A stretch of DNA of 64,000 bases from Novosphingobium sp. Chol11. GTDB taxonomy: Bacteria > Pseudomonadota > Alphaproteobacteria > Sphingomonadales > Sphingomonadaceae. Location of the stretch: the NCBI GenBank assembly GCA_945906105.1, contig CAMDQO010000001.1:62001-126000 (forward strand). The letters are read 5' to 3'. Shown here in pieces: positions 1-64,000 of this stretch (positions are counted from its first letter, which is position 1; each line of letters opens with the position of its first letter). The notes beneath the pieces are model-generated. The model was not told where the DNA came from. It saw nothing but the letters and a program-made list of their open reading frames with translations, and ran no database searches. The translations under genes were made by a program, and so were the position numbers.

Positions 1-1166
1 GCAGCCATTTCACCTTTGATCGCAATCCCGAACCCGGCGATGAAAACCGGGTTTGCTTGCCGCATCCCGAAATCTTCAGCGTGCTCGAAAAGGGCCAGCG
101 CCTGCTGGTGGATGATGGCAAGCTGAGGCTGCGGGTTATTCGCACCAGCCCGGATGAAATCCTGTGTTCGGCGGAAGTCGGCGGCGTGATCATGGATCGC
201 AAGGGGGTCAATGTCCCCGATGCGGTGGTGCCGATCCCGGCCTTGACCGAGAAAGACCGGCGCGATCTGGCCTTTGCGGTGGAGCATGGCGCAGACTGGA
301 TCGCGCTGTCTTTCGTCCAGCGGCCTGAAGATGTCGCCGAGGCGCGCCGCCTGATGGGCGGTTATGGTGCATTGCTGGCCAAGATCGAAAAGCCTGCCGC
401 GCTCGATCGGCTTGAGGAAATCATCGAGCTGTCTGATGGCATCATGGTGGCGCGCGGCGATCTGGGGGTTGAGCTCAACCCCGAAGAAGTGCCGCCGCTG
501 CAAAAGCGCATCGTTGAAGTAACCCGCCGCTCGGGCAAGCCGGTGGTGGTGGCCACGCAGATGCTCGAATCAATGATCGAAAGCCCGACACCGACCCGCG
601 CCGAAGTCTCGGACGTCGCCAATGCGGTTTATGATGGCGCCGATGCGGTGATGCTTTCGGCTGAGACTGCCGCAGGGGCATGGCCCGAAGAGGCGGTGAC
701 GATCATGGACCGCATCGCCAAGCAGGTGGAAAACGACCCCGGCTATGCCGCGCGGGTGCATTTCACCGATGTACGCCCCGATGCCACCACCGCCGATGCA
801 CTGGCTCAAGCCTGCGCGCAGATCGCCGAGACGGTGACGGTGGCGGGCATCGTTGTGTTCACCGGCTCAGGCTCGACCGCGCGTCGCGTGGCCCGCGAGC
901 GGCCGAATGTGCCAATCCTGGTGCTCACCCCCTCGCCCAAGATCGCCCGCAAGCTCGCGCTGCTGTGGGGGGTGCACGCGGTCCACACCAAGGACATCGG
1001 TTCGTTCGAGGAGATGATTGCGAAAGGCAAGCGCATGGCGTTGCGCCACGGTTTCGCCACTGCCGGTTCACGGCTGATCGCATTGGCGGGCGTTCCTTTT
1101 GGCACCCCGGGATCCACCAATTTGCTGCATGTGGTGACGCTGACGGGCAAGGAACTGGAAGAGTAG
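1..1166 (+). CDS. pyk: Pyruvate kinase, C-terminal part (5' end outside window)
   Basis: Catalyses phosphoenolpyruvate + ADP to pyruvate + ATP, the last step of lower glycolysis and Entner-Doudoroff metabolism, in the cytoplasm. The frame is open from base 3 and reads through the window edge, so the true start lies upstream. Visible family motifs are the catalytic-lysine segment [11 protein letters not shown], the metal/substrate loop [11 protein letters not shown], the MLESM segment followed by [12 protein letters not shown], and the C-terminal allosteric-type domain ending in NLLHVV. About 388 codons are present, so roughly the first 90-100 residues are missing. It converges with bioA. Family assignment is secure. 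Confidence 0.96.
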
Positions 1167-1183
1167 GGGGTAATCCTCCCCCT
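1165..1183. terminator. Hairpin between convergent pyk and bioA
   Basis: AGGGGG (1165-1170) pairs with CCCCCT (1178-1183) around a 7-nt loop, starting inside the pyk stop codon. Neither side has a clear T-tract, so function as a bidirectional terminator is inferred from the convergent position. Confidence 0.4.
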
Positions 1184-1200
1184 GCCCTGCGGAGGGTGGT

Positions 1201-2457
1201 TTATTGCCCCGTCGCTTCCGCCAAAGCCTCATGCACCAGCGCCAAATCGTCCGGCTCGATGCAATAGGGCGGCATGACGTAGGCGGTATTGCCGAGCGGG
1301 CGGATGAGCAGATCGCGATCGCGGAAGAAGGCCAGCAGTTTAGGACCAAGCTCTGACAAGTATCCGCCGCCGCCGCCCACATAATCCACTGCAATCACAG
1401 TCCCGCATTGCCTTGGATTGGCAATACCGGGAACCTTGGCCAGCATGGCCAGCCCTTCCGCTTGCCGCGAGGCCAAATCGGCAATCCGCTCTGCCACCGG
1501 TTCCTCGCGCCACACTGCCAGATTGGCCAGCGCAGCGGCGCAGGCAATCGGGTTCGCGGTGTAGCTGGAGGAATGGTAGAAGGTCTTGGTACGGTCGGGT
1601 GAATAATGCGCGTCATAGACCGCCTCGCTGGCCATGGTGACGGCGAGCGGCAGCGATCCGCCCGTCAGCCCCTTGGCAAGGCACAGGATATCGGGTGTGA
1701 TTCCGGCCTGCTGGCAAGCGAGCATGGTGCCGGTGCGGCCCCAACCGGTCATCACTTCGTCAGCGATGAACAGCACGCCGTGCGCGGCGCAGACCGCGTG
1801 CATTTGCGCGAGCACCTGCGGTGCATAGATCAGCATTCCGCCCGCGCCGAGCAGCAGCGGCTCGACAATGAAGGCGGCGGCGGATTGCGTCAGGCAGGCC
1901 AGTTCCAGTGCATCGAGCGTCGCCTGTTCGCGTCCGACGACGGGAAACGGCACCGTGCCGACATCGAACAGCAGCGGCGCATAGGCCTGGTTGAACACGC
2001 CGCGCGCGCCCAGCGACATCGCCCCGATCGTGTCGCCGTGATAGCTATGTTCCAGTACCAGAATCCGGTGACGCGGGCTTCCTTCTCTTGGACCGCGATT
2101 GGCCCAGAACCCCAGTGCCATCTTCAGCGCAACCTCGACACTGGTGGAGCCAGAATCGGAGAAAAAGACATAGGGCAGGCCCATCAGCGGAACCAGTTCA
2201 GCCGCCAACCGCTCGGCCGGTTCGTGCGTCCAGCCGGCGAAGATCAGTTGGTCAAGCTTGCCCGCCTGTTCGCGGATCGCGGCAACAATGCGCGGATGGC
2301 AGTGGCCATGCGTCGTCACCCACCACGATGAAATCGCATCGATCACCCGGCGGCCATCGGCGGTATGGAGAATCGCCCCTTCGGCATGGGTGACAAGCGG
2401 GATCGGTTCTTCCAGTCCGTGCTGGGTGAAAGGGTGCCAGACGGGGGAGCGGGTCAT
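1201..2457 (-). CDS. bioA: Adenosylmethionine-8-amino-7-oxononanoate aminotransferase
   Basis: PLP enzyme that transfers an amino group from S-adenosylmethionine to KAPA, giving DAPA in biotin synthesis. The 418-residue length fits the family. The N-terminal WHPFTQH and SSWWVTTHGHCHP segments are characteristic of BioA. The PLP aspartate is in IADEV (about D233) and the Schiff-base lysine in CLAKGLTGG (about K262). It is the last gene of the leftward yggS-bioF-bioD-bioA run, separated from bioD by 223 bp that hold a foldback repeat, so its expression may differ from the upstream genes. No bioB is seen in the window. Confidence 0.95.
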   Translation of the reverse strand: MTRSPVWHPFTQHGLEEPIPLVTHAEGAILHTADGRRVIDAISSWWVTTHGHCHPRIVAAIREQAGKLDQLIFAGWTHEPAERLAAELVPLMGLPYVFFSDSGSTSVEVALKMALGFWANRGPREGSPRHRILVLEHSYHGDTIGAMSLGARGVFNQAYAPLLFDVGTVPFPVVGREQATLDALELACLTQSAAAFIVEPLLLGAGGMLIYAPQVLAQMHAVCAAHGVLFIADEVMTGWGRTGTMLACQQAGITPDILCLAKGLTGGSLPLAVTMASEAVYDAHYSPDRTKTFYHSSSYTANPIACAAALANLAVWREEPVAERIADLASRQAEGLAMLAKVPGIANPRQCGTVIAVDYVGGGGGYLSELGPKLLAFFRDRDLLIRPLGNTAYVMPPYCIEPDDLALVHEALAEATGQ

Positions 2458-2501
2458 GCGCGGCTGGCTTTGCGTGTGCGGTGAACTGCTGCGAAATTAT
2501 T

Positions 2502-2650
2502 TTCACGCAAAGGCGCAAAGGCGCGAAGGGGTTGCGTTTGCGGCGAAGCCGCTTTCTCATTTCTATCGCGGGTATTTCCGGAAAGTTGGGCTGGCAGAGA
2601 TAGCCTGCGGCGCGAGGCAACCCCTTTGCGCCTTTGCGCCTTTGCGTGAA
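2502..2650. repeat. Foldback repeat, CGCAAAGG type, between bioD and bioA
   Basis: Two arms of about 35 bp (2502-2536 and 2616-2650) are inverted copies with one mismatch near the middle. Each arm holds tandem 8-9 bp units reading AAAGGCGC / GCGCCTTT. The spacer of about 80 bp has a small TTTCCGGAAA palindrome. Intergenic elements of this kind recur in many bacterial genomes and generate spurious reading frames with HAKAQRR-like peptides. It would form a strong hairpin in the bio transcript. The repeat is seen directly; any effect on bioA is inference. Confidence 0.85.
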
Positions 2651-2680
2651 TCCATTCAGTTCGTGCAGCCATAAACCGCC

Positions 2681-3310
2681 CTAGCATTGCAGAGCATCCA
2701 GATCGAAACCACTGGCAAATGCCTGCGCCAGCGCTTCGGTGTTCAGCGGATCGATCAGCGGCAATCGACCAAGGCGGCGGACATTGCCCGCCGCGCAGAT
2801 CACGCGCTCGCTTTCTTCGTTAGCCTCGCCGACAAAGGCCACTCCTGCCACCGCAATGTCCCGCGCCCGCAAGGCTTCGAGTGAGAGCAGGCTGTGATTG
2901 ATCGTGCCGAGCGAGGTCCGCGCGACCAGTACCACCGGCAAACGCCACAGGACGAAGAGATCGGCCATGGTTTCGGTGTCAGAAATTGGCACCAGCACTC
3001 CGCCCGCGCCTTCGACCACCAATGGGCCGTCGCTAGTCGGCAAGGATAGCCGTGCTGGATCAATCGTCACGCCGTCAATCGCGGCGGCCTGATGCGGCGA
3101 GCAAGGTGTGGTGAGGCGATAGGCTTCGGGCAAGATAGCGTCCGCGTCGAGGCCGGAAAGCCGCGCGACCACCTGGCTGTCGGTTTCGCCATCGAGACCT
3201 GCCTGCACCGGCTTCCAGTAGCGCGCCCCGAGATAGCCGGTGAGCGCAGCGGCCAGCACCGTCTTGCCGATCCCGGTATCGGTGCCGGTGATGATGAAGC
3301 GCTGGCTCAC
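2681..3310 (-). CDS. bioD: Dethiobiotin synthetase
   Basis: ATP-dependent closure of the ureido ring of dethiobiotin from DAPA and CO2. The P-loop GTDTGIGKT lies at residues 9-17, and [10 protein letters not shown] is the second conserved substrate-site segment. The 209-residue length is slightly short of the E. coli enzyme (about 225). Its start overlaps the bioF stop by 4 nt (ATGA), so translation is probably coupled. Confidence 0.94.
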
Positions 3311-4425
3311 AGGGCTTGCCTTAGCGCTTCAGCCAACCCGGTGATGTCGTCCAGCGTGGCGTTAAGCGTGATGACGATGCGCAGGCGCGAAGTGCCTTCG
3401 GGCACGGTCGGCGGGCGGATGCCACGCACGTCATAGCCCGCCGCTTGCAGTCTGGCGGCCACCGCCATCGTGCGTTGATCCTCGCCCAGCACCAGCGGCA
3501 GGATCGGGGAACCATGGCACTGTGCCCCCAGCGGGCCGAGCAGCGCTTCGGCGTGGGCAATGCGTTCCCGTAGAGTTTGGCGCAGGCCATCGCCACCACG
3601 CGCAATCTCCAGCGCCGCGCGGATGATCGCAGCACTGAGCGGGGATGGCGCGGTCGAGAAGATGAAACCGCGCGCCCGGTTGATCAGGAATTGCTTCATC
3701 GCGGCTGGCCCGCAGAGCAGAGCGCCTTCGCAGCCCAGCGCCTTGCCGCAAGTGTGGAGGGTGATGATGTGGTTGCGGCCGGGCAAGGCGGCAACCAGCC
3801 CGCGCCCCTGCGGCCCGAACGCGCCCGTGGCATGGGCTTCATCGACCAGCAGCAGCGCGCCCTCAGCTTCGGCAAGCGCGGAAAATTCCGCCAGCGGGGC
3901 GAAATCGCCATCCATGGAGTAAAGCGATTCGACCGCGATCCACACTTGACCGTTGCTGCCCTGTCGTCGCCATTCCGCGATGGCCCCGGCACAGGCGGCC
4001 ACATCATTATGCGGAAGCAGTTGGAAATCGGCACGGGTCAGGCGCAGGCCTTCTTGCATCGAGGCGTGAACCAGTTCGTCAGCGAAGATCATGTCGCCAC
4101 GCTGCGGCAGGGTGGAGAGCAGCGCCGAATTGGCTCCATAGCCATTGGCAAAGAACAGCGCCGCCTCTGCGCCAAAGAACGCGGCGGCCTCTGCCTCAAG
4201 TGCCTCATGTTCCTCTGCATTGCCGCGCAGCAACCGTGATCCGCCAGAGCCCACTGCCACGCCGCGATGGAGCGCTGTGCGGGCGGCATCGGCAAGCAAG
4301 GGCGAGGCGGCAAGGCCGAGATAATCGTTGGAGGCAAAATCCACACCCTGGGTGCTGGCTAACCCACGCAACCTGCCTTTGGCGGTAAGCCGCTCCAGAT
4401 CGGCAAGCTGCGGGGCGAGACTCAC
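3307..4425 (-). CDS. bioF: 8-amino-7-oxononanoate synthase
   Basis: PLP-dependent condensation of pimeloyl-ACP/CoA with alanine to give KAPA, the first committed ring-forming step of biotin synthesis. The 372-residue protein has the alpha-oxoamine synthase features: [11 protein letters not shown] near residue 60, the PLP aspartate in [11 protein letters not shown] (about D195), and the Schiff-base lysine in TCGKALG (about K228). It overlaps yggS upstream and bioD downstream by 4 nt each, a tight operon. KBL and serine palmitoyltransferase are related, but the bioD/bioA context fixes the assignment. Confidence 0.93.
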
Positions 4426-5087
4426 GGCGTCCGCGCCCCGAACAACGCTGATCCGACACGGACATGCGTTGCCCCCAGCATCACCGCTGTCTCAAAATCG
4501 CTGCTCATGCCCATCGAAAGTCCCGCGAGGCCATTATCAGCTGCCAGCTTGCCCAACAGCGCGAAAAACGGCGCGGGCTCGATGCCCAGCGGGGGCACAC
4601 ACATCAGCCCGATCACCGGCACATCGGCCGCGCGCGCCTCGGCCAGCAGAGCGGGCAGATCGGCAATCGCGCAGCCGCCTTTTTGCTCCTCGGCCCCGAT
4701 GTTGACTTGTACGAAGCAAGGCACTTGCCTTGCCGCCTTGTCCATCGCCTTGCCCAGCGCGGCGATGAGGCTGGAGCGATCGAGTGAATGGATGCAATCG
4801 AACAGCTGCACCGCTTCCTCAGCCTTGCTGGACTGCAACTGCCCGATCAGGTGCAGTTGGGTGCCATTGTGTGCCGCTTTGAGCGCGGGCCATTTTGCCA
4901 CGGCTTCCTGCACCCGGTTCTCGCCAAACACGCGCTGTCCTGCGGCAATCAGCGGCTCTATCGCTTCGGCGGGATGGGTTTTGCTGACGGCAATGAGGGT
5001 GATGTCAGACACTGCACGCTGCGCCACTTTCGCGGCATGGGCGATGCGATTGTTCACACTTTCGAGCAGGGCGGCTGGCTGATCCAT
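4422..5087 (-). CDS. YggS-family PLP homeostasis protein
   Basis: Single-domain PLP-binding protein of the YggS/PROSC family, with the fold of alanine racemase N-terminal domains. The family is implicated in free-PLP homeostasis and has no established catalytic reaction. The PLP lysine is in LIAVSKTHP (about K36); FGENRVQEA and GLSMGMSSDFETAV (phosphate binding) are characteristic. At 221 residues it has the standard length. It is the first gene of the bio run; BioA and BioF downstream use PLP, which may explain the linkage (inference). Confidence 0.92.
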   Translation of the reverse strand: MDQPAALLESVNNRIAHAAKVAQRAVSDITLIAVSKTHPAEAIEPLIAAGQRVFGENRVQEAVAKWPALKAAHNGTQLHLIGQLQSSKAEEAVQLFDCIHSLDRSSLIAALGKAMDKAARQVPCFVQVNIGAEEQKGGCAIADLPALLAEARAADVPVIGLMCVPPLGIEPAPFFALLGKLAADNGLAGLSMGMSSDFETAVMLGATHVRVGSALFGARTP

Positions 5088-5127
5088 GGCGCGCTGCTAT
5101 AGCGATGCGGTGTTGAAGCGCCACCCT

Positions 5128-5649
5128 ATGATCTGGCTCATATCGGATGAGCGCAACGATGCTGTGCTGAAAAGTGCGCTCAACAACCTGCCGCGCGGAT
5201 CGGGGTTCATCTTCCGCCATTATCACCTCACCCAAGCTGAGCGCCGCCAGAGATTCAAGGCCTTGGCGCGATTGGCGCGGCGCTTTGACCATGTGGTGGT
5301 GGTGGCGGGGACTGCGAAACAGGCGCGGCGATGGGGTGCTGACGGGGCTTACGGATCGCCACACCAACTGGCGCGCGGGCCAGACTGCCTGCGCCTCACC
5401 GCCGTGCATTCATTGCGAGAGATCGGCGCAGCACAGCGCGCGCGGGCTGATGCCGTGCTGCTGTCACCAGTTTTCCAAACGCGGTCACACGCCGGCGCAA
5501 CTTCGCTCGGGACGGTTCGTTTCCTGATGATCGCGCGGCAAAGCGGACTTCCGGTGATCGCGCTGGGCGGCATGACGCCGCACCGCGCGGATCAACTGAG
5601 CGGTCACGGCTGGGCGGCCATCGACGGGCTGTACGGCAAAACGCGATGA
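5128..5649 (+). CDS. Thiamine phosphate synthase-like (ThiE/TenI) protein
   Basis: TIM-barrel protein of the thiamine phosphate synthase/TenI family. Supporting segments are IWLISDER at the N-terminus, LSPVFQTRSHAGATSLG (compare the ThiE G-P-V-F-x-T-x-T-K loop) and PVIALGGM near the C-terminus. An earlier in-frame ATG at 5086 would overlap yggS and adds 14 unconserved residues, so ATG 5128 (MIWLISDER) is preferred, giving 173 residues. That is shorter than E. coli ThiE (211), and the pyrophosphate-site residues are not all recognisable. Synthase or TenI-like role is therefore open. Only 40 bp separate it from the divergent yggS start. Confidence 0.75.
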   Translation: MIWLISDERNDAVLKSALNNLPRGSGFIFRHYHLTQAERRQRFKALARLARRFDHVVVVAGTAKQARRWGADGAYGSPHQLARGPDCLRLTAVHSLREIGAAQRARADAVLLSPVFQTRSHAGATSLGTVRFLMIARQSGLPVIALGGMTPHRADQLSGHGWAAIDGLYGKTR

Positions 5650-5677
5650 GTGGAATCGCAGGAAATCCCAAGGATTC

Positions 5678-5707
5678 TTGACGGGGAGTCACTCAAAGGC
5701 GCATTAT
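5678..5707 (+). promoter_or_regulatory. Candidate sigma70-type promoter of ftsK
   Basis: TTGACG (5678-5683), 18-nt spacer, CATTAT (5702-5707). This predicts a start near 5714 and a leader of about 20 nt carrying the ftsK ribosome-binding site (AGGGGA before ATG 5735). Seen by eye only. Confidence 0.45.
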
Positions 5708-5734
5708 GACTGTGAGACACAGGGGATAGCGTAA

Positions 5735-8095
5735 ATGGCAAGCCAGGCGATCAGCCCAAGGAGCGGCACTTCCAGAAGGCCGACGAGCAGCTCCAACTGG
5801 CGCGCGGCGCTGCGCCGTTCGTTGCGCCGTGCCAGCGAAATGGGCGCCGCGCTGCTGCTGTTTGCTGCCATGGTGTTCCTCGCGCTGGCGCTGGTTTCGT
5901 ATCATCAGACTGACCCTTCATCGTCGACTGCAGCTGGCGGAACGGTGCTCAACTGGATGGGCGCGCCCGGTGCCTGGGCCGCTGATCTTGCGCTGCTTGG
6001 CTTTGGGCCAATCTCTGTGCTGCTGCTGCCGCTGCTCTATGTCGTGGCACGCAAGCTGTGGCGGCTGGCCGATGATGTTGAAGAAGAACCAATGCCGCAC
6101 AGCTGGTGGAACAGCCTGTCAGTGCTGCTGTTGGCGATGATCCTGCTGTCAACCGTGCTCAGCCTGAGCTGGCCAGCCACTGGCAATGCCCTGCCCGCCT
6201 CGATGGGCGGACTGGCAGGCATAGTCGGCGAAAAGCTGGTGCGTGCCACGGCATCCTTGCTGCCACTTGCCGCGCAGGGCTGGGCGATCTTTGGCATGGG
6301 ATTGGTCAGCCTGCTCGTCGGAGCCGTTCTAGCGGGCCGGGTTTTCGCTATCGACTGGGCAGCACTGTTTGCTCTGCCGAACCTGCATCGCGCGCCATCA
6401 TCTGATGGCTCACAAGGGCTGCGCGTGCCACGGCTCCGCAAGTCTCGTGAGACCAAAGCTGTCACCGAGCTGGATGCTGTGGTTCCAGTAACGCGCCGTC
6501 CGCCTGAAATCACCGATCCCTCGCGGCCTGCCAGGCCTGCGCAGCTCTCTTCCGTCAGTCGGCAAGGCGATCTGTTCGACAGTTATGAGCTTCCCGGGCT
6601 CGATCTGCTGGAGGAGCCAGTTCAAAGTACCAAGCCCAAGATCGACAAGCTCAGCCTGGAACGCAATGCCCGGCTGCTCGAAACCGTGCTTGATGATTTC
6701 AACGTCAAGGGTGAGATCATGGCGGTGAGAACCGGGCCTGTGGTCACTATGTACGAGCTGGAACCTGCCCCCGGCATCAAGGCTAGTCGCGTGGTTGGCC
6801 TGGCCGATGATATTGCCCGCAATATGAGCGCGATATCGGCGCGCGTTTCGGCGATACCGGGGCGTACGGTCATGGGTATCGAGCTGCCCAATGCCGACCG
6901 GCAGATGGTGAGCTTCAAGGAACTGGTTGCCTGCGAGGCCTTTGCCGCTTCCAAGGCGATGCTGCCGATCATTCTGGGCAAAGACATTTCGGGCGAGCCG
7001 GTGGTCGCCGATCTTGCCGCCATGCCGCATCTGCTGGTGGCGGGCACGACCGGATCGGGCAAGTCGGTTGGCCTCAATACTATTCTGTTATCGCTGCTCT
7101 ACCGCCTGACCCCGGCGCAGTGCCGCCTGATCCTGATCGATCCCAAAGTACTGGAGCTTTCGGTTTACGACGATATTCCGCACCTGCTCTCACCCGTTGT
7201 CACCGAGCCTGCAAAATCAGTGCGCGCACTCAAATGGGCGGTTGAGGAGATGGAGCGTCGCTACCGGATGATGAGCGAGATCGGCGTGCGCAATATTTCC
7301 GGCTTCAATGACAAGGTCACTAACGCGATTGCCAAGGGCAAGCCGCTAGGCAAACGCATCGCCATTGGTTTCGATGCCGAGACCGGCGAAGAAGTCTATG
7401 AAGACCAGCAGTATGACTACCGCGTGCTGCCGCAGATTGTCGTCATCGTTGACGAACTGGCCGATCTTATGGTCACCGTCGGCAAGGAAATTGAAGTGCT
7501 GATCCAGCGCCTCAGCCAGAAGAGCCGCGCGGCGGGCATCCACTTGATCATGGCAACACAGCGGCCTTCGGTCGATGTCATCACCGGCGTGATCAAGGCC
7601 AACCTGCCCACCAGAATCAGCTTCGCCGTCACCAGCCGGATCGACAGCCGCACCATTCTGGGTGAGCAGGGCGCTGAACAGCTGCTGGGCAAGGGCGATA
7701 TGCTGTACAAGCCTGCGACTGATCCCGTGCGCCGCGTCCACGGCCCGTTCGTGTCCGACGACGAGGTGTTCCGTGTCGCCGAATACTGGCGCAGCCAGGG
7801 CACGCCCGAATATGTCGATTCGGTCACCGAAGAGCCCGAGGACGGCGGCTTTGGCTTTGATGATCTTGATGGCACGGCCTCGGACAATCCCGATGAGCGC
7901 AAATACCGTCAGGTCTGCCAGCTGGTGTTCGAAAGCCAGAAAGCCTCGGCCAGCTGGATCCAGCGGCAGATGGGCGTCGGCTATAACACCGCGTCGAAAT
8001 GGGTCGAGCGGATGGAAGCCGACGGCTTTGTCGGACCCGCCAACCACGTCGGACGGCGCGACATCTACCGCGACCGGGATGGTAATCCGTTGTAA
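5735..8095 (+). CDS. ftsK: DNA translocase FtsK
   Basis: Hexameric dsDNA pump at the division septum that moves the chromosome terminus and activates XerCD. The 786-residue protein has an N-terminal membrane domain with about four hydrophobic segments between residues 30 and 205, a short linker rich in Arg/Pro (about 215-285), then the RecA-like motor. Walker A is AGTTGSGKSVG near residue 438 and Walker B VVIVDELADLMV near 570. The C-terminus has the winged-helix gamma domain (YRQVCQLVFESQKASASWIQRQMGVGYNTA) that reads KOPS sites. The linker is short, typical of alphaproteobacterial and SpoIIIE-like forms. Confidence 0.97.
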   Translation: MASQAISPRSGTSRRPTSSSNWRAALRRSLRRASEMGAALLLFAAMVFLALALVSYHQTDPSSSTAAGGTVLNWMGAPGAWAADLALLGFGPISVLLLPLLYVVARKLWRLADDVEEEPMPHSWWNSLSVLLLAMILLSTVLSLSWPATGNALPASMGGLAGIVGEKLVRATASLLPLAAQGWAIFGMGLVSLLVGAVLAGRVFAIDWAALFALPNLHRAPSSDGSQGLRVPRLRKSRETKAVTELDAVVPVTRRPPEITDPSRPARPAQLSSVSRQGDLFDSYELPGLDLLEEPVQSTKPKIDKLSLERNARLLETVLDDFNVKGEIMAVRTGPVVTMYELEPAPGIKASRVVGLADDIARNMSAISARVSAIPGRTVMGIELPNADRQMVSFKELVACEAFAASKAMLPIILGKDISGEPVVADLAAMPHLLVAGTTGSGKSVGLNTILLSLLYRLTPAQCRLILIDPKVLELSVYDDIPHLLSPVVTEPAKSVRALKWAVEEMERRYRMMSEIGVRNISGFNDKVTNAIAKGKPLGKRIAIGFDAETGEEVYEDQQYDYRVLPQIVVIVDELADLMVTVGKEIEVLIQRLSQKSRAAGIHLIMATQRPSVDVITGVIKANLPTRISFAVTSRIDSRTILGEQGAEQLLGKGDMLYKPATDPVRRVHGPFVSDDEVFRVAEYWRSQGTPEYVDSVTEEPEDGGFGFDDLDGTASDNPDERKYRQVCQLVFESQKASASWIQRQMGVGYNTASKWVERMEADGFVGPANHVGRRDIYRDRDGNPL

Positions 8096-8096
8096 G

Positions 8097-8132
8097 TATT
8101 TGGCCCGCTGTGACTATTTGGGCCGCTGTCTA
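8097..8132. repeat. Imperfect 18-bp tandem duplication after ftsK
   Basis: Two adjacent 18-bp units (8097-8114, 8115-8132) share TATTTGG-CCGCTGT and match at about 14 of 18 positions. The duplication begins 1 nt after the ftsK stop codon. No function is apparent. Confidence 0.6.
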
Positions 8133-8154
8133 CTTTTAAGCTGAATATCCAAGC

Positions 8155-8239
8155 CGGACAGGCCGGACACCCCTGTCCGAGTATATTATCACGGAACTTC
8201 AGCTCTTTATCCCGAAAAGCGGACACATGCCCGCTTTTT
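8155..8239. terminator. Two hairpins downstream of ftsK
   Basis: The first hairpin pairs CGGACAG (8155-8161) with CTGTCCG (8173-8179). The second pairs AAAAGCGG (8215-8222) with CCGCTTTT (8231-8238) around an 8-nt loop. The second has an A-run on one flank and a T-run on the other, so it could terminate transcription in either direction. It is the best terminator candidate for ftsK. Confidence 0.5.
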
Positions 8240-8346
8240 GGCAGCAAAATGATCTTCAGGCTTTCAAAGAACCTGTCGATCATGCCAATTTCCGGCCTTG
8301 TAGGACAGCCCTTAGAACACCGAGCGCAAAATCTGAACCACTGGTA

Positions 8347-8461
8347 TCCTCCCCTGGAAGGGGAGGTGGCAGCCCACTTGGGCTGACGGAGGGGTGACAA
8401 CGCTGGCGTGGATACCCCTCCGACTGCCTTTCAGGCAGCCACCTCCCCCACAGGGGGAGGA
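8347..8461. repeat. Composite foldback repeat between ftsK and the S9 peptidase
   Basis: Arms of 48-49 bp (8347-8395 and 8414-8461) are inverted imperfect copies. Each contains a small hairpin (CCTCCCC...GGGGAGG) followed by GTGGCAGCC and a GGAGGGGT end. Similar intergenic elements are frequent in sphingomonads and caulobacters. The rest of the 8096-8535 gap has the tandem duplication and hairpins listed separately; I see no gene in it. Confidence 0.8.
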
Positions 8462-8535
8462 TCGAGCTGATTCACAATCCCAGCGACTAGATATAATGTC
8501 ATCGCCGCCTTAGGAATTCAGCGAACAGCGATTGC

Positions 8536-10605
8536 TCATTTTTCCGCCAGCCCCAGCTGCCACAGGATAAAGGCAAATTCCTCTGCCGTTTCCTTCAGGC
8601 TTTCAAAGCGCCCGGACTTTCCCCCATGCCCAGCGCCCATGTTGGTCTTGAGGATCAGCTCATTACTGTCGGTCTTGAGCTCGCGCAGCTTGGCGACCCA
8701 TTTGGCCGGTTCCCAATAAGTGACGCGCGGATCGTTGAGTCCGGCGGTTACCATGATCGGCGGGTAGTCGTGTGCGGAAACCTGATCGTAGGGTGAGTAG
8801 GAGCGGATCAGATCAAAGGCGGCCTTGTCTTCGATCGGGTTGCCCCATTCGGGCCATTCGCCGGGCGTCAGCGGCAAGGTCTCATCGAGCATGGTCGCCA
8901 GCACATCGACGAAGGGCACATGGGCGACGACCGCGCCCCACAGTTCAGGGTTCGAATTGACCACTGCGCCCATCAGTTCGCCGCCCGCCGATCCGCCAGA
9001 AATGCTGATTTGTCCTGCCGAGGTGTAACCGGCGTCAACCAGCCCCTTCGCGACATCGACGAAATCGTTGAAGGTATTGGTCCGCGCCTCCAGCTTGCCC
9101 GCCTTGTACCAGGCGCGCCCCAGATCATCGCCGCCGCGAATATGGGCGATGGCATAGGCAAAGCCGCGATCCACCAGTGATAGCCGCGTGGTTGAAAAGC
9201 CCGGAGCGATGGCGATGCCGTATGCGCCATAGCCATAGAGATGCAGCGGGCCGCCAGAAACGCGGCCCTTACGGGCAACAATGCTCACCGGGATCATTGT
9301 GCCATCGCGCGCCGCAATTTCCAGTCGCTCGGTGGTATAGAGCGCGGGCTCATAGCCCGAGGGGATTTCCTGCACTTTCAGCACTTCAAGCCGCCGCTCG
9401 GCAATGTGATAATCATAGGTGCTGGCCGGGCTGACCATCGATTCATAGCCCAGCCGTAGCGCTTTCGTATCCCACTCGGGATTGTCGCCCAGTTCGGCAT
9501 CATAGCTCGACTCGGGAAATGCGATGGGTTCGATCCTGGCGGGTTCATCGTAATAGCGGATCTCGATCTGATCCAGACCTGCACGGCGGCCTTCGACAAC
9601 GTAGAAATCCTTGAACAGCTCGAACCCGGTCAGGTAAAACGCATCCGTCCCCTCGATCAGCGTGGTCCAAATGCCCGGATCGGCGAGGTCTGCAGTGGCG
9701 AGGCGAAAGTTCTCATGCGTGTCATTGGCGTGGATGAACAGCCTATCTCCGTTCAGGTCGACATCATATTCGACGCCCTTCTGGCGCGGTTTGACCAGGA
9801 TAGGAGTAGCTAGTGGATCGGCAGCAGGCACCAGCCGCACTTCGCCGGTTTCATGATCGCTGGCGGAGATCACCAGCCATTGCTCATTGGCTGAAATGCC
9901 CGAGCCGACGCGGAAGCCCTCGTCGTGCTCGTGATAGAGTTCCAGATCGCTTTCCAGCGGCTGGCCCAGCCAGTGCAGCCTCGCATTATCAGTGCGCCAC
10001 TGCTCGTTGGCGAGCGAATAGACCAGTGCCTTGTCATCGGCGCACCAGACCAGTGCCGAGAGTGTGCCGGGAATTTCGTCACCCAGCAGCGCGCCACTGG
10101 CCAGATCCTTGATCCGCGCGGTGAAGCGCTCAGAGCCGTTGTCATCAATGGCATAGGCGAGGAGCTTGCCCGATTTGCTCACCGACATGGCGCCAAGGCG
10201 GAAATATTCCAGCCCCTCGGCCAGCGCGACTTCATCGAGGATCAGTTCATCGGGGCCACCGGTGACGGGCTTGCGCCACCACTTCTTGTATTCCGCGCCC
10301 TCCTCAAACTCGATCCAATAGAGCCAGTCGCCGTCCTTCTGCGGCACCGATGTGTCCGCCTCCTTGATGCGGCCGCGCATTTCGGTGAACAGATCGTCGA
10401 TCAGCGGCTGGTGCGGCTTCATCCGCGCCTCGAACCAGGTGTTTTCCGCATTGAGATGGGCGAGCACCGCCTTGTCCGTCACCTCGGGATAGAGGGGATC
10501 GCGCAGCCACGCGTAGTCATCTGCAATGGTGATACCGTGGTGGGTAAAGCTGTGGGGTTTCTTGCGAGCGGCAGGTGGGGCGATTGGGGGTGTGGTAACT
10601 GTCAT
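8536..10605 (-). CDS. Oligopeptidase B-type S9 serine peptidase
   Basis: Prolyl-oligopeptidase-family serine peptidase, closest to oligopeptidase B (PtrB), which cleaves short peptides after basic residues in the cytoplasm. The 689 residues comprise an N-terminal beta-propeller (starting with the DDYAWLRDP motif typical of the family) and a C-terminal alpha/beta hydrolase. The nucleophile is in ISGGSAGG (near residue 537), the aspartate probably in GLNDPRVTYWEP, and the histidine in GAGHGGKSGR (near 656). No signal peptide is seen. It is divergent from the aminopeptidase P-like gene, only 37 bp away, and both act on peptides. Confidence 0.9.
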   Translation of the reverse strand: MTVTTPPIAPPAARKKPHSFTHHGITIADDYAWLRDPLYPEVTDKAVLAHLNAENTWFEARMKPHQPLIDDLFTEMRGRIKEADTSVPQKDGDWLYWIEFEEGAEYKKWWRKPVTGGPDELILDEVALAEGLEYFRLGAMSVSKSGKLLAYAIDDNGSERFTARIKDLASGALLGDEIPGTLSALVWCADDKALVYSLANEQWRTDNARLHWLGQPLESDLELYHEHDEGFRVGSGISANEQWLVISASDHETGEVRLVPAADPLATPILVKPRQKGVEYDVDLNGDRLFIHANDTHENFRLATADLADPGIWTTLIEGTDAFYLTGFELFKDFYVVEGRRAGLDQIEIRYYDEPARIEPIAFPESSYDAELGDNPEWDTKALRLGYESMVSPASTYDYHIAERRLEVLKVQEIPSGYEPALYTTERLEIAARDGTMIPVSIVARKGRVSGGPLHLYGYGAYGIAIAPGFSTTRLSLVDRGFAYAIAHIRGGDDLGRAWYKAGKLEARTNTFNDFVDVAKGLVDAGYTSAGQISISGGSAGGELMGAVVNSNPELWGAVVAHVPFVDVLATMLDETLPLTPGEWPEWGNPIEDKAAFDLIRSYSPYDQVSAHDYPPIMVTAGLNDPRVTYWEPAKWVAKLRELKTDSNELILKTNMGAGHGGKSGRFESLKETAEEFAFILWQLGLAEK

Positions 10606-10642
10606 TCACTGCCTCTATGATGCGCGCAGAAGGACTGCAACC

Positions 10643-12448
10643 ATGCTGATGAACACCCATGAAGCCCGCCTCGAAGCCCTGCGCAAGGAACTGGTCGCCC
10701 GCGATCTTGATGGCTTTGTTGTGCCGATTTCCGATGAGCACATGAGCGAATATGTCGGCGCCTATGCGCAGCGGCTCGAATGGCTGACCGGCTTTGGCGG
10801 ATCGGCGGGGACGGCGGTTGTCTTGCAGGACAAGGCGGCGATGTTCGTTGACGGGCGCTATACCTTGCAAGTTCGCGATCAGGTGGACGGGCGGTTCTGG
10901 TCCTATGAGTCAGTGCCGCAGACCAGCATTGCCAAGTGGCTTGGCGAACACGCCCATGACGGCGCAAGGATCGCTTACGATCCATGGCTCCACGGCAAGG
11001 TCTGGGTCGCGGCGGTGGAAAAAGCGCTGGCCACGAAAAGTGCCAGGCTGGTCGCTGTAGAGAGCAATCCGATTGACGCGGTGTGGAATGATCGTCCCGA
11101 ACCATCTTCTGCTCCCGCAGCGGTGCATGGTCTTGCCTTTGCCGGACAAGTCAGCGAGGCCAAGCGCGCGGCGGTGGCCGAATGGCTCACTGAGCAGAAA
11201 TATGACGCTGCGGTGATCTCGGCGCTCGATTCCATCGCCTGGTTGCTCAATATTCGCGGGGCCGATGTGGAGCGCACGCCTGTCGCGCTGTCCTTTGTCA
11301 TTGCCCATGCCGATGGCACCGCAGAACTGTTCATCGCCGAGGAAAAGGTCACGCCAGCGCTGCGCCAGCACCTTGGCAATGCCGTGACGATCCGCCCACG
11401 TGCGGCATTCGTGCCGGGACTAGAAGGACTCAAGGGCAAAAAGGTCGCTGTCGATCCCGAGCGTTCGGTCTCGGCGGTCTTCGCTGCGCTCACCGCCGCC
11501 GGGGCTGAAGTGATCGAACAGCGCGATCCCACTGTATTGCCAAAGGCGGTGAAAAACCCGGTTGAACAGGCCGGGCATCGTGCGGCGCAAGCGCGTGACG
11601 GCGCGGCGGTGACGCGGTTCCTGCACTGGCTTTCGGTTGAGGCACCGCAGGACACAGTCAACGAGATATCTGCCGCCGAAGCGCTCCACCAGTTCCGGCG
11701 CGACTGCGGCGATCTGCGCGATCTGTCGTTCGATACGATTTCCGGCGCGGGGCCGAACGGGGCGATTGTCCATTACCGGGTCAGCGAGGAAACCAATCGG
11801 GCGCTCGCACCCTCCAGCGTCTATCTCGTCGATTCAGGCGGGCAGTATCCCGATGGCACGACCGACATCACCCGCACCGTCTGGATCGGCCCCGATGAAG
11901 CACCGGCATTGGCGAAGGACCGTTTCACCCGCGTGCTCAAGGGCCATATTGCGCTGGCCCGGATCACCTTCCCCAAGGGCACCGCGGGCAGCCAACTCGA
12001 TACCTTGGCGCGGCAATATCTGTGGGCGGCGGGGCTCGACTATGCACATGGCACCGGCCACGGCGTCGGCTCATTCCTCTCGGTCCACGAAGGTCCGCAG
12101 CGCATCGCCAAGGCCGCTGGCGGTCAGGCTGGGAGTGATCAGGAATTGCTTGCAGGGATGTTCCTCTCCAACGAGCCGGGTTATTACAAAACCGGCGAAT
12201 ACGGCATCCGCATCGAAAATCTGGTGCTGGTGGAAGTCCGCGCAATCGAGGGTGGAGAGGGCACGTTTTTCGGCTTTGAAACGCTTACCCATGTGCCGAT
12301 CGAGCGGGCGCTGGTCGATTGCAGCCTGTTGACGCGCGATGAGGTGGCTTGGTGGAATGCCTATCATACGCGGGTGCTGGACATTATCGGGCCTCAGTTG
12401 GAAGGTGCGGCGCTGGACTGGCTCAAGGCGCAATGCGCGCCATTGTGA
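10643..12448 (+). CDS. Aminopeptidase P-family (M24B) Xaa-Pro peptidase
   Basis: Cytoplasmic dinuclear-metal peptidase that removes N-terminal residues preceding proline. An upstream in-frame ATG (10526) lies inside the divergent peptidase gene; ATG 10643 has AAGGA about 9 nt ahead and begins MLMNTHEARLEALRKEL, so 601 residues are called. Two creatinase-like N-terminal domains precede the pita-bread domain. Metal ligands are visible in order: YLVDSGGQY, GTTDITRTVW, HGTGHGVG, NEPGYY and IRIENLV. The length of about 600 matches the three-domain form. Confidence 0.92.
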   Translation: MLMNTHEARLEALRKELVARDLDGFVVPISDEHMSEYVGAYAQRLEWLTGFGGSAGTAVVLQDKAAMFVDGRYTLQVRDQVDGRFWSYESVPQTSIAKWLGEHAHDGARIAYDPWLHGKVWVAAVEKALATKSARLVAVESNPIDAVWNDRPEPSSAPAAVHGLAFAGQVSEAKRAAVAEWLTEQKYDAAVISALDSIAWLLNIRGADVERTPVALSFVIAHADGTAELFIAEEKVTPALRQHLGNAVTIRPRAAFVPGLEGLKGKKVAVDPERSVSAVFAALTAAGAEVIEQRDPTVLPKAVKNPVEQAGHRAAQARDGAAVTRFLHWLSVEAPQDTVNEISAAEALHQFRRDCGDLRDLSFDTISGAGPNGAIVHYRVSEETNRALAPSSVYLVDSGGQYPDGTTDITRTVWIGPDEAPALAKDRFTRVLKGHIALARITFPKGTAGSQLDTLARQYLWAAGLDYAHGTGHGVGSFLSVHEGPQRIAKAAGGQAGSDQELLAGMFLSNEPGYYKTGEYGIRIENLVLVEVRAIEGGEGTFFGFETLTHVPIERALVDCSLLTRDEVAWWNAYHTRVLDIIGPQLEGAALDWLKAQCAPL

Positions 12449-12484
12449 TGCGATAAGCGGGCCAGACAAACAGGAAGGTATGCG

Positions 12485-12853
12485 ATGATAATCCACATCT
12501 GTTTCGGTACGCGCGATCTGGAGCGGGCGAGCACGTTCTATGATGCGCTGACTGCTGAACTGGGCTGCACCCGAACCGCAGAAACAGAGCGTTCGATCTA
12601 TTATGCGAACCCCGGTGTCGGGGTTGGCTTTGCCATCACCACGCCCTTTGATGGCAATCCGGCTACGGCCGGTAACGGCGTGATGGCGACCATCGGTGCG
12701 CCGGATCGCGCGATCGTTGACCGGCTGCACGCCACCGCACTCGCCCATGGCGGCAGTGACGAAGGCGCACCCGGCGAACGCGGCAACGGGCATTATGTAG
12801 CCTACTGGCGCGATCCCGATGGCAACAAGATGAATGCGGTTGCCATGGGTTAA
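12485..12853 (+). CDS. VOC-family (glyoxalase/bleomycin-resistance fold) protein
   Basis: A 122-residue single VOC domain with HICFGTRDLERASTFYDAL at the start and YWRDPDGNKMNAV at the end, the usual beta-alpha-beta-beta-beta signature. The substrate is unknown. AGGAAGG lies just before the ATG. It is a paralogue of the next gene, sharing FDGNPAT-GNGVM and RDPDGNK. Enzymes of this fold need a dimer or a tandem domain to complete a metal site, so the two could pair (speculative). Confidence 0.85.
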   Translation: MIIHICFGTRDLERASTFYDALTAELGCTRTAETERSIYYANPGVGVGFAITTPFDGNPATAGNGVMATIGAPDRAIVDRLHATALAHGGSDEGAPGERGNGHYVAYWRDPDGNKMNAVAMG

Positions 12854-12856
12854 ATT

Positions 12857-12871
12857 GTTCTTGTATTGTTC
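12857..12871. promoter_or_regulatory. LexA-type SOS box (GTTC-N7-GTTC)
   Basis: GTTC (12857-12860), seven bases, GTTC (12868-12871), embedded in two copies of ATTGTTCTT at an 11-bp period. GTTC-N7-GTTC is the established LexA operator form in Alphaproteobacteria. It starts 4 nt after the first VOC gene and ends about 41 nt before the second, where a promoter would be expected. The match is exact, but binding is untested. Confidence 0.55.
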
Positions 12872-12912
12872 TTAGCAAAAGGCAATGCGAGTCGCAGAAT
12901 AGGAGACAGGCT

Positions 12913-13287
12913 ATGATCGGTTACGTAACACTGGGAACCAATGATCTCGCGCGCGGCGTAAAATTCTATGATGCCGTCTGCGGTGAATTCGGCATCGGGC
13001 GGATGATGGATGATGATACGTTTATCGCCTGGGGCATTCCCGGCGGTGGCCCTGGTATCGGCCTCACCAAACCGCTTGATGGTAATCCCGCCACGGTCGG
13101 CAATGGCGTGATGGTCGCGCTTGAGGCAAAGGACGAGGCGCAGGTCCAGCGGATTTATGACATCGCGCTGGCCAATGGCGGCACCTGCGAAGGCCCGCCG
13201 GGACAGCGGTTTGAGGGGTTTTACGCCGCCTATTTCCGCGATCCTGATGGCAACAAGCTCAATGCCTATATGATGACCTTTGGTTGA
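12913..13287 (+). CDS. VOC-family protein, possible SOS gene
   Basis: A 124-residue VOC-domain protein starting MIGYVTLGTNDLARGVKFYDAV and ending YFRDPDGNKLNAYMM, paralogous to the gene before it. AGGAGA precedes the ATG. The 59-nt gap to the upstream gene contains an exact GTTC-N7-GTTC box, so it may have its own damage-inducible promoter. The substrate is unknown. Assignment to the fold is firm; the SOS link is inference. Confidence 0.85.
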   Translation: MIGYVTLGTNDLARGVKFYDAVCGEFGIGRMMDDDTFIAWGIPGGGPGIGLTKPLDGNPATVGNGVMVALEAKDEAQVQRIYDIALANGGTCEGPPGQRFEGFYAAYFRDPDGNKLNAYMMTFG

Positions 13288-13329
13288 AAGCCGCACAGAC
13301 TGTCTTCCAGCTGAATGGAACAGCCAGTT

Positions 13330-13393
13330 TGCGACAAATGGCGACAATAAAGGCATGATACGGCATACGTTTGCGACAGCATGACCCTATATG
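13330..13393 (+). promoter_or_regulatory. Direct-repeat operator and -10 box upstream of the EF-hand gene
   Basis: TGCGACAAATGGCGACA (13330-13346) holds two GCGACA half-sites one helical turn (10 bp) apart, the arrangement bound by OmpR-type response regulators. A third TTTGCGACA is at 13370-13378. A TATATG -10 candidate lies at 13388-13393, 41 nt beyond the motif, with no good -35, as in activator-dependent promoters. A 15/17 identical motif lies upstream of the candidate small RNA near 43.1 kb. Binding by the neighbouring response regulator is inferred. Confidence 0.5.
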
Positions 13394-13484
13394 GACTATC
13401 AGGAAGCCGTGTGGTGCTGTCGTCCCCTCCCCCTCCTTGATTGCGCCATGCGGCTTTCCCGAAATTTCTCTGAAGGGATCGAAC

Positions 13485-14138
13485 ATGAAAAAGCTGACCC
13501 TAACTATCTCGGCAGTTGCACTGGCGCTGGCCGGAACTGCCTATGCCGCGCAGGAAGGCGGCATGCGTATGAAGGATCCGATGGGTGACAAGACCGTTAC
13601 CCGCGCCGAGGCGGAAGCCAAGGCCAAGGAGCATTTCGCGATGATGGACGTCAATAGCGACGGCAAGCTCGACAAGGCCGATCACGCAGCCCGCCAGCTT
13701 GAGCATTTCAAGAAAATGGATACCGATCGCAATGGTTCGATCTCGCAAGCGGAATTTCTTGCCGCCCATCAGCGCGGACCCGGTAACGAGCACTCTGGTA
13801 TGGGTGGCCCTGACGGCAAGATGGCCATGCCGCATGAGCGTGGTGCCCATGAAGGCGGGCCAAGGGGCGCAGGCGGCAAGCACGGCAAACGCGGCATGGA
13901 CGGCGGTCACAAGATGATGATGCTCCACATGGCCGATGCCAACAAGGATGGCGTGATCACCCGCGATGAAATGGTTGGCGGTATGCTCAAGCATTTCGAC
14001 ATGACCGACACCAACAAGGACGGCAAGGTCACACCAGAAGAGCGCCGCGCCGCCATGGCCAAGATGCACGAGCACATGAAAAGCATGAAGGGTGGCATGA
14101 AGCATGGCATGAACCCGCCTCCGCCCCCGGCCAACTGA
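13485..14138 (+). CDS. Exported EF-hand calcium-binding protein with His/Met-rich linker
   Basis: The ATG at 13485 is chosen over an upstream in-frame ATG (13371) because GAAGGGA precedes it and it begins a clear signal peptide (MKKLTLTISAVALALAGTAYA). The 217-residue protein has four EF-hand loops: DVNSDGKLDKAD (55-66), DTDRNGSISQAE (79-90), DANKDGVITRDE (151-162) and DTNKDGKVTPEE (175-186). The pairs are separated by a Gly/His/Met-rich stretch (about 97-150), and the C-terminus is Met/Lys/His-rich followed by PPPPP. It probably binds Ca2+ in the periplasm; the linker could bind a soft metal. A two-component system follows. Confidence 0.88.
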   Translation: MKKLTLTISAVALALAGTAYAAQEGGMRMKDPMGDKTVTRAEAEAKAKEHFAMMDVNSDGKLDKADHAARQLEHFKKMDTDRNGSISQAEFLAAHQRGPGNEHSGMGGPDGKMAMPHERGAHEGGPRGAGGKHGKRGMDGGHKMMMLHMADANKDGVITRDEMVGGMLKHFDMTDTNKDGKVTPEERRAAMAKMHEHMKSMKGGMKHGMNPPPPPAN

Positions 14139-14186
14139 TCAGCCAACGGGATTTTATCATGACGCCAGATTATAGATTCACGCGTC

Positions 14187-14921
14187 ATGCCTGATACCGC
14201 GCCGATCAATCTGCTGCTTGTCGATGATGAAGCAGTCCTGCGCGAACCCCTGGCCGACTATCTCTCGGCTCAGGGGTTCGTCGTCAGGCAAGCCGCCTCT
14301 GCCGCCGAGGCGCGCAGCCTGTTGCGCGAAGCGCGCTCTGATCTGGTGCTGCTCGACATCATGATGCCGGGTGAAGATGGCCTGTCGTTTTGCCGCCACC
14401 TGATCGAAACCCAGTCCATTCCCACAATCCTGCTCACAGCGCGCGGCGAAGCGACGGACCGCATTGTTGGACTGGAGATTGGCGCTGATGATTATGTCGT
14501 CAAACCATTTGAGCCGCGCGAACTGGTTGCCCGTATCCGCTCGGTTTTGCGCCGTGCGGGCCGGGGCGCGACAGATGTGGCCGAGAACGAGGTTTTCCTG
14601 TTTGAAGGCTGGACACTCGATCCGCTGAAGCGTCGTCTGATCGATGCCGAAGGCGCGATTGTGGCAATTTCATCGGCTGAATTTCGCTTGCTCGTGGCCT
14701 TCCTCGAGCATCCACGACAGGTGCTCGATCGGGATCGGCTGCTCGATATGGTTCAGGGGCGTGAGGCGCACCTGTTTGATCGTGCGGTAGATAATCAGGT
14801 CAGCCGTCTGCGCCGCAAGATCGAGGTCGACAGCCGCAGTCCGCAACTGATCCAAACTGTCTGGGGCGGCGGCTATATGCTCACCACCGATGTCCTTCGC
14901 CAACCGGCTGATGCCAGCTGA
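14187..14921 (+). CDS. OmpR-family response regulator
   Basis: DNA-binding response regulator of 244 residues. The receiver domain has the acidic pair in LLVDDEA, the phospho-acceptor in LVLLDIMMPGEDG (about D57), the conserved Thr in ILLTARGE and Lys in DYVVKPFEPRELVARI. The C-terminal winged helix ends RAVDNQVSRLRRKIE...TVWGGGYML. Its stop overlaps the histidine-kinase start (TGATG). It may bind the GCGACA direct repeats upstream of the EF-hand gene and of a distant small-RNA candidate (inference). Confidence 0.94.
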   Translation: MPDTAPINLLLVDDEAVLREPLADYLSAQGFVVRQAASAAEARSLLREARSDLVLLDIMMPGEDGLSFCRHLIETQSIPTILLTARGEATDRIVGLEIGADDYVVKPFEPRELVARIRSVLRRAGRGATDVAENEVFLFEGWTLDPLKRRLIDAEGAIVAISSAEFRLLVAFLEHPRQVLDRDRLLDMVQGREAHLFDRAVDNQVSRLRRKIEVDSRSPQLIQTVWGGGYMLTTDVLRQPADAS

Positions 14922-16390
14922 TGGCAAGCGCAAAGGGCAACTTTCTAAAGAGCCTGTGGCCAAGCAGCCTCAAAGGGCAGGTCTTGCTGACCATAGCTTT
15001 GTCATTGCTGGCGGCGCAGGCGTTCAGTGCGGTGCTGCTCTATCACGCCCAGCATGATCGGCGCGAGGCGGCGCTGGTTCACGCCGTTGCCATGCGCCTT
15101 TTTACCGCGACGAGAGAGGCACCGCCTGAGCGTTTAGCCACTGAGTCAGACGGGCCGATTGGTAATAACGGCCATCTCTCAACACAGCGCCCGCGGCCCG
15201 AATTGTTTGGCGGCCCGCGAACTTTCCGCGTTGAGCACCTCGCCGCTTCGCCGCTTCGTGCCGGGGAGGCGCGCAGCAGTGATGCCGAGAATGACCTGCG
15301 CTCTATCCTCAATGATCAGGACGTCGCGGTTGAAGATGTCGTCGTTATTCGCCGGGCCGTGGTGGATGATCCGCAAACCCTACGCCGCCTGACCCGCCGC
15401 AGCCAGTTGCTTGGCCAGCCCCACAGCGCCGTGGCGGAAAGTGTGATTGTTGCCGGTGTCCGCAAGAAGAACTCAGCTGAATGGCTGGTCGTTCGGACTC
15501 CGGTTCCACCCTATGAGCGGGCACTGATTCTCTCGTTGATCGGGCAGACGATCCTGATTTACGCGGTGATGGTCGGAGTGGTCGCCCTGTTGCTGCGGCG
15601 CATCACCCGCCCGCTTGCCGCGCTGACGACCCGGCTTGAACGGTTTGCCGATACGCGCGATCCCGGCGATCCGCTGGAACCGCAAGGTCCGGGTGACATT
15701 CGCCGCCTGATCACCGCGCATAATGCCATGGAGGGGCGCATTGCTGCCTTGCTCGATGAAAAGGACGTGATGCTTGGTGCGATCGGCCATGATCTCAAAA
15801 CACCGCTCGCGGCGCTGCGGGTGCGGATCGAATCGGTGGCGGACGAAGAGCAGCGCGGCCGCATGGCACGGACGATTGAAGACATTACCCGTTCGCTCGA
15901 CGATATTCTCAGCCTTGCCCGAGTCGGAAGGCCGACCGATCTGCGCGAACCCAACGAGTTGTCAGCACTCATAGCCTCGGTGGTCGAGGAATATGAGGAT
16001 ATGGGCGATCCGGTGGAGCTGGGTGCGACCCAGCGCATCGTGCTTTCGCTGCGCCCGACCTGGATGCGGCGCGCTTTGCGCAACCTGATCAGCAATGCCC
16101 TGCGTTATGGCCAGCGCGCCAGTGTGACACTCACCCGCGAAGGCGAGGTTGCGGTGATAACCATCAGCGACGAGGGACCGGGCATTGCCGATGATCAGAT
16201 CGCCCGGATGCTCGAACCTTTCACGCGCGGCGAACCATCACGCAACAGCGAAACGGGCGGTGCCGGGCTTGGCCTGACACTGGCCCGCGCCATCGCCGAG
16301 CAGCACGGCGGAACGCTGACGCTATCCAACCTCAAAGACGCTCAAGGCCATGTCACCGGGCTGGCCGCCGTATTGCGGCTGCCCCTCTGA
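14921..16390 (+). CDS. Membrane sensor histidine kinase, partner of the OmpR-type regulator
   Basis: A 489-residue EnvZ/CpxA-type kinase. An N-terminal transmembrane segment (about 20-42), a periplasmic region of roughly 165 residues and a second membrane segment (about 205-225) lead into HAMP, then the H-box IGHDLKTPLAAL (His near 289). The ATP-binding domain shows NLISNALRYG (N), DEGPGI (G1) and GGAGLGLTLARAI (G2). Translationally coupled to the response regulator by a 1-nt overlap. The ligand is unknown; the nearby secreted EF-hand protein hints at a periplasmic divalent-metal or envelope cue. Confidence 0.93.
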   Translation: MASAKGNFLKSLWPSSLKGQVLLTIALSLLAAQAFSAVLLYHAQHDRREAALVHAVAMRLFTATREAPPERLATESDGPIGNNGHLSTQRPRPELFGGPRTFRVEHLAASPLRAGEARSSDAENDLRSILNDQDVAVEDVVVIRRAVVDDPQTLRRLTRRSQLLGQPHSAVAESVIVAGVRKKNSAEWLVVRTPVPPYERALILSLIGQTILIYAVMVGVVALLLRRITRPLAALTTRLERFADTRDPGDPLEPQGPGDIRRLITAHNAMEGRIAALLDEKDVMLGAIGHDLKTPLAALRVRIESVADEEQRGRMARTIEDITRSLDDILSLARVGRPTDLREPNELSALIASVVEEYEDMGDPVELGATQRIVLSLRPTWMRRALRNLISNALRYGQRASVTLTREGEVAVITISDEGPGIADDQIARMLEPFTRGEPSRNSETGGAGLGLTLARAIAEQHGGTLTLSNLKDAQGHVTGLAAVLRLPL

Positions 16391-16407
16391 CCTTATCTCA
16401 TCAGGCT

Positions 16408-19095
16408 CTATTTGAGCAGTTTCACCGCGCGGCTTGTCTCTGTCTTGCGGGCATTCTGTAGCAGGCCGCAGCTTTTCACGCGCTCGATAGTGCGTTCCAA
16501 TTCCATTTCAGCGGACTTGCCAGCAAAGCGTGGGCGCAGCTCGCGGGCGAATTCCTCCGCTTGCTCCACCGAGCAGAATCCAGACAATGTCTGCGGCAGG
16601 CGCGCGGCAAAGAATATCCCGCCTGATCCGCCCAGCAGCTCGTCAAGATGGGCCTTCATCCAGCTATAGCCGATGTCACGAGTGCCACCTGAAGTGATCA
16701 CACCGCGCAGCAGGCTCAGCCGTTCGCTGGGGCGCAGGCGCGCATCCTTGGCATCATCCAGCACCCATTTGCCGATGTCCTTGTTTCCGCTCGATCCGAT
16801 TACACCAAGCAGAACCGGGCGAAGCGATGAATCCTGTGATGACAAGGCGCGATCAAACAGCTTGCGCGCTGCCGCTACTCCGTCACGATCAAGCAGTGCC
16901 GAAAAGGTATCGCCGTACCACATCGAATCCAGAGCCGCGTGATCACCGGCCAGGAATTTTCCACCCGCATCCGCCAGCAGCGCGCGCAGCCCCTTGTCCT
17001 TGGCCGTGCCGGTAAGGGCATCAATCACGGATGAGCGGCGCTGGGTGCGTTCAGGATCTTCGCCTGCATAGGCGCCTTCAGCGGGGTTGAAGCCAAGACG
17101 TTTGAACTGCGGGGCATAGAGTTTGCCAACAAATTTGCGGTAAGCAGCCTTGGCTCCCTCATCGAGGAGTCCTGAGCCCGACAGCATTTCCAGACCGCCG
17201 AGAGCAATCCCATTAGCGTTGCTGTCAGGATTGTTCGCCAGTTTCCTTGCCAGAGCTGCCAGTTGGCTGGCGCTGGAACGGCCGGCCAGAAAGCTGGCGC
17301 GCAAGCTGTCATTCAGCGCCAGCGCCTCATTACCTGAAAGCTTGTCAGCCCCGGCAATCAGAGCGTCCCAATCGGCCTTTGGCAGCTCGAAACGGTAATA
17401 GCCGGTGCCGCCTGCATTGGGCATCAGCGCTCCCCGAATACCTTTGGCACCGCGAATGGAAATGGTGCCAGACTTGCTGTCCAGCAGCTGGCAATTGCGC
17501 GTCTTGCCCTGCCGGACGCAAAGCGGAATGCCCCAGCGCGTTTCGGGCGGGGTGGTGCCGAGCCGAGCGTAACGACTTTGTTCAACCTTCCAGCCGCCTT
17601 TGGACCGCGTGAAGCTGACCAGTGGCACACCCTGCTGATCGGTAAAGCTCTGCATGGCGGGAAGGATGCGCGCATCGCCCGAAACCTCGGCCATGGAGCG
17701 GAAGAAATCGGCGCTGGTGGCGTTGCCGTATTTATGCGCGGCCATATAGCTGCGCACCCCGTCGCGGAATTTGGTGTCGCCCATGAAGGCGGCGATCATC
17801 GCAACAACGTGCCCGCCCTTGCCATAAGTGATCGAATCGAAAGCCGCGTCGATCTGGGAATTGGTGGTGATTTTCTGATGGATCGGCCGGCCGGCGACGA
17901 GCGAATCGGTGCTCATCGCGGCAAATCCCTCAGCGGTAGCGCCCGAACCGATGTTGAGATCGGGCCGCCATGCTCCGCCGATGCGATAGCCCATCCAGTT
18001 GGCGAAACTTTCGTTCAGCCAGATATCATCCCACCACGCGGGAGTAACGAGATCGCCGAACCACTGGTGCGCCAGTTCGTGGCTGACAACCATGCCGAAG
18101 GCTTGCTTGCGCGGGATCGGCGATTTCTCATCAAGCACGATCAGGCCATCGGCATAGAGATCGGCTCCGGCATTCTCCATCGCGCCAGGCATGATCGGTG
18201 AAGTGATCTGGTCAAGCTTGGGATAGGGGAACGGCTGGCCGAAATAGTCTTCCAGCAGGGCGACAATGGTCTTGCTGTTCTCCAGCGCATAGCTGAGTTT
18301 TGCCGCATTGGGCTTGGGCGAAATGATCCTCAGCGGCAGCGGCTCCTTGCGCTGCGGCGTGGGCGGCGCCGTGCTTTCGATCACGGCAAATGGCCCGACC
18401 ATCATCGCCACCAGATAGGTCGGCAGCGGCAGGGTTGGGGCAAAACGATGAACTTCTAGGCCGGTTTCCTCGGACTTGGAAACCTGCGGTGCATTGCTCA
18501 CCGCGGTCAGCCCCTTAGGGGTGCGCAGCGTGACGGTGAACGGCGTCTTGAAGCCGGGCTCATCGAATGAGGGAAAGCTGGCGCGGGCGTCGATCGACTG
18601 GTGCTGGGTCCACGAATACCAGTCGTCCGCGACTTTCACCCGGAACATACCGGCAGGTCCGCTGCCAAACGGCGCAGTGTAATCGAAGGCAAAGGCGACA
18701 GGGCCAGCGGGGAGCGGTTCGGCAAAGGTCAGCGCCACTACACCCGAGCCATCAACCTGCTTCCAGGCACCGGCATATTGCTTACCGCCCGCTGTCGCCA
18801 CGGCGCGGGTCACGGCCAGATCATTGCCGTGGAGAAACACGGTGTCACTGGCGGAGTTCATCGCCGCCTCAATCTCGACGCGGCCTGAAAAGTGATCCTT
18901 GGCCGGGTCCACAGTCAGGTCAAGCCGATAGGCCGATGGCGAGACCGCATTCGACAACCGGCCAACCGGGGCCGCCGGAACAGACGGCTGGGCTGCCGCT
19001 GCGGCGGTGGGGGAATTCTGCGCATGAACGGGTACGGCGATGCTCGTGGCAATGGCAATGGCTGCCGCTGTGGCAGCAAGCGGAAATCGGCGCAT
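16408..19095 (-). CDS. M1-family zinc aminopeptidase (aminopeptidase N-like), exported
   Basis: Zinc aminopeptidase removing N-terminal residues from peptides. The start at 19095 is preferred over one 17 codons upstream because GGGAGA precedes it and it opens a signal peptide (MRRFPLAATAAAIAIATSIAVPVHA), giving 895 residues. The exopeptidase motif GAMENAG is near residue 305, the zinc motif HELAHQWFGD near 333, and the third ligand in WLNESFANWM. A C-terminal ERAP1-like helical domain completes the family architecture. It is convergent with the histidine kinase, with 17 bp between stops. Confidence 0.93.
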   Translation of the reverse strand: MRRFPLAATAAAIAIATSIAVPVHAQNSPTAAAAAQPSVPAAPVGRLSNAVSPSAYRLDLTVDPAKDHFSGRVEIEAAMNSASDTVFLHGNDLAVTRAVATAGGKQYAGAWKQVDGSGVVALTFAEPLPAGPVAFAFDYTAPFGSGPAGMFRVKVADDWYSWTQHQSIDARASFPSFDEPGFKTPFTVTLRTPKGLTAVSNAPQVSKSEETGLEVHRFAPTLPLPTYLVAMMVGPFAVIESTAPPTPQRKEPLPLRIISPKPNAAKLSYALENSKTIVALLEDYFGQPFPYPKLDQITSPIMPGAMENAGADLYADGLIVLDEKSPIPRKQAFGMVVSHELAHQWFGDLVTPAWWDDIWLNESFANWMGYRIGGAWRPDLNIGSGATAEGFAAMSTDSLVAGRPIHQKITTNSQIDAAFDSITYGKGGHVVAMIAAFMGDTKFRDGVRSYMAAHKYGNATSADFFRSMAEVSGDARILPAMQSFTDQQGVPLVSFTRSKGGWKVEQSRYARLGTTPPETRWGIPLCVRQGKTRNCQLLDSKSGTISIRGAKGIRGALMPNAGGTGYYRFELPKADWDALIAGADKLSGNEALALNDSLRASFLAGRSSASQLAALARKLANNPDSNANGIALGGLEMLSGSGLLDEGAKAAYRKFVGKLYAPQFKRLGFNPAEGAYAGEDPERTQRRSSVIDALTGTAKDKGLRALLADAGGKFLAGDHAALDSMWYGDTFSALLDRDGVAAARKLFDRALSSQDSSLRPVLLGVIGSSGNKDIGKWVLDDAKDARLRPSERLSLLRGVITSGGTRDIGYSWMKAHLDELLGGSGGIFFAARLPQTLSGFCSVEQAEEFARELRPRFAGKSAEMELERTIERVKSCGLLQNARKTETSRAVKLLK

Positions 19096-19221
19096 GAAGT
19101 CTCCCGAAGGCACATGAAATTTCACTGTGCCCCTTGCATGGCGCATTTGATTACCAATGCAACCTTCGACTAACTGCCATGTGCAACCGACGAACGTCAG
19201 GGCCGAAATAACGCATTGTAG

Positions 19222-20679
19222 TCAGAGACTGATGGCCAATCGCAGTTCCACCACCACGCCAGCGCGCACTACCCTGGCTTTGACGACAGAACCTTCACCC
19301 AGAATTGCCACCAGATCGGCGGCGGTCGCGACAGGTTTGTCGTTGGCTTCGATCAGCAAGTCACCGATCCTGATATCGAGCGCCGCCCCTGCCGAATTGG
19401 TTTCGACAGTCGTGACCGTAACACCTTTGCCGTCATGGCGGGCAGGGTCGCCGGCGGCGAGATCGCGCACCGATATGCCCAGATGCTGCCGTGCCGAGGG
19501 CGACCGCAGTTCCAGAATCGTGCCATTCCGCCAGACCTTGAGCGATTGCACCGGACTGGCCCCGACCATCTTCGCCAGTACTTCCGTGTTCGGGATTGCT
19601 GCACCATTCAATTCGAGAAGATAATCGCCCAGCTTCACATCCATCTTTTCCGCGAGCGAATTGGCCACCACCCGGTCAACCACCACGCCCCGCAGTTCGG
19701 CCAGCCCTGCCTTTGCCGCTTCTTCGGCGGACGGAGCACGCATGCTGATGCCAAGCTTCGGCGGGTTTGCCGCATTGGCTGCCTGCTTTTCACGCTTTGC
19801 CTGTTCATAGGCGACCTGTGCATTCCTGCCGACAACCCGCAGGTCATGCACCACGCCTGCGCGCAGAACCTTGATGGCAAGCTCAGCCTCGGCTTTGTCC
19901 TGCAATGAGGTCCGCGTCACTCTGAGATATTCGGCGAAGGCCATGATCGGAGTCCCGTTGATTTCGGTCAGCACGTCATCAACGCGCAATCCACCGGCTT
20001 CGGCCGGGCTGCCTGCCCATACCGCCGTGATCAGCATGCCGGTTTTCGGCGCCCACTTCAGCCGTCTGGCATCCTTGGACTCGATATTCTTGTACGAAAT
20101 ACCGACCTGGGCATAGGCAAGGACTGCAGGATCGGTCTCGATCGCCAGGGTGATTGCAGCGTCGGCGAACTGCCGGGCCAGGGTGGGCTGCGCGGTCCTG
20201 ACCTCAAGCCGTGTGCCGTCCTTGTATTGAAAGCTCACCCCCCAGTGATTTGTCTTGTTGGGAAGGTATGACAGGTAAATTCCGGAAAGGTTCGCCATGC
20301 CCAGCCAGGCCTGACCGTGCCGGGTCACCGGGACTTGCGAGGTGACGGTCGAGCCTCCGTAATAGGGGACGTAGCGTCCGCCGATCCAGGTTCCGCCATA
20401 GGAAGGCACCCACTGGCTGTTATTCTGCACTGAAGTGGAGGTCGTGGCGACGGCGATTCCCTCGCGGTTGACAACGAACTTGTCGATCTGGGTGCCGTCA
20501 TAGGACACAAAGAACTGCGCAAGGTTAGAGATGGTGCCCGCTGCCTCGGTGAGTGAGCCAACCGGCATGGGCTGGTACCAGACTGTCGATTCAGCCCAGG
20601 TTTCGTCCTTGGCTACAGCGGGTGCAGCGCAAGCCAAGCAGGCCAGCGCCAGCAACAAACGGGACAGAAAGTGCATCAT
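19222..20679 (-). CDS. Exported protein with three PDZ domains and no protease domain
   Basis: A 485-residue protein with a signal peptide (MMHFLSRLLLALACLACAAPAVA) and AGGAGA before the ATG. Residues about 25-185 form an unrecognised N-terminal domain with a Tyr/Gly-rich stretch (VPSYGGTWIGGRYVPYYGG). Three PDZ-like repeats follow, near 190-290 (SPAEAGGLRVDDVLTEING), 308-385 (SLAEKMDVKLGDYLLELNG) and 395-480 (SAGAALDIRIGDLLIEAND). No HtrA Ser-His-Asp triad or S41 domain is present, so this is probably a periplasmic scaffold or adaptor rather than a protease. The substrate is unknown. Confidence 0.8.
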   Translation of the reverse strand: MMHFLSRLLLALACLACAAPAVAKDETWAESTVWYQPMPVGSLTEAAGTISNLAQFFVSYDGTQIDKFVVNREGIAVATTSTSVQNNSQWVPSYGGTWIGGRYVPYYGGSTVTSQVPVTRHGQAWLGMANLSGIYLSYLPNKTNHWGVSFQYKDGTRLEVRTAQPTLARQFADAAITLAIETDPAVLAYAQVGISYKNIESKDARRLKWAPKTGMLITAVWAGSPAEAGGLRVDDVLTEINGTPIMAFAEYLRVTRTSLQDKAEAELAIKVLRAGVVHDLRVVGRNAQVAYEQAKREKQAANAANPPKLGISMRAPSAEEAAKAGLAELRGVVVDRVVANSLAEKMDVKLGDYLLELNGAAIPNTEVLAKMVGASPVQSLKVWRNGTILELRSPSARQHLGISVRDLAAGDPARHDGKGVTVTTVETNSAGAALDIRIGDLLIEANDKPVATAADLVAILGEGSVVKARVVRAGVVVELRLAISL

Positions 20680-20776
20680 CGGGTCTCCTGGCAGACGTTA
20701 ACCTATACATCTGCCCGGCTGGCGCATTGTGCTATGTCAAACCGATGCTAGGCTGCAGATCAGCAGCTGCCTGCTC

Positions 20777-22354
20777 TCAGCGCAGCAGCCCGCCCAGAAT
20801 GCCGCGTGCAAACCTGCCGAGGGCCGCGCCGCCCAACGCAGTGGCGAGGGTTCCACCGATCGCGCTGGCCGCTGAACTCACTGGCGAAGCGCGCGAGGTG
20901 CGGCCCGTCATCTTGGCGGCGATCATCGCCCCCGCCGAGGATGCCACTGCGCCCATCGCGGCCTTGCCCGCCTTTTCCCACATCGACGGCGTCTTGCGTT
21001 CCTGTCCGCGCTGAACTTCCTCGCCTTGCTCCTCCACGACCTGCGCAGCGGCGGCGGCATCAGCGCTTTTCTGCGCCAGAACTTCGGCGGCGCTGTCGCG
21101 ATCAACCTTGGTCTCGTACTTGCCGTCAAACGGACTGATAGACTGCATGATCGCGCGTTCTTTGGGGGTGATCGGGCCAAGGCGCGAGCGCGGCGGGGCG
21201 ATCAGCGTGCGCTGGACAATGCTGGGTGCGCCATCCTCGCCCAGCACCGAAACCAGCGCTTCACCAACGCGCAGCTCGGTGATCACCGTCTCGACATCAA
21301 GATCCTTGTTGATGCGGAAAGTATCCGCCGCTGCCCTGATCGCCTTCTGATCGCGCGGTGTGAACGCGCGCAGCGCATGCTGCACGCGGTTGCCCAGCTG
21401 CCCGGCGATTTTCTCGGGAATGTCGATCGGGTTCTGTGAGACGAAATAGACGCCGATACCTTTGGATCGGACGAGGCGGACAACCTGCTCAACCTTGTCG
21501 ATCATGGCCTGCGGGGCATCGTCTTCGAACAGCAAGTGCGCCTCGTCGAAAAAGAACACCAGCTTGGGCTTATCCGGATCGCCCACTTCAGGCAGCGCCT
21601 CGAACAGTTCGGACAACAGCCACAACAGGAAGGTGGCGTAAAGCTTGGGGCTTTGCATCAGCTTGTCAGCGGCGAGCACGTTGATAATGCCCTTTCCGCT
21701 TTCATCACAGCGGATGAAATCATGGATCTCAAACGCCGGTTCGCCAAAGAAATTATCCGCGCCTTGGGCCTGAAAGGCGAGCAACTGGCGCTGGATTGTG
21801 CCGACGCTGGCGCGTGAGATATTGCCGTAAGTGGTGGCAAGCTGGCTGGCCTGTTCGGCGCAAGTAATCAGCACTTGCTGAAGATCTTCGAAATCGAGCA
21901 GCAGCAGCGCGTTGTCGTCGGCATATTTGAAGGCGATGTTGAGCACGCCTTCCTGCGTTTCATTCAGCCCCATCAACCGTGCCAGCAGCAGCGAACCCAT
22001 TTCGGAAATGGTGGTGCGGATCGGATGGCCCTGTTCGCCATAAAGATCCCAGAACACTGCTGGATTATCGTGATAGGAATAGTCGGCAATGCCGATTTCC
22101 TTGGCACGCGCCTCAAGCACGGCGGCGTGCTTGAAATCATGGCTGCCAGGCATGCAGATACCCGAAAGATCGCCCTTCACATCAGCAAGGAACACCGGCA
22201 CGCCATTGGCCGAGAATTGCTCGGCCATGGTCTGCAAGGTAACGGTCTTGCCGGTGCCGGTTGCCCCCGCCACCAGACCATGGCGGTTCGAGCGCGAGAG
22301 TGGCAGCACCTGCTGTTCGCCGTTCGAGCCAAGCCCGAGAAAAATTCCGTCCAT
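20777..22354 (-). CDS. HerA-like ATPase (DUF853 family)
   Basis: FtsK/HerA-superfamily ATPase of the DUF853 type, with biochemical role poorly defined. Walker A is [15 protein letters not shown] near residue 36, Walker [13 protein letters not shown] in the middle, with an arginine-finger-type region ([30 protein letters not shown]). An upstream GTG (22405) is also possible, but the start at 22354 ([10 protein letters not shown]) has AGGGAG 8 nt ahead, giving 525 residues. The C-terminus is Ala/Gly-rich. No NurA nuclease gene lies beside it, so a classical HerA-NurA end-resection pair is not indicated. Confidence 0.88.
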
Positions 22355-22460
22355 TGCGACCGCTCCCTGCAGTGATTTCAGGCCAGCCATAAGGGTCATC
22401 GCCACAATCTGCGAGAGGGTTTTTGCATGAATGGCGCGCCGCCGCTAGAAGCGCGCGCTT

Positions 22461-24248
22461 ATGGCTGCCCCATTCATCCTGCTTGACGATGCCCGGCCAG
22501 ACGGGGCGAGCGACGCACGTCTTTATGAAGGGCCGCTGGAGATCGTTGTCGCACGGCGCGCGGACGAAGTGTCGGGGGCGCTGCTTCGAATCGAACAGCT
22601 TCGGCGGGAGGGCCGCCACCTGGCAGGCTGGATAGCTTATGAGGCGGGGCTGGCCCTAGAGCAGCGACTGGCCCCGCTCGCCGATGCGCGCACCGGCGCG
22701 GCCGGGCCGTTGCTGTGGTTTGGAGCCTTTGATGGCTATCAGACGATTCTGGCTGCTGAGGTTCCGGCTTGGCTGGCAGCGCGCGGAGAGGGCGTGGCTT
22801 CGGTCGGGCCGCTCGATCCGGCACTGTCACCGGGCGGCTATGCCCGTGCCTTTGGGGCATTGCAGGAGGCCATAGCTGCGGGCGATATCTATCAGGCGAA
22901 CCTCACCTTCCCGCTCACCGGATCATACCGGGGAGATCCGCTGGCGCTTTATGCCGCGATCCGTCCCGCCGCCGGGGCTGGCTATGGCGGGCTGGTTCAC
23001 GATGGCGCGCAGTGGCTGTTGAGCTTCTCGCCCGAGTTGTTTTTCGCGCTGCAGGGCGATGCGGCCATGGTCAAGCCGATGAAAGGCACGCGGCCCCGTG
23101 GCCGCGATGCGGCAGAAGACGCGCAGCTCGCCGCAGAACTCGCCGTTTCGGACAAGGACCGCGCCGAAAACCTGATGATTGTTGATCTTCTGCGCAATGA
23201 TCTCAGCCGCGTCACTCGGCCAGGTAGCGTCAAGGTTGAGCGGCCCTTCGCGGTCGAGACCTATCCTACCGTTCACCAGATGACGACGACCGTGCGGGCA
23301 GTGTTACAGCCGGAAAGGGGGGTGTTCGATCTGATCGCTGCTCTGTTCCCCTGCGGTTCGATCACCGGTGCGCCCAAGATCCGGGCCATGGAGCTGATAA
23401 ATGCGGCAGAGCGCGATGCACGCGGCGTCTATTGCGGTGCGATCGGCCGGATTGATCCCACTGGTGATGCTGCGTTCAATGTGGCAATCCGCACGCTGCG
23501 GCTCGTTCCGGGGGAAAACGGACACGGGCGCGCGACGCTGGGGGTGGGCTCGGCGATAGTCGCCGATTCGGGAGTACTGTCTGAGTGGCGCGAGTGTCTG
23601 GTAAAAGGGGGTTTCGTGCGCGCATCTGCTGGGGGTTTTGATCTGATCGAGACCATGGCCTTCACGCCCGACAAGGGCATCGTTCTGCTCGAGCTGCACC
23701 TCGAGCGGATGAAGGCGAGTGCAGGCGAGCTGGGCTTTTCCTTTGATCGCCACGCGGTGCGCAATGCCATTCAAGCGCTGTGTTTTGAGGCGGACTTGCC
23801 ATCAAAAGTCCGCCTGTGCCTTGCGCACAGCGGTGCCCATGCGCTGGAGATCAGCGCCATGCCCGACAAGCTTCCCAACCCGGTTCCTTGCGCGGTGCTG
23901 AGACTGCCGGTTGATTCGGGTGATTGGCGGTTGCGTCACAAAACCAGTGACCGCGGCTTTTACACCACCGCCTTTGTGGCGGCACAAACAGTCGGTGCGT
24001 GCGAGGCGGTTCTGCTGCGCGATGACGGCCTGATCACCGAAGGCAGTTTCACCAATCTCTTCGTCAAGCGGAACGGCAAACTGCTCACACCGCCCGCTCG
24101 CCTTGGTCTGCTGCCTGGTGTGCTGCGTCGTTCGCTTATAGAGCAAGGCCTTGCCGAAGAGGCTGAGCTTACCATAGCCGATCTGGGCAGCGAGTTTTTC
24201 ATCGGTAACGCTTTACGCGGGCTGATGCCCGCCAGGCTTTTTGCGTGA
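22461..24248 (+). CDS. pabB-pabC: Aminodeoxychorismate synthase component I fused to aminodeoxychorismate lyase
   Basis: Bifunctional p-aminobenzoate enzyme of the folate pathway. The N-terminal part (about 1-365) is a chorismate-binding PabB domain with PMKGTRPRG, DLLRNDLSRV and the FPCGSITGAPKIRAMELI motif. The C-terminal part (about 375-595) is a class IV PLP aminotransferase-fold PabC domain, with the PLP lysine probably in RHKTSDRGFY and a LRDDGLITEGSFTNLF segment. Such fusions are common in Alphaproteobacteria. The partner glutaminase (PabA) is not in the window. It overlaps the next gene by 4 nt. Confidence 0.92.
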   Translation: MAAPFILLDDARPDGASDARLYEGPLEIVVARRADEVSGALLRIEQLRREGRHLAGWIAYEAGLALEQRLAPLADARTGAAGPLLWFGAFDGYQTILAAEVPAWLAARGEGVASVGPLDPALSPGGYARAFGALQEAIAAGDIYQANLTFPLTGSYRGDPLALYAAIRPAAGAGYGGLVHDGAQWLLSFSPELFFALQGDAAMVKPMKGTRPRGRDAAEDAQLAAELAVSDKDRAENLMIVDLLRNDLSRVTRPGSVKVERPFAVETYPTVHQMTTTVRAVLQPERGVFDLIAALFPCGSITGAPKIRAMELINAAERDARGVYCGAIGRIDPTGDAAFNVAIRTLRLVPGENGHGRATLGVGSAIVADSGVLSEWRECLVKGGFVRASAGGFDLIETMAFTPDKGIVLLELHLERMKASAGELGFSFDRHAVRNAIQALCFEADLPSKVRLCLAHSGAHALEISAMPDKLPNPVPCAVLRLPVDSGDWRLRHKTSDRGFYTTAFVAAQTVGACEAVLLRDDGLITEGSFTNLFVKRNGKLLTPPARLGLLPGVLRRSLIEQGLAEEAELTIADLGSEFFIGNALRGLMPARLFA

Positions 24249-25429
24249 ATACATCGGTTGCCCTGAATCGCATTTCCCCATCACAGACCACTGCGATGAC
24301 CGACCGCGCCACCGAGCTTCGCGCCGAGGGCCGGGATATCATCTCGCTCTCGGTCGGGGAGCCGGACTTCGCCACACCGCCGCACGTCATTGCAGCGGCC
24401 AAGGCGGCGCTTGATGCGGGGGATACGAAATATACGGCAGTTGGCGGCACCGCGCGCTTGAAAGCGGCGGCGGCCCTGCACTTCGCGCGCGATCTTGGCC
24501 TAGACGTCCCGGTTGCCCAAGTGACGGTCAGCGCGGGCGGCAAGCAGGCGATCTTCCATGCCTTGCTCGCCACACTCAATCCGGGTGACGAAGTGCTGAT
24601 CCCTTCGCCGTGGTGGGTGAGTTATCCGGAGATCGTGCGGTTTGCCGGTGCCGAAGTTGTCGCCTTGCCCACCGATGCCGCCGGGGGCTTTCGCATCACT
24701 GCCGCCCAACTGGTCGCCGCAATTACGCCGAAAACGCGCTGGTTGCTGCTTAACAGTCCGGGCAATCCCACCGGTGCGACCTATCCGGCTGAGGAACTGC
24801 GGGCGCTGGGTGAAGTGTTGCGCGCGCATCCCCAAGTGTTGGTGATGAGCGATGATATCTATGCGCCGCTGCGCTATGGTGCAGGCGCTCATGCGACCTT
24901 GGCGGCGGAATGCCCAGACCTTGCGGACCGCGTGCTGACCGTGTCTGGCGTGTCAAAAAGCCATGCGATGACGGGTTTTCGCATTGGCGTTGCCGCCGGC
25001 CCGATATGGTTGATCAAGGCCATGGAAAAGCTGCAATCGCATTCATCGGGCAACCCCTCGTCAATCAGTCAGGCCGCTGCCGTGGCCGCCTTCGAAGGCC
25101 CGCAGGATTTTCTGAATGATTGGTGCGAGCGTTTCCGTGCTAGGCGAGATCTGGTTGTGAGCACGATCAATACGATTCCCGGTCTTTCGACACCGGTGCC
25201 CGACGGCGCGTTCTATTGCATGGTTGATGCGACGCCCTTGATGGCGCGCTTTTGTGCTACACCCGATAAGAATTGGGACGAGGCGCTGGTACTACACCTT
25301 CTCGACCACGGCGTTGCCGTCGTCGCCGCATCGGCCTTCGGCGGCCATAGCGGATTTCGCATCAGCTTCGCCGCCGACGAAGCCAAGTTGAGTGAAGCAA
25401 TGCAGCGCATCGCAAGGGCAGTCTCTTGA
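24245..25429 (+). CDS. Class I/II pyridoxal-phosphate aminotransferase (aspartate aminotransferase-like)
   Basis: A 394-residue fold-type I aminotransferase resembling bacterial Igamma aspartate aminotransferases: the N-terminus reads ISLSVGEPDFATPPHV. Other sites are NSPGNPTGATYP (PLP/substrate Asn), MSDDIYAPLRY, the Schiff-base lysine in VSGVSKSHAMTGFR (about K238), and the substrate-carboxylate arginine in GFRISFA near the C-terminus. Substrate could be aspartate, tyrosine or a related amino acid; sequence alone does not settle this. It sits in an overlapping run with pabBC and an RluA-type gene. Confidence 0.88.
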   Translation: MNTSVALNRISPSQTTAMTDRATELRAEGRDIISLSVGEPDFATPPHVIAAAKAALDAGDTKYTAVGGTARLKAAAALHFARDLGLDVPVAQVTVSAGGKQAIFHALLATLNPGDEVLIPSPWWVSYPEIVRFAGAEVVALPTDAAGGFRITAAQLVAAITPKTRWLLLNSPGNPTGATYPAEELRALGEVLRAHPQVLVMSDDIYAPLRYGAGAHATLAAECPDLADRVLTVSGVSKSHAMTGFRIGVAAGPIWLIKAMEKLQSHSSGNPSSISQAAAVAAFEGPQDFLNDWCERFRARRDLVVSTINTIPGLSTPVPDGAFYCMVDATPLMARFCATPDKNWDEALVLHLLDHGVAVVAASAFGGHSGFRISFAADEAKLSEAMQRIARAVS

Positions 25430-26088
25430 GCCGTTTCCCCATTCTGTTCGAGGACGGCGAAGCACTGGTGATCGACAAGCCTGCTGGCCTGCCGCTCGAT
25501 CGCCCGCGTGCGGGGGGCGAAAGCCTTGCCGATCACCTTGAATCGCTCTGTTTGGGTTTCCAGCGGGTGCCGTTTCCCGTTCACCGGCTTGACCGGGACA
25601 CATCGGGCTGCCTGCTGCTGGCGCGCAACCCCAAGGCACTGAAGCGGTTTTCCGCTGCTTTTGAGGCCCGGCTGGTGGAAAAGCGCTATCTCGGCATCGT
25701 TGCCGGACCGGTTGAGGGTGAGCAGGGTACCATCGAATTATCGCTGACCAAGATCAGCAGCGCCGAGGATGGCTGGCGGATGATCGTCGCCAAAAAGGGT
25801 AAGCCCGCTGTCACGCATTGGCGCAAGATTGCCGAGCATGAGGGCAACACGCTGGTCGAATTCCGCCCCGAAACTGGGCGTACTCACCAGATCCGGATTC
25901 ATGCCGAACACGCTTTCGGCCACGCCCTGCTTGGCGATCCGATCTATGGGGCGGGCGCGCAAGGGGCAGCCAAACGGACCATGCTGCATGCCGCAGGAAT
26001 CACCGTAATGCGCGAGGGCAAGCCGCCAATCGCGGCTGTGGCCCCGATGCCAGCCGATTTCATTGCGCTCGGTTTCAGTGATGGCTGA
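25426..26088 (+). CDS. RluA-family RNA pseudouridine synthase
   Basis: Converts specific uridines in rRNA or tRNA to pseudouridine. The 220-residue protein has the RluA catalytic motif HRLDRDTSGCLLLAR (Asp near residue 54), the Tyr/Lys segment KRYLGIVAG and GRTHQIRIH. No S4 domain precedes the catalytic domain, so it is the short form (RluA/TruC-like); the target base is unknown. It overlaps the aminotransferase by 4 nt and ArfB by 8 nt. Confidence 0.92.
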   Translation: MSRFPILFEDGEALVIDKPAGLPLDRPRAGGESLADHLESLCLGFQRVPFPVHRLDRDTSGCLLLARNPKALKRFSAAFEARLVEKRYLGIVAGPVEGEQGTIELSLTKISSAEDGWRMIVAKKGKPAVTHWRKIAEHEGNTLVEFRPETGRTHQIRIHAEHAFGHALLGDPIYGAGAQGAAKRTMLHAAGITVMREGKPPIAAVAPMPADFIALGFSDG

Positions 26089-26500
26089 GGAGCCCGAGGC
26101 TGTGATTGAACGGGCGCTGGCGCTGCTCAGCGAGAGCTTCATCGCCGCGACCGGCCCAGGCGGGCAGAATGTCAACAAAGTGGCCAGCGCGGTGCAGCTG
26201 CGGCTGGATATCTATGCGCTGCGGCTGGAGCCTGAAGTTTTTGCGCGGCTGAAGCTGCTGGCCGGCAGCCGGTTGACCAGCAAGGGCGAACTGGTGTTCA
26301 CCGCGCGGCGTTTTCGCACGCAAGAAGCCAACCGCTCCGATGCGCGCGAACGGCTGTCAGAACTGATCCGCGATGCCCACAACCTGCCTGAAAAACGCGC
26401 CAAAAGCCGCCTCAACCGGGTTGGCAAGGAGAAGCGGCTGCAGGGCAAGAAATTGCGCGGAACGGTGAAATCGGCACGCGGAAAAGTGCAGATGGATTAG
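26081..26500 (+). CDS. arfB: Alternative ribosome-rescue peptidyl-tRNA hydrolase ArfB
   Basis: Releases nascent chains from ribosomes stalled without a stop codon. It has the class-I release-factor GGQ motif in GPGGQNVNKVASAVQLR (near residue 27) and a basic C-terminal tail (KRLQGKKLRGTVKSARGK) that enters the empty mRNA channel in the family. The start ATG 26081 (MAEEPEAVIERAL) is chosen over 26063 because of fit to family length (139 residues). The stop codon overlaps that of the convergent lipoprotein gene. Confidence 0.93.
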   Translation: MAEEPEAVIERALALLSESFIAATGPGGQNVNKVASAVQLRLDIYALRLEPEVFARLKLLAGSRLTSKGELVFTARRFRTQEANRSDARERLSELIRDAHNLPEKRAKSRLNRVGKEKRLQGKKLRGTVKSARGKVQMD

Positions 26501-26712
26501 TTGGCCTTCGCCGCCGCATTTTCCGTCCCCTGAACGGCAGGGGCGGGTGCGATTGGCGGGAAGGCGCTGGGATTGAGCCGCTGGGACTCGATCATTTCTG
26601 CCGCTTCGTTCAGCGCCTTTTCCTCTCCTGGAGTCACCGCGCCAGGAGCAGAGTCACCTTGGCCGCAGGCGGCCAGCAACAATACGAGTGCAAGAGGGGC
26701 AAGCGGTTTCAT
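26497..26712 (-). CDS. Small putative lipoprotein
   Basis: A 71-residue protein starting MKPLAPLALVLLLAACGQGD: a lipoprotein signal peptide with lipobox LAAC. The mature part is short, acidic then Pro/Ala-rich, with EEKALNEAAEMIESQRL. An alternative start lies four codons upstream; neither has a strong ribosome-binding site. Function unknown. Its stop (TAA) overlaps the arfB stop region by 4 nt. Confidence 0.75.
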   Translation of the reverse strand: MKPLAPLALVLLLAACGQGDSAPGAVTPGEEKALNEAAEMIESQRLNPSAFPPIAPAPAVQGTENAAAKAN

Positions 26713-26805
26713 CGGCCAATCCATTCAGCAAGCCAGCGGGCGCGATCCTTCAAAAACCAAGTGCGCCCACCAGTGTAAATTAGTCTGGCGTGAGGTTCGC
26801 CCGCC

Positions 26806-27108
26806 TCAGTTAGGCTTGGGCGCGCCTTCAGCTGGTTTTTCTTCAAGGTCGTTGAATTCCTTGGCGACTTGCGCCGCATCATCCTTGACCTGATCTGGAG
26901 TTTTGGCGGCCTCTTTTGCAGCTTCACTTGAAGAAGCGCCATTGTCTGTCACCGGGGCGGCCGAAGCCTCAACCTGATTCACCGCTTCGTCAGCAGGCAT
27001 ATCGGCGCTATCTTCACTGGCCTGAACATCAGGGCTGTCTGATTTGCCGCAGGCGGAAAGCGACAGAACAGCAACCGAAGCAATGGCGGCGAAAGCAAAT
27101 TTTTTCAT
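26806..27108 (-). CDS. Small acidic putative lipoprotein
   Basis: A 100-residue protein with signal peptide and lipobox LSAC (MKKFAFAAIASVAVLSLSACGKSD). The mature chain is rich in Ala, Glu, Asp and Ser and ends PAEGAPKPN, probably disordered or helical. AGGGATC precedes the ATG. It resembles in style the lipoproteins at 26497-26712 and 46186-46458, but no function is recognised. Confidence 0.8.
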   Translation of the reverse strand: MKKFAFAAIASVAVLSLSACGKSDSPDVQASEDSADMPADEAVNQVEASAAPVTDNGASSSEAAKEAAKTPDQVKDDAAQVAKEFNDLEEKPAEGAPKPN

Positions 27109-27306
27109 CGTAGATCCCTATGAACTATTTTGGGGAGCAATCTGGAAGGCCGACGCATAACGCCAGCTTGAGCAATAGAGTCTAACCAACCCCAGGGTCT
27201 CTAGCCAAGCGAAAAGCGCAAGACAAATGACAATCGCCGCTTTTCCGCCATCTGATTTCTATTTTCACGCATGATTTCTGTCTGCGGAATAGCCTCGAGA
27301 GCGCCC

Positions 27307-27335
27307 TTGAACACATATAAAGAATTCTTTATATG
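27307..27335 (+). promoter_or_regulatory. Promoter with embedded 22-bp palindromic operator of the methionine operon
   Basis: A perfect 22-bp palindrome at 27314-27335 has half-site CATATAAAGAA. It coincides with a promoter: -35 TTGAAC (27307-27312), 17-nt spacer, -10 TATATG (27330-27335). Repressor binding would block RNA polymerase. The predicted transcription start (about 27342-27345) coincides with the ATG at 27345, implying a leaderless mRNA. ArsR-family regulators bind AT-rich palindromes of this type, so autoregulation is likely. Confidence 0.75.
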
Positions 27336-27344
27336 ATGCTCTGA

Positions 27345-28364
27345 ATGAAAATTGATCCCGCCCTTCGCGCGCTGGCAGACCCGACGCGTCTGCGCATCAT
27401 GCGGCTGCTGGCCCATATGGAGCTGGCAGTGGGAGAACTCGCACAGGTTCTGGGACAAAGCCAGCCGCGTGTTTCGCGCCACGTGCGGATATTGTGCGAC
27501 GCCGGCCTCGCTGAACGGCGGCGTGAAGGCAGCTGGGTGTTCCTGCATATTGCCATCGGTGAGGATCAAGCCCCACCGATTGGCGCGGCGGTCGCGCGGC
27601 TGCTGGCTGCGGCCGAAATGGATGATGCCGCCTTTGCCGCGCGCTGCGCCGAGGATCGTCGCCATCTTGCTGCGATCCGTGCCGCGCGCGAATTGCAGGC
27701 AGCAGCATACTTTGCCCGCCATGCCGAGGAATGGGATCAGTTGCGTCTGATGCACAGCCCGGACGGACCGGTTGAGACAGCCTTGGTGGCGGCGCTCTGT
27801 GGTGATGTTGGGGGCGGAAAGCATGAGGGCGGAGAGTTGGGCGCACTGCTCGATGTCGGCAGCGGCACGGGCCGGATTGCCGAATTGCTCGCCCCCGCTG
27901 CACGCCATGTCACTGCACTAGACAAGAGTCCTGAAATGCTCCGTATCGCCCGTGCCCGGCTCCAGCATCTGCCCGCTGACAGCCATGATCTGGTGCAGGG
28001 CGATTTTGCCGCGCTGCCGTTTGCCGATGCCGCGTTTGACACACTGACCTTTCATCAGGTGCTGCACTATGCGCAGGAGCCGGAACGCGCGCTGGCCGAA
28101 GCGGCGCGGGTCACGCGTCCCGGTGGCCGGATTGCCGTGGTCGATTTCGCCGCGCATGACCGTGAGGAACTGCGCACGGCCCATGCCCATGCGCGGCTCG
28201 GCTTTTCCGATGAGCAGATGCTCGCGCTGCTATCCGACGCCGGGTTTACCGCTGGCCCAGCCGTGGCGCTGCCCGGGCACGAGCTAACCGTCAAGATCTG
28301 GACCGGCACGCGAGGCAAAACCGCGCGCGCATTGAACAAGTCCCACAAGGAAGAGGCATCATGA
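27345..28364 (+). CDS. ArsR-family regulator fused to a SAM-dependent methyltransferase domain
   Basis: A 339-residue two-domain protein. Residues 1 to about 90 are an ArsR winged helix (DPTRLRIMRLLAHMELAVGELAQVLGQSQPRVSRHVRILCDAG). Residues about 160-320 are a Rossmann methyltransferase with motif I LLDVGSGTGRIAELL and the acidic DKSPEML. It lies directly upstream of metF and metH and overlaps metF by 4 nt. Placement and operator suggest a repressor of methionine synthesis that senses SAM or S-adenosylhomocysteine through the methyltransferase fold. That sensing role, and any catalysis, are inferred. No ribosome-binding site precedes the ATG. Confidence 0.88.
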   Translation: MKIDPALRALADPTRLRIMRLLAHMELAVGELAQVLGQSQPRVSRHVRILCDAGLAERRREGSWVFLHIAIGEDQAPPIGAAVARLLAAAEMDDAAFAARCAEDRRHLAAIRAARELQAAAYFARHAEEWDQLRLMHSPDGPVETALVAALCGDVGGGKHEGGELGALLDVGSGTGRIAELLAPAARHVTALDKSPEMLRIARARLQHLPADSHDLVQGDFAALPFADAAFDTLTFHQVLHYAQEPERALAEAARVTRPGGRIAVVDFAAHDREELRTAHAHARLGFSDEQMLALLSDAGFTAGPAVALPGHELTVKIWTGTRGKTARALNKSHKEEAS

Positions 28365-29257
28365 ATTTGCCCGCTGAAGCCCCGATATTCGCCGACCTGC
28401 CAGGGGACATTGCCGTGTCCTTCGAATTCTTCCCGCCCAAGAGCGAGAAGATGGAGGATCAGCTGTGGGCTGCGATCACTGAACTGGCTCCGCTCGGGCC
28501 ACGCTTCGTCTCGGTGACTTATGGCGCAGGCGGCTCCACACGCGAACGCACGCATGCAACGGTTGCGAGGATCGTCACGGAAACCAGTCTGGTTCCCGCC
28601 GCACACCTCACCTGCGTGGCGGCCAGCAAGGCCGAGATTGCCGAGATTGCCGATCAATACTGGGAAGCCGGTGTGCGGCATATCGTGGCGCTGCGCGGCG
28701 ATCCGCCGCCAAGCGATGGCGGCATGTTCACGCCGCATCCCGATGGCTATGCCAATGCTGCCGAACTGGTCGCAGGTCTGCGCGCGGGCCACGACTTCGA
28801 GATTTCGGTTGCCGCCTATCCCGAGGTTCACCCCGATGCGGCCAATGCCAAGGCCGATCTCGACAACCTTAAGCGCAAACTTGATGCCGGTGCGACACAG
28901 GCGATCACTCAGTTCTTCTTCTCTACCGACGCCTATTTCCGCTTTCTCGATCAGGCGCTGGCCGCTGGTATCAGTGCACCGATCCTGCCGGGGATCATGC
29001 CGGTGACGAGCTTTGCTGCGATCCGGCGGATGTCCGCCAATACCGAGATTCCGGGATGGATGGAGGCGATGTTCGCAGGGCTGGACGATCGCCCCGGCCC
29101 GCGCGCGCTGGTTTCTGCCGTGGTTGCCGCCGATATGTGCCGCAGGCTCTATGCAGGCGGTGTGCGCGATTTCCATTTTTACACGCTCAACCGTGCCGAA
29201 CAGGCCTATGCCATCTGCCAGTTGCTCGGGCTTAGACCCACAGGAGTTGACCAATGA
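28361..29257 (+). CDS. metF: 5,10-methylenetetrahydrofolate reductase
   Basis: FAD enzyme that reduces methylene-THF to methyl-THF, the methyl donor for methionine synthase. The 298-residue TIM barrel starts with VSFEFFPPKSEKMED and has the FAD-site segments HLTCVA, ALRGDPP and ISVAAYPEVHPDA, and TQFFFSTDAYFRF. It overlaps the regulator and metH(N) genes by 4 nt each, so the operon is translationally linked. Confidence 0.95.
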   Translation: MNLPAEAPIFADLPGDIAVSFEFFPPKSEKMEDQLWAAITELAPLGPRFVSVTYGAGGSTRERTHATVARIVTETSLVPAAHLTCVAASKAEIAEIADQYWEAGVRHIVALRGDPPPSDGGMFTPHPDGYANAAELVAGLRAGHDFEISVAAYPEVHPDAANAKADLDNLKRKLDAGATQAITQFFFSTDAYFRFLDQALAAGISAPILPGIMPVTSFAAIRRMSANTEIPGWMEAMFAGLDDRPGPRALVSAVVAADMCRRLYAGGVRDFHFYTLNRAEQAYAICQLLGLRPTGVDQ

Positions 29258-30315
29258 CAGCCCGCGAATCCCTGCTTGCCGAGGCGGCCAAGCGCATCCT
29301 GATCACCGATGGTGCTTTCGGTACCGAGATCCAGAACTACAAGCTTGCCGAGGCGGACTATGCCGGATCGCTGGGCCTCGCCAAGGACCAGAAGGGCAAC
29401 AATGATATCCTCGCGCTGACCAAGCCCGAGGTGCCCGAGGCAATCCACCGCGCCTATTTCGAGGCCGGGGCGGACATCGCCGAGACCAACACCTTCTCGG
29501 CCAACCGCATCAGTCAGGCCGACTATGCCGCCGAGCATCTGGTGCGCGAGATCAACCTCGCTTCGGCGCAACTGGCACGGCGTGTGGCGGACGAATATCA
29601 GGCTAAAGACGCCAAAAACGGTATTATCCGCCCAAGGTTCGTCGCCGGTGCCATCGGCCCGACCAACAAGACGCTGTCGCTCTCGCCCGATGTCAACGAT
29701 CCCGGCTACCGCGAGATTGATTGGGACACGCTGGTGGCGGTTTACAAGGAACAGGCTGCTGCGCTGGTTGAGGGCGGGGCCGATTTCATCCTGATCGAGA
29801 CGGTGTTCGATACGCTCAACGCCAAGGCCGGGATCATGGCAATCAAGCAGCTCTCGGCAGACCTCGGCCGCGATGTGCCGATCATGCTGTCGATGACGCT
29901 GACCGATCTTTCGGGCCGCAATCTTTCGGGCCACACGGTCGAGGCGTTCTGGCATGCGGTGCGCCACGCCAAGCCGGTGACCATCGGGCTCAACTGCTCG
30001 TTCGGTGCCACCCAGCTGCGCCCGCATGTGAAGGCACTGTCGGCCATCGCCGATACGCTGATCATGGTCTATCCCAACGCGGGCCTACCCAATGAGTTGG
30101 GCGAATATGATGAAATGCCCGAGACCACGGCGGCGCTGGTCAAGGAATGGGCCGATCACGGACAGGTCAATATTCTCGGCGGTTGCTGCGGATCAACCCC
30201 TGAGCATATCGCGGCGATGGCGGCGGCGGTGCAGGGCTTGCCCCCCCGCCAGCTGCCGGTGCTGGAGCCGGTGACGCGGCTGGCTGGGTTGGAACCCTTC
30301 ATCATGGCGGCTTGA
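29254..30315 (+). CDS. metH: Methionine synthase, homocysteine-binding module (split MetH, part 1)
   Basis: Cobalamin-dependent methionine synthase N-terminal module of 353 residues, binding homocysteine through zinc. Zinc ligands are in GLNCSFGA (about C248) and GGCCGSTPEHI (about C309 and C310). IADTLIMVYPNAGLPN is typical of the family. It stands as a separate gene; the remaining modules are in the gene at 30476. Together the two have 1225 residues, essentially the length of single-chain E. coli MetH (1227). Confidence 0.93.
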   Translation: MTARESLLAEAAKRILITDGAFGTEIQNYKLAEADYAGSLGLAKDQKGNNDILALTKPEVPEAIHRAYFEAGADIAETNTFSANRISQADYAAEHLVREINLASAQLARRVADEYQAKDAKNGIIRPRFVAGAIGPTNKTLSLSPDVNDPGYREIDWDTLVAVYKEQAAALVEGGADFILIETVFDTLNAKAGIMAIKQLSADLGRDVPIMLSMTLTDLSGRNLSGHTVEAFWHAVRHAKPVTIGLNCSFGATQLRPHVKALSAIADTLIMVYPNAGLPNELGEYDEMPETTAALVKEWADHGQVNILGGCCGSTPEHIAAMAAAVQGLPPRQLPVLEPVTRLAGLEPFIMAA

Positions 30316-30321
30316 TACTTC

Positions 30322-30460
30322 GCCCCTCCTCTTCAGGGGAGGGGCATCGAGACTTGGCAGCTTGCTGCCTAGTCGCAGTGGGGTGGGGTTTATCCTAGGG
30401 GTGCAACGTTGAGCCCAGCGGAGAGACCCCACCCCAACCCCTCCCCTGAAGAGGAGGGGC
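30322..30460. repeat. Foldback repeat between the two metH genes
   Basis: A perfect 23-bp inverted repeat (30322-30344 and 30438-30460) encloses a second inverted G/C-rich pair (around 30378-30390 and 30426-30436). Each 23-bp arm is itself partly self-complementary (CCCCTCC...GGGGAGGGG). The element fills nearly the whole 160-bp gap between metH parts. It may act as a stabilising or attenuating mRNA structure in the operon; that is inferred. Confidence 0.85.
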
Positions 30461-30475
30461 TTGAGAGAGTAGCGA

Positions 30476-33094
30476 ATGACACAAAATCCTTCTTCCGTTC
30501 GTTTCGTCAATGTCGGCGAGCGCACCAATGTCACCGGATCAGCGGCTTTCAAGAAGCTGATCCTTGGCGGTGACTATGCCCGCGCGGTCGAAGTCGCGCG
30601 CAGCCAAGTGGAGAACGGCGCGCAGGTTATCGATGTCAACATGGACGAAGGGCTGCTCGATGCGGTTCACGCCATGACCACCTTCCTCAACCTGACCGCC
30701 GCCGAGCCTGACATCGCCCGCGTGCCGGTGATGATCGATTCATCGAAGTGGGAAGTGATAGAGGCCGGGCTGAAATGTGTTTCAGGCAAGCCGATCGTCA
30801 ATTCGATCTCGATGAAGGAGGGCGAGGAACAGTTCCTCGGCCACGCCCGCAAATGCATGGATTATGGCGCTGCCGTCGTGGTCATGGCCTTTGACGAAAA
30901 GGGCCAGGCGGACACCAAGGAGCGCAAGGTTGCGATCTGCGAGCGGGCCTACAAGCTGCTCACCGGCATTGGCTTCCCGCCCGAGGATATCATCTTCGAT
31001 GCCAACGTCTTTGCAGTTGCCACCGGGATCGAGGAGCACAACAATTACGGCGTCGATTTCATCGAGGCGGTGAAAGAAATCCGCCTGCGCTGCCCGCATG
31101 TGCATTTTTCGGGCGGACTATCGAACCTGTCGTTCTCGTTCCGCGGCAACGAGCCGGTGCGCCGGGCGATGCATTCGATCTTCCTGTACTATGCCATCCC
31201 CGCCGGGCTCGATATGGCCATCGTCAATGCCGGGCAACTTGACGTTTATGATCAGATCGACGCGGAACTCAGGCAGGCCTGCGAGGATGTGATCCTCAAC
31301 CGAGATCCTGATGCCACCGAGCGTCTTGTCACGCTGGCCGAGAAGTTTCGCGGCACCGATGCGGCGGTTGAGAAAGCCGCCGAGGAATGGCGCGGCTGGG
31401 ATGTGGCGCTGCGGCTGGAACACGCGCTGGTCAAGGGCATCGATGCCTATGTAGTCGAGGATACCGAAGAAGCGCGGCTGCTCCACGCCAATAACGGGGG
31501 GCGCCCGATCGAGGTGATCGAAGGTCCGCTGATGCAGGGCATGAACACGGTCGGAGACCTGTTCGGTGCAGGCAAGATGTTCCTGCCACAAGTGGTGAAA
31601 TCGGCGCGCGTGATGAAGAAGGCCGTGGCGCACCTGATCCCGTTCATCGAGGCTGCAAAGGAACCCGGCGCGCGGCCCAAGGGCAAGATCGTGATGGCCA
31701 CGGTCAAGGGCGATGTTCACGATATCGGCAAGAACATCGTCGGCGTCGTGCTCCAGTGCAATGGCTATCAGGTCATCGATCTCGGCGTCATGGTGCCATG
31801 GTCGACGATCATCGAGACGGCGATCAAGGAGGATGCCGATATCATCGGGCTGTCCGGCCTGATCACGCCCTCGCTGGATGAGATGGTGACTGTGGCTGAA
31901 GAAATGCAGCGCGCGGGGCTGACAATTCCGCTGCTGATCGGCGGGGCGACCACCAGCCGCTTGCATACCGCGCTCAGGATCGAACCGGCCTATAAAGGCC
32001 CGGTGATCCACGTCCTCGATGCCAGCCGGGCGGTGGGCGTTGCCAGCCAGCTATTGTCAGACACCCAGCGCGATCCCTTCGTTGCGGCGACGGCGGCGGA
32101 GTATCAGCACATGCGCGATGTCCGCGCGGGCAAGGAGCAGTCGGTGCTGCTCAGCCTCACCGATGCGCGCGCCAATGGCTTCAAGGCCGACATGAGCGAA
32201 AAAGCGCCGCCGCCAGAGCAGCCCGGCATCCACCTGTTCAACGGCTGGGATCTCGCCGATCTGCGTGCCTGTTTTGACTGGACGCCGTTCTTTCGCGCTT
32301 GGGAACTGGCGGGCAATTACCCGGCGATCCTTGACGATGCGGTGGTCGGCGAAAGCGCGCGTTCGCTCTTTGCCGATGCCCAGGCCATGCTCGATCAGAT
32401 TGTCAGCGAAAGGTGGCTGACTGCGCGCGGTGTCGTTGGCTTCTGGCCTTGCGCGCGCGAGGAAGATGATGTGATCATCCACCTTGAAGGCCCGCAGCCG
32501 CCGCTGCATCTTGCGTTCCTGCGCCAGCAAATTCGCAAGAGCCGTGACCGCGCCAATTATTGTCTGGCCGATTTCATCGATCCCGATGGTGATTGGCTGG
32601 GCGGTTTCGCGGTGAGCATTCATGGCATCGAGCCGCACCTTGCGCGGTTTCAGGCAGGCCATGACGATTACAACGACATCCTGCTCAAAGCACTCGCTGA
32701 CCGTTTTGCCGAAGCCTTTGCCGAGCGCTTGCACCAGCACGTCCGCACCACGCTGTGGAGCTATGCTCCCGGCGAGCAACTGACCAACGAGGCACTGATC
32801 AAGGAGCAATATCGCGGCATCCGTCCCGCTCCCGGCTATCCGGCCTGCCCCGATCACAGTCTCAAGCCAATGTTGTTCGATCTGCTCGGCGGCGCGGCCA
32901 ACATCGGCATGGAACTGACCGAAAACTTTGCCATGCTGCCAACAGCCGCAGTCTCAGGCCTTTACTTCGCCCACCCGCAGGCTGAGTATTTTGGCGTTGC
33001 ACGCATCGGCCGCGATCAGGTGGCAGACTATGCCGCGCGGCGCGGGGTTGATCTGGCACAGGCGGAACGCTGGTTGCGGCCAAACCTCGATTGA
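30476..33094 (+). CDS. metH: Methionine synthase, folate/cobalamin/reactivation modules (split MetH, part 2)
   Basis: An 872-residue protein with the other three MetH modules in order. The methyl-THF-binding pterin domain ([20 protein letters not shown], about 8-270) comes first. Next are the cap and B12-binding domains with [11 protein letters not shown] (His that ligates cobalt near residue 415) and [13 protein letters not shown]. Last is the SAM-dependent reactivation domain ending [16 protein letters not shown]. It needs the homocysteine module encoded just upstream. Its stop codon abuts the stop of the convergent DUF4424 gene. Confidence 0.95.
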
Positions 33095-34111
33095 TCAATC
33101 AGTTTCGTGCCATTGGGCGATGACGATCTCAAGATCACCCTTTGGTTCGAAATTGGTCTTGCGCACTTCAAAGCGGGTGGGGGAGATCTTTTTCACCCCG
33201 TCCATGCAGAAGCTCACCAAATTGCCGGGCTTGCCTTTATCGATCACCAATCGAAATTGCTTGATCGGCCCTCGCCAGTTCCGGCCTGAGCTGAGTACAT
33301 AACCGATCCAGGTCTCGGAATTGATGGCTGGGCTATCGGGCTTGTTCTTGCGGTTCAGTGCCTCGCGCGAATCGAAAGCGGCAAGGAAGCTTTTGTCGAT
33401 GCAATAGCGCCCGGCATAATCTTTCCAGTCAGGATATTTCCGCGCTTCGGGATAGAGCGATCCAGCCACCGATCCGCCGGTGATCGGCACATAGCGGTGC
33501 GTCACCGTAACCGTCTTGCCAGCAAGGAATGTTTGGCGGCGGGTAACATGAGTGACCATGTCCCACGCAGGCAGGACCACCCCGCTGGCTCCCCGCTCAC
33601 GGCGCAGCAGGCCTTCCTTGATGTAGCCATCGCGCTGGGCCGGGGTCAGTTTGTGAACGAAATCGGGGGCTGATCCCTCGCCGGTAAACCACGAAACCGG
33701 CCAGCCGAGCGCCTTTACCCGCACCGTCACATCGCGCCCGTTCACCTCAGCCTTCTCGATCACGGTCAGCTTCGCCGGTTTGCCATCAATCGTTGTCCGA
33801 AAATCGAGCCGACTGAGATCGGGGATCTGCCCATCACCATACCACGGACCAAGGCCGCCGGGGATCGCGGGCAATGGGAAGGAAGCCAGTGTTTCGATGT
33901 CTTTGGCTGATCGGTTGGTGAAGCGATAGGCAACGCGTACTTCGTCTGCCGAGATGAACAGGTCCTCGCTGTCCATGGAGATCATGTTGTTCTGCACCAG
34001 CTCGATGCCGCCCAGCGCAATCGCTGCCTCGCTGTCATTGGCGAGGGCAGGCGCAGCCATCGCTGCACCCAGCAGTGCGATTGCCGTGCAGGCTGTTTGC
34101 GTGTGCTTCAT
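33095..34111 (-). CDS. Exported DUF4424-type protein
   Basis: A 338-residue protein with a signal peptide (MKHTQTACTAIALLGAAMAAPALA), followed by NDSEAAIALGGIELVQNNMISMDSEDL and a beta-rich body (VRVAYRFTNRSAKDIETLASFPLP). These match the DUF4424 pattern of periplasmic proteins of unknown function as I remember it. It overlaps the upstream 93-residue gene by 4 nt (ATGA), so the two form an operon. Confidence 0.75.
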   Translation of the reverse strand: MKHTQTACTAIALLGAAMAAPALANDSEAAIALGGIELVQNNMISMDSEDLFISADEVRVAYRFTNRSAKDIETLASFPLPAIPGGLGPWYGDGQIPDLSRLDFRTTIDGKPAKLTVIEKAEVNGRDVTVRVKALGWPVSWFTGEGSAPDFVHKLTPAQRDGYIKEGLLRRERGASGVVLPAWDMVTHVTRRQTFLAGKTVTVTHRYVPITGGSVAGSLYPEARKYPDWKDYAGRYCIDKSFLAAFDSREALNRKNKPDSPAINSETWIGYVLSSGRNWRGPIKQFRLVIDKGKPGNLVSFCMDGVKKISPTRFEVRKTNFEPKGDLEIVIAQWHETD

Positions 34112-34389
34112 TTGCTGTTCCTGATGTCAAAGCGCGCGGGCCGCGAAAGAATGAAGGGCAACTCGTTTGAGGCAATCCCCGATTGGTGGCCATTATCATG
34201 GATCAGTGTGACGCGGCCTTGCCCGGCGGAAACCACGACAGCGCAGACCGTATCAATCCATTCGTGCAGCCGCGCCCGGGTAAAGGCCAGCGCCTCGCCC
34301 TGAGTGCTTGCCTCGCCTGCCGATTCAAGCTCGGCCTCCAACTCGATCACGCGCTCTACTGCGGCGTCAACGGTGCGGGGTTCGGACAT
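34108..34389 (-). CDS. Small hypothetical protein upstream of the DUF4424 gene
   Basis: The start at 34389 (MSEPRTVDAAVERVIELEAELESAG) has AAGGAAAG just ahead, giving 93 residues; the longer frame to 34533 runs into the divergent gene's promoter region and is not supported. The first 30 residues look like an amphipathic or coiled-coil helix, the rest mixed alpha/beta. No signal peptide. No family recognised. It is coupled to the DUF4424 gene. Confidence 0.65.
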   Translation of the reverse strand: MSEPRTVDAAVERVIELEAELESAGEASTQGEALAFTRARLHEWIDTVCAVVVSAGQGRVTLIHDNGHQSGIASNELPFILSRPARFDIRNSK

Positions 34390-34490
34390 GGTCTTTCCTT
34401 TTATGCGCCCTCCAGCAATGCCCCGGCTCAATGGCTGAGGCAAGCGCGAGCCGGGGTCGACTCGGAAGTCGCTTGCGCTATCATGGGCAG

Positions 34491-35675
34491 ATGATGTCAC
34501 TGGCACTCCTGTTGCTGTCGATCCAAGTAACACCGCCTGATTATGTTCCGGCCATGGCTGCCGTCACATTTGATCGCAAGACCACGCATGTGGTTCTCGC
34601 CGAAGGCTTCGCTGACCGGCAGACGGAGCGCTTGGTCACGGCTGACGATCCGGTGCGCATTGCCAGCATATCGAAACTCGTCACCACGCTCGGCGTCATG
34701 CGACTGGTCGATGCGGGCAAGCTCGATCTGGACCGCGATGTTTCGGACTATCTCGGTTGGCGCTTGCGCAATCCGGCCTTTCCGGAAAAAGTGATCACGC
34801 TGCGGCTGCTGCTTTCGCACCAGTCAAGCCTGCTCGATGGGCCTGATCTCTATATCATTCCGCTCGGCGAAACGCTGCGCGCACGACTTGCCGATCCGCG
34901 TGTGTGGGATGCGGGCCACGCACCGGGTTCGGGCTGGTTCCACTACACCAATCTGAACTTTCCGGTGGTTGCCACGGTGATGGAGCGCGCCACCGGCGAA
35001 CGCTTTGACCGCCTGATGCGGCGGCTGGTGCTGAAGCCGCTCAGGCTTGATGCCTGCTTCAACTGGTCTGGCTGCAGCCCGCGCGCGATGAAACGGGCGG
35101 TGGTGCTGTACCGGGCCTCGGGCGAAGTGGCGAAGGATGATTTGAAAGGCGAATTTCCCGATTGCCTCGTCGTTTCCGCGGCGGACGGATCGTGCGATCT
35201 TGCCAGCTATATTCCCGGCAGCAATGGCGCGCTATTCTCGCCACAAGGGGGGCTGCGAATCACGATGAAAGATCTCGCCAAAGTCGGGCAGATTCTGGCG
35301 CGTGGCGGTAAGGGGTTCATCTCAAACAAGTCCTTTTCCGAAATGACCAGGCCTCAGTGGCGCTTCGATGGGAGCAACGGGCTGGGTGAGGATGGCACTT
35401 CGAACGGCTTTTTCTGCACCTATGGGCTGGCCGCACACCAGATCGAAGCCGGTGGGCCCGGCTGCCACGATGGTCTGTTCGGCGATGCCATCACCCGTTT
35501 CGGCCATTCCGGGGATGCCTATGGCCTCAAGGGCGGTCTGTGGATTGATTCTCGCACTGGCCGGGGCCTCGCGTTCTTCATCAGTGCTGCCCCAAGCTCT
35601 GATCCCGGTGCGCGGAGCGCTTTTACCGCACGCGAGGAAAGCCTCGTTAGCCAGACGCTTGTGGCCAGGCATTAG
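34491..35675 (+). CDS. Serine beta-lactamase-family hydrolase (class C/DD-peptidase fold)
   Basis: A 394-residue member of the beta-lactamase/esterase superfamily. The SxxK motif is in RIASISKLVTTLGVMRLVDAG (Ser near 59) and the YxN equivalent in FHYTNLNFP (near 151), with a HSGDAYGLKGG segment near the C-terminus in place of KTG. The frame is open further upstream, but ATG 34491/34494 fits the family and starts with a short hydrophobic stretch (MMSLALLLLSIQV) that may be a weak signal peptide. The substrate (peptide, ester or lactam) is unknown; most relatives are not resistance enzymes. Confidence 0.8.
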   Translation: MMSLALLLLSIQVTPPDYVPAMAAVTFDRKTTHVVLAEGFADRQTERLVTADDPVRIASISKLVTTLGVMRLVDAGKLDLDRDVSDYLGWRLRNPAFPEKVITLRLLLSHQSSLLDGPDLYIIPLGETLRARLADPRVWDAGHAPGSGWFHYTNLNFPVVATVMERATGERFDRLMRRLVLKPLRLDACFNWSGCSPRAMKRAVVLYRASGEVAKDDLKGEFPDCLVVSAADGSCDLASYIPGSNGALFSPQGGLRITMKDLAKVGQILARGGKGFISNKSFSEMTRPQWRFDGSNGLGEDGTSNGFFCTYGLAAHQIEAGGPGCHDGLFGDAITRFGHSGDAYGLKGGLWIDSRTGRGLAFFISAAPSSDPGARSAFTAREESLVSQTLVARH

Positions 35676-35693
35676 GCTGAGACGACAGATTCT

Positions 35694-35722
35694 TTGTAAT
35701 TTGCTGCGCTATGCCCTATATA
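35694..35722 (+). promoter_or_regulatory. Promoter of the cold-shock gene
   Basis: TTGTAA (35694-35699), exactly 17 nt, TATATA (35717-35722). The predicted start near 35729 gives a leader of about 127 nt, typical of cold-shock genes. Confidence 0.6.
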
Positions 35723-35728
35723 GGCTCC

Positions 35729-35855
35729 GCTGACGTCGCTTGCGACGGATATCGGGCCTCTAATCGCGGCTCCATTTATCCCTTTCTCGTTTTTCTGAAG
35801 CCGGAATGTACCGATCTCGGTACCTTTCGCATTTTCTGGGATAAAGGACTTCCCT
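35729..35855 (+). promoter_or_regulatory. Structured 5' leader of the cold-shock gene
   Basis: The leader holds a hairpin CGTCGC/GCGACG (35734-35739 with 35742-35747) right after the predicted start, and a second GTACCG/CGGTAC (35808-35813 with 35818-35823), then AAAGGAC before ATG 35856. Long structured leaders are the usual thermosensing element of cspA-type genes; here this is inferred from position. Confidence 0.5.
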
Positions 35856-36062
35856 ATGACTATTGGTACCGTAAAATTTTTCAACCCTGACAAGGGCTTC
35901 GGCTTCATTGCGCCTGAGGGCGGCGGGGCTGACGCATTTGTGCACATTTCGGCCGTGGAACGTGCCGGCATGGGCACGCTCGACAAGGATCAGCGCGTTT
36001 CCTATGATCTGGAAACCGATCAGCGTGGCAAGACCTCGGCTGTGAATCTTCAGAGCGCCTAA
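35856..36062 (+). CDS. CspA-family cold-shock protein
   Basis: A 68-residue single OB-fold RNA chaperone. RNP1 is KGFGFI and RNP2 DAFVHI, after the typical start MTIGTVKFFNPDKGFGF. Binds single-stranded RNA/DNA in the cytoplasm. A strong promoter, long leader and strong terminator indicate a high-level monocistronic transcript. Length and motifs match the family. Confidence 0.96.
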   Translation: MTIGTVKFFNPDKGFGFIAPEGGGADAFVHISAVERAGMGTLDKDQRVSYDLETDQRGKTSAVNLQSA

Positions 36063-36072
36063 AAACAACCTG

Positions 36073-36110
36073 CGGGGCGGGCGGGTCGTTGGCCTGCCCG
36101 CCCCGTTTGT
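36073..36110 (+). terminator. Intrinsic terminator of the cold-shock gene
   Basis: A perfect 10-bp GC stem, CGGGGCGGGC (36073-36082) with GCCCGCCCCG (36096-36105), 13-nt loop, followed by TTTGT. It starts 10 nt after the stop codon. Confidence 0.8.
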
Positions 36111-36163
36111 ATAAAGACTACCCGTATTAAGTCCGTCCGCATCAAGAAAGACCGATTCGACCT

Positions 36164-36502
36164 ATGGCGTCCTACAAGGAACCGAGCTTCGCGGAACGCA
36201 CCGCACTGGCACAACAGGCCCGCGAAAAGGCGCTCGCCAAATTGCAGGCCCGTCCCGCCATTGATCCTGAGCAAGTTGCTGCACGTCTTGCCGCGCTTGA
36301 GGCCAAGAAAGCTGCCGAAGTGGCCCGCCGTGAGGCCCGCCGCGCTGAAATGGCGCAGGCCAAAGCCGACAAGATCGCCGCGCGCGAGGCTGCGCTGGCC
36401 GCCGCTTTGGCTGCTGCTCCCAAGCCCAAGCCCCAGCTTACCGAAGCTGAGAAAAAAGCCGCACGCGATGCGCGCTTTGCGGCCCGCAAAGCGCGCAAGT
36501 AG
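36164..36502 (+). CDS. Ala/Lys/Arg-rich helical protein, DUF6481-like
   Basis: A 112-residue protein with an MASYKEPSFAERTALAQQAREKAL start and a long charged helix (AKKAAEVARREARRAEMAQAKADKIAAREAAL split by AAPKPKPQ). It is predicted to be entirely helical or coiled coil, with no signal peptide. It resembles the DUF6481 family of alphaproteobacteria, often found next to cold-shock genes, as here; that recollection is not checked. Possible nucleic-acid binding through the basic face is speculation. Confidence 0.75.
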   Translation: MASYKEPSFAERTALAQQAREKALAKLQARPAIDPEQVAARLAALEAKKAAEVARREARRAEMAQAKADKIAAREAALAAALAAAPKPKPQLTEAEKKAARDARFAARKARK

Positions 36503-36510
36503 CCCCAGAC

Positions 36511-36528
36511 CCCCCGCTTTGGCGGGGG
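36511..36528 (+). terminator. Hairpin after the DUF6481-like gene
   Basis: CCCCCGC (36511-36517), TTTG loop, GCGGGGG (36522-36528). No T-tract follows, so efficiency is uncertain. Confidence 0.45.
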
Positions 36529-36607
36529 AGCATGGCTGGTTCAAAAAATCGAGCGTTCCGTATCGGCGCACCTCGCACTTGGCCAAGCCGTCTGCCATAG
36601 GCGACGC

Positions 36608-38392
36608 TTGCTCCTGACCGATCCCCTTGAAGCCCTCCACGCCACATTCGGGTTCTCCGCCTTCCGCGGGGTGCAGACCGATGTCGTTGATCGAGTGCTG
36701 GCGGGCAAATCGACGCTGGCGGTGATGCCGACCGGCGCGGGTAAGTCGCTCACCTATCAGCTGCCTGCGGTAATGCTGCCCGGCACCTGCGTCGTCGTTT
36801 CACCGCTCATCGCGCTAATGCACGATCAGCTGCGCTCAGCGCAGGCCAATGGCATCCGCGCCGCCTCGCTGACCAGCGTCGATACCGACCGCGAGTTGAC
36901 GATTGAGCGTTTTCGTGGCGGCGAGCTTGATTTGCTCTATGTCGCCCCCGAACGCGCCAGCCAGACGCATTTCCGCGCCCTGCTCGGCAGCGCTCCGATC
37001 AGTTTGTTCGCGATCGACGAGGCGCATTGTGTCTCCGAATGGGGACACGATTTCCGCCCTGATTACCGCCTGCTGCGTCCGCTGATGGATGCCTTTGCCG
37101 ATGTACCGCGCCTCGCGCTTACCGCCACGGCTGACGCGCATACCCGCGCCGACATTCTCACCCAGCTGGGTATTGCCGAAGAGGGGCTTATCGTTGCCGG
37201 GTTTGACCGGCCAAATATTCGCTATGCCATCCGCCACCGTGAAAGCGGGACCAAGCAGCTGGCCCAATTGCTTGCCGAACACAGCGGCCCGGGGATCATC
37301 TACGCGCCCACCCGTGCCAAGGTTGAGCGGCTGGCCGAGCAACTGGCGGCCACGACCGGGCGGCGGGTGCTGCCCTATCACGCCGGGCTCGATCCGCAGG
37401 TGCGCAGTGCCAATCAGGCCGAATTTGTTTCTTCCGAAGACATGGTGATGGTCGCTACGGTGGCCTTTGGCATGGGGATCGACAAGCCCGACGTGCGCTT
37501 TGTTGCCCATGCCGGCGTGCCGAAATCGATCGAGGGCTACTATCAGGAGACCGGCCGCGCGGGCCGCGATGGTGATCCGGCGCAGGCGGTGATGCTGTGG
37601 GCGGCGGGCGATTTCGCGCAGGCACGGCGCTTTCTCAGCGATGTCGAAGCCAGCCGCCGTGCGGGTGAGGAGGCGCGGCTTAATGCGCTCGCCCAGTTGA
37701 TCGAAACCGCTGGATGTCGCCGCGCCGTGCTGCTGCGCCATTTCGGTGAAAGCCCGCCCGAGAAATGCGGCAACTGCGACAACTGCCTTGAGGCTCCCGG
37801 CGTTGCCGATGTTACCCAGCTGGCGCAGAAGCTGCTCTCGGCAGTCTATCGCACCGGGCAGTCGTTCGGGCTTGGTCATATCGAAAAGGTGCTGACCGGC
37901 GCGCATGATGACCGGGTGATCCAGCGTGGTCATGACCAGCTTTCGGTTTTCGGCATCGTCACGTCTGAAGAAGTCCACCTGCTGAAGCCGCTCGCCCGTG
38001 CCCTTCAGGCGCGCGGCAGCCTGGTGCCGACCGAACACGGCGGGCTGGCTCTGGGCGGCGATGCGCGTGCAATCCTCAAGGGCGAAGGCGCGGTGATGAT
38101 CGTGGTGCCGCCGCGCAGTGAGCGCAAGCTGCGGCGCGGGTCTCGCGGCGCTGCAACTGGTGCGGTCAACCCGGTTGGCGATCCGCTGTTCGAGGCGCTG
38201 CGTAGCCTGCGCCGCGATCTTGCCGAAACGGCAGGCGTACCGCCCTATGTCATCTTCCACGATGCCACCTTGCGTGAAATGGCGCAGCTGCGTCCGGGTA
38301 CGCTCTCCGCCATGGGCGAGATTTCCGGCGTCGGCACGCGCAAGCTTGAGGCCTGGGGCGATGCCTTTCTGGCGGTGGTAAAACAGCATTGA
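36608..38392 (+). CDS. recQ: ATP-dependent DNA helicase RecQ
   Basis: 3'-5' superfamily 2 helicase in recombination repair. The 594 residues have Walker A in VMPTGAGKSLTYQLP (near 43), the DEAH box in FAIDEAHCVSEWGHDFRPDY (near 137), motif VI in YQETGRAGRDG, zinc cysteines ending in CGNCDNC (near 387), an RQC winged helix and a C-terminal HRDC domain (about 515-590). The apparent start is a TTG at 36608 with AGGCGA ahead, since no in-frame ATG fits; the N-terminus DPLEALHATFGFSAFRGVQ matches the family. Confidence 0.94.
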   Translation: MLLTDPLEALHATFGFSAFRGVQTDVVDRVLAGKSTLAVMPTGAGKSLTYQLPAVMLPGTCVVVSPLIALMHDQLRSAQANGIRAASLTSVDTDRELTIERFRGGELDLLYVAPERASQTHFRALLGSAPISLFAIDEAHCVSEWGHDFRPDYRLLRPLMDAFADVPRLALTATADAHTRADILTQLGIAEEGLIVAGFDRPNIRYAIRHRESGTKQLAQLLAEHSGPGIIYAPTRAKVERLAEQLAATTGRRVLPYHAGLDPQVRSANQAEFVSSEDMVMVATVAFGMGIDKPDVRFVAHAGVPKSIEGYYQETGRAGRDGDPAQAVMLWAAGDFAQARRFLSDVEASRRAGEEARLNALAQLIETAGCRRAVLLRHFGESPPEKCGNCDNCLEAPGVADVTQLAQKLLSAVYRTGQSFGLGHIEKVLTGAHDDRVIQRGHDQLSVFGIVTSEEVHLLKPLARALQARGSLVPTEHGGLALGGDARAILKGEGAVMIVVPPRSERKLRRGSRGAATGAVNPVGDPLFEALRSLRRDLAETAGVPPYVIFHDATLREMAQLRPGTLSAMGEISGVGTRKLEAWGDAFLAVVKQH

Positions 38393-38429
38393 CGGCTCGG
38401 CCCCAAGTGATATTAATATGATATCACTT
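38389..38429 (+). promoter_or_regulatory. Promoter overlapped by a 9-bp-arm inverted repeat upstream of the SPFH operon
   Basis: Inverted arms AAGTGATAT (38405-38413) and ATATCACTT (38421-38429) are separated by 7 nt. They cover a probable -10 (TATTAA 38411-38416 or ATTAAT 38412-38417) that lies 16-17 nt after TTGACG (38389-38394), which overlaps the recQ stop. A repressor site is implied; the ribbon-helix-helix protein two genes down is a candidate. Confidence 0.6.
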
Positions 38430-38445
38430 TAAGAGGGGCTCACCC

Positions 38446-39372
38446 ATGACTGATTCGCATTCTGCCCAAAAACACCCGATGATGACCTCCAGCCGCGAAC
38501 GCAGTGCCTGGAGCACCAGCGGCTATCTGATGTTCATCCTTTTTCTCGTGCTGCTGACCCTGACAATCTATCGCATCATCGCTTTTGCCGGCAGTTCACC
38601 CGAAGATTACGAAGTGCTGCCCTTTCTCATTCCGACGCTGATATCGGTGCTGGCTTTGGTGCTGATCTCCTCCGGCTTCTATATGCTCCAGCCCAATCAG
38701 GGCGCGGCGATCACTCTGTTCGGCTCCTATCGCGGCACGGATCGCAACGCCGGTCTGCGCTGGGTCTGGCCGTGGATGGGCAAGACCAAGATTGCCGTGC
38801 GCGCCAACAATCTGATCTCCGACAAGATCAAGGTCAACGATCTGCGCGGCAATCCGATCGAGATGGCAGCGCAAGTCGTCTGGCGCGTGGTCGATACGGC
38901 GCAGGCGCTTTACGATGTCGATGATTATCGGGGCTTCGTCATGGTCCAGATCGAAGCCGCTGTGCGCACCATCGGTTCGCGCTATCCCTATGATGATTTC
39001 GCTCATGCCGAAATCACCCTGCGCGGCAATCATGATCAGGTCGGCGCGGAACTGCGCACCGAATTGATCGAGCGGCTGCAACTGGCGGGCATCACCGTCG
39101 ATGAATGCGGCTTTACCCACCTTGCCTATGCGCAGGAGATTGCCGGGGCCATGCTCCGCCGCCAGCAGGCCGAAGCTGTGGTTGCCGCGCGCAAGACGCT
39201 GGTTGAAGGCGCGGTTGGCATGGTCGAGATGGCATTGGCGATGCTGGCCGAAAAGGGCGTCGTCCACCTTGATGACGAACGCAAGGCCGCCATGGTCTCC
39301 AACCTGATGGTCGTGCTGTGCGGTGAGCGTGATACCCAGCCGGTGGTCAACGCTGGCTCGCTTTACCAGTAA
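38446..39372 (+). CDS. SPFH/band-7 domain membrane protein
   Basis: A 308-residue protein with two transmembrane segments (about 25-50 and 65-85), then an SPFH domain ([30 protein letters not shown] onward, in two parts) and a C-terminal helical region ([32 protein letters not shown]). Proteins of this family form oligomeric cages or lattices in the membrane and organise microdomains or proteases. AAGAGGGG precedes the ATG. It is the first gene of a three-gene unit. Confidence 0.88.
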
Positions 39373-39377
39373 AGCCC

Positions 39378-39581
39378 GTGACACCTCCCGCGCGCAAATC
39401 CTTTCCCCTGCGGCTCGATCCGGCGCTGTTCGCAGCGCTGGAGCGGGCGGCAGCGGGGGATCTGCGCTCGGTAAATGGTGAAATGGAATACCTTCTGCGC
39501 GAGGGACTGGCGCGGAGGGGGATCAAGATTGCAGCGGCAGAACCGCCCCGGCGCGGACGTCCGCCCAAGGAGAAGCCGTGA
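39378..39581 (+). CDS. Arc-type ribbon-helix-helix DNA-binding protein
   Basis: A 67-residue protein starting at GTG 39378, 5 nt after the SPFH stop. KSFPLRLDPALFAALERAAAGDLRSVNGEMEYLLREGLARRG fits the Arc/MetJ ribbon-helix-helix pattern: a beta strand KSFPLRL, then two helices with SVNGEMEYLL. A basic tail (RRGRPPKEK) follows. Probably a dimeric repressor, perhaps of its own operon through the palindrome at 38405-38429. No toxin gene is next to it. Confidence 0.75.
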   Translation: MTPPARKSFPLRLDPALFAALERAAAGDLRSVNGEMEYLLREGLARRGIKIAAAEPPRRGRPPKEKP

Positions 39582-39904
39582 TGCGTGAAGAGGACAAACC
39601 CTTCATCTGCTACAAAAGTCGCACCTCGATGAAGATCCAGCCGCGCGGTGCGGAAGGGTGGAAGCATGCGGGGCTGTGGCAGCTGCCATTCCTCACGATT
39701 CTCGGGATCTACATCTGGGTCATGAGCACCTATCCGCGGCCGGTGCTGGTGGCCGTCTATACCGCCTTGCACCTCGCGGCGACGGGGGTCTGGCTGTGGC
39801 AAATGATGCGGTGGATGAAGGCTCGCAGTGAAATCATCGATCTCGACAAGATGGTCGATCTCAAGCGCCAGCAGGATGAAGCACTTCGGCGCGGCAGAAA
39901 ATAG
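39581..39904 (+). CDS. Small two-segment membrane protein of the SPFH operon
   Basis: ATG 39581 overlaps the preceding TGA (TGATG), giving 107 residues. Two hydrophobic segments (WQLPFLTILGIYIWVM and LVAVYTALHLAATGVWLWQM) are followed by a charged cytoplasmic tail (ARSEIIDLDKMVDLKRQQDEALRRGRK). The family is not recognised. Coupling to the SPFH and ribbon-helix-helix genes suggests a joint role at the membrane. Confidence 0.65.
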   Translation: MREEDKPFICYKSRTSMKIQPRGAEGWKHAGLWQLPFLTILGIYIWVMSTYPRPVLVAVYTALHLAATGVWLWQMMRWMKARSEIIDLDKMVDLKRQQDEALRRGRK

Positions 39905-39916
39905 GGACAGTCCCTA
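39902..39916. repeat. Short palindrome TAGGGA-CAG-TCCCTA
   Basis: Six-bp arms with a 3-nt centre, starting in the stop codon of the membrane-protein gene and followed by CTTTCC. The GGGACAGTCCC core resembles a short intergenic motif scattered in many proteobacterial genomes. It could also be a weak terminator. Confidence 0.45.
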
Positions 39917-39966
39917 CTTTCCGGTCATTTACCCGATCTTGACCTGTCTGTGGCTATGATCGCAGC

Positions 39967-40911
39967 ATGAACTTCACTCGCAAGATCGCGCTCGCGGCGC
40001 TGACCGTGACTATCGCCTCAACCCCGCTCTGGGCACAGAGCGGCGCGCCCTATACCGTGCTCGAAACCGGCAAGGGCTATGCCCGGTTGCAGGATGCGGT
40101 GAACGCCATCGGCGATGGCCGGGGCACCGTTCAGATGGCCTCGGGCCGGTTCCGCGACTGCGCGGTGCAGGAAGCAGGCGATGTGACTTTCACTGCCGCC
40201 GTCCCCGGCCAGTCGGTGCTTGAGGGCGAGGCTTGCGAGGATAAGGCGGCGCTGGTGCTGCGCGGGCGCTCTACCCATGTCGAGGGCATGGTCTTTGCCG
40301 GTCAGCGCTCCGGCGCGGGCAACGGCGCTGGCATCCGCGCCGAACGCGGCAACATCTCGGTCTCGCAAAGCTGGTTCCGCGATAGCCAGCAGGGCATCTT
40401 GTCTGCCGACGATTCGAACGGCACGATCACCGTCGACAAAAGCACATTCACGCGCCTTGGCACCTGTGAATTCAGCGCGGGCTGTGCCCATTCGATCTAT
40501 GTCGGCGGCTTTGGCGCACTGACGGTCACGCGCAGCCGTTTCGAGATCGGCCGCGGCGGGCATTACCTGAAAAGCCGCGCTGCGCGCGTCGCCGTGCTGG
40601 CATCAAGCTTTGATGATTCGGCGGGTAAATGGACCAATTACATGATCGACCTGCCCGCCGGAGCCAAAGGTCGGATTGCCGGAAACTGGTTCGTACAAGG
40701 CCAGCACAAGGAAAATTACTCTGCCTTCATCGCGGTTGGTGCCGAAAGCCACACCAACAGTTCGGCGGGGCTGGTGATCGAAGGCAACGACGCGCGTCTG
40801 GTTCCCGGCCTTGACCGCGACACGGTTTGGGTGGCCGACTGGTCTGGCGATGCGTTGAGCATCGGCGCAAACACGCTCGGCGCACATTTGAAGCGGTTCG
40901 AGAAGCGGTAG
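39967..40911 (+). CDS. Exported right-handed beta-helix protein
   Basis: A 314-residue protein with a signal peptide (MNFTRKIALAALTVTIASTPLWA). The body repeats short strands with G-N/D turns (VEGMVFAGQRSGAGNGAGIRAERG, ISVSQSWFRDSQQGILSADDSNG, ITVDKSTFTRLG), the pattern of parallel beta-helix (PbH1) repeats seen in pectate lyases and other polysaccharide-active enzymes. Catalytic residues cannot be assigned. Possibly periplasmic carbohydrate binding or processing. Confidence 0.75.
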   Translation: MNFTRKIALAALTVTIASTPLWAQSGAPYTVLETGKGYARLQDAVNAIGDGRGTVQMASGRFRDCAVQEAGDVTFTAAVPGQSVLEGEACEDKAALVLRGRSTHVEGMVFAGQRSGAGNGAGIRAERGNISVSQSWFRDSQQGILSADDSNGTITVDKSTFTRLGTCEFSAGCAHSIYVGGFGALTVTRSRFEIGRGGHYLKSRAARVAVLASSFDDSAGKWTNYMIDLPAGAKGRIAGNWFVQGQHKENYSAFIAVGAESHTNSSAGLVIEGNDARLVPGLDRDTVWVADWSGDALSIGANTLGAHLKRFEKR

Positions 40912-40920
40912 AGAAGGGGT

Positions 40921-40942
40921 CCTCTGCGCTCTCTGCGTGAAC
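40921..40942. repeat. Fragment of a CTCTGCG-type intergenic repeat
   Basis: CTCTGCGCTCTCTGCGTGAA resembles one arm of the well-known CTCTGCG(T)-rich foldback repeats, related in style to the element between bioD and bioA. No second arm is seen nearby, so it may be a remnant. Confidence 0.4.
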
Positions 40943-40976
40943 CAAACTTCACTTCATTCCGAACGAGCGACATCAT

Positions 40977-42032
40977 TCAAAGCAAATGCCCCGAGCGATC
41001 CCGTTTGGTATCAAGATAGCGGGCGTTGTGCGGGTTGGGTGGTAACTGGTGCGGCACGCGCTCGGCTATCGTCACGCCTTCGGCTTCCAGTGCAGAGACC
41101 TTCGACGGATTATTAGTCATCAAGCGCACGGAACGCACCCCCAGCAAGTCGAGCATCCGCGCCGCCACCGGAAAATCGCGCGCTTCGGTGGGTAGGCCAA
41201 GCCGGTTGTTGGCATCGACTGTATCGAAGCCCTGATCCTGCAATTCATAGGCGCGCAGCTTGTTGATCAGGCCGATGCCGCGGCCTTCTTGACGCAGATA
41301 GAGCAGCACACCCCAGCCGGTGCCCTCGCGGGCTTCTGCCGCCATGGCGTGAAGCGCCGCATCGAGCTGCGGGCCGCAATCGCATTTGAGGCTGCCGAGG
41401 ATGTCGCCGGTCAGGCATTCCGAATGAAGCCGCACCAGCGGCGCGCGATCACCATTTTGAGCGCCGATCACCAGCGCCACGTGCTCACGCAGGTCGTCGG
41501 CAGAACGGAAGGCCACGATTTCCGCCTCTTCGCTGGCAGCAATTGGCAGCCGCGCGCGGGCGGCAATGGCGAGGTGGCGGGTGTCTTTCCATTCGGCGAG
41601 ATCGCCGCTGGAGATGGCCTGTGCCTCGTTGCAAGAGGTGGGATCGATGAGGAAGGCGGGGAGGATGCCGGCGAGGCGCGCCAGTTCCATCGCCGTCTGC
41701 GCAGCCTGCGGGTGATCGAGCGGTTCGGCCAGAAACGGCCCCTTGAAAGGGTTGGCGAGATCAAGCGCCGGATCGGCGATGATCCGCGCTGCTCCAAGGG
41801 TAAACGGCTCACCCGCGCGAATCAGCGCCGGTGCCTGCGGCTCGGCGGCCTCGCGCTGGTTGGCCAGCTTGAGCGTGACCGCGCGGGCCGAGGAAATCAG
41901 CAGGCGCTGGGATGTGGCACCCGGTGCAAAGCCGGTTTCCGCAGGTAGCAGCCGCAGCACGCCATCGACCTCTATCGGCCAACCGTGGCGCAGCGCATCA
42001 AGCGCCAGCGCGACACGGCGGGTCGCCCTCAA
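40977..42032 (-). CDS. ribA: GTP cyclohydrolase II with degenerate N-terminal DHBP-synthase-like domain
   Basis: First enzyme of riboflavin synthesis, opening GTP. The C-terminal half (from about residue 170) is GTP cyclohydrolase II: zinc cysteines in VRLHSECLTGDILGSLKCDCG (near 205, 216, 218), the RQEGRGIGLINKLRAYELQDQG loop and the RVPHQ-like end (AERVPHQLPPNPHN). The N-terminal half (1-165) follows the layout of 3,4-dihydroxybutanone-phosphate synthase (RRVALALDALRHGWPIEVDG) but lacks its acidic DDEDRE-type active-site cluster, so it is probably inactive. It overlaps xth by 4 nt. Confidence 0.9.
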   Translation of the reverse strand: MRATRRVALALDALRHGWPIEVDGVLRLLPAETGFAPGATSQRLLISSARAVTLKLANQREAAEPQAPALIRAGEPFTLGAARIIADPALDLANPFKGPFLAEPLDHPQAAQTAMELARLAGILPAFLIDPTSCNEAQAISSGDLAEWKDTRHLAIAARARLPIAASEEAEIVAFRSADDLREHVALVIGAQNGDRAPLVRLHSECLTGDILGSLKCDCGPQLDAALHAMAAEAREGTGWGVLLYLRQEGRGIGLINKLRAYELQDQGFDTVDANNRLGLPTEARDFPVAARMLDLLGVRSVRLMTNNPSKVSALEAEGVTIAERVPHQLPPNPHNARYLDTKRDRSGHLL

Positions 42033-42820
42033 AGAGCAAACTCCGTGATCAGTGGGACATGATCGGACGGCTGCTCCCAGCGCCGGGTTTCCTCAACGAT
42101 CCGGTGGCTGGTGGACTGCGCCGCCAGTTCAGGCGAAGCCCACATATGGTCCAGCCGCCGACCGCGATCTTTTTCCTGCCAATAAGTGCGGTATGACCAC
42201 CAGGTCCAGTTCCGCTCGGGCGCGGGAATGTGCTTGCGGCCAAGATCGACCCAGCCATGGGCATCGGCAAAGCGAGTAAGAGTCTCCACCTCAAGCGGGG
42301 TGTGGCTGACGACTTTCAGCAGCGCCTTGTGATCGTAAACATCGCATTCGAGCGGGGCTATATTGAAATCACCGACGATCAGTGTCGGCCTCTCGACCTT
42401 CTCTGCCCAGCGGGTCATGCGCTCGAGGAAATCGAGTTTCTGGCCGAATTTGGCATTGGCTTCGCGATCAGGAATGTCGCCGCCTGCCGGGATATAGACA
42501 TTCTCGAGGATCATGCCATTTCCGGGTCCGAGCAGCTCAACGCCGACATGGCGCGCCTCGCCATTGTCCTGCCAATCATGGCGGCTGACCTCGCGCAGCG
42601 GAATGCGGCTGATCGTGGCGACGCCGTGATAGCCCTTCTGGCCGTGGACAGCGTGATGGGTATAGCCGAGCGCGTTGAACGCATCATAGGGGAACAGTTC
42701 GGCAACCGTCTTGATTTCCTGCAAGCAGAGCACGTCGGGTTCTTGCTCGATGAGGAAGCGCCCCACCTGCTGCGCGCGCAGACGGACGGAATTGATGTTC
42801 CAGGTGGCGATTTTGACCAT
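42029..42820 (-). CDS. xth: Exodeoxyribonuclease III (AP endonuclease)
   Basis: Base-excision-repair enzyme of the exonuclease III/APE1 family. The start MVKIATWNINSVRLR at 42820 is preferred over one 10 codons upstream. Sites: the catalytic Glu in CLQEIKT, the GDFNIAP Asp/Asn, DRGRRLDHMWAS and the SDHVPLI histidine near the C-terminus. 263 residues, standard length. It precedes and overlaps ribA by 4 nt. Confidence 0.93.
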   Translation of the reverse strand: MVKIATWNINSVRLRAQQVGRFLIEQEPDVLCLQEIKTVAELFPYDAFNALGYTHHAVHGQKGYHGVATISRIPLREVSRHDWQDNGEARHVGVELLGPGNGMILENVYIPAGGDIPDREANAKFGQKLDFLERMTRWAEKVERPTLIVGDFNIAPLECDVYDHKALLKVVSHTPLEVETLTRFADAHGWVDLGRKHIPAPERNWTWWSYRTYWQEKDRGRRLDHMWASPELAAQSTSHRIVEETRRWEQPSDHVPLITEFAL

Positions 42821-42946
42821 GGGAGAGGCTTTAGAGCGCTTTTCAGGCACCGCAACACCCGCCGTTGTATTTGGTCAGGGCCACACCGTGTGTTTGCGGC
42901 TGGAATTGGCTTAGCCCGGTATGTGCCAATCCAGACCCATCCCAAC

Positions 42947-43069
42947 AAAAAACCCCCGCTCCGGGGGCATTGGAGCGAGGGTTCCTTTGTGCGTTCGTCA
43001 CGCTTGACGAGGCGGTGGTTTGTTGAAGCAAGGGCAACAGGGGGGAAACCCGCTTCAAGCCGCGTCGTC
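42947..43069 (-). ncRNA. Candidate small RNA with own promoter and terminator
   Basis: In the 353-bp gap between xth and lolA the minus strand carries a promoter (see 43076-43104) and, about 120 nt on, an intrinsic terminator. The terminator has a 6-bp stem (CCCCCG/CGGGGG, 42953-42967), a 3-nt loop and six T residues (42952-42947). Between them are hairpins GCTTCAA/TTGAAGC (43053-43059 with 43023-43029) and CGTCA/TGACG (42996-43009). No reading frame of note fits. Alternative pairing of GGAGCG with CGCTCC is possible near the terminator. Leader of another gene is unlikely since none follows before xth, 127 bp further on. Confidence 0.6.
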
Positions 43070-43075
43070 CAGCTC

Positions 43076-43140
43076 TATGTAGGGTGTTCTGACTTGCTGT
43101 TCAATGAACGGAAGCAACAGGTGTGTCGCAGTTTGTCGCA
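43076..43140 (-). promoter_or_regulatory. Promoter and direct-repeat activator site of the candidate small RNA
   Basis: On the minus strand: TTGAAC (43104-43099), exactly 17 nt, TACATA (43081-43076). Upstream lies TGCGACAAACTGCGACA (43140-43124), two GCGACA half-sites 10 bp apart. The distance from motif to -10 is 42 nt; the 15/17 identical motif before the EF-hand gene has 41 nt. The same orientation and spacing argue for a shared OmpR-type activator. Confidence 0.6.
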
Positions 43141-43173
43141 GGAAATGGGCAGTCTGGGGCGAGGCGTTGCTGA

Positions 43174-43848
43174 CTATCGACGAGCCGGACGGCGCGGATC
43201 GTTGTACTTGAACATCGCATCAGACACCGCGACTCCATAGCGCTGGCTGGAAAGCTGGATCGAGGTCTGCTTCTTCTGCGAATCGAGCGAAGTCCAGCTG
43301 TTGAGTTCAAGCCCACCGGGCGCGCTGGCTTTCGGTTGGAAGCGGAAAGTCATCACGCCATATTCGGGATGCGATTTGTCGCGCACTTCGATGGCGATGC
43401 CGGCGGGGCCGCTGCTGATCAGACGCCCGTATTTCTTCACATCGCGCGCGGGATCGAGCAGCGCGCCCAGCGGGCTGTTCTTGATCGGCCAGCGCTGCAC
43501 CTGCTTGGCTTCATAGTCGATGAAGGTCATCGCCGCGCCATCAGAGACAATCAGCATCGGCACGCCGGGCTGATACTGAAAGCGGATGCGGCCCGGACGC
43601 TTCAAAGTCAGGGTGCCCGAAACGCGGCTGCCGTTGCGATCGGTCTGGGTGAAGGCCGCCTGCATCGTTGAGATGCCGCGCAGGGCTGCCAGCGCGCGAT
43701 CAAGGTCTGCGGATGGGGCCGAGGCCTGTGCTGGGGCCTGAGCCGGAGTTTGCGCAGATAGAGGCGCGATCAGTGCCATTGGTGCAGAAACGGCAAACGC
43801 CGCGACAAGCGCGGCGCTGCTACGAAGGATGAGTGCGGTTCGGTTCAT
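43174..43848 (-). CDS. lolA: Outer-membrane lipoprotein carrier LolA-family protein
   Basis: Periplasmic chaperone carrying lipoproteins from LolCDE to the outer membrane. The 224-residue protein has a signal peptide (MNRTALILRSSAALVAAFAVSAPMALIA). The mature part has the LolA pattern: LRGISTMQAAFTQTDRNGSRVSGTLTLKRPGRIRFQY, then MLIVSDGAAMTFIDYEAKQVQ and an SWTSLDSQKKQTSIQLSS region. A 62-bp gap with no clear motif separates it from the rpmG region upstream. Confidence 0.88.
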   Translation of the reverse strand: MNRTALILRSSAALVAAFAVSAPMALIAPLSAQTPAQAPAQASAPSADLDRALAALRGISTMQAAFTQTDRNGSRVSGTLTLKRPGRIRFQYQPGVPMLIVSDGAAMTFIDYEAKQVQRWPIKNSPLGALLDPARDVKKYGRLISSGPAGIAIEVRDKSHPEYGVMTFRFQPKASAPGGLELNSWTSLDSQKKQTSIQLSSQRYGVAVSDAMFKYNDPRRPARR

Positions 43849-43930
43849 AGGGCCCGGCTAATAGCCTGCTATTGAACTTGATGTGAACCCGCCCAAGACA
43901 AATGCATCGGCATTTGCTTCGGGCAGCACC

Positions 43931-44098
43931 TTACTTGATCTTGGCTTCCTTGAACTCGACATGCTTGCGCACGACGGGATCGTACTTCTTGAAGCTCATC
44001 TTCTCGGTCGTGTTGCGGGGGTTCTTCTTGGTTACATAGAAGAAACCGGTATCGGCGCTCGACACGAGGCGGATCTTGACGGTTGCTGGCTTCGCCAT
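43931..44098 (-). CDS. rpmG: 50S ribosomal protein L33
   Basis: A 55-residue protein read on the minus strand: [18 protein letters not shown] at the start, then [20 protein letters not shown] and [17 protein letters not shown] at the end. This is the standard alphaproteobacterial L33 length and sequence, without the zinc cysteines (C- form). A longer overlapping frame in another phase (43869-44171) is spurious. AGGA lies ahead of the ATG. Confidence 0.96.
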
Positions 44099-44226
44099 GG
44101 CTTTGGTCCTGAAGTCTTAGAAACGATTCGAGCGGCACGTGTCCCGCGCCGCCCTTGCAAGGACGGGCCATTGCGTCAGCAGTGCCGGAAAGTCAAGGCA
44201 TGGAAAGCTGCGGCGCGCAGATAGGC

Positions 44227-45036
44227 TCAGGATGCGGATGGTGCCTGATAGGGGGCAATCGGCTTGAGTGCGCCAAATTTTTCCTTGGCCGGATCGTGAC
44301 CGAGCGGCGCAAGCGCAATTTCAGGCGGTTTGACCTGAGTATCAGGAAGGCGGTCCAGCAGATCGCGAATCAGGGTCAGTCGTCCACGCTTCTGGTCATT
44401 GAAGTCGATCACCGTCCAGGGAGAGCTGGCACTATGCGTTGCCTTGAACATGGCTTCGCGCGCCTTGGTGTAGTCCTGGTATTTCTCGCGCGCGGAAACA
44501 TCGATGGGCGAGAGCTTCCAGCGCTTCAGCGGATCGGCCAGCCGCTCGGCAAAGCGCTCTTCCTGTTTTTCCTGATCGCAGGACAGCCAGTATTTGAACA
44601 ACAGCACCCCATCATTGATCAGCATTTCCTCAAAGGCGGGTGCGTCGCGCAGAAATGCCGCGATCTGCTCGGGTTTGGCAAAGCCCATGACTTTTTCCAC
44701 CCCGGCACGGCTGTACCACGAGCGATCGAACAGCACGATTTCACCAGCAGCGGGCATATGCGCGACATAGCGCTGGAAATACCACTGGCCCTGCTCGCGC
44801 TCGCTGGGCTTGGACAGCGCGACGATGCGGCACTGACGCGGATTGATCTGATCGGCCACGGCCTTGATCGCCCCGCCCTTGCCAGCGGTGTCACGCCCCT
44901 CGAACAGCACGACGATTCGTGCGCCACTGGCCGCAGCCCAGCGGGCCATGGCCACCAGTTCGGCCTCAAGCGGTTCGAGCAGCTCTTCATAGTGCTTGCG
45001 CTTCAGAATTTTGGGGTGTTTCAGATTCTTGGGCAT
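44227..45036 (-). CDS. ppk2: Polyphosphate kinase 2 family protein
   Basis: Transfers phosphate between polyphosphate and nucleotides. The 269-residue protein has the PPK2 Walker A-type segment VVLFEGRDTAGKGGAIK, the lid-region DRSWYSRAGVEKVMGF and KYWLSCDQEKQEERFAERLADPLKRWKLSP. One-domain form; whether it phosphorylates NDP, NMP or both cannot be read here. AGGACGA precedes the ATG. It is divergent from phenylalanine hydroxylase. Confidence 0.93.
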   Translation of the reverse strand: MPKNLKHPKILKRKHYEELLEPLEAELVAMARWAAASGARIVVLFEGRDTAGKGGAIKAVADQINPRQCRIVALSKPSEREQGQWYFQRYVAHMPAAGEIVLFDRSWYSRAGVEKVMGFAKPEQIAAFLRDAPAFEEMLINDGVLLFKYWLSCDQEKQEERFAERLADPLKRWKLSPIDVSAREKYQDYTKAREAMFKATHSASSPWTVIDFNDQKRGRLTLIRDLLDRLPDTQVKPPEIALAPLGHDPAKEKFGALKPIAPYQAPSAS

Positions 45037-45075
45037 GGCTTTCGTCCTTTGGCATCAGACTGCGTTAGCCGCACC

Positions 45076-45138
45076 GTAAGCGCAATGGCTTACAATTGCC
45101 CCCCATGCCCCGCAGTGATACAGGTTTCAGTCGAAACC
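45076..45138 (+). promoter_or_regulatory. Two inverted repeats upstream of phenylalanine hydroxylase
   Basis: GTAAGC-N6-GCTTAC (45076-45093) looks like an operator. GGTTTC-AGTC-GAAACC (45123-45138) ends directly at the ATG and would bury the start region in a hairpin. The region is shared with the divergent ppk2 gene. Function is inferred from position only. Confidence 0.45.
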
Positions 45139-46077
45139 ATGATTGACCAGACCGCACCCGAAACTGACTTCACGCTCCTGCCCAAGCCCGGGCCGGGGAT
45201 GTTCGCCGCACCGCTCAAGCGCCCGGCGCACATCGCAGAGGACTGGCTGGAGCCCGCCCAGCGCAGCTATTCAGCCGAAGAACATCGGATCTGGGATGAT
45301 CTCTATGCGCGGCAGATGGCAATTCTTCCGGGCCGTGCGGCGAGCGCCTTCATGGCCGGACTGGAGCGGCTAGATCTGGGGCGCGGCGGGGTGCCGGATT
45401 TTGCGCGCATGTCTGAGGAACTCGGGGCGCTCACCGGCTGGAGCGTGGTGCCGGTGCCTATGCTGATCCCCGATCACGTATTCTTCTGGCACCTTGCCAA
45501 CCGGCGGTTTCCGGCGGGCAATTTCATCCGCAGCCGTGAGACGTTTGACTACATTCAGGAGCCGGACGTCTTCCACGATGTTTTCGGCCACGTGCCGCTG
45601 CTGACCGATCCAACCTATGCCGATTATATGCAGGAATATGGCCGCGCCGGGTGGAAAGCGATGCAGCATAACCGGTTGAAGGCACTTGGCGCGCTTTACT
45701 GGTACACGGTTGAGTTCGGCCTGATCATGGAAGGCGATGCGGTGCGGGCCTATGGCGCGGGCATCCTGTCTGGCCCTTCCGAGACGGTGTTCAGCGTCGA
45801 GGCGAAATCGCCCAACCGGATCATGCTCAATGTCGATCGGGTGATGCGCACTGACTATGTGATAGACGATTTGCAGCCGAGTTATTTCGTCATCGAAAGC
45901 TTCAAGGATCTCTATCACCAGACGGTGGAGCGCGACTTTGACCGGCTTTACCGCAACCTGGGACCAGGCTTCACTTATGCCAATACGGCGGTGATTGATG
46001 TCGATAATGTGGTGAGCCGGGGGACGCTGGAATATCACCTGCGCGGCGGGCGGGGGTCTGGGGCAGAGCCGGTTTGA
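45139..46077 (+). CDS. phhA: Phenylalanine-4-hydroxylase
   Basis: Iron/pterin monooxygenase converting phenylalanine to tyrosine. Iron ligands are in DVFHDVFGHVPLL (two His near residues 146 and 151) and Glu in YWYTVEFGLI (near 192). Start MIDQTAPETDFTLLPKPGPG at 45139 gives 312 residues, in line with bacterial enzymes. The frame is open far upstream (to 44155), but that part is antisense to ppk2 and not coding. A GTG eight codons earlier is an alternative start. Confidence 0.94.
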   Translation: MIDQTAPETDFTLLPKPGPGMFAAPLKRPAHIAEDWLEPAQRSYSAEEHRIWDDLYARQMAILPGRAASAFMAGLERLDLGRGGVPDFARMSEELGALTGWSVVPVPMLIPDHVFFWHLANRRFPAGNFIRSRETFDYIQEPDVFHDVFGHVPLLTDPTYADYMQEYGRAGWKAMQHNRLKALGALYWYTVEFGLIMEGDAVRAYGAGILSGPSETVFSVEAKSPNRIMLNVDRVMRTDYVIDDLQPSYFVIESFKDLYHQTVERDFDRLYRNLGPGFTYANTAVIDVDNVVSRGTLEYHLRGGRGSGAEPV

Positions 46078-46185
46078 ACAGAATTCAGCGTCAGAGAGCG
46101 AGAAGCTGGTCGGTGCAAAAACAGGTCCGACCGGCCACACCACAAGGGTATGACCGGTCTCTCGCTGTTCTCGCTGCAGCAAGCC

Positions 46186-46458
46186 TTATTGCGGTGCCTT
46201 GTCCATCTTGTCGGCCTTGTCTTCGATCTTGTCAGCCTTCGCGTCGCCCGACGCACGGATCGCGTCAGCCTTTGCGTCCAGCTTGTCATTGGTGACAGCA
46301 GCCTGCGATTCAATCGCATCAGCGGTCGCGTCTGCCGCTTCGCGCACTTCCTGGGCAACGTTCTCTGCGGCATTTTCCTTCTTGCCGTCGCAAGCAGCCA
46401 GAGTGAGGCCCATGGCGAGAGTCGAGGCGAACATCGCTATCTTGATTACTGATTTCAT
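46186..46458 (-). CDS. Small Ala/Asp/Lys-rich putative lipoprotein
   Basis: A 90-residue protein with lipobox LAAC (MKSVIKIAMFASTLAMGLTLAAC). The mature part has repeated A-D/E-A-x-x spacing (NVAQEVREAADATADAIESQA and KLDAKADAIRASGDAKADKIEDKADKM), suggesting a long amphipathic helix like Lpp-type or entericidin-type lipoproteins. AAAGGGA precedes the ATG. Function unknown. Confidence 0.78.
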   Translation of the reverse strand: MKSVIKIAMFASTLAMGLTLAACDGKKENAAENVAQEVREAADATADAIESQAAVTNDKLDAKADAIRASGDAKADKIEDKADKMDKAPQ

Positions 46459-46576
46459 CACTATTCCCTTTATCAGGATGCAGTAACGGGCCGATCGCAG
46501 GATACGCCGGATTTGAACTGCTAAGGGGGAAAGCGCTGAGGGCGCTATTGGTTCCTTGGCTGTTAAATATTCTCGG

Positions 46577-47386
46577 TCAGCGCGACAGCAGCACCAGCGC
46601 GGCCACACCAGCCACAATGCGATACCACGCAAACGGCGCAAAGCCCCGGCGGCTGACATAGGCGACGAAGGCCTTGATCACGGCCAGTGCCACCACGAAG
46701 GACACCAGAAACCCGACAGCGATCAGGCCCCAGCCGACCGGGCCAGCCCCGCTCATCAGGGCATCGCGGTTATCGAGGATTTCGAGCGTCGAAGCGCCCA
46801 ACATGGTTGGCACGGCAAGGAAGAAGCTGAATTCGGCCGCTGTGCGCCGCTCAACCCCCAGCGCCAGAGCGCCCATGATCGTCGCGCCAGAACGGCTGAC
46901 GCCCGGGATCATCGACAGGCATTGCAGCAGGCCGATGCCCAGTGCAGTTTTCACAGAGAGCTGGGCAACACCGCTCGGGCCGCCGGGTTTGGCCATGCGC
47001 TCAACTGCCAGAATGGCAATGCCGCCGCCTATCAGCGCCCAGGCAACGATGATCGGGGTTTCCAGCATGGCGTCGATCTGGTGCTTGAGCGCCAGACCGA
47101 CAATCACGGCAGGCAGGAAAGCCAGCAGCAGATTGCGCACGAACAGCAAGCTCAACCGCTCGCCCTTCAGCAGACCCATGCCGACCGCCCAGAAGGTACG
47201 CCAGTAAAGCACGACTACGGCAAGGATTGCGCCAAGCTGGATGAGGACGTTGAACACTTTCCACGTCGCCGCATCATAGCCGAAAATTTCGCTCGCCAGC
47301 ATCAGGTGCCCGGTCGAGGAAACGGGGATGAATTCGGTCAATCCTTCGACAATGCCGAGCAGGATGGCGGTAAGGGTCAGGTCCAT
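46577..47386 (-). CDS. uppP: Undecaprenyl-diphosphatase
   Basis: Membrane phosphatase recycling the lipid carrier of peptidoglycan and polysaccharide synthesis. The 269 residues have the two family motifs: EGLTEFIPVSSTGHL (near 18-32) and PGVSRSGATI (near 165), within about eight transmembrane helices. The start at 47386 (MDLTLTAILLGIVEG) is preferred over one 12 codons upstream. No clear ribosome-binding site. Confidence 0.94.
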   Translation of the reverse strand: MDLTLTAILLGIVEGLTEFIPVSSTGHLMLASEIFGYDAATWKVFNVLIQLGAILAVVVLYWRTFWAVGMGLLKGERLSLLFVRNLLLAFLPAVIVGLALKHQIDAMLETPIIVAWALIGGGIAILAVERMAKPGGPSGVAQLSVKTALGIGLLQCLSMIPGVSRSGATIMGALALGVERRTAAEFSFFLAVPTMLGASTLEILDNRDALMSGAGPVGWGLIAVGFLVSFVVALAVIKAFVAYVSRRGFAPFAWYRIVAGVAALVLLSR

Positions 47387-47475
47387 GGGCGCGAAATGAA
47401 GCGGCGGGCGCGACCATGTCAAGTCCGCCCGCCGTCATGGCATCGCATTCAGTCGCTTATCACCAGATGCCCGGC

Positions 47476-49653
47476 TTACCAGATACGAAGCCGCTTTTCG
47501 GGCGGCAGGTAGAGCTTGTCAGTCGGCTTGATGCCGAACGCCTTGACCCATTCGTCAAAGTTGCGGACGATGCCGTTGACGCGGAACTGCGCGGGCGAAT
47601 GCGGGTCGGTGATGATCAGCTGGCGCAGACGGGCCTCGCGGATGTTTTCACGCCAGACCTGCGCATAGGCCATGAAGAAGCGCTGATCACCAGTGAAGCC
47701 GCCGATCACCGGTGCCTTTTTGCCCTTCAGCGACAGTCTGTAGGCCCGGTAGGCGAGGCTGAGGCCGCCAAGATCGCCGATATTCTCGCCCAGCGTTAGT
47801 CGTCCGTTGATGCAGGTCTTGCCATCATCAAGCGGGCAATGGGCATTGTACTGGGCGACCAGAGCATCAGTGAGCCGGGTGAAATTGGCCTTGTCTTCCG
47901 GGGTCCACCAATCACGCAGATTGCCGGTGCCATCCGATTTCGAGCCCTGATCGTCAAAGCCGTGGCCCATCTCGTGGCCGATCACCGCGCCGATCGCGCC
48001 GTAATTCACCGCATCGTCGGCCTTCAGGTTGAAGAACGGTGGTTGCAGGATGGCAGCGGGAAAGACGATCTCGTTGAACACTGAATTGTAATAGGCATTC
48101 ACCGTTTCGGGCAGCATGCCCCATTCGGTCTTGTCCACCGGCTTACCCAGCCGCGAAATATTGTCCACAAAGCCCCAGCGCGCCGAAGCCATGCCATTGG
48201 CGAAGGCAGCGTCGGGCCGCATCACCAGACCGTCATAGGTCTTGTACTTGTCCGGATAACCGATCTTCGGGGTGAAAGCTTCCAGCTTGGCCTTGGCCTG
48301 GCTGCGGGTTTCCGGCCCCATCCATGTGAGCCCGTTCAGGTTTACGGCCATGGCTGCGCGCAGATTGACAACAAGCTTTTCCATCGCTGCCTTGTTCTGC
48401 GCCGGGAAGTGACGCTCGGCATAGATCTTGCCGACCAGTTCACCGACTTCGCTTTCAACCGCCCCAATCGCCCGCTTCCAGCGCGGCTTCTGCTCTGGCT
48501 GGCCGCTGAGCAATTTGCCGTAGAACGCGAAATTGGCTTCATCAAAGCGCTTGGGCAGCACCGACGAGCCGCCTGAGACGAGGTTCTTCGCCATCCAGGC
48601 CTGCCAGTTCGCAATCGGTTCGCTGGTGATCATTTTGGCGAGGGCAGGGACGCCGCCACCCAGCTTGGCGGCCATTTCCGGCGTATATTTCGCCACTTCC
48701 AGTTCGCCCTTGGTCGGTGGAAGCTGGCTGACGATGACATAGCTGACCGATCCTGCGCCGGCCTTATCCAGCAGCAGCCGAAGCGGTGCCTCGGGGGCGA
48801 GAGCGGCGAATTCGTCGATGGTCAGTTTGTTATAGGTCAGATCGCGGTTGCGGCCCAGCGCGCGGTCCCAGTTGGCCTGCGCCAACCGGGTTTCCAGCCC
48901 ATAGACATCTTCGGCGGTCTTGGCCGGATCGGCATAGCCCAGTTCGGTGAACAGGAAGGTCAGATAGGCTTTGTAGCGCGTCTGCAATTCCTTGTTGCGC
49001 GGCGAATCGACGAGGTAATAATCACGGTCGGGCAGGCCAAGCGGTGCCTGGCGCACATAAAAGGCATAGGCGCTGCTGTTCTTGGCATCGACGCCGACGC
49101 CCATGCCAAGCGGCGACGCCATGCCGGGCTCGGCAAACAGCACCGCGAGGTCTTGAGGGCTCTTGGCCGCTTTGATCCGGTCGAGATAGGGCTGGACCGG
49201 CGTGAGTCCGGCTTTCTCGATGCCGTCTGTATCCATGAACGCCTTGTAGGCCGCCGAAACCCGCGCTGCATCGCTGCCGGGGGCGGGGTTGCTGGCGGCC
49301 AGTTCTTCAAGGATGGCGTGCATCCGCGTCTCGGACAGTACGGCGAGCGAATCGAACGAGCCATAGCGTGTGCGGTCCGACGGGATCGGCGTGGCATCAA
49401 GCCACTTGCCGTTGACATAGCGGTTGAAATCATTGCCCGGCTTGGCTGCGTTATCCACCCACTGCGTCTGGATACCGGCGGCGCCCCAGCCGTCCGTCTT
49501 GTCAGCGGCCGGAGTGGTGGGCGAAGGCGCAGAATGCCCCATCGCAGCGTGATCATGCTTGGCAGCGGGCTTGGCGGCGGCTCCAGCCTGTGCGCTGAGT
49601 GAGGCACTGGCCAGCACGGCGAGGCTGGCGGTAATCGCGATTCGCTTGATCAT
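47476..49653 (-). CDS. M13-family (neprilysin-like) zinc metallopeptidase, exported
   Basis: A 725-residue endopeptidase. A signal peptide (MIKRIAITASLAVLASASLSAQAGA) precedes a His/Ala-rich segment, then the M13 fold. The N-domain contains PGNDFNRYVNGKWLDATPIP. Catalytic motifs: VNAYYNSVFNEIVFPAAILQ, the zinc motif GHEMGHGFDDQG (near 559), ENIGDLGGL with the third ligand, and the C-terminal region ending LPPEKRLRIW. Acts on peptides in the periplasm. Confidence 0.94.
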   Translation of the reverse strand: MIKRIAITASLAVLASASLSAQAGAAAKPAAKHDHAAMGHSAPSPTTPAADKTDGWGAAGIQTQWVDNAAKPGNDFNRYVNGKWLDATPIPSDRTRYGSFDSLAVLSETRMHAILEELAASNPAPGSDAARVSAAYKAFMDTDGIEKAGLTPVQPYLDRIKAAKSPQDLAVLFAEPGMASPLGMGVGVDAKNSSAYAFYVRQAPLGLPDRDYYLVDSPRNKELQTRYKAYLTFLFTELGYADPAKTAEDVYGLETRLAQANWDRALGRNRDLTYNKLTIDEFAALAPEAPLRLLLDKAGAGSVSYVIVSQLPPTKGELEVAKYTPEMAAKLGGGVPALAKMITSEPIANWQAWMAKNLVSGGSSVLPKRFDEANFAFYGKLLSGQPEQKPRWKRAIGAVESEVGELVGKIYAERHFPAQNKAAMEKLVVNLRAAMAVNLNGLTWMGPETRSQAKAKLEAFTPKIGYPDKYKTYDGLVMRPDAAFANGMASARWGFVDNISRLGKPVDKTEWGMLPETVNAYYNSVFNEIVFPAAILQPPFFNLKADDAVNYGAIGAVIGHEMGHGFDDQGSKSDGTGNLRDWWTPEDKANFTRLTDALVAQYNAHCPLDDGKTCINGRLTLGENIGDLGGLSLAYRAYRLSLKGKKAPVIGGFTGDQRFFMAYAQVWRENIREARLRQLIITDPHSPAQFRVNGIVRNFDEWVKAFGIKPTDKLYLPPEKRLRIW

Positions 49654-49735
49654 CAGGCATGATTCCCCGGTCCAAAGGTTGGTTGCATCCGCAACCAGTG
49701 GCCATTTCCTAAACCTTCAGGGGATCAGTGCAAAG

Positions 49736-51577
49736 TTATTCGGCGGAGGCGAAGCGCCGTTCGTCGAATTGTAGCGCAGCCAGCCGCGCATAGAGCCCGC
49801 CTGCCTTGGCCAGCGCATCATGGGTGCCCTGTTCGACGATCCGGCCAGCCTCGAGCACGACGATACGGTTCGCCTTGCGGACAGTGGCGAGGCGGTGGGC
49901 GATGACCAGTGTGGTGCGGGTGGACATCAGGCGATCAAGCGCTTCCTGCACCAGTTGCTCACTCTCGGCATCGAGCGCAGAGGTTGCTTCGTCGAGCAGC
50001 AGGATCGGTGCATCGCGGAGCAGTGCCCTTGCAATGGCGATGCGTTGGCGTTGCCCGCCCGAAAGCCGCGCGCCATCCTCGCCCAGAAAAGTGTCCAAAC
50101 CCTCAGGCAGTTCGCGCAGGAAAGCCTCGGCATTGGCAGCGCGCGCCGCTTCCCAGATCGCCTCGTCGCTGGCCTCCCAGTTGCCATAGCGCAGATTATC
50201 ACGCGCATTGGCGGCAAACAGCGTGCCCTCCTGCGGCACAAAGGCCATGCGGCGGCGAATTTCCATGGGATCGGCGGATGTCAGCGGCACCCCGTCAAGC
50301 TTGATCGTGCCCGATTGCGGATCATAGAAACGCTCGGCGAGCTGGAAGATCGTGCTCTTGCCCGCGCCGGACGGGCCAACGATGGCGACTGTTTCACCCG
50401 GCTCAACGGTCAGGGTGAAGTCGGCCAGAGAGGCCACTTCCAGCCTGGTCGGATAGCGGAAAGTCACGCTTTCAAAGCTGATCTTGCCGCGCGCCGGAAC
50501 GGGCAGTGCCAGCGGCCTTGCCGGGGTGGCAATGGCGGGCTTTTCGTTGAGCAGTTCGTTCAGCCGACTTGCTGCACCAGCCCCGCGCACCAGATCGCCG
50601 TAAACTTCTGTCAGTGCGCCGCACGCTCCGGCGACAAGACCGCCGATGCCAACAAAAGTGGCGATGGTGCCGCCGCTAACCGTGCCGGTGGCAACACCCA
50701 CCGCGCCCGCCTGCATCAACAGCGTCAGCGCGCCGAAAATCAGGAACATGACCACGCCGGTCATGGTCGCGCGAATCATGATCCGGCGCTTGGCGGTGGT
50801 GAAGGTGCGTTCGACAGCAGCAGCAAAGCGCTCGGTCTCGCGCTGTTCCTGATTGAACGACTGGACGATCTTGGTCGCCCCCAGCACTTCTGAAACCAGC
50901 GAGCCGATATCGGCCACCCGGTCCTGACTGGTGCGCGAAACATCGCGCAGCCGCCGTCCAAACCAGACTATCGGGCCGACAACCACCGGAATGCCAAAAA
51001 CCAGCCCCAAGGTCAGCTTGGGGGCCATGATGAACAGCACAATAATGCCGACCACGGCGGTGATGGCATTGCGCAGTGCGACGGACACTGTGGTTCCGAC
51101 AACCTGTTCGATCAGTGTGGTATCCGATGTCATGCGCGATGAGATCTCACGCGGGCTGTTCTCTTCAAAGAAGCCGGGAGAAAGCCGCAGAAGATTGCTC
51201 TGCACGGCCAGGCGGATGTCGGCGACGACGCGTTCGCCCAGCCATGATACCGAATAGAAACGCACCGCCGTGCCAATCGCCAGCACGACCACAACGAGCA
51301 ACAGGCGGAAAAACCAGACCTTGATGGCTTCAGGATCGCTGCCTCTGGAAAAGCCGTGATCGACCATCTGGCCCAGCCCCCAAGGCACTGCCAGCGTTGA
51401 TGTCGCGGTGATAACCAAGGCGGTAACAGCTGTGGCGATGCGGCCCGGATAACGCAGGGCGGCTTTCCAGATCATCCGCAACGGGCCCAAGCTGCGCGAA
51501 GTATTGGGGCTGCGCGAAGCTTTCGGCTCTGGAACGGCCTCGGTGGCGGGAAGGTCGGCGGCAGTGGCAGTTTGCAT
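49736..51577 (-). CDS. ABC exporter, fused permease and ATPase (MsbA/LmrA type)
   Basis: A 613-residue half-transporter. The membrane domain (about 40-340) has six helices. The nucleotide-binding domain has Walker A GPSGAGKST (near 403), the Q-loop FVPQEGTLFA, signature LSGGQRQRIAIARAL, Walker B ILLLDEATSALD and the H-loop VIAHRLAT. The start at 51577 (MQTATAADLPATEA) is favoured since the longer version runs into the divergent phaZ region. Substrate unknown: lipid, peptide or drug. Confidence 0.9.
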   Translation of the reverse strand: MQTATAADLPATEAVPEPKASRSPNTSRSLGPLRMIWKAALRYPGRIATAVTALVITATSTLAVPWGLGQMVDHGFSRGSDPEAIKVWFFRLLLVVVVLAIGTAVRFYSVSWLGERVVADIRLAVQSNLLRLSPGFFEENSPREISSRMTSDTTLIEQVVGTTVSVALRNAITAVVGIIVLFIMAPKLTLGLVFGIPVVVGPIVWFGRRLRDVSRTSQDRVADIGSLVSEVLGATKIVQSFNQEQRETERFAAAVERTFTTAKRRIMIRATMTGVVMFLIFGALTLLMQAGAVGVATGTVSGGTIATFVGIGGLVAGACGALTEVYGDLVRGAGAASRLNELLNEKPAIATPARPLALPVPARGKISFESVTFRYPTRLEVASLADFTLTVEPGETVAIVGPSGAGKSTIFQLAERFYDPQSGTIKLDGVPLTSADPMEIRRRMAFVPQEGTLFAANARDNLRYGNWEASDEAIWEAARAANAEAFLRELPEGLDTFLGEDGARLSGGQRQRIAIARALLRDAPILLLDEATSALDAESEQLVQEALDRLMSTRTTLVIAHRLATVRKANRIVVLEAGRIVEQGTHDALAKAGGLYARLAALQFDERRFASAE

Positions 51578-51667
51578 GGCCCAGCGCCCTAGCGCAGCGT
51601 GACGCGCCAAGGAAGCAGCTAGATCAATATTTGAACCACGTTTCACAGCGCCCAACATTGCGCCCTC

Positions 51668-51697
51668 GTTGTGCAGCGCAATTTGTGCATTGCAACA
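51668..51697. promoter_or_regulatory. TGCA-rich repeat region upstream of phaZ
   Basis: GCGCAA-T-TTGTGC (51676-51688) is an imperfect palindrome flanked by GTTGTGCA and GTGCATTGCAAC. TGCA-rich sites are known for PhaR regulators of polyhydroxyalkanoate genes in other bacteria. Here the link rests only on resemblance and position between the ABC exporter and phaZ. Confidence 0.3.
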
Positions 51698-51765
51698 TCA
51701 GCCAAAAGCGATCATTACTCAAGCTGCGGGGAACACGAAAACGCACCGCAGCGGGAGCACGGAAC

Positions 51766-53013
51766 TTGCTGTACAATTCTTATGAACTCAATCGCTCCTG
51801 GATGAATGGTGCCAGTGCCTGGGCCTCAGTGGCTTCCGAAATCCTCAATAACCCGAAGCTGCCGATCGGTTATCTGGGCCTCGGGCCAGTGCTCGCCTCG
51901 GCGCTTGATGTGTTTGCCCATGCGGCAGCGCCGCGCGGCAAGCCCGCATTTGATATTGAAACAGTGACGGTCGATGGCGTCAGTTACCCGACGATCGAAG
52001 CGATCGTGTTGCACCGTCCTTATGGCAATCTGTTGCGCTTCACGCACACGGGTCTCCCTGAAAACGCCCCCAAAATGCTGATAGTCGCCCCGATGAGCGG
52101 TCATTTCGCCACCTTGCTGCGCGGCACAGTCGCGCGTTTGATGGAACGCGCCGAGGTGTACATCACCGATTGGGCCGATGCGAAGATGGTTCCTGTGGAA
52201 GCGGGCACCTTTGATCTTGATGATTACATCGATCACTTGGCGACTTACCTTGAGCATATCGGCCCTGGCGCGCACATGCTGGCGGTGTGTCAGCCCTCGG
52301 TCCCATCGCTGGCGGTGACGGCCATGATGGGTGAAGACAAACACCCTTGCCGCCCGCTGACACTGACCATGATGGGCGGGCCTATCGACACACGCGAAGC
52401 TCCAACCAGCGTGAATGATGTTGCCATGCAGCGGCCGCTTTCGTGGTTCCAGAACAATGTGATTGCCACTGTGCCGCTGATTTATCCCGGTGCCGGCCGC
52501 AAGGTCTATCCAGGCTTTTTGCAGCTGGCCGGCTTCATGGCGATGAATCTCCGCAGCCATCTGGCGAGCCACTATCAGATGTTCCGCCATCTGGTAGCGG
52601 GAGATGGTGAAAGTGCTGACGCTTCCAAGGCGTTCTACGAGGAATATCGCAGCGTTTGTGATCTGCCAGCCGAATATTACCTGCAAACCATCGAACACGT
52701 GTTCCAAAGGCATTCACTGCCCAAGGGTGAATTCCTCCACCGTGGCCGTCTGATTGATCTGGGCAAGATCACCGATACGGCGCTGCTGGCGATTGAGGGT
52801 GAGCAGGATGATATTTCAGGCATCGGCCAGACCCGCGCCTCGCTCAAGCTCGCCACGGGCCTTGCCGAAAGTCATAAGCGCTATCTGCTGGCCGAAGAAG
52901 TGGGCCATTACGGCATCTTCAACGGCGGCAAGTGGCGGACGCGCATCGCGCCGGTAGTCGAAGAGTGGATGGCCAGTCACGCCAGCCGCAAGGGGTTGAA
53001 GGCGGTCGCCTGA
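51766..53013 (+). CDS. phaZ: Intracellular polyhydroxyalkanoate depolymerase
   Basis: Hydrolyses stored PHB/PHA granules. The start is probably TTG 51766 (MLYNSYELNRSWMN), with GGGAG about 7 nt ahead; the frame opens earlier without support. The 415-residue alpha/beta hydrolase has a cysteine in the nucleophile elbow: MLAVCQPSVPSL (near 174), as in PhaZ1-type intracellular enzymes, and a C-terminal histidine in EEVGHYGIFNGGKWR. Phasin and synthase genes are not in the window. Confidence 0.9.
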   Translation: MLYNSYELNRSWMNGASAWASVASEILNNPKLPIGYLGLGPVLASALDVFAHAAAPRGKPAFDIETVTVDGVSYPTIEAIVLHRPYGNLLRFTHTGLPENAPKMLIVAPMSGHFATLLRGTVARLMERAEVYITDWADAKMVPVEAGTFDLDDYIDHLATYLEHIGPGAHMLAVCQPSVPSLAVTAMMGEDKHPCRPLTLTMMGGPIDTREAPTSVNDVAMQRPLSWFQNNVIATVPLIYPGAGRKVYPGFLQLAGFMAMNLRSHLASHYQMFRHLVAGDGESADASKAFYEEYRSVCDLPAEYYLQTIEHVFQRHSLPKGEFLHRGRLIDLGKITDTALLAIEGEQDDISGIGQTRASLKLATGLAESHKRYLLAEEVGHYGIFNGGKWRTRIAPVVEEWMASHASRKGLKAVA

Positions 53014-53065
53014 ATACTGAAGTGCCCCACCCCTATCGCCGACGTTAACGGGGAGGGTGGTTAGT

Positions 53066-54241
53066 TTACAGAACCTCGAACAATCCCGCCGCACCCATGC
53101 CGCCGCCCACGCACATGGTGACAACAACATGCTTGGCACCGCGCCGCTTGCCCTCGATCAGCGCGTGCATCGAACAGCGCGCGCCGGTCATGCCGTAAGG
53201 GTGGCCAACAGAGATCGCGCCACCGTTCACATTAAGCAGATCGTTCGGGATGCCCAGCTTGTCGCGGCAGTAGAGCACTTGCACGGCGAACGCTTCGTTG
53301 AGCTCCCATAGTCCGATGTCGTCCATCTTCAGATCGAAACGGCTGAGCAGCTTCGGGATGGCGAACACCGGGCCAATGCCCATTTCGTCAGGTTCGGTGC
53401 CCGCCACAGCCATTCCGACAAAGCGGCCAAGCGGGGTAAGACCTTTCTTTGCCGCGAGCGCCGCCTCCATGACGATCACCGCAGCCGAACCATCGGACAG
53501 CTGGCTGGCATTACCCGCCGTGATCGTACCGCCGGGAACCACCGGCTGGAGCGATTGCAGACCTTCCAGCGTGGTATCGGCGCGGTTGCCCTCATCCTTG
53601 GTCACGGTAACTTCGCGAGTGGAGGTTTCGCCGGTGGCCTTGTCGGTAACGCCCATGGTGACAGTGGCGGCGGCAATCTCGGTATCGAATGCGCCTGCTG
53701 CTTGCGCGGCTGCGGTGCGTTGCTGTGATTGCAGGGCGTATGCGTCCATCGCATCGCGCGTGATGCCATAGCGCTTGGCAACAACTTCGGCGGTTTGCAG
53801 CATCGGCATATAGGTAGCCTGATGCATGGCGATCAGCGCGGGATCAAAGCCCATCCGCATGTCCTTGGTCTGGACCATGGAGATCGATTCCTGCCCCCCG
53901 GCAGCGACCACATCCATGCGGTCCATCACCACCTGGCGTGAGGCCGTGGCGATGGCCATCAGGCCGGAGGAGCACTGGCGATCAATGCTCATGGCTGAAA
54001 CCGTCACCGGCAGGCCAGCGCGCAGCGCCACCAAACGGGCAATATTGGGGCACTGCCCGCCCTGCTGGAGCGCGGAGCCCCACAGCACATCATCGAGCTC
54101 GCCCCCCTCAATTCCGGCACGCTCGACAGCAGCGGCGAGTGAAAGCGCGCCGAGCGACGGCGGCTGGGTCATGTTGAAGCTGCCGCGGTAGGCCCGGCCC
54201 ATGCCCGTGCGGGCGGCGGAAACGATTAAGGCATCACGCAT
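53066..54241 (-). CDS. Thiolase (acetyl-CoA acyltransferase)
   Basis: A 391-residue thiolase. The acyl cysteine is in [14 protein letters not shown] (C90), the base in [17 protein letters not shown] (near H348) and the second cysteine in [13 protein letters not shown] (near C379). It could serve degradation (FadA-type) or acetoacetyl-CoA synthesis (PhaA/AtoB-type); the annotation between these is open. GAAGGATC precedes the ATG. It follows the MaoC-like gene in the same direction and converges with phaZ. Confidence 0.9.
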
Positions 54242-54278
54242 GGTGTTTGATCCTTCGAATTGTGCCGCGAACTTCGTT

Positions 54279-54335
54279 CAATTACGAGAGATGCTGGCAA
54301 TTACGCGAAATTCTGGCAATTACGCGAAATGCTGG
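54279..54335. repeat. Three tandem 19-bp repeats at the 3' end of the MaoC-like gene
   Basis: Units 54279-54297, 54298-54316 and 54317-54335 match CAATTACGCGAAATGCTGG with zero to three differences. The third unit carries the stop codon and last codons (HFA) of the MaoC-like gene, so the other two are duplicated gene ends in the gap before the thiolase. Confidence 0.9.
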
Positions 54336-54763
54336 ACGATCCATTCAGCGATCAGCGCAGGCTTTTCCTCACCTTCGATCTCAACGGTGATTTCCAGCTT
54401 CTGCTGCCATTGCCCGGGACGTTTTTCCGCCATTTCGAGCAGTTTGAAGTGACCGCGAATGCGTTTGTCCGACTTGACGAAATTGAGGAAGCGGATCTTG
54501 TCGAAGCCGTAATTGACCGACATCTTCACGGCTGGCTTCTCTACCGCATTGTCCGACATGGCGGCCAGCATCGACAGGGTGAGAAAGCCATGGGCGATGG
54601 TGCCGCCAAACGGCGTGGCCTTGGCCATTTCCGGGTTCACATGGATAAATTGATGATCTTCGGTGGTATCGGCAAAGGCATTGATCCGGGCCTGATCGAT
54701 CAAAAACCAGTCCGAAGTGCCGATGGTTTCGCCGATCTTCGCGGTAAGGTCTTGCAGCTGCAT
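54320..54763 (-). CDS. MaoC-like (hot-dog fold) enoyl-CoA hydratase
   Basis: A 147-residue MaoC/R-hydratase-type protein. The hydratase-2 motif is INAFADTTEDHQFIHVNPEMAK (Asp and His catalytic) and FGGTIAHGFLTLSML. Probably hydrates trans-enoyl-CoA to (R)-3-hydroxyacyl-CoA, which could feed PHA metabolism, or acts in fatty-acid oxidation. GAGGAG precedes the ATG. The stop is inside the tandem repeat. Confidence 0.86.
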   Translation of the reverse strand: MQLQDLTAKIGETIGTSDWFLIDQARINAFADTTEDHQFIHVNPEMAKATPFGGTIAHGFLTLSMLAAMSDNAVEKPAVKMSVNYGFDKIRFLNFVKSDKRIRGHFKLLEMAEKRPGQWQQKLEITVEIEGEEKPALIAEWIVQHFA

Positions 54764-54826
54764 GGGGTCTCCTCCTCATGGATTTGACCTGTTCATGGAC
54801 CAAGAGAAGCCCCTGTGCAACGCAGC

Positions 54827-56212
54827 TCAATGCGCCGCTACGGCATCCGGCACATTGAGTTTGTGCAAGGGACGTAACACGCGCGGTTCCGCCGAATCGA
54901 TTCGCCGCAGATAGCTCCACAAGCCGCATTGAAGCCCGATCAGCATCAGGATAAACGGCTGATAAGCGATGCCGACGAAGAGCGAGCCGAGCAGATAGAC
55001 CAGCTGTGCCTGTTGCAGCGCATTGGCCAGTGGTGCCTGCCATTGCTGCTCTGGTCCGGCACCCGGTGCGGCGGCTTTTTTGCGCCAGCGGCTGCGCAGG
55101 CGTTCCATCTGCCACAAGCCGAGCAGCTGAATCCACAGCCACAGCATCAGCCCCGGCCAGCCCTGTTCGCCCAGCATCTCAAAGTAGCTGGAGTGATAGG
55201 CGCGGCCCTTGTCTTCCACCGCCTGCACGGCAACCGAACTGGTGTTGCCGTCGGTCTTGGTGGTGCGGGTTTCGATGGTCAGCCGATTGGCGCGATAGGC
55301 TTCGAAACCGCCACCGAAGGGGTTTTCCTTCACATAATCGAGTGTCCACATCCACACCGCAACGCGCGTTGAAGCCGATTCGTCGGACGCGTGGTTTTCG
55401 ATGGTGTTCATGCGCTTGGTATAGCTATCGGGCAGCAAGGGGATTGCCGCCAGCGCCAGCCCGCCGATCAGCGTCAGATAGAGCAAGCGCCGCTTTGCCG
55501 AGCGCAACGAGAGCAGGAACAAAAGTCCGATACACAACAGGCCGGTGCGGGCCTGGGTGCCGATCGGAATGAGCAGGCAGGCCAAGGTCAGCGACAGGCC
55601 GAACAGCTTTACCATCCAGTTTTTCGGATAGATTGTGCCGTTATTCATCAGCCACCAGATCAGCGGGATCACGGCAATGGCAACGCAGGAGATGATCGAG
55701 CCTTCGTAGAGGCCGGTGTTGTCATTGACGAAGAATTTGAGGCTGCCATAGCCGCCGCCCGATGCCAGCGTCTTGATCGAGCCGGAAATGATGATCGCTC
55801 CGGCTGACAGCACCATGGTCAGGATCGCCGCCTCGAAGCGCAGCCGGGTGCGCAGGGTGAGCGGCAGGAATATCGCAAAGACCAGCGCTTTCCATACCCA
55901 CGCCCACTTCTCTGCCGCCTCGGCTGGAAAATCGGCGGACATGGTAGTCATGCCGCAATAGAGCGGCAGGATCACCATCAGGAACTGGCGCAAGGTGAAG
56001 CGGCTATCGCGTTTGTCATCGATCAGCAGCCAACCGCCAAAGGCGGCAACGAAAGCAATCAGCGAGACCGGGATCAAGGGCAGGATCAGATAGGTGAACT
56101 TCTGGGGTGCCAGAATATCGACATAGAGATAGGCGAGAACCCAGAAGAAAGGCCGCCTCAGCCCCAGTCCCAACAGCGCCAGCAGGAAGCCAGTGAAAAA
56201 AAGGTCAAGCAT
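54827..56212 (-). CDS. O-antigen ligase/Wzy-like membrane protein, exosortase-A-associated
   Basis: A 461-residue polytopic protein with about 11 hydrophobic segments and a large periplasmic loop (LDYVKENPFGGGFEAYRANRL...YHSSYFEMLGEQGWPGL), the signature of Wzy_C/O-antigen ligases. The beginning (MLDLFFTGFLLALLGLGLRRPFFWVLAYLYVDILAPQKFTY) is as in the putative O-glycosylation ligases linked to exosortase A. Probably polymerises or ligates an exopolysaccharide. Its start overlaps the preceding 56-residue gene. Confidence 0.86.
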   Translation of the reverse strand: MLDLFFTGFLLALLGLGLRRPFFWVLAYLYVDILAPQKFTYLILPLIPVSLIAFVAAFGGWLLIDDKRDSRFTLRQFLMVILPLYCGMTTMSADFPAEAAEKWAWVWKALVFAIFLPLTLRTRLRFEAAILTMVLSAGAIIISGSIKTLASGGGYGSLKFFVNDNTGLYEGSIISCVAIAVIPLIWWLMNNGTIYPKNWMVKLFGLSLTLACLLIPIGTQARTGLLCIGLLFLLSLRSAKRRLLYLTLIGGLALAAIPLLPDSYTKRMNTIENHASDESASTRVAVWMWTLDYVKENPFGGGFEAYRANRLTIETRTTKTDGNTSSVAVQAVEDKGRAYHSSYFEMLGEQGWPGLMLWLWIQLLGLWQMERLRSRWRKKAAAPGAGPEQQWQAPLANALQQAQLVYLLGSLFVGIAYQPFILMLIGLQCGLWSYLRRIDSAEPRVLRPLHKLNVPDAVAAH

Positions 56213-56375
56213 CGCCAGAGCCTTCTGGGCCGGGCTTCACCGAGCCGGACTTCCCGCGTGCCTTGCCCTTTGGTTTGTCTTCCGGGTCATGGCCCAGGCC
56301 ATCGCTGAGCAGCAGCCGCCAGGCGGCGAGCGCCAGCAGCGCGTGAGTCAACACGAGAGCGAAATTGTCCACCAT
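56205..56375 (-). CDS. 56-residue membrane-anchored protein coupled to the Wzy-like gene
   Basis: A short frame: MVDNFALVLTHALLALAAWR then LLLSDGLGHDPEDKPKGKAR and a basic Gly/Ser/Pro tail ending EGSGDA. One hydrophobic helix (residues 5-23) is followed by a charged tail. Its TGA (56205-56207) lies 3 nt inside the start codon's reach of the downstream gene (ATG 56212-56210), so the genes overlap by 8 nt. No strong ribosome-binding site is seen. Unknown function; real gene status is probable from coupling. Confidence 0.55.
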   Translation of the reverse strand: MVDNFALVLTHALLALAAWRLLLSDGLGHDPEDKPKGKARGKSGSVKPGPEGSGDA

Positions 56376-56441
56376 GGTGCCGATGCTCTAGCAAGGTTCG
56401 GTTGACGGCGCGTTAAGCCTTGTGTGGCAAAGGTTTCCGCC

Positions 56442-57671
56442 ATGACACGCGTTCTTCACGTCCTCGACCATTCCTTGCCACTGCACAGCGGCTATACTTT
56501 TCGCACGCGCGCGATCCTGAAGGCGCAGCAGGCCTGCGGGATCGAGGTGCGCGGCATTACCGGGCTTCGGCACATGGCCGATGGTCCCGATATGGAAGAA
56601 GCCGAAGGCATCCAGTTCCACCGAACGCGCGGTGAGGCAGGCGGACCTGCGGGCCTGCGCGAATGGCGCGAGATTGCCCGGCTGGCCGATTCAATCCAGC
56701 AGCTCTGCGAAGAATGGCGGCCCGATGTGATCCATGCGCATTCACCGGCACTCTGCGGCGCTGCGGCGCTGCGGGCATCGCGCAAGCTGGGCATTCCGCT
56801 GGTCTATGAAATCCGCGCCTTCTGGGAGGATGCCGCGGTTGGCAATGGCACGGGCCGGGAAAATTCGCTCAAATATCGGCTGACCCGACAGCTGGAGAAT
56901 CATGTTGTTGCCGGAGCCAATGCAGTGGTGACGATCTGTCAGGGGCTGAAGGACGATCTCATCACGCGCGGTGTCGATCCGGCGCGGATCACCATTTCGC
57001 CCAATGGCGTCGATCTGGCGCTGTTTGGCGCGCCGCTGGCGGCGGATCCTGCCTTGCGCGAGGCGCTTGGGCTTGGCACCGGCCCGGCGATTGGCTTCAT
57101 CGGCAGTTTTTATGACTATGAAGGCATCGACGATCTGATTGATGCCATGCCGCTGCTGATCGCCGATCATCCCGACGCGCGACTGCTGCTGGTTGGTGGC
57201 GGACCTTGCGAGACTGCCTTGCGCGAACGGGCAGCCAGCTCCAGCGCCGCCCATGCCATTCACTTCGTCGGCCGGGTGCCACATCATGAGGTGGAACGCT
57301 ATTATGCGCTGACCGACATCATGGCCTATCCCCGCAAAGCCAGCCGCCTGACCGATCTCGTCACGCCGCTCAAGCCGCTTGAGGCCATGGCCCAGGGCAA
57401 ACTGGTGGCCGCATCTTCGGTTGGCGGACACCGCGAATTGGTCAGCGATGGCGTGACCGGCGTGCTTTTTGCGCCCGATGATCCAGCCACCTGTGCCTCT
57501 GCCCTCTCGCGCTTGCTCAGCGACCGAAGCGGCTGGAAAGCCATGCGAAACAACGGGGAAGCCCATGTCCGCAAGGATCATGATTGGGCGAAAAACGTAG
57601 AGCGTTATCTTCGTGTTTACCAAACACTGGTAGGCCAACTGACAGACCGGAGCATCTGTGCAGCGGCGTAA
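56442..57671 (+). CDS. Family 4-type glycosyltransferase, exosortase-A-associated
   Basis: A 409-residue GT-B glycosyltransferase. The start MTRVLHVLDHSLPLHSGYTF (AAAGG ahead) is typical of the exosortase A-linked glycosyltransferases. The C-terminal domain has SPNGVDLALFG, IGFIGSFYDYEGIDDLIDAM, LLVGGGP and the ExxxxxxxE-like EAMAQGKLVAASSVGGHRELV site. Transfers a sugar in an exopolysaccharide pathway. Divergent from the Wzy-like gene pair, with 66 bp between starts. Confidence 0.9.
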   Translation: MTRVLHVLDHSLPLHSGYTFRTRAILKAQQACGIEVRGITGLRHMADGPDMEEAEGIQFHRTRGEAGGPAGLREWREIARLADSIQQLCEEWRPDVIHAHSPALCGAAALRASRKLGIPLVYEIRAFWEDAAVGNGTGRENSLKYRLTRQLENHVVAGANAVVTICQGLKDDLITRGVDPARITISPNGVDLALFGAPLAADPALREALGLGTGPAIGFIGSFYDYEGIDDLIDAMPLLIADHPDARLLLVGGGPCETALRERAASSSAAHAIHFVGRVPHHEVERYYALTDIMAYPRKASRLTDLVTPLKPLEAMAQGKLVAASSVGGHRELVSDGVTGVLFAPDDPATCASALSRLLSDRSGWKAMRNNGEAHVRKDHDWAKNVERYLRVYQTLVGQLTDRSICAAA

Positions 57672-57679
57672 GGCACAGC

Positions 57680-59587
57680 ATGGATGCGATGCGCTTCTCT
57701 GAGGCGAAACGTGGGGATCGAGTGTTGAGTGCGACTATGTCCAAAATGACTGGCCAAGCTTCTGGAAAAACCGGGCCTGCTGGCAAATCCAAGGGGTCAC
57801 TGCCCGTAAGCCGCCATCCGCTGTTTCCGGCGATGGTCGGCATCTGGTTTGCCGCATTGTTTGGTTTGGGAAGCCTGGCAATTCGCCCGACGCTGATCGA
57901 AAGCTTCGTGCTGGCGGTGCAGCTTGATCTGGTGATTCCGGCGACGGCTCCGCCACTGGGCATTACTGCGCGTATTCTGCTGGCGCTAAGCCTGTTTGTT
58001 TTGGGCGGGGTGCTTGGATTTTTCCTTGCCCGCCGGATTGTGCATCAAAAAGCGCAGTCTCAGTCCATCAGCCGCTCGTTTCGGGTAGCATCTGTCGCCC
58101 GTCCTGATGAGGTTGAAGACGAGGATTTTGCCCGCCTTGAAGCAGCGCGGGTAAAAAACCCTGCCGTAGCCAATCCCATCGCCGGACGACGCCGCGCCTT
58201 GGCGATGGAAGAAAATTTCGCGCTTGTGGTCAACGATTTCATGCCCGTTCCTGGCGGCGCACCCCAAAACCTCGATCCGCAGATTCTCGATCTTGCCGAT
58301 CTGGGAATGATCGGTGAATCCCCGCTTGATGATCAGAGCGAGGATGTTGCTGCGTCACATATCTCAGAACCGCCTGAAGCTGAGGCCGGGTTTGATCCGT
58401 GGCAGCGGCGTCGGCGCGAAACAGCCGCGCTGAATGCTGCGAATGCTGCTCAGGAGGCCGAATACGCGGTGGGCGACGTAGCCCCACCTGTTAGCCCGAT
58501 TGAAGCTGAATCAGAATTTGCTCCCGCACGGTTCGCTGCACCGACTTCGCCAATGCCCATGGCTGAAGAGAACGGCGCGCCTGTCCTGGGCGAGCTGTCT
58601 CAGGAAGAAGATGCAATGGCTTCTTATAGGCCTTCAGATTTCATAGCTCAGCCTGCGCTGTCCAGCTTCGGCCCAGAGCTGGCCGAAATGGGGTCCGAAA
58701 CCCCACGTTTTTCAGCGCCTGCTTCAGTTGAAGCTGTTGCGACGCCTGCCGCCACCGCCATTCCGAACTTCGGTTCCAGCCCGCACGAAGGCGCTGAAGC
58801 GCTGCTTGCTGCTCCCCTGGCGTCGCTCGGTGTGGTGCAACTGGCGGAACGACTGGCGCTGGCAATTTCACGCCGCCGCACCGGCGCTGAAGCTGCGGTC
58901 TATGCCCCGCTCGAAGCCAATCGGCCAGAAGCCGAGGCTGATGCGGTCAATGAGCCGGAAGAGCGCACTAGTTTGATTTCCTGCGAAGTTGTCGCTGATC
59001 CCGCGCCAGTGGTGCCGGAAATGGCCCCAACAATCATTACGCCACCTGCCCTACCCGCTGCATTTCGGCCGTTCAGCTTTGATGATGCGGATGACGATGA
59101 ACCGCTGGAACCTTTGCTTCCGCCGCGCCGGTTCACCATGGCTGCTCCTGCCGTTCAGGCTGAGAAAGCCGAGAGCACTTTCGCTGTCGGCGGTGCTGAA
59201 ACCAGTTTACCCGCCGAGGCCGCTGATGAGCCTCAGGATGATGGATTTGGCTCACTGCTTGGCATGAAGCCTTCCACGCGCCCGGGTTTCGTCAGGATCG
59301 ACGAGCCGGTTGATGAGGATGCCCCTGTTGAGCCGGTGGTGATTTTCCCCGGTCAGACACAACGCATCATGCCAGCCGCCAATCCTGCGGCAGGTTCTGT
59401 CGCCCCACGGCCTTTTGATGCGCCGCCATCATCGAGCGCTCCGATCACGCTTGGCGCACAACATTCGCCAAGCGCACCCATCCGAATCCAGAGTGCATCG
59501 GCCCAGCAACCGGCGGATGCGCAGGAAACAGAACGCGCGCTCAAAGCCGCTCTGGCCACCCTGCAAAGGATGAGCGGCGCGGCCTGA
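57680..59587 (+). CDS. Large acidic, Ala/Pro-rich membrane-anchored protein, unknown
   Basis: The start at 57680 (MDAMRFSEAKRG, with AAGG ahead) gives 635 residues; ATG 57737 (MSKMTGQASG) is an alternative. Two N-terminal hydrophobic segments (about 47-67 and 94-117) are followed by a RR-rich junction and then about 500 residues of low complexity, rich in Ala, Pro, Glu and Asp, without cysteine-rich or catalytic motifs. Residues at the C-terminus (EVTERALKAALATLQRM-like) form a helix. Probably a cytoplasmic disordered region on a membrane anchor. It lies 8 bp after the glycosyltransferase, so co-transcription is likely. Confidence 0.65.
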   Translation: MDAMRFSEAKRGDRVLSATMSKMTGQASGKTGPAGKSKGSLPVSRHPLFPAMVGIWFAALFGLGSLAIRPTLIESFVLAVQLDLVIPATAPPLGITARILLALSLFVLGGVLGFFLARRIVHQKAQSQSISRSFRVASVARPDEVEDEDFARLEAARVKNPAVANPIAGRRRALAMEENFALVVNDFMPVPGGAPQNLDPQILDLADLGMIGESPLDDQSEDVAASHISEPPEAEAGFDPWQRRRRETAALNAANAAQEAEYAVGDVAPPVSPIEAESEFAPARFAAPTSPMPMAEENGAPVLGELSQEEDAMASYRPSDFIAQPALSSFGPELAEMGSETPRFSAPASVEAVATPAATAIPNFGSSPHEGAEALLAAPLASLGVVQLAERLALAISRRRTGAEAAVYAPLEANRPEAEADAVNEPEERTSLISCEVVADPAPVVPEMAPTIITPPALPAAFRPFSFDDADDDEPLEPLLPPRRFTMAAPAVQAEKAESTFAVGGAETSLPAEAADEPQDDGFGSLLGMKPSTRPGFVRIDEPVDEDAPVEPVVIFPGQTQRIMPAANPAAGSVAPRPFDAPPSSSAPITLGAQHSPSAPIRIQSASAQQPADAQETERALKAALATLQRMSGAA

Positions 59588-59634
59588 AAGCGCCCCTGAA
59601 CGCACCAATTCTCTTCGTTCAACGCATCGCATAC

Positions 59635-59666
59635 GCATTCAGTCGCCAGACACGGCGGCTGAATGC
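59635..59666. other. 13-bp hairpin in the gltB upstream region
   Basis: GCATTCAGTCGCC (59635-59647) pairs with GGCGGCTGAATGC (59654-59666), one G-U pair, 6-nt loop. No T-tract follows in either direction. It may be a terminator for the preceding gene or part of a long gltB leader (233-bp gap). Confidence 0.55.
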
Positions 59667-59768
59667 GCGATTCGCAGCTTCGCAGTTGCAAAAACACGAT
59701 CCTGTCGCCATGGGGGCAACTTGCGCAACTTCGCTGCTTTTCGCGGCTGGGTGAGTCGCGCTTGATAT

Positions 59769-59796
59769 CAGATGAAACCATCTGGTTGAGCCAGAT
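59769..59796 (+). promoter_or_regulatory. Mutually exclusive hairpins before gltB
   Basis: CAGATG (59769-59774) can pair with CATCTG (59779-59784), or ATCTGG (59780-59785) can pair with CCAGAT (59791-59796). Sharing the middle segment makes the two structures exclusive. AGGACGG lies about 11 nt later before ATG 59822. A switch of translation or transcription is possible, not shown. Confidence 0.45.
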
Positions 59797-59821
59797 TGTT
59801 GAGACAGGACGGATCTATACG

Positions 59822-64000
<4,179 letters not shown>

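Follow-up and report, generated by a model that had tools for sequence, protein, structure and literature searches.

The closest described counterpart of the RNA reported here is RusT (CCNA_R0199) of Caulobacter crescentus, a 118-nt small RNA that is encoded between lolA and xth and has its own transcription start in this gap (PMC11005374). According to the accessible part of that article, RusT folds into four stem-loops, is bound by Hfq via stem-loop 3 and is controlled by NtrX, with iron chelation and zinc as inducers; it represses TonB receptors and OmpW, partly by pairing of the second loop, its target-binding loop, with mRNAs. Its authors reported homologs in Caulobacteraceae, and the main text, as far as accessible, makes no mention of Sphingo, Novosphingobium or Zymomonas (PMC11005374). 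A second RNA of C. crescentus, ChvR, offers a likeness in that it is controlled by an envelope two-component system, through the response regulator, and represses a TonB receptor; it differs in its length of 84 nt, its locus (CCNA_00157/recF), its restriction to C. crescentus and its independence of Hfq (accessible part of PMC6237742).

Here we report a conserved, structured and terminated predicted RNA with its own conserved promoter elements, located between lolA and xth in a 64,000-nt stretch of a Novosphingobium genome (the window, to which all positions refer). A sequence-only reading of the window had placed a small-RNA candidate in this gap and had made no link to RusT. The RNA family is absent from Rfam 15 as searched: no family reached the gathering score anywhere in the window, and the sole match up to an E value of 5 within 42800-43260 was asR3 (E 1.4), over helix P3 and the terminator. 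The sphingomonad version of the RNA is undescribed in the open-access literature as far as accessible; the search took in few subscription papers, and not the one with the first Zymomonas list. The accessible parts of two Zymomonas papers (PMC6970203, PMC7064620) contain no mention of lolA or exodeoxyribonuclease, and the letters of the RNA's loop were not found in that of PMC7064620.

The locus and its promoter

The gap between lolA, which ends at 43174, and the ATG of xth at 42820 measures 353 bp. The locus comprises the following features:

42029..42820, minus strand: xth (exonuclease III), the usual downstream neighbour (Pfam PF03372)
42947..43070, minus strand: predicted small RNA of about 124 nt (basis: 30-locus alignment, fold z-score, occurrence in the family)
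43076..43081, minus strand: -10 hexamer TACATA inside the conserved CCTANA (27/30)
43099..43104, minus strand: TTGAAC, the -35 hexamer proposed earlier, not conserved (3/30)
43104..43109, minus strand: conserved promoter element GTTCAT (GTTCA in 29/30 genus stretches)
43122..43141, minus strand: direct repeat CTGCGACAAACTGCGACACA, probable response-regulator site
43174..43848, minus strand: lolA, the upstream neighbour (Pfam PF03548)

The motif counts refer to 30 aligned genus loci; motifs were matched anywhere in stretches of about 250 nt, the register being given by the alignment, and TTGAAC was counted where TA followed at the right distance. The 5' end of the RNA was set 6 nt after the -10 hexamer and is an inferred position. 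On the strand of the RNA, lolA lies upstream at 29 of the 30 loci (the exception, L025, stops at a contig edge) and xth downstream at 28 (L002 likewise stops at a contig edge).

The promoter had been read as TTGAAC-17-TACATA. Both hexamers are present on the minus strand (43104-43099 and 43081-43076) with the 17-nt spacer between them, and relatives have kept the -10, the terminator and the upstream repeat, but not the -35 hexamer. The repeat, described earlier as activator-type, is GCGACA-N4-GCGACA at 43139-43124 (minus strand), upstream of the RNA promoter, and is exact in 22/30 aligned genus stretches. Family-wide, TTCA[TC] was found upstream of 79/88 RNAs, with a shuffled mean of 12.

Within 42500-43600, a single-sequence promoter scan returned nothing above the sigma-70 threshold, and a terminator scan returned three terminator-like sites against 1.0 ± 1.1 expected; such single-sequence scans are weak alone. 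It is for its conservation (53/59 genus genomes, 144/149 family genomes) that we hold the candidate RNA gene to be real. The claim that the gene contains no reading frame needs qualification: mechanical open reading frames of 71 aa (minus strand) and 336 aa (plus strand) overlap it, but the features conserved in the 30-locus alignment are hairpins and loops, and its indels are not multiples of three. The 336-aa frame (window 42230-43240), antisense to both the RNA and xth, has no Pfam match and is probably spurious.

Predicted structure

The predicted RNA has the following elements:

43006..43069, minus strand: helix P1 (43069-43060 with 43015-43006, one 1x1 mismatch)
43024..43057, minus strand: helix P2 (43057-43049 with 43034-43024)
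43035..43048, minus strand: C-rich apical loop UUUCCCCCCUGUUG, candidate target-binding seed (exact in 27/30)
42991..43003, minus strand: helix P3 GCGUgacgaACGC (identical in 30/30)
42947..42985, minus strand: terminator hairpin P4 and U tract (14-pair stem, then six T)
42963..42971, minus strand: second C-rich loop AAUGCCCCC, inside the terminator (TGCCCCCGG in 30/30)

In this layout P1 encloses P2 and its C-rich loop and is followed by P3 and then by the terminator. The fold is better than those of shuffled sequences (z -4.5; 0/200 shuffles as good). GCGUGACGAACGC and UGCCCCCGG are present in 30/30 aligned loci, and CCCCCTGTTG of the apical loop recurs in 75/88 family members. The two further hairpins described earlier within about 120 nt are borne out: changes on both sides of a pair, found in 5/9 pairs of P1 and 3/8 counted pairs of P2 in the alignment of 30 sequences (A1), speak for both helices, and P3 is invariant, so that covariation is no test of P3 in these 30 loci. 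The terminator and its six T (42952-42947) are likewise present and conserved; its stem, given earlier as 6 bp, had been understated and comprises 14 pairs (42985-42972 with 42962-42949), of which 4 vary on both sides in A1 and 10 in the family-wide alignment A4.

In A1 as a whole, 93.9% of cells pair and 12/35 pairs vary on both sides; covariation was 0.202 against 0.098 in shuffled alignments, slid controls did not exceed 0.085, and further pair types showed no excess (28 against 27.5 in shuffles). A4, an alignment fitted to the model from 88 loci chosen for diversity (87 distinct rows), had 17/27 pairs varying on both sides and a covariation of 0.294 against 0.137 shuffled. These compensatory changes support the predicted folds.

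Distribution among relatives

A DNA search (E <= 0.001) recovered the region in 53/59 Novosphingobium genomes, the own genome included, with identities of 70-87% when the own genome is excluded; together with the fold this sustains the earlier small-RNA candidate. A covariance-model search of relatives, which the sequence-only reading had proposed as a check, was made with model R1, built from the 30 aligned genus loci. It detected the RNA in 144/149 genomes and 94/96 genera of the Sphingomonadaceae in the broad sense (own genome counted; no match in G063, G113, G126, G155 and G157). Novosphingobium, Sphingopyxis, Erythrobacter, Blastomonas and others carry it.

Named genome contigs, scanned for the P3 core, yielded at least 118 stretches, and these 118 were all scored with R1. 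Among the stretches listed, 72/80 and 35/38 matched R1, and these carried the labels of sphingomonads and their relatives, or broader ones (Proteobacteria, Pseudomonadota, Alphaproteobacteria). The 11 R1-negative ones among the stretches listed were all non-alphaproteobacterial and serve as a negative control (Planctomycetota, Citricoccus, Actinomadura, Dehalococcoidia, Curtobacterium, Halorubrum twice, Thiodictyon, Gordonia, Streptomyces, Paenibacillus). Antisense terminator matches to R1 in the P3-core stretches reached 28.8 bits.

Across 289 genomes of the class, R1 matched 13, four of them in the family and nine outside it at 24-34 bits. Two of the three outside-family matches that were aligned (L264, L266) lie mainly on the terminator; the third (L265) aligns over the 5' part and P3, with the terminator broken and far from the xth of that genome. 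From these searches the RNA appears, by sequence, to be confined to the sphingomonad family. Two 2.1-Mb genomes of one genus, apparently Zymomonas (L275, L276), carry near position 2000 diverged RNA copies with A+T-rich flanks; they score 25.6 and 34.3 bits, the former below the antisense noise.

Comparison with RusT

Caulobacteraceae genomes were picked through the ChvG family also matching Caulobacter vibrioides. All 40 contained xth, and 30 were taken as loci. An RNA-like core was common to 23/30 lolA-xth gaps, and these 23 were aligned; the others had no lolA within reach (L449, L461, L477) or no core motif (L459, L463, L465, L474). Its consensus is CCGUGCCGGAnnCnAUCCCCUCCCGGCGGCGGCnUGAGAGAC, and we take the core as RusT by place, size and its 13-nt C-rich loop, set against the published description only.

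The sphingomonad RNA shares with RusT the lolA-RNA-xth order and strand, a length of about 120 nt and an own promoter and intrinsic terminator, both predicted in the present case, and in the Caulobacteraceae RNA the apical loop is likewise large and C-rich, and a third region resembles P3. P3 is a possible counterpart of RusT stem-loop 3, the Hfq site in Caulobacter; at L279 and L280 it aligns with the Caulobacteraceae model. The two RNAs differ in their loops, UUUCCCCCCUGUUG here and AUCCCCUCCC in Caulobacteraceae; the C-rich loop lies at a place similar to that of the RusT target-binding loop but with other letters. They also differ in the additional C-rich loop of the sphingomonad terminator and in the promoter, which contains TTGAC in 17/22 Caulobacteraceae loci.

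On Caulobacteraceae DNA, the best three of ten R1 matches (27 sources; 21.4, 21.4 and 18.3 bits) and the best three of eight matches of the family model R3 (30 sources; 27.6, 27.6 and 20.5 bits) lie on the RNA in sense, at the same three loci (L469 and L475 are near-identical). Conversely, the best two of 15 matches of the Caulobacteraceae model on 50 sphingomonad loci are this RNA (19.6 and 17.5 bits); they span the third hairpin and the terminator, pairing GGCAUGAGAGACGA with GUAUGCGUGACGA. The third-best match (L023) is off the RNA; in all, 9/15 overlap the RNA, many by the terminator only, and 6/15 lie elsewhere. As nine outside-family genomes score 24-34 bits with R1, cross-match scores of 18-28 bits alone prove nothing; it is synteny together with faint similarity that makes orthology with RusT likely, though not proven.

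A survey of the class found 151 genomes with xth; the 2.6 kb before xth were taken in 60, of which 19 had lolA on the same strand. Three gaps measured at most 321 nt, and among these three a RusT-like RNA occurs solely in L436. The L436/L479 lineage is near but outside Caulobacteraceae; in L436 the gap that holds the RusT-like RNA is 321 nt long, and the RNA of this lineage resembles the sphingomonad one in that its terminator-like hairpin bears a C-rich loop. Another lineage (L389) has a C-rich-loop terminator at 2466-2503, in a lolA-xth gap of 533 nt, matched by the Caulobacteraceae model at 26.2 bits over the terminator only; it may mark another RNA at the locus.

Candidate regulator

The exact repeat GCGACA-N4-GCGACA has two copies in the 3.0-Mb genome, one at the RNA promoter and one before a proposed operon in the window:

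13331..13346, plus strand: sole other exact GCGACA-N4-GCGACA in the genome (pattern search)
13485..14138, plus strand: exported EF-hand protein, first gene of the proposed operon (Pfam EF-hand; signal-like N terminus by eye)
14187..14921, plus strand: OmpR-type response regulator, candidate activator (Response_reg and Trans_reg_C)
14921..16390, plus strand: EnvZ-like sensor histidine kinase (HAMP, HisKA, HATPase_c)

With up to two mismatches allowed, the window holds 12 copies of the repeat against 11.9 expected, and the two perfect ones are those of the RNA and the operon. A regulator ortholog is present in 40/41 genus genomes (own included); it has the EF-hand and kinase genes as neighbours in the 30 loci examined, 15 of which have the exact repeat. 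With a matrix derived from the 30 RNA promoters, the best pre-operon site scored above all 40 simple shuffles in 28/30 loci, own included (the failures were L094 and L099). The shared repeat at the two promoters makes the OmpR-type regulator a candidate activator of the RNA in Novosphingobium; for the control of RusT by NtrYX, the repeat suggests a different regulator in its place here. Because the exact repeat is rare family-wide (8/88 RNA promoters, in which TTCA[TC] persists), this assignment is limited to Novosphingobium; in other members of the family the RNA promoter may answer to another regulator.

The operon region (13331-16390) is found across the genus, with a promoter pattern of two GCGACA, CGGCATAA, GCGCGACA and CCTAGA. 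Its EF-hand protein resembles lanmodulin, scoring 62.6 bits where the cut-off is 135. Over 59 genus genomes the exact repeat had 147 matches and the reversed pattern 46, so that part of the 147 is due to chance. Some of 27 other exact-repeat loci lie before exported-protein genes and many lie inside open frames; in other Novosphingobium, the repeat stands just before exported-protein genes in L037 and L058, and in L044 and L052 near position 1500. Repeats in such places hint at an envelope regulon.

Regulators known from Caulobacter were also considered, with sites taken from the accessible parts of PMC9731502 and PMC8963506. In the 3 kb around the RNA, the ChvI pattern TTGC-N3-GCAA is matched once with one mismatch, where chance predicts 2.1 matches; this site lies between the GCGACA repeat and the -10. 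The UzcR pattern CATTAC-N6-TTAA was not found around the RNA with up to two mismatches; neither regulator was retained as the activator. An SOS box was rejected too, one GTTC half only being visible by eye (site from the accessible part of PMC6237742).

Candidate targets

A comparison of 19 of the 24 own TonB receptors with 28 window genes showed the receptors to be no better matched by the RNA (p 0.64 and 0.39); five receptors were dropped because they lacked an ATG that is preceded by a Shine-Dalgarno-like site and by 60 nt or more of sequence. Three receptors (L330, L336, L343) match the RNA well close to their presumed start codons and are leads only. In 31 genomes, CAACAGGGG before ATG was found 131 times against 14 for the reversed pattern, but was no commoner than a scrambled pattern (129, with 19 for its own control). 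The scramble being as frequent, the apparent enrichment is a ribosome-site effect only.

Discussion

This predicted gene is best read as an independent small RNA that starts from a promoter of its own and ends at an intrinsic terminator. Lying between lolA and xth on their strand, the RNA might instead be a leader or attenuator of xth, its terminator serving for attenuation, or arise by processing from the 3' end of the lolA transcript. We consider this highly improbable: xth lies 31 to 505 nt away in 27 loci and 1035 nt away in L020, and in L017 it is not found within 1.5 kb. That the RNA is intact in both of the latter makes a leader of xth unlikely; moreover, the RNA has conserved promoter elements of its own, and so does RusT have its own transcription start in this gap, according to the accessible part of its description (PMC11005374). 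There is also little to recommend a decoy that titrates a protein, such as an RNA-binding regulator, via the invariant P3 and the C-rich loops and pairs with no mRNA. The negative target tests would fit it, as would the constancy of P3 in sequence beyond what pairing demands (30/30), but the same pattern is explained by RusT, in which stem-loop 3 is the Hfq site and the loop pairs with mRNAs (PMC11005374, accessible part).

More serious, although still unlikely, is the idea that an unrelated trans-acting RNA with C-rich loops has come to occupy the same lolA-xth gap and shares no ancestor with RusT. Compared with the Caulobacteraceae RNA, the loop sequences, the promoter and the C-rich loop of the terminator are different, the cross-matches are few and weak, and R1 revealed no convincing intermediate among the 289 class genomes. 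Against this stand the same gap, strand, size and C-rich loop, a similar third hairpin, and the fact that, whichever model is run against the other group, the best cross-matches are sense matches to the gene. We regard the RNA as probably a trans-acting regulatory RNA of the Sphingomonadaceae in the broad sense, and a diverged ortholog of Caulobacter RusT with different loops and a different promoter.

By analogy with RusT, such a regulator would bind Hfq through P3, and its C-rich loop may pair with G-rich ribosome-binding regions; on envelope or metal disturbance it would lower the translation of outer-membrane or other envelope proteins. In Novosphingobium, the shared repeat suggests that the OmpR-type regulator of the operon at 13485-16390 would switch the RNA on and may also control its own operon. 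More speculatively, and with considerable doubt, an old and rarely lost family-wide RNA could link an EF-hand sensor operon of the calcium or lanthanide type to envelope remodelling, one regulator driving both the operon and a RusT-like RNA with two C-rich seeds, one of them oddly placed in the terminator loop.

If the RNA is indeed a diverged ortholog of RusT, the latter would be one branch of an old alphaproteobacterial RNA beside lolA that extends beyond Caulobacteraceae. Sphingomonads, in which few small RNAs have been characterised, would then have a conserved candidate envelope riboregulator with a named candidate regulator.
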